Part shown: piece after piece, positions 1-34,763 of the stretch
Layout: every line of letters begins with the position of its first letter
Numbering within the stretch: position 1 is the stretch's first letter
NCBI GenBank assembly: GCA_944392845.1
Contig: CALXYE010000012.1
Location: 1 to 34,763, forward strand
From: an uncultured Alphaproteobacteria bacterium
Lineage (GTDB): Bacteria > Pseudomonadota > Alphaproteobacteria > CAAGCB01 > CAG-977
Direction: 5' to 3'
Length of the DNA stretch: 34,763 nucleotides
Position numbers and translations under genes: made by a program
The notes under the pieces: model-generated
What the model was told of the DNA's origin: nothing
What the model saw: the letters and a program-made list of their open reading frames with translations, nothing else
Databases searched by the model: none

Positions 1-2
1 AG

Positions 3-245
3 GGCGGATGTCTGCGCGAACCGATTGAGACGGGGACTCCTTGTTTTTATAACGGTAACAAACCTTGTCCCGACGGATATTTTTGCAGCGGTACCGCGAA
101 ACGATGCTGTCCGAACGGATCTAAACCCTCTGCGGGGCGCTGCGATACGCCGACTACCGGCAACGGAGGAGGAGCGTCTAACGGAAACCTGTATCCTTCC
201 CGCAACGGACCGGGATATGTGCATATTGAACACCGCGGTTACTAA
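3..245 (+). CDS. C-terminal part of a cysteine-rich, probably exported protein (5' end outside window)
   Basis: The frame is open from the left edge to a TAA at 243-245. The 80 visible residues contain seven cysteines, including a run of the type PCPDGYFC then RCCPNG, followed by a Gly/Asn-rich tail ending in HRGY. Closely spaced Cys with Pro/Gly turns suggests small disulfide-linked modules of an extracytoplasmic protein. Alternative frames here give no protein-like sequence. A strong hairpin with a T-run follows the stop directly, which supports this reading frame. The signal peptide and any N-terminal domain lie outside the window, so function cannot be assigned. Confidence 0.6.
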   Translation, partial: GGCLREPIETGTPCFYNGNKPCPDGYFCSGTAKRCCPNGSKPSAGRCDTPTTGNGGGASNGNLYPSRNGPGYVHIEHRGY

Positions 246-281
246 AAAAAACAGCCCCCGAAATTTGGGGGCTGTTTTTTA
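244..281. terminator. Bidirectional intrinsic terminator
   Basis: A perfect 9-bp stem (251-259 with 267-275) has a 7-nt loop. An A-run lies on its left and a T-run on its right, so it can end transcription from both sides. It serves the convergent cysteine-rich gene on the plus strand and gpt on the minus strand. Confidence 0.9.
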
Positions 282-296
282 ACGTTTCGGCTATTT

Positions 297-767
297 TTAC
301 AGACGGCGGCGCAACGGCGATGCCGGCGATAGCTCCGCTTCCCACGGGAACAAAATCCACACGTCCTGATCAACGGGAACGACGAAATCGTCAACGACTT
401 CCTGCCCCTTGGGTTTCGCATACATCGTTACGAAATAAGCCTTGGGCATCAATTCGCGGATAATGCGCCCCGTCCTGCCCGAATCGACCAGATCGTCAAC
501 GACTAAAACGCCTTCGCCGTCGCCTTCGGGAATTTTCAGGATTGAAGCTTTGCTGTCGCGGGATTCTTCGTCATAGCTGGCGACACAGATCGTATCAATC
601 CAGCGGATTTCCAGCTCGCGCGCCAGAACCGCCGCAGGGAAAAGCCCGCCGCGCGTCACGCACACGATTTTGTTCAGATCTTCCCGATCCAACAAACGCG
701 CCGCCAACGTGCGCGCATCTTTATGAAACTGTTCCCAAGAAATCGTCAGATATCTTTGTTCCGCCAT
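297..767 (-). CDS. gpt: Xanthine(-guanine) phosphoribosyltransferase
   Basis: This 156-residue protein resembles E. coli Gpt (about 152 residues) along its whole length. Gpt salvages xanthine and guanine by joining them to PRPP to give XMP and GMP, and is usually associated with the inner face of the membrane. The PRPP-binding signature VLVVDDLVDSGRT lies at residues 87-99. Other shared family blocks are TRGGLFPAAVLAREL near 38-52 and the PKAYFVTMYAKP segment after the PRPP loop. A Shine-Dalgarno GGAG lies about 7 nt before the ATG. The gene stands alone between tlpA, on the same strand upstream of it in coordinates beyond 862, and the shared terminator at 251-275. Substrate preference between xanthine, guanine and hypoxanthine cannot be read from sequence alone. 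Confidence 0.9.
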   Translation of the reverse strand: MAEQRYLTISWEQFHKDARTLAARLLDREDLNKIVCVTRGGLFPAAVLARELEIRWIDTICVASYDEESRDSKASILKIPEGDGEGVLVVDDLVDSGRTGRIIRELMPKAYFVTMYAKPKGQEVVDDFVVPVDQDVWILFPWEAELSPASPLRRRL

Positions 768-861
768 TCTTTTTTCTCCGCCGTTAGAATGCAGTAAAGC
801 CTTCTTTTACTTCATTTTGCGCCGGAATCAAGTTTTTTCGAAAAAAGCCCGAAAAGCCCCG

Positions 862-1527
862 TCATTTAAACCATCCCGAAAAGTCGTTCGTCCTGTCGGG
901 CGGCGGCGGAACGTCAGACTCCGCAGAGGCCGGCGCGGAAGGTTCGGGCGCGGCGGGGGGCTTTGCCTTTTCGCGGCGAATTATATCGCGTATTTGCGCC
1001 TTAAGCGTCGGGCCGTCCCATTCCGCCATACCGCGAATACGTCCCAGTTCGTTTCCTTCACCGTCAATCAACAGAGTCGTCGGCAATCCCAAAACGCCCG
1101 CCGCCATCGAAAAGGACGCGTCGTCGTCAATAAAAGGCTCTAATCGGGAAATTCCCTTTTCTCCCCACAGGCGACGCACGGAAGCCGCCGTTTCCCCGCC
1201 CGAAGCCAGCGCGACCACTTGAAATTTCAATCCGCCCATATCTTTTTGAAGGCGGTCCAACATCGGCAACTCGATAACGCATCTGGGACAGTTTGACGCC
1301 CAAACGTTTACAATCAAAACCTTGCCCTTAAAATCTTTTAAAGAAACGGGTTTCCCCCTGCCGTTTTTAAAAGTCGCCGTCGGCGCGGGCTTCGAAAAAT
1401 CGTACAGTCGGAAAGAATCGGGCGCGTTCAGCCCTTTCATGCGCACTTCCGCCGCGGCAGGCCCCGAAAGGCAGAGAAAGGGGAAGACAAAAAAAAGAAA
1501 AGTTGATATTCTGCGCACGTCCGTCAT
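862..1527 (-). CDS. TlpA/ResA-like thiol-disulfide oxidoreductase
   Basis: A 221-residue thioredoxin-fold protein. An N-terminal hydrophobic segment (about 6-26) ends in AAA and looks like a signal peptide, so the thioredoxin domain should be periplasmic. The active site is C80-P-R-C83 in the WASNCPRC context, and the cis-proline is in GLPTT at 147-151. It is followed by a Pro/Ala-rich low-complexity tail from about residue 188. TlpA-like proteins usually act as reductants of periplasmic disulfides, for example in cytochrome c maturation, but no cytochrome genes lie nearby. In many alphaproteobacteria a TlpA gene lies divergent from lptM-lysA, exactly as here. The ATG at 1527 has no strong Shine-Dalgarno, so the start is the least certain part. 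Confidence 0.85.
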   Translation of the reverse strand: MTDVRRISTFLFFVFPFLCLSGPAAAEVRMKGLNAPDSFRLYDFSKPAPTATFKNGRGKPVSLKDFKGKVLIVNVWASNCPRCVIELPMLDRLQKDMGGLKFQVVALASGGETAASVRRLWGEKGISRLEPFIDDDASFSMAAGVLGLPTTLLIDGEGNELGRIRGMAEWDGPTLKAQIRDIIRREKAKPPAAPEPSAPASAESDVPPPPDRTNDFSGWFK

Positions 1528-1594
1528 CCTGAATCAAACAAAGGGAACAGGCGGTATGATAACATGTTTTTGTCCGAACCGATAAGGAGCAAAA

Positions 1595-1834
1595 ATGAAA
1601 AAATCTCTGATTGCCGCCGCCGCGCTGATCCTGTTGTCCGCTTGCGGCAAAATGGGGAAATTGGAGTATCCTCCCGGAGCCTTTTACCCGCGCCAGTATC
1701 CCGCGCCGCATTTCCCGAAAAGCCCCGTTGCGGAAACGGAGCGCCCCGACGCGGACTCCGCGCGGAAAAGCGGCGAAAAGAAAGTAACCGTCTCCGAAAA
1801 AACCGCTCCCGAGACGAAAGAAGATAAAAAATGA
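1595..1834 (+). CDS. lptM: Small LptM/YifL-like lipoprotein upstream of lysA
   Basis: A 79-residue protein with a signal peptide and lipobox LLSAC (acylated Cys17). A short segment KMGKLEYPPGAFYPRQYPAP follows, which matches the style of the LptM/YifL family, and the C-terminal half is charged and low in complexity. E. coli LptM helps oxidative maturation of the LptDE lipopolysaccharide translocon; that role is carried over here by family only. A strong AAGGAG lies at 1584-1589 before the ATG. Its TGA overlaps the lysA ATG (ATGA at 1831-1834), so the two are translationally coupled. The pairing with a diaminopimelate-pathway gene is common in proteobacteria. Confidence 0.75.
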   Translation: MKKSLIAAAALILLSACGKMGKLEYPPGAFYPRQYPAPHFPKSPVAETERPDADSARKSGEKKVTVSEKTAPETKEDKK

Positions 1835-3102
1835 CCCCTTTTTCTTATAAAAACGGCATTTTGTGCGCCGAAAACGTTCCCCTGCCGCTGATTGCGGAAA
1901 CGGCGGAAACGCCTTTTTATTGTTATTCTTCGTCGGCATTGGAAAAAAATGCTTCCGAATTCGCCGACGCCGTTAAAAAGGAAGGATTGGACGCCCTGAT
2001 CTGTTTTGCCGTCAAATCAAATGCGAATCCTGCCGTATTACGGACTTTCGCTGCGGCGGGGATCGGCGCGGACATCGTTTCGGGCGGAGAGCTGGAATTG
2101 GCTTTGGCGGCGGGCATCCCGCCTGAAAAGATCGTTTTCTCGGGCGTCGGAAAAACCGAGAAAGAGTTGGAAGCCGCCCTTGACGCGGGAATATTCCAGC
2201 TCAACGCCGAATCCGCCGAAGAATTGGAAACGTTGAACGAAATCGCGATAAAAAAAGGGAAAAAAGCTCCCGTCGCCCTGCGCATCAATCCCGACGTCGA
2301 CGCACACACGCATGCCAAGATTTCGACGGGGAAAAAGGAAAACAAATTCGGCATTTCTTGGGAAATCGCCCGCCCCTTATACGCGAAAGCGACGAAAATG
2401 AAAGGAATCTCTCCCGTCGGCATAGACGTCCATATCGGATCCCAGCTGACCGAAACGGCGCCGTTTGAGGAGGCTTTCGGAAAAGTGGCGGATATGTTGC
2501 ATACCCTGCGCGAAGACGGCATCAACATATCAAGAATCGACGTCGGCGGAGGTTTGGGCGTCGTTTATCGGGACGACGACGCGCCCCCGTCGTTCAAGGA
2601 ATACGCCGCCGCCGTCAAAAAATATTTCGGCGATGCGGGATGCCGCATTATTTTTGAACCCGGCCGCCGATTAAGCGCCGAAGCGGGCATTTTGGTTTCC
2701 CGCGTCGTTCGCGTCAAGAAAACTCCCGCAAAGACCTTTTTGGTCGTTGACGCGGGAATGAACGACCTTGTCCGCCCCGCGATGTACGACGCGTATCATG
2801 CCGTTGCGCCCGTCGTCGAAAACGGCGGCGAAAAAACGCTTTACGACGTTGTCGGCCCCGTATGCGAAAGCAGCGACGTCTTTGCAAAAAATCGTTTAAT
2901 GCAAACGATGCGGGCGGGAGATCTGGTTGCGTTCAAAGCGGCGGGCGCTTACGGTTCTTCAATGTCTTCAACGTACAATATGCGCCCCTTGGCCGCCGAA
3001 ATCATGGTCAAGGGGGATCGTTTCGCCGTTGTCAGGAAACGCCAAAGCATCTCTGACGTTACGCGGGCGTGTTCTCTTGCTCCGTGGCAGGAGGAAGGAT
3101 AA
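1831..3102 (+). CDS. lysA: Diaminopimelate decarboxylase
   Basis: LysA removes CO2 from meso-diaminopimelate to give L-lysine, using PLP. At 423 residues the length is normal. The PLP lysine is K62 in FAVKSN. The other family blocks follow in order: the HIGSQL motif, the glycine-rich DVGGGLGV phosphate-binding loop, EPGR, GPVCESSDVF with the catalytic cysteine of the partner active site, and YNMRP near the C-terminus. It is coupled to the lipoprotein upstream by an ATGA overlap. Its last 44 bp overlap the end of the convergent zinc-ribbon gene, and there is no room for a dedicated terminator between them. Confidence 0.97.
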   Translation: MTPFSYKNGILCAENVPLPLIAETAETPFYCYSSSALEKNASEFADAVKKEGLDALICFAVKSNANPAVLRTFAAAGIGADIVSGGELELALAAGIPPEKIVFSGVGKTEKELEAALDAGIFQLNAESAEELETLNEIAIKKGKKAPVALRINPDVDAHTHAKISTGKKENKFGISWEIARPLYAKATKMKGISPVGIDVHIGSQLTETAPFEEAFGKVADMLHTLREDGINISRIDVGGGLGVVYRDDDAPPSFKEYAAAVKKYFGDAGCRIIFEPGRRLSAEAGILVSRVVRVKKTPAKTFLVVDAGMNDLVRPAMYDAYHAVAPVVENGGEKTLYDVVGPVCESSDVFAKNRLMQTMRAGDLVAFKAAGAYGSSMSSTYNMRPLAAEIMVKGDRFAVVRKRQSISDVTRACSLAPWQEEG

Positions 3103-4204
3103 GCAAATCATCAACGGGCATTTCCCGCTTGGGCAAAACGCGGTCGCCGCTGCCTTCCTCGGGCGACCTGTTTTCCGTTCCGTCCTTCAAAGGCAGAACG
3201 CGCAGCTTTTTTTGCCGTTCCGTCGCGTTATCCTTCGCGGGCGGCGCGGACAGCCCGTCGCTTTCCGAGAAATCAACGGCATCAAGGATCAGTTCGGCTT
3301 TTGCGGCCTGAGCGGGGGGGCGTTCCAAGCGCAATTCGAAGTTTCCCGTTTCCTTCGGAGGCAACATTCCCAACGGTGACGGCGAGGCCCTGTCCGACAA
3401 CCGTCGGCCGTTTGAGGAATAAAACACGACCTTGAAACGGCGGGGATAGGCGAATTTTTCCGATTTATTTTCCAACGACGCGTTAATAATCAGGAATTTT
3501 TTATAATCGCGTTCGATAAATTCATAGGTAACGGTTTTAAACGCCATCGGCACGGATTTGACCGAATGAAAAAACGTCAGCCATACGACGCCCGCAATGC
3601 ATAACAGCGTCAAAAAGAACAAGGGCTTTGACCATTCCTGCCAAAACGTTTTGTCGGGATAGTCAACGGGAGCAAAGGGCTGTTTAAATTCGGGAATCTT
3701 AAAATCAGAGGGCAACTCCGCGGCTTCCGAAGGCGAATTAAAATCGAACCGCGGCGGTTCTTCTTCATCGTCGTAAAAGCGAAATCCTTCGGATTCGCCG
3801 AAACGTTCGTTTTCCCGTTCGTCTCCCGAAGGAGCAAAGGAAGAATCGGGAACGTCGGAAAAAGCCTCTTCTTCAAGAGCGGAGCCTTTCGCCTCTTCCG
3901 TCGTCCATTCGGGATCCGCCTTGCGGGAATTTGAAAAGGCTTGCCATTCGGGATCTTTTGCTTTTTCGCCGTTTTCAATGGCCTGCATGCGGACGTCCTC
4001 TTTTTTTTCGGGAACGTACTCTTCCGCGGCGACGGCGGCGTTTTTCCCGAGTTCCCACTCCATGGAACCCGTTTCCGATTTTTTTATCCCCGGATCAACC
4101 TCCCATACATTGCCGCACGAAACGCAGCGGACTTTGCGGGCGCGGCGCAGTTTGTCGGCGGGAGCATCGTAAACCGTACGGCAGTTCGGACAGGTCAAAA
4201 GCAT
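3059..4204 (-). CDS. MJ0042-type zinc-ribbon, single-pass membrane protein (DUF3426-like)
   Basis: A 381-residue protein in three parts. The N-terminal zinc ribbon has C5-x2-C8 and C27-x2-C30. A long acidic, low-complexity linker runs from about 40 to 185. One transmembrane helix (about 194-212) is followed by an extracytoplasmic beta-rich domain resembling DUF3426, with SPLGMLPPKETGNFELRLERPP. Proteins of this build often sit next to ftsE in alphaproteobacteria, divergently transcribed as here. Their function is not established; a sensor or envelope scaffold linking cytoplasm and periplasm is only a guess. The start has an AGAGG about 5 nt upstream. The 3' end overlaps lysA by 44 bp in convergent orientation. 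Confidence 0.8.
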   Translation of the reverse strand: MLLTCPNCRTVYDAPADKLRRARKVRCVSCGNVWEVDPGIKKSETGSMEWELGKNAAVAAEEYVPEKKEDVRMQAIENGEKAKDPEWQAFSNSRKADPEWTTEEAKGSALEEEAFSDVPDSSFAPSGDERENERFGESEGFRFYDDEEEPPRFDFNSPSEAAELPSDFKIPEFKQPFAPVDYPDKTFWQEWSKPLFFLTLLCIAGVVWLTFFHSVKSVPMAFKTVTYEFIERDYKKFLIINASLENKSEKFAYPRRFKVVFYSSNGRRLSDRASPSPLGMLPPKETGNFELRLERPPAQAAKAELILDAVDFSESDGLSAPPAKDNATERQKKLRVLPLKDGTENRSPEEGSGDRVLPKREMPVDDLLILPPATEQENTPA

Positions 4205-4214
4205 GGCGGCCTCT

Positions 4215-4242
4215 TTGAAAAACAGGGATACCCTTCTATAAT
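4215..4242 (+). promoter_or_regulatory. Sigma-70-type promoter for the ftsE operon
   Basis: TTGAAA (4215-4220), a 16-bp spacer and a perfect TATAAT (4237-4242) lie in the divergent gap between the zinc-ribbon gene and ftsE. Transcription would start near 4249 and leave a leader of about 80 nt before the ftsE GTG. Confidence 0.7.
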
Positions 4243-4331
4243 ATGCCCGAAATTTACATATAAAAGATTAACTTTGCGGATAATCTGTGTTTATATACTT
4301 TACGCCTTTTTTCATTTGGGGAGAAAATCGG

Positions 4332-5060
4332 GTGAATGCGTCAAACGTCATAGAATTCGACGGCGTCGGCCTGCGCTACGGGCAAGGACCCGAGGTGCTC
4401 AAAGACGTTACGTTTTCCCTGCCTTCGGGATCGTTTTATTTCCTGACGGGGGAAAGCGGCGCGGGCAAAAGCTCCTTGTTAAGCCTGATGTACCTGTCCC
4501 GACGCCCGACGCGGGGGCACATCCGCATGTTCGGAAAATCAATCCAAAATTTGCCGCGCGCGGCTCTGCCCGAAATCAGGGGAAAAATCGGCGTCGTCTT
4601 TCAGGATTTCCGCCTGCTGGATCATTTGTCCGCTTTGGACAACGTCGCTTTACCCCTGAGAATCGCAGGCTTGTCCGAAAACGAAGTGAAAAAGCGCGTC
4701 GTCGAACTGCTGACCTGGACGGGGTTGGCGTCGCATCTGAATGCCAGGCCGCCGACGCTGTCGGGCGGACAAAAGCAAAGCGTCGCCATCGCGCGCGCCG
4801 TTATCAACCGTCCCCAAATATTGGTTGCGGACGAACCGACGGGAAATATGGACGACAGGACGGCAGCGCGGCTGTTGCGTTTGTTCGTCGAGCTGAACCG
4901 CCGCGGAACGACGGTCATCATCGCGACGCACAACGAAGGCCTGATCCGCACTTTCCCCTATCCCAGAATGCACCTTTCGAACGGCAGGCTGACCCTTTAT
5001 CCCGCAGGATATGCGCCGAATGTTTCAACCCGTCTGCAACGGGAGGAACGGCGTGTTTAG
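4332..5060 (+). CDS. ftsE: Cell division ATP-binding protein FtsE
   Basis: FtsE is the ATPase of the FtsEX complex, which couples the divisome to activation of cell-wall hydrolases. From the GTG at 4332 it has 242 residues. Walker A is GESGAGKSS (40-48), the Q-loop is VVFQDF (88-93), the signature is LSGGQ (143-147), Walker B leads into ADEPTGN (166-172), and the switch histidine is in IIATHN. The GTG is preferred over an upstream in-frame codon at 4287 because GGGGAG lies 8 nt before it and the extra residues look random. The residues after LSGGQ read KQSVAIARA, where E. coli FtsE has a QRV-type sequence; ATP-site residues are otherwise intact. The TAG stop lies inside the start of ftsX, so the two are coupled. 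Confidence 0.93.
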   Translation: MNASNVIEFDGVGLRYGQGPEVLKDVTFSLPSGSFYFLTGESGAGKSSLLSLMYLSRRPTRGHIRMFGKSIQNLPRAALPEIRGKIGVVFQDFRLLDHLSALDNVALPLRIAGLSENEVKKRVVELLTWTGLASHLNARPPTLSGGQKQSVAIARAVINRPQILVADEPTGNMDDRTAARLLRLFVELNRRGTTVIIATHNEGLIRTFPYPRMHLSNGRLTLYPAGYAPNVSTRLQREERRV

Positions 5061-5862
5061 AAAAACAAGCGATCTGCCTTTTACGACGGACACTTCGGCA
5101 TGGTTTTTGCCGTGGATGGTTATGCTGATGGTGTTTTTTGCGGGATTGACGACCGCGGGGGCGCTGTCTTTGAATTCCATGCTGGGACGGTGGAGCCGTT
5201 CCATATCGGGTTCGCTGACCGTCCAGATCCTGCCTCTGGAAGAAAACGGACGCATCAACATTAAAAAAACGCAATTGGAAACGGACGAAGTTCTGTCGGT
5301 TCTTCGCAAAACGGAAGGCGTCGCTTCTGCGAACGTCCTGACCGACAGCCAGTTGAAAGACTTGCTGAGGCCGTGGCTGGGCGATTCTTTTTTGCTTGAC
5401 GACCTGCCCATGCCGCGATTGATTGACGTTCGGCTGATCCCCGATACGCACGTTGATTTGGATAAACTGAAAACCGTGCTGGCCGAACGGGCGCCGAACG
5501 CTTCGCTTGACGTGCACAAGCTGTGGCTCGGAAAGCTGGTGAAGCTGGCTCAGACGCTAAGCCTTTTGGCTTCGACGCTTTTGGCTTTGGTTATCGCAAC
5601 GACGTCCGTCATCGTAATTTATGTAACCTGTTCGGGGCTTGCCGTTCACCGCCCCATTATTGAATTGTTGCATTTGATCGGCGCGCATGACGATTACATT
5701 GCCCGCCAGTACGCCCGCCGCATCGCTCTCCTGTCTTTTTTGGGCGCCGCCGTCGGTTTCGGCTTTGTATTGCCCGTCATCTTCATGGTATCGTCTTTGG
5801 CCGAAGGAATACGGGGCGGGTTGCTTTCCGAAGCGGAATTCGACGTATGGTCATGGAGGTAG
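5053..5862 (+). CDS. ftsX: Cell division protein FtsX, interrupted by an in-frame UAG before the last membrane helix
   Basis: FtsX is the membrane partner of FtsE. The GTG at 5053 has GGGAGG at 5041-5046 and overlaps the ftsE stop by 8 bp. Visible parts are TM1 (about 17-38), a periplasmic domain (about 40-165), TM2 (near 175-200) and TM3 (near 222-245). Translation stops at TAG 5860-5862 after 269 residues. In the same frame the sequence continues with LSLIPVFAVILSTLTAYW and a basic end TVQKTLRRLP before TGA at 5947-5949. That extension is a typical FtsX fourth helix and tail, giving 298 codons in all. The next gene starts at GTG 5946, overlapping that TGA by 4 bp. The gene is therefore either newly broken, read through, or misread in the assembly. 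TAG acts as an ordinary stop for ftsE and rimI in this window. Confidence 0.88.
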   Translation: MFRKTSDLPFTTDTSAWFLPWMVMLMVFFAGLTTAGALSLNSMLGRWSRSISGSLTVQILPLEENGRINIKKTQLETDEVLSVLRKTEGVASANVLTDSQLKDLLRPWLGDSFLLDDLPMPRLIDVRLIPDTHVDLDKLKTVLAERAPNASLDVHKLWLGKLVKLAQTLSLLASTLLALVIATTSVIVIYVTCSGLAVHRPIIELLHLIGAHDDYIARQYARRIALLSFLGAAVGFGFVLPVIFMVSSLAEGIRGGLLSEAEFDVWSWR

Positions 5863-5945
5863 CTTTCCCTGATTCCCGTTTTCGCCGTCATTTTATCGAC
5901 TCTGACGGCATATTGGACGGTACAAAAGACTTTAAGGCGACTGCC

Positions 5946-6560
5946 GTGAAAATCAAATCGAAAAAATTCGCCGTCGCAGGAATCCTCGCCGCCCTGATAT
6001 GGGGCGCAGGGCTGTTTTCTTTTGCAAGCCGCGTCCGTTCAACGGCAAAAGACGATGAAACGCGGACGGACGCCATCATTGCCTTAACGGGCGGAACGGA
6101 TCGCGTCGCCACGGGTACCGAACTGTTAAAACGGGGAAAAGCCGAAAAACTGTTGATTTCGGGAGTCAACCGCGCCGTCGATTGGAACCTGTTGTCCCGA
6201 ACAATCGAAACATTGCCCGACGACATTGCCGACAAAATCACTCTGGGACATGTTGCCGCCGACACTTGGGAAAACGCTCTGGAAAGCAGGAATTGGATGG
6301 AAAAAAACGGTTTTTCGTCGTTGCGCCTGGTCACCGCCGCCTATCACATGCCCCGAAGTTTATCGGAATTCAAAAACGCCATGCCTGACGCGACGATCAT
6401 TCCTCATCCCGTTTTTCCCGCAAATTTCAAGCATGACGAATGGTGGAAATATCCCGGAACGGCGGCTTTGCTGATTTCCGAATACAACAAATTCCTGCTG
6501 GTGTCCCTGCGGCACCTGTTGCCCTTCTTTCCCGACAAAACCATTTCTGAAGACGAGTGA
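5946..6560 (+). CDS. DUF218 (YdcF/ElyC/SanA-like) membrane-anchored protein
   Basis: A 204-residue protein from the GTG at 5946. It has an N-terminal membrane anchor (about 9-28) and then a DUF218 domain: DAIIALTGGTDRVATG near 42-57, LLISGVN near 69-75, a conserved ADTWENA segment, and RLVTAAYHMPRS further on. Family members are linked to envelope functions such as ElyC in peptidoglycan and polyprenyl-carrier maintenance, but the biochemical activity is uncertain. I prefer this start over an earlier ATG at 5847 because translation from 5847 would read, in another frame, through the DNA that encodes FtsX helix 4. The GTG also makes a 4-bp overlap with the natural ftsX stop. ftsX-DUF218-plsC is a recurring alphaproteobacterial order. 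Confidence 0.85.
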   Translation: MKIKSKKFAVAGILAALIWGAGLFSFASRVRSTAKDDETRTDAIIALTGGTDRVATGTELLKRGKAEKLLISGVNRAVDWNLLSRTIETLPDDIADKITLGHVAADTWENALESRNWMEKNGFSSLRLVTAAYHMPRSLSEFKNAMPDATIIPHPVFPANFKHDEWWKYPGTAALLISEYNKFLLVSLRHLLPFFPDKTISEDE

Positions 6561-6566
6561 GTGCCT

Positions 6567-7277
6567 ATGAGATATATCCGTTCTTTCCTGTTTAACCTGT
6601 TTTATTTTTCATGGACCCTGTTCTTGTCCGTCATCGGATGCCTGTTAGCGCCCTTCCCCCGGCGGATCGCTTTGGCGAACGCCCGCTTTTGGGCAGTCGG
6701 CACAATGAAAGCCATGCGCTTTTTTGTCGGTCTTTCTTATCGTGTCGAAGGCATTGAAAATTTACCCGACAATTCCGCCTTTATTATTGCTTCAAAGCAT
6801 CAGTCCGCCTTTGAAACGATCGCGTATCACGCTATTTTCCCGCGCCCCGTCTTTGTATTGAAAAAAGAGTTGCTTTGGTTGCCTTTGTTCGGATGGAATT
6901 TACTGTTGACGGGATGTATCCCCATTGACAGATCGTCGGGAATGAAAGCCATGCGCTCCATATTGGAAGGCGCTCAAAAACGTTTAAAAGAGGGGTATCC
7001 CGTCGTTATTTTCCCCGAAGGAACCAGAACGGCGCCCGGAACAACCGTAAAATATAATCCCGGCGTCGGATTGCTCTATGAACAATGCGATGTTCCCGTC
7101 ATTCCCGTCGTTTTAAATTCGGGAGAATTCTGGAAAAGAAAAGCTTTCGTTAAACAGCCGGGAACGATTACCGTAAAAATCCTGCCTCCGATGCCCAAAG
7201 GCTTGCCCAAACGCGAATTTATCGATCGTCTGCAAAACGAAATCGAATCGGCTTATAAAGACTTGCCGCGCGATTGA
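6567..7277 (+). CDS. plsC: 1-acyl-sn-glycerol-3-phosphate acyltransferase
   Basis: PlsC adds the second acyl chain to lysophosphatidic acid to make phosphatidic acid at the inner membrane. From the ATG at 6567 it has 236 residues. Hydrophobic N-terminal helices run from about 8 to 30. The catalytic histidine is H78 in SKHQSAFET, where the acidic partner is Glu rather than the Asp of the canonical HX4D motif. The glycerophosphate-binding motif FPEGTRT lies at 149-155, and GCIPIDR near 116-122 is also typical. A GTG at 6561 directly after the upstream TGA is an alternative start. The last 25 bp overlap the convergent nucleotidyltransferase gene. Confidence 0.93.
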   Translation: MRYIRSFLFNLFYFSWTLFLSVIGCLLAPFPRRIALANARFWAVGTMKAMRFFVGLSYRVEGIENLPDNSAFIIASKHQSAFETIAYHAIFPRPVFVLKKELLWLPLFGWNLLLTGCIPIDRSSGMKAMRSILEGAQKRLKEGYPVVIFPEGTRTAPGTTVKYNPGVGLLYEQCDVPVIPVVLNSGEFWKRKAFVKQPGTITVKILPPMPKGLPKREFIDRLQNEIESAYKDLPRD

Positions 7278-7903
7278 GCGATCAGTCTGCCGCTCCATTC
7301 GGTCAAAGCGTTCAGCGCCGTTTCGGGCGAAGCGTCCGAAGATAAAAATGCCCGTTCCCTTTCGTCCGCTTCGCGCAGGGCGGCCGTTTTGGTTTCGGGC
7401 CAAACGCCCGTATCCGCGTAATGCTTGGCTCTCATCACGAAAAAGGCCGCTTTACGCAAAGCGGCGGCGGACGCGGACAAATCCGCGTCGAAAATTAAAG
7501 AATGAACTGCGGCATGATATAGAGCGGAAGCGCCGAAAACGACGGCCTCGCGAATTTCTTTCTCTTCAAACGGGGCGACAAAGGCGTTCAAATCCCCTTT
7601 CAGGGGCTTTGTATCAAAATACAGTTGCAACACGTCAAAGCGCGGCCATTTTTCAAAAACGGCGCGCCCGCATACAAATCCGTACGCCTTTTCGGAAAAA
7701 GGCATCGTCCGTACCAAGCGCCTGTAAACGCGCATGTCATCAGAGCGTAAAACGTCCAAAATGACAACCATGTCGATATCGCTGTTTTCCGTCGCTTCGC
7801 CGCGCTTAAAACTGCCCTGCAAGCCGACGAACAAAACCCTGTTTCCGAACGTTTGATCTAATCTTTCGCAAAATTCCGCGGTCCAGGCATCAATATCAAA
7901 CAA
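7253..7903 (-). CDS. Nucleotidyltransferase-domain protein of unknown substrate
   Basis: A 216-residue protein starting at a TTG with AGAGG about 7 nt upstream; no in-frame ATG lies close by. The DNA polymerase beta-like nucleotidyltransferase signature is clear: G30-S31 followed by SDIDMVV, with the metal-binding acids D42 and D44. The C-terminal half is alpha-helical and resembles the HEPN-like or substrate-binding helices of stand-alone family members. No antitoxin-like or HEPN partner lies next to it, so a toxin-antitoxin role is not supported. It could be an antibiotic-type adenylyltransferase or a regulatory NTase. Its end overlaps plsC by 25 bp. Confidence 0.75.
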   Translation of the reverse strand: MFDIDAWTAEFCERLDQTFGNRVLFVGLQGSFKRGEATENSDIDMVVILDVLRSDDMRVYRRLVRTMPFSEKAYGFVCGRAVFEKWPRFDVLQLYFDTKPLKGDLNAFVAPFEEKEIREAVVFGASALYHAAVHSLIFDADLSASAAALRKAAFFVMRAKHYADTGVWPETKTAALREADERERAFLSSDASPETALNALTEWSGRLIAQSRGKSL

Positions 7904-7920
7904 AGCCGTTACCTCTTTAA

Positions 7921-7954
7921 TAAAAAAGCCGTCGGGGACGAAGAATCCCCGACG
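7921..7954 (-). terminator. Intrinsic terminator after pssA
   Basis: A perfect 9-bp stem (7930-7938 with 7946-7954) has a 7-nt loop and is followed on the minus strand by six T (7922-7927). It ends the psd-pssA transcript just before the nucleotidyltransferase gene. Confidence 0.85.
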
Positions 7955-7976
7955 ACGGCAAAAATTCGAAACGGAA

Positions 7977-8768
7977 TCAAGCCTTCGTTTCTTCGGCCTT
8001 TTCCGAAACGACGCCTTCTTCCTTCGCTTTCAGGCGCAGGAAAATATAAGAGCACAAAGGCACGCTCAATAAATACAAAACGCTGACGACGCCGACGGTC
8101 AGCCACGGTTCATAAACCAAAGCCCCCGCAAACAACCCCGCGCACATCAACACGGGAATGACGAAACGAACGGGAATGCGGAATTTTTTCAAAGAAACGG
8201 TCGGCAAACGCGACGCCATCAAAAACGCGCTGATGAACAGGAACAGCTCGACGAACCATCCCGAACGCATGAAAGCGGCTCCGAAATAAGAATGCAACAT
8301 AATCGGCGTCAGCGCGACCAATGCACCGCCCGGAGCGGGCAAACCGACAAAGAAATGCTTCCAGTAATTCGGCAGGGGATCGTCATCCAGCATGATATTG
8401 AAACGCGCCAAGCGCAACGCGCAACAGATGGGAACCAAAAGGGCGAAGATCCAACCGACGGGAGAAGTCGTTCCCAAGCCCCAGAAATACATCAGCAACC
8501 CCGGAGCGACGCCGAAGCAAACGACATCGGACAGGGAATCCAATTCGGCGCCGAAGTCGGAAGTGCCCTTCAGCATGCGGGCGACGCGCCCGTCCAAAGC
8601 GTCAAAAACCGCCGCCATCAATATGGCAAACACCGCCAATTGAAAGCGCCCTTCCATAGCGAAACGAATCGACGTAACGCCCGAGGATAACGCGAAAAGC
8701 GTTACCAAATTCGGCGCGATACGGTTTAACGGCAGATCTTTGATCCGCTGACGGGGACTTTTTAACAT
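7977..8768 (-). CDS. pssA: CDP-diacylglycerol--serine O-phosphatidyltransferase
   Basis: PssA makes phosphatidylserine from CDP-diacylglycerol and serine. The 263-residue protein is a polytopic membrane protein with the complete CDP-alcohol phosphotransferase motif: D59-G-x2-A-R-x8-G73-x3-D77-x3-D81. Six or more hydrophobic helices follow, and a charged C-terminal tail is rich in Lys and Glu. Its ATG overlaps the psd TAA by one base (TAATG at 8766-8770), so the enzyme and the next step of the pathway are made together. An intrinsic terminator lies just downstream. Confidence 0.95.
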   Translation of the reverse strand: MLKSPRQRIKDLPLNRIAPNLVTLFALSSGVTSIRFAMEGRFQLAVFAILMAAVFDALDGRVARMLKGTSDFGAELDSLSDVVCFGVAPGLLMYFWGLGTTSPVGWIFALLVPICCALRLARFNIMLDDDPLPNYWKHFFVGLPAPGGALVALTPIMLHSYFGAAFMRSGWFVELFLFISAFLMASRLPTVSLKKFRIPVRFVIPVLMCAGLFAGALVYEPWLTVGVVSVLYLLSVPLCSYIFLRLKAKEEGVVSEKAEETKA

Positions 8769-9475
8769 TACGACACGACTCCTTCACGTCCTTTGCCCTT
8801 CACGGAAACGTCCGCAAGGATTGTTTCGCCCGCAACGGCGATCTGGCCTTCAACGACCGCGGGCGCGATTTCTTTAGGCAAATAAACGTCCAAACGGCTG
8901 CCGAAGCGAATCAGCCCGAAACGCTCGCCGGCCTTTAATTCGCGGCCTTCCTCGACCTGGCACAAAATACGGCGGGCGACCAATCCGGCGACCTGAACAA
9001 ACGCAATCTTATGTCCCGTTACCGTTTCCATGGCCAGCTGGTTGCGTTCGTTGTTTTCGCTTTCCTTATCCAAGGACACGTCAACGAACGCGCCGGGGCG
9101 ATAGGCGATCTTTGTGATCTTGCCGCTCATGGGCGCGCGGTTAACGTGAACATTGAAAACGCTCATGAAAACGCTGATTTTGGTCATCGGCTCGGTTCCC
9201 AGCTCCAATTCTTCGGGAGGAACCTCTTCGGAGATTTTGCTGACAATGCCGTCGGCCGGGCTGACAACGAAATTATCGCCCTTCGGCGTAACGCGTTCGG
9301 GGTCGCGGAAGAAATAGTAACACCAAACCGTCAGAACGACCCCCAAAACGCCGAGCGGGCGGCACAGCATCCACAACAGCATCGTAACGGCGGCGAAAAT
9401 GCCGACGAAACGCCATCCCTCCGTATGGATCGGGGGCAGGACGTAACGGCGCCAGGACAAATCGACACGGGACAT
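8768..9475 (-). CDS. psd: Phosphatidylserine decarboxylase proenzyme
   Basis: Psd converts phosphatidylserine to phosphatidylethanolamine, completing the pathway with PssA. The 235-residue length fits the short form common in alphaproteobacteria. There is an N-terminal hydrophobic region (about 22-55), then [10 protein letters not shown] at 69-78 and the [11 protein letters not shown] block at 105-115. The self-cleavage site is G192-S193 in [11 protein letters not shown]; the serine becomes the pyruvoyl group. A perfect AGGAGG lies 7 nt before the ATG. Confidence 0.95.
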
Positions 9476-9506
9476 AAAAAACCTCCTAAAATTAGTTTTC
9501 TTTTGT

Positions 9507-9534
9507 TTTAAGCGATTCCCGCACCGCTTAAAAG
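9507..9534. repeat. 9-bp inverted repeat upstream of psd
   Basis: TTTTAAGCG (9507-9515) and its exact complement (9526-9534) flank a 10-nt spacer, in the gap between the LysM gene and psd. On the minus strand it is not followed by a T-run, so it is not a standard terminator for the LysM gene. It could be an operator or an RNA processing hairpin. Confidence 0.5.
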
Positions 9535-9553
9535 CATTTTTTCTTTCAGCCCT

Positions 9554-10534
9554 TTATTTTTCCGCTTTCTTCGGCAGGACAAACACCTGATTCGGATAGA
9601 TCAGGTCGGGATCCCTGATCTGATTTTTATTCGCCCGATAAATCGTAACGTAAGCGAAACCCGATCCGTACAAATGCTTGGCAATCGTCCACAGATTGTC
9701 GCCCTTGACAATCCGGATGCGGCGCTGCTTTGACGTATCCGCCCCGCCCGCAACCGAAAACGGCACTTCGGAACGGGCGGTTACTTTGCCGTTTTCGTCC
9801 GTTTTATCGGCGCGAATCGTATATGTGCGGCCGTTTTCCATCTTTCTTAACGATTTGAAGGACCAATTCCCTTCTTCGTCCGACGTCGCAGATCCCAAAT
9901 AAACGTTGTCGGCGTACAGATTGACTTTTCCGCCGCTCCGCATCGTCCCGCGGATGACGAAAGCTTTTCCGTTATAGTTCGCGGAGCTGATGCCGACAAA
10001 GGCGGATTCGTCCGCTTCGGGTCCCTGCAAAACCTTTACGTCTTCGGCATCCGAAGACACCAAAACGGCGATCGTATCGTCCGTTTTTTGCGTTTCGGGA
10101 ACGGTAACGACAACGATCTCCGCTTCTTCGCGCGCTTTAACCGCATCGTTTTTCAACCACATCTCGTGCGTGCCGACGATCAAAGGCTCTTCGGGGATAT
10201 AGACCCATTCTCCGCGATCATCGACGCTGATCCGCGCCAAAACGGCATCGCCGTCCATCAGCGTCAAAGTATCGTTCGGAACGCCTCTGCCCGCCGCGAC
10301 CATGGTTCCGTCGGGTTCGACTCGGACGATGTCGAAAAACGGTTTGACCGCGGTATCGGGAACTTCCCGCTTTTCCTCAACCGTTCGCGTTTCTGCGGCA
10401 GGAGTCGCCGTTCGCGTTTCGGATGCGACAAAAGAAGGAACCTTTTCGCCTTCTTCGTTTCCGACAAACAAAACAAACAGGACGACCGCGGCCGTCAGAA
10501 CGATCCCCGCACCTAAAAAAACCTTTTTTTTCAC
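9554..10534 (-). CDS. Membrane-anchored LysM peptidoglycan-binding protein
   Basis: About 326 residues. An N-terminal membrane anchor (about 5-24) is followed by a disordered stretch, one or two Ig-like beta domains (one including DGTMVAAGRGVPNDTLTL, another with LYADNVYLGSATSDEEG) and a C-terminal LysM domain beginning RIVKGDNLWTIAKHLYG. Such proteins bind peptidoglycan in the periplasm. I prefer the GTG at 10534 because AGG lies 9 nt before it and the protein then begins VKKKVFLG. The ATG three codons upstream at 10543 has no ribosome binding site. Longer starts would run towards the tRNA-Pro gene and are unlikely. Confidence 0.82.
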   Translation of the reverse strand: MKKKVFLGAGIVLTAAVVLFVLFVGNEEGEKVPSFVASETRTATPAAETRTVEEKREVPDTAVKPFFDIVRVEPDGTMVAAGRGVPNDTLTLMDGDAVLARISVDDRGEWVYIPEEPLIVGTHEMWLKNDAVKAREEAEIVVVTVPETQKTDDTIAVLVSSDAEDVKVLQGPEADESAFVGISSANYNGKAFVIRGTMRSGGKVNLYADNVYLGSATSDEEGNWSFKSLRKMENGRTYTIRADKTDENGKVTARSEVPFSVAGGADTSKQRRIRIVKGDNLWTIAKHLYGSGFAYVTIYRANKNQIRDPDLIYPNQVFVLPKKAEK

Positions 10535-10573
10535 GGCAAACATCCTAAAAAATAAAAAAAACTCAAAAGCCTC

Positions 10574-10601
10574 TTGCAGGAAAGCAAATATCGCGTTATA
10601 A
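10574..10601 (+). promoter_or_regulatory. Probable promoter of tRNA-Pro
   Basis: TTGCAG (10574-10579), a 16-bp spacer and TTATAA (10596-10601) end 16 nt before the mature tRNA 5' end. The fit to sigma-70 is moderate and the spacing to the gene is right. Confidence 0.5.
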
Positions 10602-10617
10602 GCCTTCTTGTTACCTT

Positions 10618-10694
10618 CGGAGTGTAGCTCAGCTTGGTAGAGCACTACGTTCGGGACGTAGGGGTCGTAGGTTCAAATCCTATCACTCCGACCA
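10618..10694 (+). tRNA. tRNA-Pro (anticodon CGG)
   Basis: A 77-nt cloverleaf. The acceptor stem CGGAGTG (10618-10624) pairs with CACTCCG (10684-10690). The anticodon stem CTACG/CGTAG encloses the loop TTCGGGA, giving anticodon CGG for CCG codons. The T arm contains GTTCAAATC, and the CCA end is encoded. A terminator hairpin follows within 10 nt. Confidence 0.97.
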
Positions 10695-10700
10695 ATATTA

Positions 10701-10737
10701 AAGCCTTGTTTCCTACGGGTTGCAAGGCTTTTTTTAT
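10701..10737 (+). terminator. Intrinsic terminator after tRNA-Pro
   Basis: An 8-bp stem (AAGCCTTG at 10701-10708 with 10723-10730) has a 14-nt loop and is followed by a T-rich run. Confidence 0.8.
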
Positions 10738-10760
10738 TTATCGCAAATTGCCGTTTTTGC

Positions 10761-10970
10761 CTAAAAAACGTCGCTATTCCCGTACAAAACCCGCGTGGTC
10801 TTATTTTCTGTTTGTTCTTGGTTAAAATTACGGTTTTCCGCCGTTTCACGCCCTGAATGAAAAGACGGATTTTGCGCCGATAAAAAGTATCGGAGCGGCG
10901 TCCGTATCGGCACAAGTCCATATCCGCCAATCTGCAAAACGGCGTTGAGCAGATCGTCTTTATATTTCGT
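10761..10970 (-). other. Possible non-ATG or decayed small gene in a 390-bp spacer
   Basis: The 10695-11084 spacer holds no standard gene. On the minus strand a good AAAGGAG at 10979-10985 is followed 8 nt later by ACG, where a start codon would be expected. It opens a 69-codon frame ending in TAG (10761-10763). Its first 40 residues (for example KYKDDLLNAVLQIGGYG) look protein-like; the rest is polar and less convincing. It could be a decaying gene with a lost ATG, or chance. No family is recognised. Confidence 0.22.
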
Positions 10971-10983
10971 AAAAAGCGCTCCT

Positions 10984-11039
10984 TTAAAAAAACTTACAGA
11001 CGTTCGGCCGCGAAAATCAGTTTATTTTCCCGAACGTCT
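10984..11039 (-). terminator. Two-step hairpin with T-run downstream of the OmpA-like lipoprotein
   Basis: A perfect 10-bp stem (10998-11007 with 11030-11039) encloses a second perfect 6-bp stem (GAAAAT/ATTTTC on the minus strand). On the minus strand a run of seven T follows about five bases later. It lies about 45 nt after the lipoprotein stop and probably ends that transcript, though the gap before the T-run makes it an imperfect terminator. Confidence 0.5.
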
Positions 11040-11084
11040 CCGATACGGGAAAAGCGCTTTTCATTCAATCCGATCCCGAAAGCC

Positions 11085-11513
11085 TCATTTTTTAATTCGT
11101 ATTTCCGCCTGCCTGTTCTCCTGTGCCGCCGTTTCAGGCCGAGCCAAAACGGGCAAGGACGGGCGGGGTTCCATATCAACGAATATTTTTTCGGGTTTGA
11201 CGCCGACCTCCAAAAAGACTTCCGCCGTATTCAAAGCGCGACTGAATGCTTCGCGCGCCGCGTTTGAGGCCGTTCCCTTATAGCTTTCATAGCCGACGAC
11301 GCAAACGTCCGCGTTCGCGTATTTCGCTTCATACGCGATCTTGCGCACTTCGGCGGCTCCCCGTTCGCTCAACAGAACGCTGCCGTATTCAAAATCCAAA
11401 ACATACCGTTTTTCCCACAAAGGAGCCGAACACGCCGCCTTTTTTAAATTTCCGCCCGAACGGGCGCACGCGCTTAAAAAAATCAGCCCCAAAAATAAAA
11501 TCATCCTTTTCAT
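11085..11513 (-). CDS. Outer-membrane lipoprotein with short OmpA-like domain
   Basis: A 142-residue lipoprotein with signal MKRMILFLGLIFLSAC, acylated at Cys16. The body resembles a compact OmpA C-terminal (peptidoglycan-binding) domain: a beta strand VLDFEYGSVLLSERG, then the helix VRKIAYEAK, VCVVGYES, a helix with REAFSRALNTAEVFLEVGV, and the ending NRQAEIRIKK. The NRqAEI ending is typical of OmpA/Pal domains. It would tether the outer membrane to peptidoglycan, but some binding residues differ, so this is inference. AAGGGA lies 7 nt before the ATG. It is isolated between two tRNA genes on the other strand. Confidence 0.75.
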   Translation of the reverse strand: MKRMILFLGLIFLSACARSGGNLKKAACSAPLWEKRYVLDFEYGSVLLSERGAAEVRKIAYEAKYANADVCVVGYESYKGTASNAAREAFSRALNTAEVFLEVGVKPEKIFVDMEPRPSLPVLARPETAAQENRQAEIRIKK

Positions 11514-11551
11514 TTCGGCATCCCTTATGGTAAACAGATATTTGTTCCGGC

Positions 11552-11638
11552 GCGGATGTGGTGGAATGGTAGACACAACAGACTTAAAATCTGTTGAGGC
11601 TTGTCCTCGTGCGGGTTCGAGTCCCGCCTTCCGCACCA
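11552..11638 (+). tRNA. tRNA-Leu (anticodon UAA)
   Basis: An 87-nt class II tRNA with a long variable arm. The acceptor GCGGATG pairs with CTTCCGC (one T-T mismatch). The anticodon stem ACAGA/TCTGT encloses CTTAAAA, giving anticodon TAA. The T arm is GCGGGTTCGAGTCCCGC and CCA is encoded (11636-11638). Confidence 0.97.
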
Positions 11639-11656
11639 GAACTTATATTTTGACAC

Positions 11657-11684
11657 AGGGGCGCGCACGGCGCCTCTTTTTTTT
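11657..11684 (+). terminator. Intrinsic terminator after tRNA-Leu
   Basis: An 8-bp GC-rich stem (11657-11664 with 11669-11676, one G-T pair) is followed by eight T. Confidence 0.8.
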
Positions 11685-11697
11685 ATGCGTTTCGCCC

Positions 11698-11728
11698 AAA
11701 AAGAAAGGCGGAACCGCGTCCGCCTTTC
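11698..11728 (-). terminator. Intrinsic terminator of the RND efflux operon
   Basis: A perfect 10-bp stem (11703-11712 with 11719-11728) has a 6-nt loop. On the minus strand it is followed by five T. It lies 12 bp after the stop of the RND transporter. Confidence 0.88.
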
Positions 11729-11739
11729 CCCGTTTGCGC

Positions 11740-14700
11740 TTAAAGCAACTGTTTGCCCGCGCGCTTGCTTTCATATATCTCTTTTTTCTGCCGGCGTTTC
11801 GAATGGAACTTTTCGCGACGACGGACAAAGACCACGAACAGCATCGGAATGACAAAGATACCGAACGCCGTTGCGACGATCATGCCGCCGAACACCGTCG
11901 TACCGATTGAACGGCGCGCCATGGCGCCCGCACCCGAAGCGACGACCAGCGGAAGCAAGCCCAAGATGAAGGAGATGGCCGTCATCATGACCGCGCGGAA
12001 ACGCAAGTGAGCCGCTTCCGTCGCCGCTTCTTCGGGCGACAGCCCCTCTTCGCGAAGGTCTTTTGCGAACTCAACGATCAAAATCGCGTTCTTTGACGCT
12101 TGGGCGATCAACAAAATGAACCCGATCTGAGCGTAAATATTGTTGACAAGCCCGAAGGTATAAATGAACACCAGAGCCCCCAACAGGCCGACGGAAACCG
12201 ACAGCAAAACGGGAATGGGAATCATCCAGCTTTCATACAAAGCCACCAGGAACAGATAAGCGAACAGGAAAGCCAAAACCAGGATGGACGCCGTTTGTCC
12301 CGCCGCCTCGCGTTCCTGAAGAGACATACCCGTCCATTCATATTCGTACCCCTTGGGCAGGACTTCCCTTGAGATGCGCTCCATTTCCGTCATCGCGTCC
12401 GTCGAGCTGACACCCTCCGCGCCCGAGCCGTTGATCTTAACCGTCAACATATTGTTGTAACGGGTCAAAACCTGCGGTCCCAAAATGGGCTTGATCGTCA
12501 GCAAAGAACGCAGGGGCACCATACCGCCCTTATCGTTGCGGACATAAAGCTTAAAGATGTCTTCCTGCGAACTGCGGTCGTCTTCGCGTCCCTGTACGTT
12601 CACCTCATAGACCTTTCCGCCCAGGATGAAGTCGTTGACGTAATAATACCCCAGCATCGATTGCATTTGAGCGTAAACGTCCTGAATGTTAACGCCCAGA
12701 ATCTGAGCCTTAACGCGATCCAGATCTACGAACAGCTGCGGGTTTGACGTATTGAACGAGCTGTACACCATGTTCAGCTTCGGATCTTTGTTCGCCGCAT
12801 CCAACAGCTTATTCATGACTTCTTCCATCTGTTGCGGCGTGTCGCCGCCCGCGTTTTGCAAACGATAGTCAAAGCCGTTCGCCAAACCGATACCCGGAAT
12901 GGCGGGAACGTTGAACGGACGAATCAATGCTCCTTGAATCTGCGAATATTTCGGATACAGGTTCGCAACGATCGCCGCGACCTGCATGGATTCGTCGCGA
13001 CGAACTTCATAGGGTTTCAAACCGGCAATCATCATGCCCAAGTTTGAACCGTCGCCCGCGATCAGGCTGTGCCCCGAAACCATCATCACCTTATCAACGG
13101 CGGGATGGGTTTTCGTAATGTCATAGACTTCGCGCAAGATCTCTTTCGTTCTGTCCTGCGAAGCGCCTTCGGGCAGTTGGACGTCAACCATGAACACGCC
13201 CTGATCTTCGTCGGGCAGGAAGCCCGCGGGCGTAATTTTGTTGAGCCCCAAAGCCGCCGCAATAACGCCGATGATAATCAGGATGGACAACGACGCGTGA
13301 CGAACCAAACGCCTGACCGCATTCGTATAAAGATCCCTGCCGCGGTTAATCTGAGCCATACACCACGGCACCAAACCGCGCGTCGGCTTTTCTTCGTGAC
13401 GCAACAAAACGGCGCAGAGCGCGGGACTCAAAGTCAAAGCGTTCAACGCGGAAATCATCATTGAACACGACACGGTGATCGCGAATTGCTTATACAACTG
13501 CCCCGTAATGCCGGGAATAAAGGCAACAGGCACGAACACGGACAAAATAACCAGCGTAATCGCGATAATCGGCGCCGTAATCTGACTCATTGCCTTGGCC
13601 ACGCAATCCGGAATCGACATATCGGGTTCTTCCGAAATAACGCGTTCCACGTTTTCCACGACCATGATCGCATCGTCAACCACGATACCGATAACCAAAA
13701 CGATGGAGAGCAAAGAAATCGTATTCGCCGAAATCCCGAACGGACCCATAAAAATGAACGTTCCGATCAGGGATACGGGAACGGCAACCGCAGGAATCAG
13801 CGTTGCGCGCCACGTCCCCAAGGACAGGTAAACCGTCAGCAAAACCAGGATGAAGGCTTCAAAGATCGTATGAACGACTTCATCAACGGTTGCGTTAATG
13901 AAAACCGTCGTATCGAAAACGATCGCGTAGTCAACTCCGTCGGGGAAGAACTGTTTCATTCTTTCAAGTTCGGCTTTGACTTTTGTCGCCACGGACATCG
14001 CGTTTGCGCCGGGTCCCAGGTTGATCATCGCGCCCGAAGAAACGTTGCCGTTAAAGAAGGCCGTTCCGGAATAAGACGTCGCGCCCAACTTAATTTCGGC
14101 GATATCCTTTAAACGGAGCAATCCGCCGTTTTCATCCGAACGCAGGACGATGTTCCCGAATTCTTCGGGCGTGCTCAGACGACCCGCCGTTTTCAGGGAA
14201 AATTCCAACTGCTGATCGGCGGGCGCGGGCGAAGCGCCGACGGAACCGACCGCAGGTTGAATGTTTTGCGAAGCGATCGCCGAAATGACGTCCTGATTCG
14301 TCAGCCCCAGATTGGACAAACGCTCGGCATTCAGCCATACGCGCATACTGTAGTCCGTATCGCCGAAGGTATTGACTTCGCCAACACCGGGAACGCGCGC
14401 CAAAACGTCCTTGACGTGAGAGTTCATGTAATTGGCCAGATAGTCGTTGTTTCGCGTGCCGTCCGGCGAATACAAAGAAAACGCCATCAGCATTGACGTC
14501 GTATTCTTTTTAACGGTAACGCCCTGTTGCTGAACTTCGGTCGGCAGCTTTGTCGTAATCTGGTTCACGCGGTTTTGCACGTTAACCGTATTCATGTCGG
14601 GATCCGTTCCCAACAGGAACGTAACGCGCAAAGAATACGTCCCGTTGTTCGCGCTGCTGGATTCCATGTACAGCATGTTATCGACGCCGTTGACCTGCGA

Positions 14701-14901
14701 TTCGATGACCTGAGCCACCGTTTGCTCGATAACTTCGGCGCTCGCGCCGGGATAGGTGGCGGAAACGGAAACGGAAGGAGGAACCACGTCGGGCAGCTGC
14801 GCCACGGGAATGGTCGTGATCGAAATCAGGCCGGCAATCAAAATAACCAGCGAAACCACGATCGCCAAACGCGGGCGCGAAATGAAAATTTTAGAGAACA
14901 T
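11740..14901 (-). CDS. RND multidrug efflux transporter, inner-membrane pump (AcrB/MexB type)
   Basis: A 1053-residue HAE1-family proton/drug antiporter of full length. TM1 (about 10-30) is followed by the first periplasmic porter domain and TM2-TM6. The proton-relay aspartates are in [18 protein letters not shown] in TM4. A second porter domain and the second membrane half follow, with the relay lysine in [18 protein letters not shown]. The [20 protein letters not shown] and GGTH-free porter blocks match HAE1 pumps. It is co-transcribed with its adaptor, 11 bp downstream of it, and AAGGGG lies before the ATG. The complex needs a TolC-like outer-membrane channel that is not encoded in this window. 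Substrates cannot be predicted. Confidence 0.95.
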
Positions 14902-14912
14902 TCGCTTTCCCC

Positions 14913-16109
14913 TTATTTTTTCTTGCTTGTCTTGGCAGCCTTAACTTTTGCTTTGGCCGCCGCGGCGGGAGCATCAACGACGACTTCTTGTCCGGGGCGC
15001 ACCTTTTGCAGACCGTCCGTAACCACGCGCTCGCCTTCCTCCAAGCCGTCAAGAACAACGATGTCCTTTCCCTGTTCGGTTCCGAGAGTAACGGGGCGAT
15101 TCACGATTTTATTCTGAGAATCGACCGTATAGACATATTTGCCCGTCGGCGCGGACATTAACGCCGCCTGAGGAATAACGATCTTTTCAACGGGGGATTC
15201 GTATTCCAGAATTACGGTAACGAACTGTCCCGATATCAGCTGTTGCGCCGGATTGGGAAAGCCCGCGCGCAGGGTCAGCGTATCGGTATTGTCGCTGACG
15301 ACAACGTCGGTGAAATTGATTTCCCCGCCGTAACGGTAGATCGAACCGTCAGCCATTTTCAAAGAAATGGACAGGTTATCGGTCGCTTTCAGAATGCCTG
15401 CTTCCTGCAGGGAAAGCATTTCCTTTTCGCTGATGGAAAAGATGACGTTCATCGGGTCAATTGTCACCATTTCCGCAAGCGTCGTGTTCACGGGCAGATA
15501 TTCGCCGGCGGAAAACGCCGCCAAACCGATCTTTCCGGAGAACGGCGCCTTAACGCTCGTATAGCCTAAATTGATCTTTGCCAGATTCAAAGCGGCCTGA
15601 GCCTGCAAAACCTGAGCCTTGGCAACGCTGTCCTCGGCCTCGCGGGTATCAACGCTCGACTGCGAGATGTTGCCGGTTTTGCGCAATTCCAAAGCGCGGT
15701 CCAAATTCAGTTTGGCGTTTTTGGCATCGGCGCGGGCTTTTGCCAAATCGGCGGAGGCTTGGGCGACCTCGGCTTCAAACGGCTCGCGTTCCAACGTGAA
15801 CAGCAACTGGCCTTTTTTGACGACATCGCCTTCTTCGAACAGGCGATCCTTCAGAAATCCTGCGACGCGCGCCTTTAAGGTGACGGAATCGACCGCATCG
15901 ACGCGTCCCGGAAAATCAAAACGTTCGACATAACCGCTTTTCACGGCGGCAGTGGTCGTAACATGCGGCTTTGCGGCGACGGGAGCGGCCGCTTCTTTCT
16001 TTTTCTGACAGCCGTTCAGAACCACGAGAGCCGAAAAGACCAAGGCAAAAACGGATAAAACACGACGATTCACAAACATTCGATTTCCCCCCGATGGAGT
16101 TTTACGCAT
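14913..16109 (-). CDS. RND efflux periplasmic adaptor lipoprotein (AcrA/MexA type)
   Basis: From the ATG at 16109 it has 398 residues. The lipoprotein signal ends VLNGC (Cys34), then a lipoyl/barrel-sandwich half ([20 protein letters not shown]), a coiled-coil alpha-hairpin (about 100-165, [20 protein letters not shown]), the second lipoyl half ([13 protein letters not shown]), a beta-barrel and a membrane-proximal domain, and a Lys/Ala-rich tail. It links the inner-membrane pump to the outer-membrane channel. Two starts are possible: 16109 with AAGGGG 6 nt upstream, or 16079 with GGGGGG 8 nt upstream, which gives a shorter, cleaner signal peptide. Confidence 0.92.
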
Positions 16110-16144
16110 ACAGTTCCCCTTCCGCAAAGGGATAAACCGACTTT

Positions 16145-16173
16145 TTTATACATAAGTATAATTTATTTAACAA
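16145..16173 (-). promoter_or_regulatory. Promoter of the RND operon with an overlapping palindromic operator candidate
   Basis: On the minus strand TTGTTA (16168-16173), a 17-bp spacer and TATAAA (16145-16150) form a good sigma-70 promoter. A perfect inverted repeat TTATAC-ATAA-GTATAA (16146-16161) covers the -10 element. A repressor of the TetR or MarR type bound there would block transcription. No regulator gene is adjacent. Confidence 0.6.
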
Positions 16174-16182
16174 GCGGATTTT

Positions 16183-17037
16183 TTATAAAAAAAACGTGTC
16201 CCGAAGCCACCACGACGGATATTTTTTTTCAAGAACGGCTTTGGCTTCGCGCATCAATGCTTCATCCTCAAACAGCGCGAAACACGTCCCGCCGCTGCCC
16301 GACATCCGGGAAAGGATTGAAAACTCACATTTTTCCAAGGCATCCAAGACTTTTTTTATTTCGGGTTCAACCTTCAGGGCGCTTTCCGTCAGATCGTTGC
16401 GACGCTTTTTCAGAGCGGGAATGAAATTTTCGGGCAGAAAATCCTCATCCGACAGCGGAGCGGGCGCGGAAAAGGCGCCCGAACGTTCTTTAAACACCGA
16501 CGGAGTCGCGACGGGTTTATTCGGATTAACCAGCAGAATCGGCATGCGGGGGACGCCGGGAACGGTATCAAGAATTTCGCCGACCCCGGAAACGTGCACG
16601 GGGCAAGCGTTCAGGCACGAGGGAACGTCCGCGCCGAGAGAAAGAGCCAGCGCCGACAAACGTTCGGCGGACAGGGGACATCCCCATAATTTTTGCAGAA
16701 CCGTCAGAGTCGCCGCAGCGTCCGACGACCCGCCGCCGATTCCCGAAGCTATCGGCAAATTTTTTTGCAGGACGATTCGGGCCTTCGGTTCGATTCCCGC
16801 GGCCTCCGCCAACTTCAATGCGGCTTTTATCACGATGTTATCGGCGGACGACGGCAGTCCGGCGGCAAAAGGGCCCTTAATTTCCAAGGAAAGGCCGTCC
16901 GACGGAAAAGCCTCCGCGACGTCGCCGTATTCCGTAAAGGCGAACAGGCTGTCAAGCGAATGATACCCGTCGGGACGTTTTCCGACGACATGCAGATACA
17001 AATTGACTTTCGCCGGAGCCGCCGCCCGAAAACGCAT
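16183..17037 (-). CDS. ispE: 4-diphosphocytidyl-2-C-methyl-D-erythritol kinase
   Basis: IspE phosphorylates CDP-methylerythritol in the MEP pathway of isoprenoid synthesis. The 284 residues match the family length. The N-terminal substrate segment PAKVNLYLHVVGKRPDGYH contains the conserved Lys10. The GHMP-kinase ATP loop PIASGIGGGSSDAAA lies at 95-109, and LGADVPSCL carries the catalytic aspartate. The C-terminal SRMSGSGGTCFALF block completes the GHMP pattern. It starts 2 bp after the TPR lipoprotein stop, so both are in one operon, as in other alphaproteobacteria. Confidence 0.96.
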   Translation of the reverse strand: MRFRAAAPAKVNLYLHVVGKRPDGYHSLDSLFAFTEYGDVAEAFPSDGLSLEIKGPFAAGLPSSADNIVIKAALKLAEAAGIEPKARIVLQKNLPIASGIGGGSSDAAATLTVLQKLWGCPLSAERLSALALSLGADVPSCLNACPVHVSGVGEILDTVPGVPRMPILLVNPNKPVATPSVFKERSGAFSAPAPLSDEDFLPENFIPALKKRRNDLTESALKVEPEIKKVLDALEKCEFSILSRMSGSGGTCFALFEDEALMREAKAVLEKKYPSWWLRDTFFL

Positions 17038-17039
17038 GC

Positions 17040-18875
17040 TTATTTTTCCTTTTTAACCAGAGCGTTCGTTCCGTCGGCCGCCGTTTTCACGCCGTCGTCC
17101 CGATCGGCGAACACGACCTTGTCGCCCACCGCGTCCAAACCTTTTTCCAGTTTCGCTTCCGTCCGCTCGCGGTCGCCCGGCATAAAGTCGTCGTTCACAT
17201 CCAAGGCCTTGCGCCACTGATAACGCGCTTCACGCTTGCGCCCGCTGCGCCAATAGGCATCGCCCAAATGGTCGTTGATGACGGCGCTGCCGGGATCAAG
17301 GGAAACGGCCGTTTCCAATACGGGAACGGAACGTTTATAATCTTTGAGAATATAATAGGCCCACCCCAGACTGTCCGCGATAAACCCCTCGTTCGGCGCT
17401 TTAAGCGCGGCGCGTTCCAGCATGATTTTGGCTTTTTTGACGTTCTTTCCCTGTTCCAGCCAAAAATACCCCAAATAATTCAGAGCCAACGGCTGATCGG
17501 GGCTTAAAAGCAACGCCCGTATCAGATCCTGTTCGGCGGCTTTGGGACGGCCGCTGCGCTCATACGCGACTCCGCGGCTGTAAAACAGTGTCCAATGCTG
17601 TTTTTGAGGGAACGGAATTTTTTGAATCGCTTTCGTATAAGCTTTCGCCGCTTCCTTATACTGTTTGTCCGTCAAAAGAATGTCGCCTGCCTCAATCCAC
17701 GGCAAAGGCAGATCATCGCGCTTTGACGCCAAATCCTCCAGAGTCTTTTCGGCTTTTTCTATTTGTTTCTGTTGCGCCTGAAGCAACGCCAAACGCATGC
17801 GGCTGGCGTAATACGTTTCGGAATCTTCGGGATCGCTTTCGTAAAGCGCCGCCGCTTCGGCGGTTCTGCCCTGCGTTTCCAAAAGCTCGCCCAACAGAAC
17901 GCGCCCCAAGGACAGTTTCGGATCCAGATAAAGCGCGAAACGAATAAAGAAAAGTGCGCTTTCGGAACCGCCCTTTCCCGACAGACTGCTGGACACGTCG
18001 AAAAAAGCTTCGGCCATCCCGGCCTGAGCCGTCGGAACGCTCATCGGCACGGATGCGGCGTCCGGAGATTCTCCCGCCGTAAAGAACCTTTCGTCGGTCA
18101 GAGTATAGGAGCGGCTGGTTTTTTTATAGGCGTCCATTAAAACGGCAAATTTTTTCAGATCCTTGCGCCTCAACAGAAAATTGCCGTATGTCTGTGCGGC
18201 GCGGAGCGACAGCCCCCCGGGTTCCTGCAATAATTGCTCGTAGCTTTCTTCGGCGCCCTCCGCGTCGCCGAGCATATCGCTCATCAGCGCTTTGTGAAAA
18301 ACGTAAAGGGCTTCCGTACCGCGGCCGTTTACGGCCTCAAGAGTTTCCATCGCCTTTTCGGGGCGGTTCATGCCCGCATAAACCCACGCCTCCAGCAAGG
18401 GCACCAAAAACGCGTTTTCCTTCTTATTCGGGAAATCCTTCAAAACCGCCAGCGCATCGGCGTATTTTTCCTTTTTGACGTTTTGAACGATGACGACCAA
18501 AGACGCCAGCAACGACGAAGGGTCGTTTTTCAATTCGGCTTCGGCATAGGGCATCGCTTCGGCGGTACGCCCCTCCAGCGCCAAAAGGGACAGCATTTCC
18601 GAAACCAAAGCCGCATTGTTCGGATCGGCCTTAACCGTTTCGGATAAAAAATCGATCGCCTTTTTATAATCGCCTTCCTGACGAGCCTGTAAATATTGAA
18701 CGTACGGACCGACGGCGTCCGCGGAAAAGGAAAGCTCCGCCGCGTCCGTTTTTTCCTCTTCGGGAACAGCTTCGCGCGCCGTTTTGTCAAAAGCCGCGCT
18801 GCCCGCCGTGTTTTCAGGGACACAGGCGGCCAAGACAAAAAGCGACAGCAAAAATGCGTTCAACCTTATGCTCAT
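17040..18875 (-). CDS. Tetratricopeptide-repeat lipoprotein
   Basis: A 611-residue lipoprotein (lipobox LAAC, Cys18) almost wholly built of TPR helices. Repeats are clearest at ALVSEMLSLLALEGRTAEAM, VLLGELLETQGRTAEAAALY, WIEAGDILLTDKQYKEAAKA, and in the C-terminal third with LNYLGYFWLEQGKNVKKA and DSLGWAYYILKDYKRSV. This C-terminal part is characteristic of the alphaproteobacterial TPR protein found next to ispE. It probably acts as a periplasmic scaffold; no enzymatic domain is visible. The function is unknown and the link to isoprenoid synthesis may be only positional. Confidence 0.85.
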   Translation of the reverse strand: MSIRLNAFLLSLFVLAACVPENTAGSAAFDKTAREAVPEEEKTDAAELSFSADAVGPYVQYLQARQEGDYKKAIDFLSETVKADPNNAALVSEMLSLLALEGRTAEAMPYAEAELKNDPSSLLASLVVIVQNVKKEKYADALAVLKDFPNKKENAFLVPLLEAWVYAGMNRPEKAMETLEAVNGRGTEALYVFHKALMSDMLGDAEGAEESYEQLLQEPGGLSLRAAQTYGNFLLRRKDLKKFAVLMDAYKKTSRSYTLTDERFFTAGESPDAASVPMSVPTAQAGMAEAFFDVSSSLSGKGGSESALFFIRFALYLDPKLSLGRVLLGELLETQGRTAEAAALYESDPEDSETYYASRMRLALLQAQQKQIEKAEKTLEDLASKRDDLPLPWIEAGDILLTDKQYKEAAKAYTKAIQKIPFPQKQHWTLFYSRGVAYERSGRPKAAEQDLIRALLLSPDQPLALNYLGYFWLEQGKNVKKAKIMLERAALKAPNEGFIADSLGWAYYILKDYKRSVPVLETAVSLDPGSAVINDHLGDAYWRSGRKREARYQWRKALDVNDDFMPGDRERTEAKLEKGLDAVGDKVVFADRDDGVKTAADGTNALVKKEK

Positions 18876-18916
18876 TCGTTTTTCTCAAAAGCCGACAAAC
18901 AAACAAATCCTTTATT

Positions 18917-18946
18917 AGCATACCCTTTTTGTTCTCCGAATAACAA
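18917..18946 (-). promoter_or_regulatory. Probable promoter of the TPR-ispE operon
   Basis: On the minus strand TTGTTA (18941-18946), an 18-bp spacer and TATGCT (18917-18922) lie about 40 nt before the TPR gene start, in the divergent gap shared with the DNA-glycosylase gene. Confidence 0.5.
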
Positions 18947-19007
18947 ATTTTTTTCAACGGCCGTTAAAAAATTTCACTCGGCATCAAAATATGTTACCGT
19001 GTCTGCC

Positions 19008-19814
19008 ATGAGCGGAGATTCTTTAGACCCTTTGGCAATGCTGGAATGGTATCAGACGGCCGGCGCGGACGAAGCAACGGCGCAAGACCCCGTTGACCGT
19101 TTCGTCGCGTCGGAAAAAAAGGCCGAACCCGTTCTTCCCGCCGTCCGACCTTCGCCCGAACCGATGCTTTTCAGCGCCGCCCCCCTGCCGCCCGCTCCGC
19201 GGCCGACGGTCGCGGATGCCGGAACGCGCGCGCTGGCGCGCGGCGCTTCGACGTTGGAAGAGCTGAAAAAAATCATGGAAAATTTTGACGGATGTTCCCT
19301 GAAGGCTTCCGCATCGCATATGGTCTTCGGCGCAGGCGTTGAAAACCCGGAAGTCATGATCGTCGGCGAAGCGCCCGGCACGGAAGAAGACCGCCAGGGC
19401 ATCCCTTTTGTCGGCGTCAGCGGACAGTTATTGGACAAGATGTTGGCCTCGATCGGGCTTGACCGCACAAAGGTTTATATTTCCAACATTCTGCCCTGGC
19501 ACCCGCCCGCCAACCGCAAACCGTCCGAAGAAGAAGTCGCCCTGTTCGTGCCTTTCATCCGCCGCCATATCGTTTTGGTGCGCCCGAAAATTCTGTTGAT
19601 GCTCGGGGGCAGCGCCGTTTCCGCACTGACGGGCGTAACGCAGGGCATCACCAGAGCCCGCGGCAAATGGACGGTCTATTCGGACGAAGAATTCAGCCTT
19701 CCCGCTTTGGCATCTTTCCATCCCGCCTTTTTGTTGCGTACGCCCGCTCAAAAAAAGATGGCTTGGCGGGACTTTTTGATGCTGAAACAAAAGCTGTCCG
19801 AACTTAATGCCTAA
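19008..19814 (+). CDS. Uracil-DNA glycosylase family 4/5-like protein with few cysteines
   Basis: A 268-residue protein. A Pro/Ala-rich linker (about 40-75) precedes a uracil-DNA glycosylase fold. The catalytic-loop motif is GEAPGTEED (120-128), followed by GIPFVG and the NILPWHPPANR block (160-170). The C-terminal SFHPAFLLR motif carries His238. These blocks match the alphaproteobacterial family-4-like glycosylases that remove uracil from DNA. Family 4 enzymes bind a 4Fe-4S cluster through four Cys, but this protein has only one cysteine (C96, in FDGCSLK). It may have lost the cluster. The ATG at 19008 has no clear Shine-Dalgarno; longer starts add a basic, unlikely extension from the reverse of the TPR gene. 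Confidence 0.85.
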   Translation: MSGDSLDPLAMLEWYQTAGADEATAQDPVDRFVASEKKAEPVLPAVRPSPEPMLFSAAPLPPAPRPTVADAGTRALARGASTLEELKKIMENFDGCSLKASASHMVFGAGVENPEVMIVGEAPGTEEDRQGIPFVGVSGQLLDKMLASIGLDRTKVYISNILPWHPPANRKPSEEEVALFVPFIRRHIVLVRPKILLMLGGSAVSALTGVTQGITRARGKWTVYSDEEFSLPALASFHPAFLLRTPAQKKMAWRDFLMLKQKLSELNA

Positions 19815-19980
19815 GCCGAAAACAACTTGCCGCAAAACGCGCGTTTTCCCGTCAAAGGGCGTCCCGATACGGCGCGACGCGCGAAACGCTTCGTTTAAAC
19901 ATTTATACGGTAATTTTTTCGGACTTAACGTTTGCCTGCTTTAAAAAAGCGCCGTTTTGCCGCGCATTTTTTCGGACGAC

Positions 19981-20010
19981 AAAAAAAGCGGCCCGAAACG
20001 GGCCGCTTTT
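19981..20010. terminator. Shared terminator between the glycosylase gene and carD
   Basis: A perfect stem (AAAAGCGGCCCG with CGGGCCGCTTTT, loop AAA) has an A-run on the left and T on the right. It ends carD transcription on the minus strand (seven T) and could also stop transcripts from the glycosylase gene. The 19815-19980 stretch before it holds nothing recognisable. Confidence 0.88.
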
Positions 20011-20026
20011 GCCGTAAAAAACGTTG

Positions 20027-20527
20027 TCAGCCGGCAAGCTGCAGAATGCCGCACAATTTCGTCGTCGCATCCTGCGTATTCGTTTTTTCCAAAGCCGCCA
20101 GCTCGTTCGCCAAACGATCCAGAGCCTGCTCGTAGATCTGGCGTTCGCTGTACGACTGGTCGGATTGAGATTGGGAGCGGTACAGGTCGCGAACGACCTC
20201 GGCGATCGAAATCGGATCGCCCGAATTGATTTTTGCTTCGTATTCCTGAGCGCGGCGGCTCCACATCGTGCGCTTAACCTTGGATTTGCTTTTCAGAGTT
20301 TCCAGCGCCGTGTCCATAACGCTTCGGTTCGACAGTTTGCGCAGTCCCGAATTTTTCGCCTTGACCATGGGAACGCGCAGGGTCATGCGGTCTTTGTCAA
20401 AATGAACGGCGATCAGTTCCAATTCCTGCCCGGCGACCGTGTCCTTCGTTATGCTTAAAACTTTGCCGACGCCGTGCGCCGGGTAAACAACGAAATCACC
20501 GGCGGAAAAAGAAGTTTCTTTCGACAT
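20027..20527 (-). CDS. carD: CarD/CdnL-family transcription regulator
   Basis: A 166-residue protein that binds the RNA polymerase beta subunit and stabilises open promoter complexes, notably at rRNA promoters. The N-terminal RNAP-interaction domain begins FSAGDFVVYPAHGVGKV, with the conserved LRVPMVKAKNSGLRKL. The C-terminal helical DNA-binding part includes TMWSRRAQEYEAKINSGD and LYRSQSQSDQSYSERQIYEQ. Length and order match alphaproteobacterial CdnL. The upstream leader is unusual: a TATAAT is followed by a terminator-like hairpin 95-130 nt before the ATG. Confidence 0.93.
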   Translation of the reverse strand: MSKETSFSAGDFVVYPAHGVGKVLSITKDTVAGQELELIAVHFDKDRMTLRVPMVKAKNSGLRKLSNRSVMDTALETLKSKSKVKRTMWSRRAQEYEAKINSGDPISIAEVVRDLYRSQSQSDQSYSERQIYEQALDRLANELAALEKTNTQDATTKLCGILQLAG

Positions 20528-20621
20528 GTCAAATTTCCCATCTTTTCGGAAAGTTGCTCTCCAGCGGCAGAAAAGGCCGTCCCCTTCCGATTAAAGACGG
20601 ACTTGATATTCATTTTGCCGC

Positions 20622-20657
20622 AAAAAAAGAGGAAGCTCGTTCCGCAGAGGAGCCTCC
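20622..20657 (-). terminator. Terminator-like hairpin in the carD leader
   Basis: On the minus strand GGAGGCTC pairs with GAGCTTCC (20650-20657 with 20631-20638, one G-U), with an 11-nt loop, followed by TC and seven T. It lies about 95 nt upstream of the carD ATG and downstream of an 18-codon frame and a TATAAT at 20673-20678. It may attenuate carD or end a short upstream transcript. Confidence 0.55.
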
Positions 20658-20669
20658 CGATCTGCACGC

Positions 20670-20726
20670 TTAATTATATACCACAAAAAACGGCTTCTGG
20701 GTAGTCGAAGTTTCCTTTTTCGCCAT
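20670..20726 (-). CDS. Possible 18-residue leader peptide or small protein upstream of carD
   Basis: The ATG at 20724-20726 opens an 18-codon frame (MAKKETSTTQKPFFVVYN) ending in TAA, followed 12 nt later by the terminator-like hairpin. The peptide has a balanced composition, but the ribosome binding site is weak and the TATAAT nearest to carD lies at its end. Evidence is positional only. Confidence 0.2.
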   Translation of the reverse strand: MAKKETSTTQKPFFVVYN

Positions 20727-20764
20727 ATTTTTGCCATAATTCCGAAATATTCCGTTAAGGATTC

Positions 20765-20779
20765 TTTAAACGGTTTAAA
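20765..20779. repeat. 15-bp perfect palindrome in the carD/GDH spacer
   Basis: TTTAAAC-G-GTTTAAA is a perfect dyad lying between the glutamate dehydrogenase terminator and carD. It could be an operator for the carD region. The 20528-20888 spacer otherwise holds the carD leader hairpin and the dehydrogenase terminator. Confidence 0.4.
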
Positions 20780-20837
20780 AACCCTCGGGAAAATAAAGCG
20801 TAAAAATGACAAAACATGCGACACGCTTTCTTTAAAA

Positions 20838-20872
20838 CGGGAAAAGCCCCGATTCGCAACGAGTCGGGGCTT
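20838..20872 (-). terminator. Intrinsic terminator of the glutamate dehydrogenase gene
   Basis: A 9-bp stem (AAGCCCCGA 20844-20852 with 20864-20872) lies 17 bp after the dehydrogenase stop. On the minus strand it is followed by a short T-run. Confidence 0.8.
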
Positions 20873-20888
20873 ATCCGAAACGAAAACG

Positions 20889-23213
20889 TCAGACGGACAG
20901 GGCTTCGCGCACCGAAGCGAATTTTTCGTCGGGACGGGCGGCCAATATGCGCGCTTCTTCCCTGACGGAACCTTCCAACCCGCGGCGCAAAAGCGTCAAC
21001 ACCATGTTTTCGATTTCCAGCACCAGCCGGCGGGTCAGGTTTCCTTCCTCTTCGGCGGAAATTTTTCCGCTCTTGGCTTCAACCAGCGCAAACAGGCTTT
21101 CCGTATCGTACGCCATTGCCGTCACCAGATACGCCTTTGCGACTTCGGCGACCGAAGCCGAACATTCCTGACGCATCTTGCCGACGAAATTGACGCTGAC
21201 GCGGTTAACCATATTATTGGCCAAAACGGTGGATGCGATCTCGCGACGCAACGGATGTTTCAATGCGTCGTCGCGCCATCCTTCCCGCAAAGCCTTCGGG
21301 AAATAGGACAAAAGCACGCCTTCGGCCATAACGGGATCGTCGGGCAAATCGCTGTTCAGGATATGGTCGTACAGCGCCATTTTTGCATACGCCATCAACA
21401 CGCACAATTCGGGACGGGTCAGCCCCAAACCGCGGTCAAAGCGGGCGTCCATTTCGGCGTCCGTCGGCAAAAATTCCAAAGCGCGATCCAAACGCCCCGA
21501 CTTTTCCAAACGAGCCATCAGTTTTTTGTTTCCGGGTATGCTTTTCGCGCCGCGGTGCGACATATAAGAAATAATCCTGTTTTGCTGGTAATTGTCTTTC
21601 AGCACCAGTTCCGCCACATCGTCCGTCATTGACTTCAAAAGCGCGTTGCGCGCTTCAAAACTCAGGCGGCCTTCCGCCATCGCCGCATTCAGCATGATCT
21701 TGATGTTGACTTCGTGGTCGGAGCAATCGACGCCGCCCGAATTGTCAACGGCATCCGTGTTCAAACGGCCGCCGTTCAGAGCGTATTCGATGCGCGCGCG
21801 CTGAGTCAGCCCCAGATTTGCCCCTTCGGCCACCGCTTTGGCGCGCAATTCGTTCGCGTCAATGCGACAGGAGGCGTTCGCGGCATCCTTGGCTTCGGGC
21901 TGAGTTTCCGACGAAGACTTGACGTACGTCCCGATACCGCCGAAATACAACAGGTCAACGGGCGCCTTCAAAATCGTTTTGACCAGTTCGTCGGGCGTCA
22001 TGACCTTTTTGCTCGTCCCCAAAGCCTTGCAGGCTTCGTCAGACAAAGAAACGCTTTTTTCCCTGCGGTCGTAAACGGCGCCGCCCGCCGACAGTAGCGA
22101 ACGGTCGTAGGCGTTCCAGCCCGCTTCTTCCTTAAACAGGCGTTCGCGCTCCTTAAACGAAACCTCCGTATCGGGATTCGGATCGATGAAAATGTTGGAA
22201 TGGTTGACCGCGGCAATCAGCTTGATACGACGCGATAACAGCATCGCGTTGCCGTACACGTCGCCCGCCATGCTGCCGACGCCGACGCAGGTAAAGTCTT
22301 CGGACTGACAGTCGCGCCCCATCTCGGCGAAATGGCGTTTGACGCTTTCCCAAGATCCTTTCGCGGTAATCGCCATGCCTTTATGATTATAGCCGGCGGA
22401 ACCGCCCGAAGCAAAAGCGTCGCCCAGCCAGAAACCGTATTCGGCCGACAGGGCGTTCGCATAATCGGAAAATTCCGCCGTCCCCTTATCCGCGGCGACG
22501 ACCAAATACGGATCCTCGCCGTCATAACAAACGACGCGATCGGGACGGACAACCTGTCCGCCGACGATATTGTCCGTAATGTCCAGCATGCCGCGAATCA
22601 ACGTTTTATAACATTCGACCGCATTCGCGACGATTGCCGCCTTATCCCCGTCTTCGGGCGGACGTTTGGGGAAAAATCCCCCCTTCGACCCGACGGGCAC
22701 GATGACGACGTTTTTTACCTGCTGAGCTTTGACAAGGCTCAGGATTTCGGTGCGGAAATCGTCCTTTCGGTCCGACCAGCGGATACCGCCGCGCGCAATT
22801 TTTCCGAAACGCAGGTGAACCGCGTCAACCGCATCGGAATAAACAAAAATTTCCGCCATGGGAACGGGTTTCGGCAAACCGGGGATGCGGCCGCTGATGA
22901 ATTTGAAAGAAACGTAGTCCTTGCCGTTTTGGAAAAAGTTCGTCCGCACCATCGCTTTCAAAGCGGAAAAAACGGCTTTCAACGAAGGATTCTTCGGCAT
23001 TTTTTCCGAAATCTCCGCCTCGGCTCTTTCAAGAGCTTCTTTCGGCGCCGTATTGTCGGGATCAAACTTCGAAACGAAATAAGCCAGCAATTTTTCCGTC
23101 AGTTCGGGGTGGTCGCGATAGGCTTCCGTAACGGCGCCCTTCGTCGCGATCGAGGTTTGACGGATATAGGATGCAAACGCATTCAGCAAAAACTCTTTTT
23201 GTGAAGGATTCAT
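20889..23213 (-). CDS. Short-form large-type NAD-glutamate dehydrogenase (catalytic core only)
   Basis: The enzyme interconverts glutamate and 2-oxoglutarate plus ammonia. From the ATG at 23213 (GAGGA 7 nt upstream) it has 774 residues, whereas bacterial GDH-180 enzymes have about 1600. It begins at the helical segment just before the catalytic domain (FLLNAFASYIRQTSI) and lacks the roughly 600-700-residue ACT-containing N-terminal region. The C-terminus, after GLTRPELCVLMAYAKMALYD and MVNRVSVNFVGK, also seems shortened. Core motifs remain: ARGGIRWSDRKDDFRTEIL (about 140-158), VPVGSKGGF, DAFASGGSAGYNHKG, the nucleotide loop VGVGSMAGDVYGNAM, FGGIGTYVK and AVAEGANLGLTQ. The loop has Ser where GDH-180 usually has Asp (GDMSGD). 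No missing N-terminal half is encoded upstream, where a divergent gene starts at 23358. Confidence 0.9.
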   Translation of the reverse strand: MNPSQKEFLLNAFASYIRQTSIATKGAVTEAYRDHPELTEKLLAYFVSKFDPDNTAPKEALERAEAEISEKMPKNPSLKAVFSALKAMVRTNFFQNGKDYVSFKFISGRIPGLPKPVPMAEIFVYSDAVDAVHLRFGKIARGGIRWSDRKDDFRTEILSLVKAQQVKNVVIVPVGSKGGFFPKRPPEDGDKAAIVANAVECYKTLIRGMLDITDNIVGGQVVRPDRVVCYDGEDPYLVVAADKGTAEFSDYANALSAEYGFWLGDAFASGGSAGYNHKGMAITAKGSWESVKRHFAEMGRDCQSEDFTCVGVGSMAGDVYGNAMLLSRRIKLIAAVNHSNIFIDPNPDTEVSFKERERLFKEEAGWNAYDRSLLSAGGAVYDRREKSVSLSDEACKALGTSKKVMTPDELVKTILKAPVDLLYFGGIGTYVKSSSETQPEAKDAANASCRIDANELRAKAVAEGANLGLTQRARIEYALNGGRLNTDAVDNSGGVDCSDHEVNIKIMLNAAMAEGRLSFEARNALLKSMTDDVAELVLKDNYQQNRIISYMSHRGAKSIPGNKKLMARLEKSGRLDRALEFLPTDAEMDARFDRGLGLTRPELCVLMAYAKMALYDHILNSDLPDDPVMAEGVLLSYFPKALREGWRDDALKHPLRREIASTVLANNMVNRVSVNFVGKMRQECSASVAEVAKAYLVTAMAYDTESLFALVEAKSGKISAEEEGNLTRRLVLEIENMVLTLLRRGLEGSVREEARILAARPDEKFASVREALSV

Positions 23214-23357
23214 GAGCGTTTCCTCTAAAATTGAAATCACTTGGACAATATACTTACGCGAAGCCGACGACAAGCATTTTTACCGCTTTGCCGTTTTATG
23301 CTTTTCTTCGGCCGAAAGAAAGGTTAAAAAGAAATTAAAAAACGATCAAGGAATCGA

Positions 23358-23885
23358 ATGAAAACACCCTCCGCGTATGAAAAGGCGGCTTCGTGTTCCC
23401 TCAACGCGTTGCGCTGGATCTTTTTTTTCGCAAACGTCGCCCTGTTGCTCGGCCTGGGGTTCAGGACGGCGCAGGCGTGGATTTCCGCTCCGTCGGACTT
23501 CCGCGAAATAATGCGCCTTTATCCGTCGGAACCCGAATTCGCCGACATAAAAAGCGCCGAACACCAGATGAAGGGAGCCTTGATCTTCGTAACGGCCGTA
23601 TATGTTATCGGCGCCTTCTTTTGTTATGAACTTTTCATTAAAACAAAAAGCCTGTTAACAAACCTGACGGCGCCCCTGTTCATCGGCTTTCTGCTTCTGA
23701 TGGGAGAAAGTGCGAATTTCTTCCTGCCCGCGTTGGATAAGGCAAGAGCCCTCAGAACATGCGAAAAAGCGGGCATTGCATGGGATAAAAAAGCGCATTT
23801 TTGCGACGTGATGCAGCTGGAACGCAAGCGGTTGGCGGAAATAAAGGCGCAAAAGAAAAAAGCGGCGCGCCGAAAAAGAAGATAA
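23358..23885 (+). CDS. Small three-helix membrane protein of unknown function
   Basis: I do not recognise the family. The 175 residues contain three hydrophobic helices (about 19-40, 73-93 and 104-124). An acidic loop lies between the first two. After the last helix a segment carries two cysteines, C134 and C149, spaced so they could pair if outside the cytoplasm. The end is a strongly basic Lys/Arg tail (from about 156), more typical of a cytoplasmic C-terminus. AAGGA lies 6 nt before the ATG. It is followed, 73 bp downstream and in the same direction, by mscS, so the two may share a transcript. It is divergent from the dehydrogenase gene. Confidence 0.7.
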   Translation: MKTPSAYEKAASCSLNALRWIFFFANVALLLGLGFRTAQAWISAPSDFREIMRLYPSEPEFADIKSAEHQMKGALIFVTAVYVIGAFFCYELFIKTKSLLTNLTAPLFIGFLLLMGESANFFLPALDKARALRTCEKAGIAWDKKAHFCDVMQLERKRLAEIKAQKKKAARRKRR

Positions 23886-23958
23886 ACGAAGGTTTTGTTT
23901 CTTTCGCCGCGCAAAAGGCCTATCCTGAATCCGTTCGGTTTCATACGGAGGAAAAAAC

Positions 23959-24768
23959 ATGTCAGACCTGTTGCACCTTTATTTGCCGTCGGCGCATCCG
24001 ACGATTTCAAAAATTCTTGTTTCTCTGGTCGTTTTGGCCGCCGCCGAGATATTCGTCCGCATCGCGGGAAGGACGTTGGAAACGACCTTCCGCAAGATAC
24101 CGTCCCTTGACGAAACGTTCCTGCCGTTGACGAAAACGGTCGTCCGCTATTCCGCGTACGGCGCGGCGGTATTGGCGGTATTAAGTGTTTTCGGCGTCGA
24201 TACGACGGGAATTTTCGCCCTGCTCGGCGCGGCGGGAATCGCCGTCGGGCTGGCATTAAAGGATACGCTGTCCAACATTGCCGCAGGAATCGTTTTGTTG
24301 TTTTTGCATCCTTTCAAAAACGGCGATTATATCGAAACGCCCTCAGTCGGCGGAAAAGTCGCGGAATTGAACCTGTTCGTAACGATTTTGGAAACGGCGG
24401 ACGGCTTGAACGTTACCGTGCCGAACGGCGTTTTATGGGGAGCCCCCGTAAAAAATTATTCGCACAATCCGACCCGCCGTCTGAGCATTGAAATCGGCAT
24501 TTCCTACGGCGATTCGATTGACGCGGCCTTTGACGTTCTGCGCCGGCTGATTGACGAAGAGCCCCGGATTTTAAAGGATCCCGCCCCCCGCATCTTCTTA
24601 AAAACTCTGGCGGACAGCTCGGTTAACATAGAAATGCGGGCGTGGACGAACAATGCGGATTTCTGGGACGTTCAATGGGACATGAACAAAAAAATCAAAA
24701 CGGAAATCGAAAAAGCGGGTTTGTCTTTCCCGTTTCCTCAACGGGACGTGCATCTTTTTCAAAAATAA
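23959..24768 (+). CDS. mscS: Small-conductance mechanosensitive channel (MscS family)
   Basis: A 269-residue channel that opens under membrane tension to release solutes during osmotic downshock. Three membrane helices are visible: about 16-36, 60-80 and the pore-lining 84-117 with GLALKDTLSNIAAGIVLL. The cytoplasmic beta domain starts at FKNGDYI and contains VTVPNGVLWGAPVKNYS, then the alpha/beta C-terminal cage. Size matches E. coli MscS (286). The ribosome site GGAGG lies 7 nt upstream. An AT-rich region with a candidate small RNA follows. Confidence 0.93.
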   Translation: MSDLLHLYLPSAHPTISKILVSLVVLAAAEIFVRIAGRTLETTFRKIPSLDETFLPLTKTVVRYSAYGAAVLAVLSVFGVDTTGIFALLGAAGIAVGLALKDTLSNIAAGIVLLFLHPFKNGDYIETPSVGGKVAELNLFVTILETADGLNVTVPNGVLWGAPVKNYSHNPTRRLSIEIGISYGDSIDAAFDVLRRLIDEEPRILKDPAPRIFLKTLADSSVNIEMRAWTNNADFWDVQWDMNKKIKTEIEKAGLSFPFPQRDVHLFQK

Positions 24769-24797
24769 TACTATACATTCGGATAATTATATGTAAT

Positions 24798-24930
24798 TAT
24801 AATTTTGATCTCCTTTGGTAGGAAACATCAAGAAGCAGAAATATCTAAAGACTCCGGATAAAACTGCTTTCTAACTGGCCGCATTTTAATGTACCCTGAA
24901 ACAGGTTCGTTAAGATGCGGTCTTTTTTAT
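24798..24930 (+). ncRNA. Candidate small RNA or leader upstream of the methyltransferase gene
   Basis: A TATAAT at 24798-24803, without a convincing -35, precedes about 115 nt of AT-rich sequence unlike its neighbours. A first hairpin pairs AGAAGCAG (24831-24838) with CTGCTTTCT (24864-24872, one bulge). A second, the terminator at 24879-24920, ends in a T-run. The RNA would run from about 24810 to 24926. It matches no RNA family I know. It could be a free sRNA, a 5' leader of the downstream gene, or simply the mscS 3' end. Confidence 0.35.
24879..24929 (+). terminator. Strong terminator or attenuator between mscS and the methyltransferase gene
   Basis: A 10-bp stem (CCGCATTTTA 24879-24888 with 24911-24920, one G-T) encloses a smaller hairpin (ACCCTG with CAGGT). 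It is followed by TCTTTTTTAT. It ends only 13 nt before the TTG start of the methyltransferase, so it could attenuate that gene as well as end mscS or a small RNA. Confidence 0.8.
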
Positions 24931-24942
24931 CGGAGGCAGGCT

Positions 24943-25653
24943 TTGCAAAACGACGAAAACCGTACGTTGGGCGCTTTTTACGCATCGCGCTGCGGGCGAA
25001 GCGTCGCCGCGCAGCTGTCGGCATTCATCGAAAGCCGCTGGCCGTCCGCGGAAGGCCGACGCATTTTGACGTTAGGATATGCGACGCCGTTTTGTTCCGT
25101 TCTGGAAAGGAAAAAACCGCAGGTCATCATTGAAGCCGACCCGACCGACACGAAAGAAACCCGATCGGCATTGAAAGTATCCCCCTTGTCGTTACCGTTT
25201 CCCGACGCGTCGTTTCATGCCGTTTTGGCAGTCAACGTTTTGGAACGCCTGTTACAGCCCGAAATGCTGTTAAAAGAGGTTCGAAGAATCCTGATGAACG
25301 GCGGTTCGGTCATCTGCATCACGCCGAACAAATACAGCCTCTGGGGCGTCCGCCGCGACGCGCCGCCGATGCGAAACAGGCTGTTTTCGGCCAAAGAAGC
25401 CGCGGAAATGCTGAATGCCAACTTATTGAACGTTACATATCAAAAAAGCGCGGTTTTTCTGCCGCCCGCCGCTTATACCCGTAACGTCGCCATGCTGGAT
25501 GAATTTATGTCTTATCTGCCTTTGTCGGCGGGAGCGTTCGTTCTGACGGAAGCCCGCAAGCAAGCCGTTGCCCTGCCTCAAAAAATCAAAGAAAAAAACT
25601 ATAAGTCCGCCCGCATTACTAAAGCGTCGATTTTTTCGTCGCCGCGGTCATAA
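24943..25653 (+). CDS. SAM-dependent methyltransferase (type 11-like)
   Basis: A 236-residue protein from a TTG with GGAGG 6 nt upstream; a longer frame from 24889 would include the terminator stem and is unlikely. It has the class I SAM fold: motif I is ILTLGYATPF (41-50), a degenerate GxGxG, followed by the acidic loop VIIEADPTDT. LPFPDASFHAVLAVNVLE is motif II/post I, and LLKEVRRILMNGGSVICITPN is motif III. The general layout matches alphaproteobacterial methyltransferases often found near gloB. The substrate is unknown. Its last 55 bp overlap the convergent rimI gene. Confidence 0.75.
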   Translation: MQNDENRTLGAFYASRCGRSVAAQLSAFIESRWPSAEGRRILTLGYATPFCSVLERKKPQVIIEADPTDTKETRSALKVSPLSLPFPDASFHAVLAVNVLERLLQPEMLLKEVRRILMNGGSVICITPNKYSLWGVRRDAPPMRNRLFSAKEAAEMLNANLLNVTYQKSAVFLPPAAYTRNVAMLDEFMSYLPLSAGAFVLTEARKQAVALPQKIKEKNYKSARITKASIFSSPRS

Positions 25654-26042
25654 TAATTTTTGCGACGCCCGACGGTTCGGAAAGAATGTCTTTCGTACAG
25701 ACCGATCGCGTGACCGTTATCAACGGCGACTTCCAAAAAGATTTCCGAAACGCCTTTTTTCCGCAACAGTCCGAAAGATTCGTCCATTAAGGCGTCCGAC
25801 ACCTTTTTTCCCCGATATTCGGGAAGGACGCCCAAAGCGACGATATCCGCCTGACCCGGACTGAAGGCATACATGATGATTCCCGCAGGATTTGAATCCT
25901 CATAGGCAATCATCCCGAACGCTCCGGGCATCAGCAGCATTTGACGCATCGTCGCTTCGTTCCAGCCTTTTTTAAAACAAGCGGAATGAATCCTGGCATA
26001 CGTTGCGGCGAACGGCGCGCCGCATTCTTTTATTTCCTGCAT
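25599..26042 (-). CDS. rimI: GNAT N-acetyltransferase, ribosomal protein bS18-alanine type
   Basis: A 147-residue GNAT protein; RimI acetylates the N-terminal alanine of ribosomal protein S18. Motif A is [19 protein letters not shown] (about 68-86). The C-terminal block [19 protein letters not shown] followed by GRRKNYY is typical of RimI, although Ser replaces the usual glycine before the Phe. The start lies 13 bp inside tsaB, and GGAGGT is 7 nt upstream, so it is coupled to it. The tsaB-rimI pair is common. It ends with TAG. The last 55 bp overlap the convergent methyltransferase. Confidence 0.88.
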
Positions 26043-26677
26043 CCCGACACCTCCGCTTCCCGAAGGTACAAGGGCTGCGGATACGTTTCCGACGGTGTTT
26101 TCGTTAAAGACAACAGCGCCGCCGTTTCCGCCGTCGGCATCGGCATGTCCGCGAACGGCACTTCCCCGTTTTCCTCTATCAGCCGCGGAACGCCGTTGCC
26201 GATAAAAACAATCCCGTTCAATGCCGCCAAATCCGCGCCGCAAGCAACGGCGGGCGCCGATACGGCCGCGCCGTCTTTAAAAAAGCAAACGTAAAAATCG
26301 TCGCGTTTCGTTTCCAAAACAACGCCCAAAGTTCTGTGCTCGTCGGGATGCGTTGCATAAAAATCAAACGCCGCCGCGTCGCAAACGCTGACGCCGACCA
26401 TGGGCAACCCCGCCGCCAGAGCCAATCCTCTGGCCGCCGCAAGCCCGACGCGCACGCCCGTGAACGATCCCGGCCCCGTCGTTACGGCGATATATGCCAG
26501 ATCGTCAAAGGACGCTTTTGCCCGCTCCATCGCTTCCCGAACCATCGGGATCAACGCTTCGGCCTGCCCGCGCTCCATTTCTTCCGACACCGAAGACACC
26601 GTTTCTCCGTCCAAGGAAACGACCGCCGCCGAACAGGCGTCATGAGCACTGTCCAAAGCTAAAACAAACCTTTTCAC
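26030..26677 (-). CDS. tsaB: tRNA threonylcarbamoyladenosine biosynthesis protein TsaB
   Basis: TsaB partners TsaD and TsaE to make the t6A modification at A37 of ANN-decoding tRNAs. The 215-residue length is normal. The N-terminal ASKHA-type motif is [16 protein letters not shown], and the interface block [20 protein letters not shown] lies at 65-84. It starts with GTG, and GTGA overlaps the cvpA stop by 4 bp. TsaD and TsaE are not in the window. Confidence 0.94.
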
Positions 26678-27513
26678 GGAACGACGCTCCCCGTTTCGTC
26701 AAGACTTTCCAGGATCAAACGGTCAAGATCCTCGCGTTCGCGCTTGTCGTACCCTTCTGGGGTTCCGCCCTGCTCTTCCTTTACTTCGGGAGCGTTCAAC
26801 AACCTGAACAGCTCGTCGCCTTCGTCGGGAACGGCGTCGGGCGCGACGGGCGTTTCGGGCAAAGGCTCTTCCGCCAAAGGATCGGACGGAACAAATTCGA
26901 CGGGCTTTGACAAATCCTTTACGGGAGCGGACTTCTTCGCCGTTCCTTTCACCCGTTTCATGCCGTTCAATTTTTCAAACAGAGCGTCCAATTCGCTTTC
27001 ATCATCCTTTTCCGCCTTTGTCGGCGTGTCGAACAAGGATTCGGGCAACTGTCCCTTAACGTTTTCCGTAACCGTTTCCAAATAAGGCATCGTCGCGCTG
27101 CCTTCGCGCAGGCCCGGCAAGGTCTTCGGCGCCAGCGTCAGGATGATAAAGTACAGCAGTACCAAAATAATCAGCCCGCGCAACAGGCCGAAAATCAATC
27201 CCAGAAAGTGATCCAAACGATTTAAAACGCTTTTTTTGACCTTGATCGTAATCTTTGAGCAGATCAGCGTCAAAATCACCAAAGCGACAAGCGATGCCGC
27301 AACGACCGAAGCCAGGTTTGCAAACAAAGGATTCGAAATATAACGGGAAACGTAGGGCGCCAAATAAGGCATCAGATAAAAACCGGCGACCGTCGCCAAA
27401 AACCACGATCCGATCCCCAACATTTCGCTGACAAAGCCGCGGCTTAAAGACAACAGCCCCGATATCAGCAACACGGCGATGATAAATATATCCGTTCCCG
27501 TAAGGTGTTCCAT
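26674..27513 (-). CDS. cvpA: CvpA-family membrane protein with acidic tail
   Basis: A 279-residue protein. About 150 N-terminal residues carry the CvpA domain with four hydrophobic helices, including the characteristic [18 protein letters not shown] and [13 protein letters not shown] segments. The rest is an acidic, Pro-rich cytoplasmic tail with no recognisable domain. CvpA is an inner-membrane protein linked to envelope stress and colicin V production in enterobacteria; its molecular role is unclear. Many alphaproteobacteria have purF right after cvpA, but here tsaB and rimI follow. It overlaps radA by 1 bp (TAATG) and tsaB by 4 bp. Confidence 0.88.
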
Positions 27514-28928
27514 TATGAATCCCGCCTGTTTTCAGCCATTCCGAACATATCAAGCAACGTTTTCAAATGGCCGATTTCGGTAAGTCTTAACACAGTATCC
27601 GATTCTTTTACTGATTTTTTATTAACGCGCGCGGGAGGAATCAAAGCCCTTGCAAAGCCGAGCTTTGCCGCCTCTTTCAACCTTAATCCCGGCTGAGGCA
27701 CGGCGCGAACCTCGCCCGACAGGCCGATTTCCCCGAAAACAACCATATCTGCGGGAACGGGAATTTGCGACACCGACGACAAAAGCGCCGCCGCGACCGC
27801 TAAGTCCGCCGCGGGCTCCGTCAAACGGATGCCGCCCGCGACGTTCAGATAAACGTCCTTGTCCGACATACGCACGCCGCAACGGGCTTCCAAAACCGCC
27901 AACACCATCGCCAAACGTGAAGAATCCCATCCGACGACGGCGCGGCGCGGAGACCCGCCGCCCGAAATGCCCGCCAACGCCTGAATTTCGACCAGCATCG
28001 GGCGCGACCCTTCAATTCCCGCATACACGCAAGACCCCGATATATTGCCCCGACGTTCCGCCAAAAACAAAGCCGACGGATTCGGCACCTCGGCCAACCC
28101 TTTGTCGGTCATCTCAAAAACGCCGATTTCGTCCGTCGCGCCGAAACGGTTTTTAACGCCGCGCAAAATGCGGAAATGGTGACCGCGGTCGCCTTCAAAA
28201 TATAAAACGGTATCGACCATATGTTCCAAAACGCGGGGGCCCGCCAACGTGCCTTCTTTGGTAACGTGCCCGACGAGAAACAACGCGAAGCCCCGCCGTT
28301 TCGCCAGCCGTATCAGTTCGTTGCCGCCCGCCCTGACCTGGCCGACGGTACCGGGAGCCGAATCCAGCGTGTCAACGAACATTGTTTGAATCGAATCGAT
28401 GACGACGACGTCGGGCGCTTCCCCCGAATCCAGCGTTGCCACAATGTCGCGGACATTCGTTGCCGAAGCCAGATCGACATTTGCCGAAGCCAACCCCAGC
28501 CGCGATGCGCGCAAACGCACCTGATCAACGGATTCTTCTCCCGATATGTAAACGCATCGCACGGGTTTTCCCGCCGCATTGCACACGCGCGACAACGCGC
28601 CCGTCGCCTGCAACAAAAGCGTTGATTTGCCGATTCCGGGATCGCCGCCGATCAACAAAACCGACCCCGCGACCAAACCGCCTCCGCAAACGCGGTCAAG
28701 CTCCGAGATGCCGGATTTCAAGCGAAACGATGTTTCGGGGACGCCGCTTAAACCGACAAATTCGATTTTTCGCCCGCCTTTGCCGCCCGTCGCTTTCGGC
28801 GCTGCGGCGGCGGGAGCTTCTTCCTCCGCGATTGTGTTCCATTCGCCGCACGCCTCGCATTTTCCCGCCCAGCGGGGATAAACGGCGCCGCAGTTTTGAC
28901 AAACGAATCTTGAGGTATTCTTAGCCAC
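27513..28928 (-). CDS. radA: DNA repair protein RadA (Sms)
   Basis: RadA is a hexameric helicase-like protein that extends strand exchange with RecA. From the GTG at 28928 it has 471 residues. The zinc finger uses C10-x2-C13 and C24-x2-C27, Walker A is GGDPGIGKST (94-103), Walker B is VVVIDSIQT (174-182), and the RadA-specific KNRFG lies at 259-263. The C-terminus is the Lon-protease-like domain. A longer frame to 29003 would read through the mlaF coding region in another frame and is rejected. The GTG overlaps the mlaF stop by 8 bp. Confidence 0.95.
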   Translation of the reverse strand: MAKNTSRFVCQNCGAVYPRWAGKCEACGEWNTIAEEEAPAAAAPKATGGKGGRKIEFVGLSGVPETSFRLKSGISELDRVCGGGLVAGSVLLIGGDPGIGKSTLLLQATGALSRVCNAAGKPVRCVYISGEESVDQVRLRASRLGLASANVDLASATNVRDIVATLDSGEAPDVVVIDSIQTMFVDTLDSAPGTVGQVRAGGNELIRLAKRRGFALFLVGHVTKEGTLAGPRVLEHMVDTVLYFEGDRGHHFRILRGVKNRFGATDEIGVFEMTDKGLAEVPNPSALFLAERRGNISGSCVYAGIEGSRPMLVEIQALAGISGGGSPRRAVVGWDSSRLAMVLAVLEARCGVRMSDKDVYLNVAGGIRLTEPAADLAVAAALLSSVSQIPVPADMVVFGEIGLSGEVRAVPQPGLRLKEAAKLGFARALIPPARVNKKSVKESDTVLRLTEIGHLKTLLDMFGMAENRRDS

Positions 28929-29694
28929 GCACTTCCATCCGAATCGGGCCGTCCGCACGGCCGTTGATAAACTGTTCGACATAAGGGTTTCCCGTACGGT
29001 CAATGTCCGCCGCCGCCCCGTACCAGATAATTTTTCCCTTATAAAGCATCGCGACTTTATCGGCGATCTTGCGCACCGAAGACATATCGTGCGTAATCGT
29101 TATTGATGTCGCTCCCAAATCGGAAACGCAACTGCGAATCAAATCGTTGATGACGTCCGACATAATCGGGTCAAGCCCCGTCGTCGGTTCGTCAAAGAAA
29201 ATCAATTCGGGATTCGTCGCAATCGCCCGCGCCAAACCGACGCGTTTTTTCATGCCGCCCGACAGTTCGTCGGGATACAGCGGCGCTACGTCGGGGGAAA
29301 GCCCGACCTGACGCAATTTTTCGATGGCGATTTCTTTGGCTTCGGCACGCTTCATCTTTTTGCCTTCCATCAAGCCGAACGCCACGTTTTCCCAGATGTT
29401 CAGACTGTCAAACAATGCCGCGCCCTGAAACAGCATTCCCGTCTTGGAATTGACCTCTTCCATTTCCTTTTCGGACAGCCCGATAATTTCGCGCCCGTCA
29501 ACTTTGATTGACCCCGATTCGGGAATCAAAAGCCCTTGGATGCACTTAATCGTAACCGACTTGCCCGTTCCCGAACCGCCGATAATAACCAGCGATTCGC
29601 CTTTTTTGACCTGCAGATCCACGCCGTCCAAAACGACTTTTTTGCCGAACGCTTTGTGAACGTCGGTCATTTGAACTTTTAATTCTTCGCCCAT
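28921..29694 (-). CDS. mlaF: ABC transporter ATPase MlaF (phospholipid transport)
   Basis: MlaF powers the Mla system, which keeps the outer-membrane lipid asymmetry by moving phospholipids between membranes. From the ATG at 29694 it has 257 residues. Walker A is GGSGTGKS (39-46), the signature is LSGGMKKRVGLARA, and Walker B leads to FFDEPTTGLDP. AAGGAGG lies 5 nt before the ATG and overlaps the mlaE TAA. MlaD, the substrate-binding protein, is not here; in alphaproteobacteria it is usually encoded elsewhere. Confidence 0.94.
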   Translation of the reverse strand: MGEELKVQMTDVHKAFGKKVVLDGVDLQVKKGESLVIIGGSGTGKSVTIKCIQGLLIPESGSIKVDGREIIGLSEKEMEEVNSKTGMLFQGAALFDSLNIWENVAFGLMEGKKMKRAEAKEIAIEKLRQVGLSPDVAPLYPDELSGGMKKRVGLARAIATNPELIFFDEPTTGLDPIMSDVINDLIRSCVSDLGATSITITHDMSSVRKIADKVAMLYKGKIIWYGAAADIDRTGNPYVEQFINGRADGPIRMEVRG

Positions 29695-29704
29695 CAAAGC
29701 CTCC

Positions 29705-30478
29705 TTATTTCGTAAAAAACAGTTCCGTCAGCATATAATTGCAGATTAAAATCAGGATGGAAGCCGAAACGACCGCGTTTGTCGTCGCTTTGCCGACGCC
29801 TTCCGCGCCGCCCTTCGAATGATAGCCGTTATAGCACCCCAACAGCGTTACGATAAAGCCGAAGACCGCCGCTTTCGTCAGTCCCGACACGATATCGACC
29901 GCCTTCATGAAATCCCAGGTATTGCGCAGAAAATTCACCGCGTTGAAGTCCAGCTTGTAATAACAGATCAAATATCCGCCGTAAATGCCGATCACGTCGC
30001 CGATCAGCACCAAAACGGGCAGCATCAGCGTCCCCGCCAAAACGCGCGGCACAATCAAATATTTAAACGGGTTCGTCGATAACGTCGTCAGCGCATCGAT
30101 TTGTTCGGTTACGCGCATCGTTCCCAATTCCGCCGCCATTGCCGCGCCGACGCGCCCCGCGACCATCAGCGCCGCCAACACGGGCCCCAATTCGCGGGTG
30201 ATCGTCAACTCTACGACCGAAGCGACGACGCCCTCGGACGAAAAACCCGACAACCCCGAATAGCTTTGCAGCGCAATAACCATTCCCGAAAACATCGTTG
30301 TCAAAGCGACAACCGGCAGGGAATAAAAGCCGATTTCAATCATTTGGGAAAACAGCGAGCGGAAATAAAACGGCGGACGCACGCAGTGGGACACCGTATT
30401 CAGGGTGAACAGCGCCAACTTTCCCGTTGACCGTAAAAAATTCAAAAAAACGCGCCCGACGGGAGCAAAAACGTTCAT
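29705..30478 (-). CDS. mlaE: ABC transporter permease MlaE
   Basis: A 257-residue polytopic MlaE-family permease. Conserved blocks are FYSLPVVALTTMFSGMVIALQ, the helix ELGPVLAALMVAGRVGAAMAAELGTM with EQIDALTTLSTNPFKYLIVPRVLA, and CYNGYHSKGGAEGVGKATTNAVV near the C-terminus. It forms the membrane channel with MlaF. Its ATG overlaps the alr TGA by 4 bp. The order alr-mlaE-mlaF-radA is common in alphaproteobacteria. Confidence 0.94.
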   Translation of the reverse strand: MNVFAPVGRVFLNFLRSTGKLALFTLNTVSHCVRPPFYFRSLFSQMIEIGFYSLPVVALTTMFSGMVIALQSYSGLSGFSSEGVVASVVELTITRELGPVLAALMVAGRVGAAMAAELGTMRVTEQIDALTTLSTNPFKYLIVPRVLAGTLMLPVLVLIGDVIGIYGGYLICYYKLDFNAVNFLRNTWDFMKAVDIVSGLTKAAVFGFIVTLLGCYNGYHSKGGAEGVGKATTNAVVSASILILICNYMLTELFFTK

Positions 30479-31563
30479 CCTTCGCCTCCTTCGCTGATAT
30501 AACGGCGGTAAATCCGCTTGCCGAGATTGGTTAAAATTTCATAATCAATCGTTCCCGCAAGAGCCGCAAATTCCTTTAAAGGAATCTTTCCGCCAAAAAT
30601 TTCGGCCGTTTGCGCCGCCCGCAACTCTTCCCAAGGAATGCCCGTCGCGTCGACGACGGTCAAATCCATTGACACGCGCCCCAGAACGGGAACTTTCCGA
30701 CCGCACAAAACAACCATGCCCTTATTCGACAACGATCGGGGAAAGCCGTCCGCATAACCGATCGAAAGCACGGCAAGTCTTTTGTCTTCATTTAATTCGA
30801 ATGTCGCGCCGTAACCGACCGTTTGTCCTGCCTTTGCGTTAAAAACGGCCAAAACGCGGGCGTCTAAGCGCACGGCATTATCGTAAAGCGCAATCCCCGG
30901 GCGGGCGATGTCCTTATAAAAGCGCGAATCGGGCAGGCGGCTGCCGTCCGATGCGGCAAGGCTGCGCCTGAAATCATACCCCAAAGCCTCCTTCAAACGG
31001 GCGCATGCCGCATCAAAAGCGGCAAGCTGCGCTTCATTTTTCGGAGAAGACTTGTCATCAGCGCATGCCAAATGGCTGATTACCAATTCAAACTTTAGCC
31101 CCTCGGGCGGACGGGCGCAAAAAGCATCGACGTTTTCGGGCGTTAATCCGAAACGGCTCATCCCCGTATCGACATGCAAAGCCGCCGGCAAAGTTTTTCC
31201 GAGCTTTTTCGCATAGGCTTCCCAATTTTCAATTTGGCGCAAAGAACCGAAAACGGGTATCAAACCGTTTTCAAGGCAAAGGGTTTCCGCGCCTTCCCAT
31301 TCGCCGTGAAGCAGATATATTTTCGCGTCGGGGGCGACCGAACGCACAACGGTTCCTTCAAATGCATAAGCCGTAAAAAACGTGCGGCATCCCGTGCGAT
31401 ACAATTCTTTCGCCACCGCTGCCGCGCCCAATCCGTAAGCATCGGCTTTTAATACGGCGGCGCATTCCGTCGCGTTCCCCAAATGCGCCTGAAGCGACCG
31501 ACGGTTTTCCGCGATCGCTTTCAGGTCTATCGTTAAAAAAGCCCCTGCCTGTTCGGGAGTCAT
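30475..31563 (-). CDS. alr: Alanine racemase
   Basis: Alr interconverts L- and D-alanine, supplying D-Ala for peptidoglycan. About 362 residues. The PLP lysine is in AVLKADAYGLG (K39 from this start), and the other block is the TVGYGATFELNEDKRLAVLSIGYADGFPR region holding the second catalytic Tyr in GYG. VLGRVSMDL and GTIDYEILTNLGKR complete the pattern. The ATG at 31563 is preferred because a G-rich site lies about 7 nt upstream. A GTG at 31569 would overlap the alaS TGA by 4 bp and is an alternative. Confidence 0.95.
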   Translation of the reverse strand: MTPEQAGAFLTIDLKAIAENRRSLQAHLGNATECAAVLKADAYGLGAAAVAKELYRTGCRTFFTAYAFEGTVVRSVAPDAKIYLLHGEWEGAETLCLENGLIPVFGSLRQIENWEAYAKKLGKTLPAALHVDTGMSRFGLTPENVDAFCARPPEGLKFELVISHLACADDKSSPKNEAQLAAFDAACARLKEALGYDFRRSLAASDGSRLPDSRFYKDIARPGIALYDNAVRLDARVLAVFNAKAGQTVGYGATFELNEDKRLAVLSIGYADGFPRSLSNKGMVVLCGRKVPVLGRVSMDLTVVDATGIPWEELRAAQTAEIFGGKIPLKEFAALAGTIDYEILTNLGKRIYRRYISEGGEG

Positions 31564-31565
31564 GG

Positions 31566-34196
31566 TCACGCCCCCAGCCCCCGTTCAACCGCCGCCAGAG
31601 CTTCCGCCGTTTTCGTAACGTCGGAACCGCCCGCCTGAGCCATATCGGGACGCCCGCCGCCGCCCTTGCCGCCCGCCGCCGCGGACGCCGCACGCACCAG
31701 ATCGACCGCGTTGATTTTATCCGTCAGATCGTCCGTAACGCCGACAACGACGGAAACTTTGCCCTCCGAAGCGCAAACCAGCGCCACGACGCCCGAACCG
31801 ACCTTCTTTTTCAATTCGTCCGCCATGCCCTTCAATTCCTTGGCGGGAATGTCGGAAAGGATTTGTCCGATAAACTTAACGCCGTTCACCGTTTTCACGT
31901 CGGAACCGCCCGCGCCGCCCGATGCCAGACGCTTGCGCATGTCGGACAGTTCGCGTTCCAAACGTTTCTTTTCTTCCTGCATCGCTCGGATGCGGGCGGG
32001 AATTTCGGACGCCGAAACTTTCAGCTTTTCAGAAACATCGGATAAAATATCGTCCCGAGATTCGGCATACTTCAACGCCGCAAGCCCCGCCGCCGCTTCT
32101 ATACGGCGAACGCCCGCCGCCAAAGAACTTTCCGAAATAATGCGGAAACTGCCGATGTCGCCCGTCCTGCGAACGTGCGTCCCGCCGCAAAGCTCTATCG
32201 AAACGCGCCCGTCGCCGTCGCCCATCGACACGACGCGAACCTCGTCGCCGTACTTTTCGCCGAACAAAGCCATCGCGCCTTCTTCAATCGCATCCGCAGG
32301 CGACATCAGACGCGTCGTTACCTTCAGATTTTTCAAAATGCTCTTATTGACTTCCGTTTCGACGGCGCGCAATTCTTCCGCCGTAATCTGACGCGGCTGA
32401 CTGAAATCGAAACGCAGGCCGTCGGGCGTAACCGAAGACCCTTTTTGCGTTACATGGTCGCCCAAAATCTTGCGCAACGCCGCCTGTAACAAGTGGGTTA
32501 CGGAGTGGTGGCGGGCAACCGCCGCGCGGCGGTCTTCGTCAATCGCCATCAAAACGTTCTTGCCGACCGACAGAGAACCTTTCTTCATCACGCCCTGATG
32601 AACGAACAGATTGCCGACTTTCTTTTGCGTATCTTCAACGGCAAAAACCGTGTCGCCCATCGAAATCACGCCCGTATCGCCGATTTGACCGCCCGATTCC
32701 CCGTAAAACGGCGTCTGGTTCGTAATAACGGCGGCCTTTTGCCCTTCGGCAACGGAATCGACTTCTTTGCCGTCAACAACCAAGGCTTTGACGAGCCCTT
32801 CGGCCTGCGTCGAATCATACCCCAAAAATTCCGTGGCTCCCGCTTTTTCCTTCACGGAAAACCAAACGGCGTCCGTCGCGGATTCTCCCGATCCCGCCCA
32901 TGCTTTGCGGGCTTCGGCGCGCTGGCGTTCCATTGCTTGGTTAAAACCGTTAACGTCAACCGTCATATGCCGCCCGCGCAAAACGTCCTGCGTTAAATCC
33001 AGCGGAAAACCGTAGGTATCGTACAGCCTGAAGGCCACGTCGCCCGACAAAACGCCGCCCGAAGGCAGTTTGTCGGCTTCGGCGTCCAACAGCTTCAAGC
33101 CCCTGTCCAAAGTTTGTTTAAAACGCGTTTCTTCCAAACGCAACGTTTCGGTCATCAACGCTTCGGCGCGCACCAGTTCGGGGAAAGCGTCTCCCATTGA
33201 ACGCACCAAAGACGGTACCAAACGCCACATCAGGGGTTCGCGGCATCCCATCAGGTGGGCATGGCGCATCGCGCGGCGCATGATGCGGCGCAGAACGTAA
33301 CCGCGCCCTTCGTTCGCGGGCAAAACGCCGTCCGCGATCAAAAAGCACGAAGAACGCAAATGGTCGGCAACGACGCGCAGGGAAACTTTGAACTCTCCGT
33401 TCGGCTCAACGCCGACGACGCCCGCCGCCGCGTTAATCAGGGATTTCAGGATATCCGTTTCATAGTTGTCGTTCGTTCCCAGCATCACGGCGCCCATGCG
33501 CTCCAGTCCCATGCCCGTATCGATGCACGGATGCGGCAGCGGAATGCGCGTTCCGTCGGCCAGCTGTTCATACTGCATGAACACCAGGTTCCAGATTTCG
33601 ACAAAGCGGTCGCCGTCCTCGTCGGGGCTGCCCGGAGGCCCTCCCTGAATATGTTCGCCGTGATCATAAAAGATTTCCGAACACGGCCCGCACGGCCCCG
33701 TATCGCCCATTGACCAGAAATTGTCCTTCGTCGGAATGCGGATAATGCGTTCGTCGGGAAGGCCGGCTATTTTTTTCCACAAATTATAGGCTTCGTCGTC
33801 GGTATGGTAAACCGTCGCCGTCAGCTTTTCTTTCGGCAGTCCGAATTCTCCGGTGACCAAATTCCACGCGTAATAAATGGCTTTTTCCTTGAAATAATCC
33901 CCGAACGACCAGTTCCCGAGCATTTCAAAAAACGTATGATGACGCACCGTATAGCCGACGTTGTCCAAATCGTTGTGCTTGCCCCCCGCACGCACGCATT
34001 TCTGATCGGACGCCGCGCGAACGTAAGGACGCTTTTCCACGCCCGTAAAGATGTTCTTAAACTGCACCATCCCCGAATTCGTAAACATCAGGGTCGGATC
34101 GTTGTGCGGCACGAGGGAACTGGACGGAACGATCACATGGTCGTTCTTTTTAAAATAGTCCAAAAACGTCGAACGGATTTCTTTTGTCGTCATCAT
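31566..34196 (-). CDS. alaS: Alanyl-tRNA synthetase
   Basis: AlaS charges tRNA-Ala and edits mischarged Ser and Gly. At 876 residues it is full length. The class II core begins with [16 protein letters not shown], and the aminoacylation core includes [19 protein letters not shown]. The editing domain carries HSVTH with two metal-binding His and [13 protein letters not shown] with the Cys and His. The C-terminal part has a coiled coil (about 716-750) and the C-Ala domain with a Gly-rich block. The first codon of the operon is ATG (ATGATG; either could start). It heads an eight-gene operon running to rimI. No strong -35/-10 pair was found in 34197-34368 for this strand. Confidence 0.97.
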
Positions 34197-34304
34197 CGGT
34201 GTTCATCCCAAAATAAGAAACTGTTTGACAGAGGTTATAACGCAAAACGGAATCCGAAACACCCCCTTTTTTGAGCGGAAAAACAAAATTTTACCCCTGT
34301 CTTG

Positions 34305-34333
34305 TTGACGGACGGGCTTTAAAGCCGTATCTA
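34305..34333 (+). promoter_or_regulatory. Sigma-70-type promoter for def
   Basis: TTGACG (34305-34310), a 17-bp spacer and TATCTA (34328-34333) lie 35 nt upstream of the def start, in the divergent gap with alaS. Confidence 0.65.
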
Positions 34334-34368
34334 AAGATTCAGGACGGAAATTCAAAGGAAACGGAAAA

Positions 34369-34763
34369 ATGGCGATACTGACGATTTTGGAAGTCCCCAA
34401 TCCTTTATTGAAAAAGAAATCGGCGCCCGTCGCGGAAGTCAACGCCGACATCCGCAAACTGACGGACGACATGCTTGAAACGATGTACAAAGCCCCCGGC
34501 GTCGGACTGGCCGCGCCGCAGGTCGGCATTTTGAAGCGCATCGTCGTCATTGACGTAACGCGCGACGACGAACCGAAGCGTCCTTACCGCATGATCAACC
34601 CCGTCATTCTGGAACGTTCCGAAACGCACGTCATGCATGACGAAGGTTGCCTGTCCGTTCCCGACCAATACGCCGAAGTCGAGCGCGCCGAAACCGTTAC
34701 CGTTCGCTATACCGACGAAAACGGCAAAGAACAGACCCTAAACGCCGACGGATTGTTGGCCAT
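34369..34763 (+). CDS. def: Peptide deformylase (3' end outside window)
   Basis: Removes the formyl group from N-terminal formyl-methionine of new proteins. The first 131 codons are visible. AAAGGAAA lies upstream of the ATG. Motif 1 is GVGLAAPQ (44-51) and motif 2 is EGCLSVP (92-98) with the metal-binding Cys. The third motif, HEIDH, would lie just past the window edge. Def often pairs with fmt; that cannot be seen here. Confidence 0.95.
   Translation, partial: MAILTILEVPNPLLKKKSAPVAEVNADIRKLTDDMLETMYKAPGVGLAAPQVGILKRIVVIDVTRDDEPKRPYRMINPVILERSETHVMHDEGCLSVPDQYAEVERAETVTVRYTDENGKEQTLNADGLLA

Follow-up and report, generated by a model that had tools for sequence, protein, structure and literature searches.

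Organization of the ftsEX locus

The window, by which we mean the whole stretch of 34,763 nucleotides that was analysed, carries the genes ftsE, ftsX and a DUF218 gene in this order on one strand (Table 1). The open reading frame of ftsE (4287-5057) matches the ABC ATPase family PF00005 at 112.7 bits, and its segment 4332-5021 is conserved in the relative G002. It stands immediately upstream of ftsX and overlaps it. The ftsX frame is interrupted by a TAG, after which the same frame stays open until a TGA that overlaps the start of the DUF218 gene. This arrangement had been described in a reading of the sequence alone (the sequence-only reading), and all its coordinates, from the GTG start of ftsX to the GTGA overlap, were confirmed.

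Table 1. Features of the ftsEX-DUF218 locus and other private stops of the same genome (locus positions are those of the window).
Feature	Location	Strand	Remarks
ftsE, ABC ATPase	4332..5060	+	GTG 4332 taken as start; stop TAG 5058-5060; overlaps ftsX
ftsX, standard-code product	5053..5862	+	GTG 5053; 269 codons; hydrophobic segments 1-3, then TAG 5860-5862 (codon 270)
ftsX, adjacent private codons	5857..5862	+	AGG (Arg 269) and TAG (270)
ftsX, in-frame continuation	5863..5949	+	28 codons after the TAG; conserved fourth helix and basic tail; TGA 5947-5949
DUF218 gene	5946..6560	+	GTG 5946; GTGA overlap with the distal ftsX stop TGA; PF02698 at 57.3 bits
PPDK, private stop TAA	L115 (G000:C22) 763		no stop in the best matches of 11/11 same-family relatives
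GlgB, private stop TAA	L112 (G000:C19) 5411-5413		5452-base contig, about 40 bases from its end; no stop in 8/8 covering same-family relatives
Flavodoxin, private stop TAG	L154 (G000:C42) 1224		C-terminal part after the stop conserved; no stop in 9/9 covering same-family relatives

Identity and membrane segments of FtsX

A family profile of 12 rows, in which the frame of the window was read through, was searched against the PDB (E up to 0.01) and matched FtsX only, with four distinct sequences counted and a best match of E 4.4e-7 over columns 77-295. The solved FtsX chains matched are 8ymc, 8hd0, 8i6o and 8tzj, which places the protein among homologs of the FtsX permease core. Scores on curated family models are below their cut-offs: the read-through frame reaches 56.4 of 255 bits on TIGR00439 (E 2.6e-15), where an intact relative (L010) reaches 55.0 bits, and the ftsX frame reaches 23.5 of 25.5 bits on PF02687.

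FtsX, the partner of FtsE in the type VII ABC system FtsEX of cell division, possesses four membrane helices, TM1 to TM4, as described in an excerpt of PMC11139282. Hydropathy scanning of the window's frame identified three segments before the TAG (22-40, 171-189 and 226-244) and a fourth at or after it, in two overlapping versions (263-281 and 273-291). The likeness to known FtsX thus consists of the ftsE-ftsX gene order, three plus one hydrophobic segments and the profile matches to solved chains; the difference is that the standard-code product does not contain TM4. The loss of the fourth helix proposed in the sequence-only reading holds for that product, both by hydropathy and by alignment to the C-termini of relatives; a single chain with all four helices would require either that the TAG is an error or that it is read through.

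Codon 270 and its surroundings in relatives

Matches to FtsX at E up to 0.001 were obtained in 82 of the 96 genomes searched, including that of the window. A stop inside the match occurs in the window's genome alone and in none of the 81 matching relatives, 72 of which (manual count) have matches extending beyond codon 270; nine weaker matches end at or before this codon and do not cover the site. All 11 genomes of the same family match to residue 297 and read straight through. Their loci come from rumen samples of sheep, water buffalo and roe deer, from horse faeces and from other assemblies. No relative of the window's FtsX was present in the viral contigs scanned, and no second genome of the window's species was present in the genome contigs scanned, a set that may omit such records.

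Loci were retrieved for 29 of the 81 relatives and 27 were aligned (L027 and L028 were left out of the column counts). All 27 extend past codon 269 and through the fourth helix, an outcome that answers the homolog comparison proposed in the sequence-only reading. Codon 270 is a sense codon in all 11 same-family relatives and never the TGG or CAG considered in the sequence-only reading: ten possess Leu (TTG 4, CTG 4, CTT 1, TTA 1) and one possesses Ala (GCC). Over the 27 aligned relatives, Leu occurs in 15 and Trp or Gln in none, at odds with the Trp or Gln ancestor that had been suggested. Among the genomes searched, the TAG is thus private to that of the window, and Leu was most likely the ancestral residue.

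The continuation after the TAG matches the C-terminus of all 27 aligned relatives, 11 of them from the same family, with no internal gap. Against the 11 same-family relatives, pN/pS is 0.17-0.45 after the stop, a noisy value that rests on only 27 codons, and 0.24-0.34 before it. Alignment and pN/pS together rule out a chance open frame. The two ranges overlap, and the stop must therefore have arisen recently, be an artefact or be subject to readthrough.

The codon next to the stop is also odd. Codon 269 encodes Arg here, compared with a hydrophobic or small residue in 11 of 11 same-family relatives, and of the 298 columns just two, codons 269 and 270, combine a charged or polar residue or a stop in this genome with a hydrophobic or small residue in every one of the 11 relatives, a residue class picked after Arg 269 was known. 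The same count is 5 in G003, 3 in G005, 1 each in G009, G006 and G001, and 0 in the six other relatives.

Private stops elsewhere in the genome

The genome of the window was compared with that of G002 over 913,885 of its 1,881,272 bases (window included) and 1,169,814 bases of G002. Raw in-frame stops within alignments number 22 here and 38 in G002, many of them located in frames that run past a gene or lie on its opposite strand. Flank filters of three widths left 5, 4 and 7 stops here and 3, 5 and 6 in G002; with shadow frames removed, there are 5 stops in 364 genes (79,100 well-flanked codons) here and 3 in 344 genes (76,123 well-flanked codons) in G002. By the number of stops alone the two genomes cannot be told apart; they differ in the frames that carry them.

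Four private stops were retained in this genome, in FtsX, pyruvate phosphate dikinase (PPDK), glycogen branching enzyme (GlgB) and a flavodoxin. The frames of FtsX, PPDK and GlgB are backed by named families, while the NCBIfam matches of the flavodoxin are below cut-off (92.8 of 198 bits). In PPDK, the stop replaces E281 and is followed by Tyr in place of D282, in a stretch otherwise alike in both genomes; this second odd residue was judged against G002 alone, the other relatives not being aligned there. The GlgB stop lies close to a contig end, where coverage is often thin. Among the retained stops other than that of ftsX, the one in the flavodoxin is a TAG and again private, and those in PPDK and GlgB are TAA; all of these come from the comparison of about half of the genome. 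A fifth private stop was dropped as the matches in G010, G008 and G007 also contain stops; it lies in a gene that we take to be deacetylase/YibQ-like and for which NCBIfam gave no match.

In the reciprocal scan of G002, three stops in two frames were retained by the filters and none survived inspection. Two fall among the first 36 codons of a frame of 914 residues, beneath an opposite-strand frame that runs uninterrupted for 627 codons and has its own homologue, and one falls in a 145-residue frame, beneath an uninterrupted opposite-strand frame of 123 codons. Four further G002 sites, seen with looser filters only, also lie under uninterrupted opposite-strand frames. Such an overlying frame alone does not settle a case, because long ones overlie sites in this genome too, for example 927 codons over the PPDK site.

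Frameshift candidates are not in excess, with 2 here (one of them L116) and 5 in G002, counts in which a single candidate was inspected. The inspected candidate, on contig C49, was rejected, an M50-like peptidase and a TatA-like protein being two separate genes here (L161, 5520-6351, in G000). In G002 the same two form one uninterrupted minus-strand frame of 299 amino acids (L209, G002:C11:20001-40000); both names were assigned by eye.

Origin of the interruption

Three causes had been put forward in the sequence-only reading, namely a recent nonsense mutation, readthrough and an assembly error. The first and the last still stand, and readthrough has gained no positive support. We consider that ftsX is an otherwise ordinary gene whose TAG is probably a private lesion and not a programmed signal, and most likely a local consensus error of the draft assembly that would have hit codons 269 and 270 together, an explanation to which we give an even chance as a whole. 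The cause would then lie in assembly or sequencing rather than in the organism, which would make a normal four-helix FtsX. Local consensus errors are suggested because the odd codons adjoin and because a single draft genome has several isolated stops in its conserved genes. On the other side, the site is far from the ends of its 34.8 kb contig, the contrast with G002 depends on filtering and inspection, there is no surplus of frameshift candidates, five of the relatives have odd columns by the count used for codons 269 and 270, and the four cases are few, while genuine recent pseudogenes would have the same appearance. The observation of the stop is correct, and the biology is ordinary. When a conserved gene in a draft assembly shows one in-frame stop, the private-stop background of that same genome should be taken into account.

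A true recent nonsense mutation in the strain or population appears less likely than a consensus error but almost as likely, and is a serious, if tentative, second candidate. FtsX would then be made without its fourth helix, with impairment or loss of FtsEX and a weaker translational coupling to the DUF218 gene. A single stop in a frame that is not further decayed, with a constraint-like pattern downstream, agrees with this explanation, as do the other private stops of the genome. An alphaproteobacterium can also do without these proteins, FtsE and FtsX being listed as absent from Brucella ovis in an excerpt of PMC2821768. It accounts less well for the stop adjoining a second odd codon, with a similar doublet in PPDK; in our judgement, four conserved genes with one stop each and no other break noticed would also be unusual for pseudogenes, though not impossible.

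Leaky or programmed readthrough of the UAG, giving a small amount of full-length FtsX, is unlikely. In its favour, the frame, the helix and the distal stop are all kept after the TAG, but an intact frame is equally expected after a recent lesion or with an error. Excerpts of PMC7918605 argue that bacteria widely carry in-frame stops on which purifying selection acts and which may be read through; the same excerpts assume that functional recoding is not involved in the vast majority of these cases. The ftsX case resembles those cases in its single in-frame stop and conserved downstream frame. It differs in that the study, as excerpted, centred on stops common to orthologues of at least two species, which limits artefacts, whereas the ftsX TAG is shared with none of the relatives searched, including 0 of 11 in the same family. 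Release factor RF1 is intact (prfA match of 511.9 bits with no internal stop). The amber suppressor tRNA raised in the sequence-only reading was looked for, and no CUA anticodon was found among the 37 tRNAs detected, an incomplete list from which Trp and Ile tRNAs are also missing (36 were typed by ARAGORN; one copy, cut by a contig end, was read as GTC by eye). No paper that deals with premature or in-frame stops of metagenome-assembled genomes was found in the literature searched.

That FtsX is split, with the fourth helix made as a separate 26-residue peptide, is very improbable. The sequence GGAGG (5855-5859) directly precedes the TAG and is separated by 9 bases from an in-frame CTG at 5869, which might suggest a new initiation site. 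However, no in-frame ATG, GTG or TTG follows the stop, CTG is a rare start codon, and there would be no GGAGG without the private codon 269; no same-family relative possesses GGAGG at this position, or the stop. The broader proposal that cell separation is tuned through the level of four-helix FtsX, either by a leaky UAG peculiar to this lineage or by a split gene with a Shine-Dalgarno-like motif at the stop, is doubtful and has little probability; in its favour are only the intact frame and, for the split gene, that motif. Were the TAG real and read through, it would provide a simple test case of amber leakiness in a division protein.

A general or clade-wide reassignment of UAG to sense, to which only the in-frame TAG itself points, had been judged unlikely at the outset and has a negligible probability: it is ruled out by the intact RF1 and by TAG at the ends of 28 of 295 scored conserved genes (TAA 171, TGA 96), UAG being a working stop codon in this genome, and the private stops elsewhere include TAA.

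Start of the DUF218 gene

In 10 of the 11 same-family loci an ATG or GTG likewise occupies the -1 offset, and because of this the start of the DUF218 gene within the overlap is, on comparison of these loci, ancestral. The DUF218 frame is open upstream of its GTG for 85 codons here (window 5691-5945), compared with 34 in 7 of the 11 relatives and 9, 38, 46 and 142 in the remaining four. Two ATG codons, at 5847 and 5853, could act as alternative DUF218 starts if translation ends at TAG 5860.

Follow-up and report, generated by a model that had tools for sequence, protein, structure and literature searches.

Large glutamate dehydrogenases (L-GDHs) have been described in two size classes, with subunits of 115 and 180 kDa (PMC8175468, PMC12364357); the length of their C-terminal domain is conserved, and the role of their long terminal extensions is largely unknown (PMC8175468). 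In the 180-kDa enzyme of M. smegmatis (mL-GDH180; PDB entries 7jsr, 7a1d and 9hux-9hv6), the C-terminal domain covers residues 1221-1594, the subunits of the D2 tetramer touch one another through ACT*2, ACT*3 and the C-terminal domain but not through the catalytic domains, and the ACT and PAS domains are the proposed sensors (PMC8175468). The L-GDH115 class (fungal type), for which Nocardia farcinica A0A0H5NTF9 is cited (PMC8175468), likewise consists of large GDHs, with a shorter N-terminal extension. The hexameric S-GDH50 enzymes (PF02812/PF00208, about 50 kDa) carry out the same class of reaction, and a 2025 paper places all known NADP-dependent or dual GDHs in this 50-kDa group (PMC12364357). 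Within the window (the whole stretch of DNA analysed, 34,763 nucleotides) we identified a gene for a large GDH of about 85 kDa (Table 1), which, to judge by the sequence features tested, is a size variant of this family that falls into neither the 115- nor the 180-kDa class; our search of the open-access literature turned up no large GDH smaller than 115 kDa.

Table 1. Positions of the short GDH gene and its parts in the window, and short large GDHs of other lineages.
Feature	Position	Strand	Basis or remark
Core-only large glutamate dehydrogenase, 774 aa, 85.1 kDa	20889..23213	-	ATG start, TGA stop
AGAGGA, Shine-Dalgarno-like, 7 nt 5' of the ATG	23221..23226	-	
Helical motif HM3, aa 9-52, first element kept	23058..23189	-	Pfam
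Catalytic domain PF05088, aa 75-550	21564..22991	-	Pfam, 767 bits; PDB sequence match
GSMAGD dinucleotide loop, aa 313-318	22260..22277	-	
Proximal C-terminal domain, retained, aa 551-744; GDH_C positions 1-149 of 339	20982..21563	-	
Clade-specific C-terminal tail, aa 745-774	20892..20981	-	Predicted helices
Short large GDHs of other lineages, 733-773 aa	L143-L145, L186-L193 (G142, G243, G257, G393-G398)		

Domain architecture

The initial annotation had described this gene as the catalytic core of the large NAD-GDH class, beginning with its own ATG and Shine-Dalgarno sequence, lacking 600-700 N-terminal residues and part of the C-terminus, and reading GSMAGD in the nucleotide loop; the analysis bears out all of these points. 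The open reading frame comprises 774 codons plus a stop, and its match to Bac_GDH_CD (PF05088; 767 bits against a curated cut-off of 22.8) places the protein in the large GDH family. The Pfam match to HM3 is weak (24.2 bits, just below the 24.6-bit cut-off); the AF2 model has helices in this region at aa 3-19, 25-34, and 36-50. By phmmer, aa 6-713 align with residues 648-1378 of the M. smegmatis enzyme (7a1d), the sole PDB sequence match, so that the protein ends about halfway through the C-terminal domain as delimited in that enzyme, and the GDH_C match (aa 595-744) covers only the first part of the model. When aligned with full-length relatives, the protein lacks 641-697 N-terminal residues, the three ACT-like domains and the PAS domain among them, and about 165 C-terminal residues. 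Apart from a (D/N)(E/D/N)KF motif, the C-terminal tail shows low conservation. A search of NCBIfam with the 774-aa protein returned no family.

The protein shares the catalytic domain, HM3 and the proximal C-terminal domain with mL-GDH180, and these shared domains align end to end at about 45% identity; it differs in lacking ACT*1-3, PAS, HM1-2, and the distal C-terminal domain (85 versus 180 kDa). Thus, of the L-GDH180 N-terminal segment (three ACT-like domains, PAS and HM1-3) only HM3 is present, the remainder being found nowhere in the genome, and the distal part of the complete C-terminal domain (about 374 residues) is absent. Compared, by description only, with the L-GDH115 class (subunit of about 115 kDa with a complete C-terminal domain), the window protein is some 30 kDa smaller, and its C-terminal domain is roughly halved. 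Sequence similarity to S-GDH50 is very low: PF00208 gives a weak, partial match (26 bits, aa 445-517) and PF02812 is unmatched, whereas the window protein has HM3 and an L-type C-terminal domain.

Modelling and structural comparison with GDH-180, as the initial annotation had proposed, gave an AF2 model with a mean pLDDT of 91 and a pTM of 0.88 (alignment of 44 sequences). Foldseek matched this model to the mL-GDH180 entries with query-normalised TM-scores of 0.91-0.93 (0.93 to 7a1d), and to small GDHs with 0.32-0.36 (also query-normalised); the fold of the matching region of the 180-kDa enzyme is therefore predicted to persist.

Conservation across the order

All 12 genomes examined of the order, which comprises rumen and gut Alphaproteobacteria, contain the same short form (one family, three genera; the named matching records come from rumen and other metagenomes). 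These genomes are metagenome assemblies, 88-99% complete, the window's own being 94.6% complete in 177 contigs. A single PF05088 gene is present in each, its open frame spanning 767-845 codons and its protein 762-775 aa, and its ATG falls at an equivalent position directly ahead of HM3: every member has a methionine there, 3-6 residues ahead of a conserved (E/D)F(L/V)L, an upstream stop lies 1-70 codons before the ATG, and most other members of the clade have purine-rich stretches at similar upstream positions. Full-length or frameshifted homologs in near relatives, one of the two refuting results named in the initial annotation, were looked for and none was found. Among the matches listed, the alpha-, gamma-, and betaproteobacterial and actinobacterial relatives are nearly all about 1,550-1,700 aa long, a range that leaves out genes cut by contig ends, short forms and partly eroded forms. 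Purifying selection acts on the gene: by NG86, dN/dS is 0.05-0.20 in eight pairs, most of them close to saturation in dS. In the GDH trees, the enzymes of the order form one branch within those of the Alphaproteobacteria. In this order the short GDH is a stable trait maintained by selection, in line with the streamlined core that had been proposed for it.

Short and eroded forms in other lineages

We surveyed 385 alphaproteobacterial genomes, listing the best matches and re-querying 80 lower-scoring genomes singly, and among the matches listed short forms were also present in at least G142, G243 and G257. In family f132, which belongs to another order (that of G142), such forms, of 733-773 aa, occur in all eight genomes, from four genera (G142, G243, G393-G398); that of G257 has 773 aa. 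The short forms of f132 and G257, found in genomes of 0.6-1.7 Mb, start similarly before HM3 and are similarly cut at the C-terminus, but they are about 38-39% identical to the window protein and mostly have GDM in the loop. In the short genes that were inspected, the flanks contained no trace of an N-terminal or distal C-terminal part. Three further genes are partly reduced: G325 (L148), of a sister family to f132, encodes 1,356 aa, in which the N-terminal region is partial and the distal C-terminal part is present; G376 (L146) encodes 1,105 aa, with an eroded N-terminus and the distal C-terminal domain present; and G189 (L149) has a reverse-strand ORF of 1,388 aa, whose N-terminus is intact and whose C-terminal domain ends at about the same point as that of the window protein. 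G376 and G325 are possible intermediates.

Conserved and altered residues

Five residues (R141, K167, K177, D242, and S498), which we take, from their roles in small GDHs, to be the putative catalytic, glutamate- and dinucleotide-binding residues, do not vary within the clade or among 98 full-length relatives. Arg11 (in HM3) and Arg79, present in 97 and 95 of the 98 full-length forms, respectively, are replaced in every one of the 12 clade members, as in most f132 short forms, and are kept in three relatives with a partial or full N-terminal part; these two positions fit contact with the lost N-terminal part and are candidates for it. We also considered parallel residue changes across the short forms more broadly. 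With two f132 sequences, these had a p of about 1e-5; with all eight, the overlap was 5 of 15 (p 0.03), and N-terminally eroded forms gave p 0.006 and 0.02. Since the f132 overlap is no stronger than that of the eroded forms, only Arg11 and Arg79 were retained.

A reduced enzyme and its probable properties

The reading that we consider probable is that of a functional, reduced large GDH, descended from an alphaproteobacterial 180-kDa enzyme, which carries out the ordinary NAD(H) reaction and has lost allostery and the D2 tetramer. By the time the sampled genera of the order separated, trimming of the ancestor would have left HM3, the two-lobed catalytic domain and the C-terminal domain's proximal half. 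The reaction would most likely be the usual reversible one, in which glutamate is converted to 2-oxoglutarate and ammonium with NAD(H) as cofactor. Because ACT*2 and ACT*3 are absent, the tetramer interface that they form cannot be made, and with the ACT-like, PAS and distal C-terminal domains removed we infer that altered assembly and loss of amino-acid or nucleotide allostery are likely. The enzyme would then work as a monomer, a dimer or another assembly, with substrate levels setting its rate, and the retained proximal C-terminal domain may keep a dimer contact. An unregulated enzyme, as the initial annotation had suggested, is plausible, as none of the presumed metabolite-sensing domains is left; regulation could also come from the new tail at the C-terminus or from a partner that has escaped recognition.

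Alternative explanations

That the cut coincides with a domain boundary would suit a split enzyme, in which an N-terminal sensor half encoded by another gene assembles with the core, and the initial annotation had named a search for such a gene as a check. We searched the 12 genomes of the order in six frames, reading through stops, with a profile of the N-terminal part built from 13 full-length enzymes, which found no match in any of them and matched all eight controls; a second profile, covering the distal C-terminal part, likewise found none in these 12 genomes and matched five of the eight controls. Since neither profile matches anything in the 12 genomes, the GDH is neither split nor broken, and we regard a split enzyme as very improbable. 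Even less credit goes to gene decay, to a break introduced in sequencing or assembly, or to a start called in the wrong place: the genomes are fragmented metagenome assemblies, but start and end are placed identically in all 12, stops precede the ATG closely, the neighbours are conserved, dN/dS is low, and no trace of the missing parts was seen.

The properties of the dinucleotide site bear on another alternative, namely that the cofactor has shifted to NADP(H) or to dual use. The loop reads GSMAGD in 10 of the 12 clade members and GDMSGD in the other two, and it is GDMSGD, GDMAGD or GDMGGD in the full-length relatives; position 314, within the glycine loop, holds Asp in every one of the 98 full-length enzymes but Ser in 10 of the 12 clade members. 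His338 is lost in 11 of the 12 clade members, and both losses near the dinucleotide site favour a shift. Against it, GDMSGD is kept by two members, and residue 337, at the end of beta-2, which we take to be the position usually discriminating NAD from NADP, is Asn or Ser in the clade but already Asn in 38 of the 98 full-length enzymes (Asp in the other 60). The Ala in place of Ser is also common among full-length enzymes (GDMAGD), and so the loop alone is no argument for a cofactor change; the changed preference that had been suggested from GSMAGD is not supported. With NADP or dual use known only in the 50-kDa group (PMC12364357), we consider a shift improbable. A better, though still rather unlikely, alternative concerns history: a single truncation, with or without gene transfer, could underlie the short forms of both the order and f132. 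The GDH trees leave a joint short-form clade unrejected (AU p 0.181 in the best-sampled set; 0.915, 0.557, and 0.473 in the other sets), although in the best-sampled tree each short group is one clade (100/100) and the two are apart. The RpoB tree, however, rejects the window's order and the other short-form lineages as a group (AU p 0.004 and 0.008) and places f132 with G325 (91/97), the sister-family member in the same order that still has N-terminal and distal C-terminal parts. A second, separate reduction in f132 is thus favoured by these comparisons, but not proven.

Returning to the reduced and functional large GDH, we tentatively suggest, as a broader reading that is possible but less likely than not to hold in full, that it represents a further size class, with a subunit of about 85 kDa, at which at least two alphaproteobacterial orders arrived independently: a minimal, non-allosteric and non-tetrameric enzyme that would be the main entry of ammonium into glutamate where glutamate synthase is lacking. 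If this is so, the same domains were lost at nearly the same boundaries in both orders. A natural enzyme without terminal extensions, kept by selection, is a ready-made test of what the extensions do: an active enzyme showing neither allostery nor a D2 tetramer would mark the extensions as modules for regulation and assembly, and one that is tetrameric or still regulated would require current models to change. As a minimal catalytic unit of the family, the short GDH would be convenient for structural and kinetic work.

Nitrogen metabolism and gene neighbourhood

We found no 50-kDa GDH in the 12 genomes of the order, and besides the GDH gene itself, PF00208 gave only weak partial matches, to ORFs of about 410-430 aa; the core-only enzyme therefore appears to be the only GDH of these genomes. 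Glutamine synthetase is present in all 12 and glutamate synthase in eight, and glutamate synthase was not found in the remaining four (the window's genome, G003, G004, and G005); as these are metagenome assemblies, absence in the four is weaker evidence than presence in the eight. With a sole GDH detected and four genomes in which no glutamate synthase was found, the enzyme may also run toward ammonium assimilation, and an assimilatory role is possible in some members.

The gene order RadA-CvpA-methyltransferase-(MscS)-orf175-GDH-CarD is kept in most of eight relatives, with MscS in part of them. An ORF of 175 aa (23358-23885, forward strand), divergent to the GDH gene, adjoins it in all eight; the product looks like a membrane protein by eye and has no Pfam family. 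Directly downstream of the GDH gene there is a CarD-type regulator (20027-20527, reverse strand), in the same place in all eight relatives. Deletion of the CarD homologue CdnL in Caulobacter is predicted to render the GDH gene gdhZ essential (PMC6994171). In one full-length relative, the distal C-terminal profile match (G016:C2:22540-23019) spans one TGA, which may be an ordinary stop or a recoded codon.
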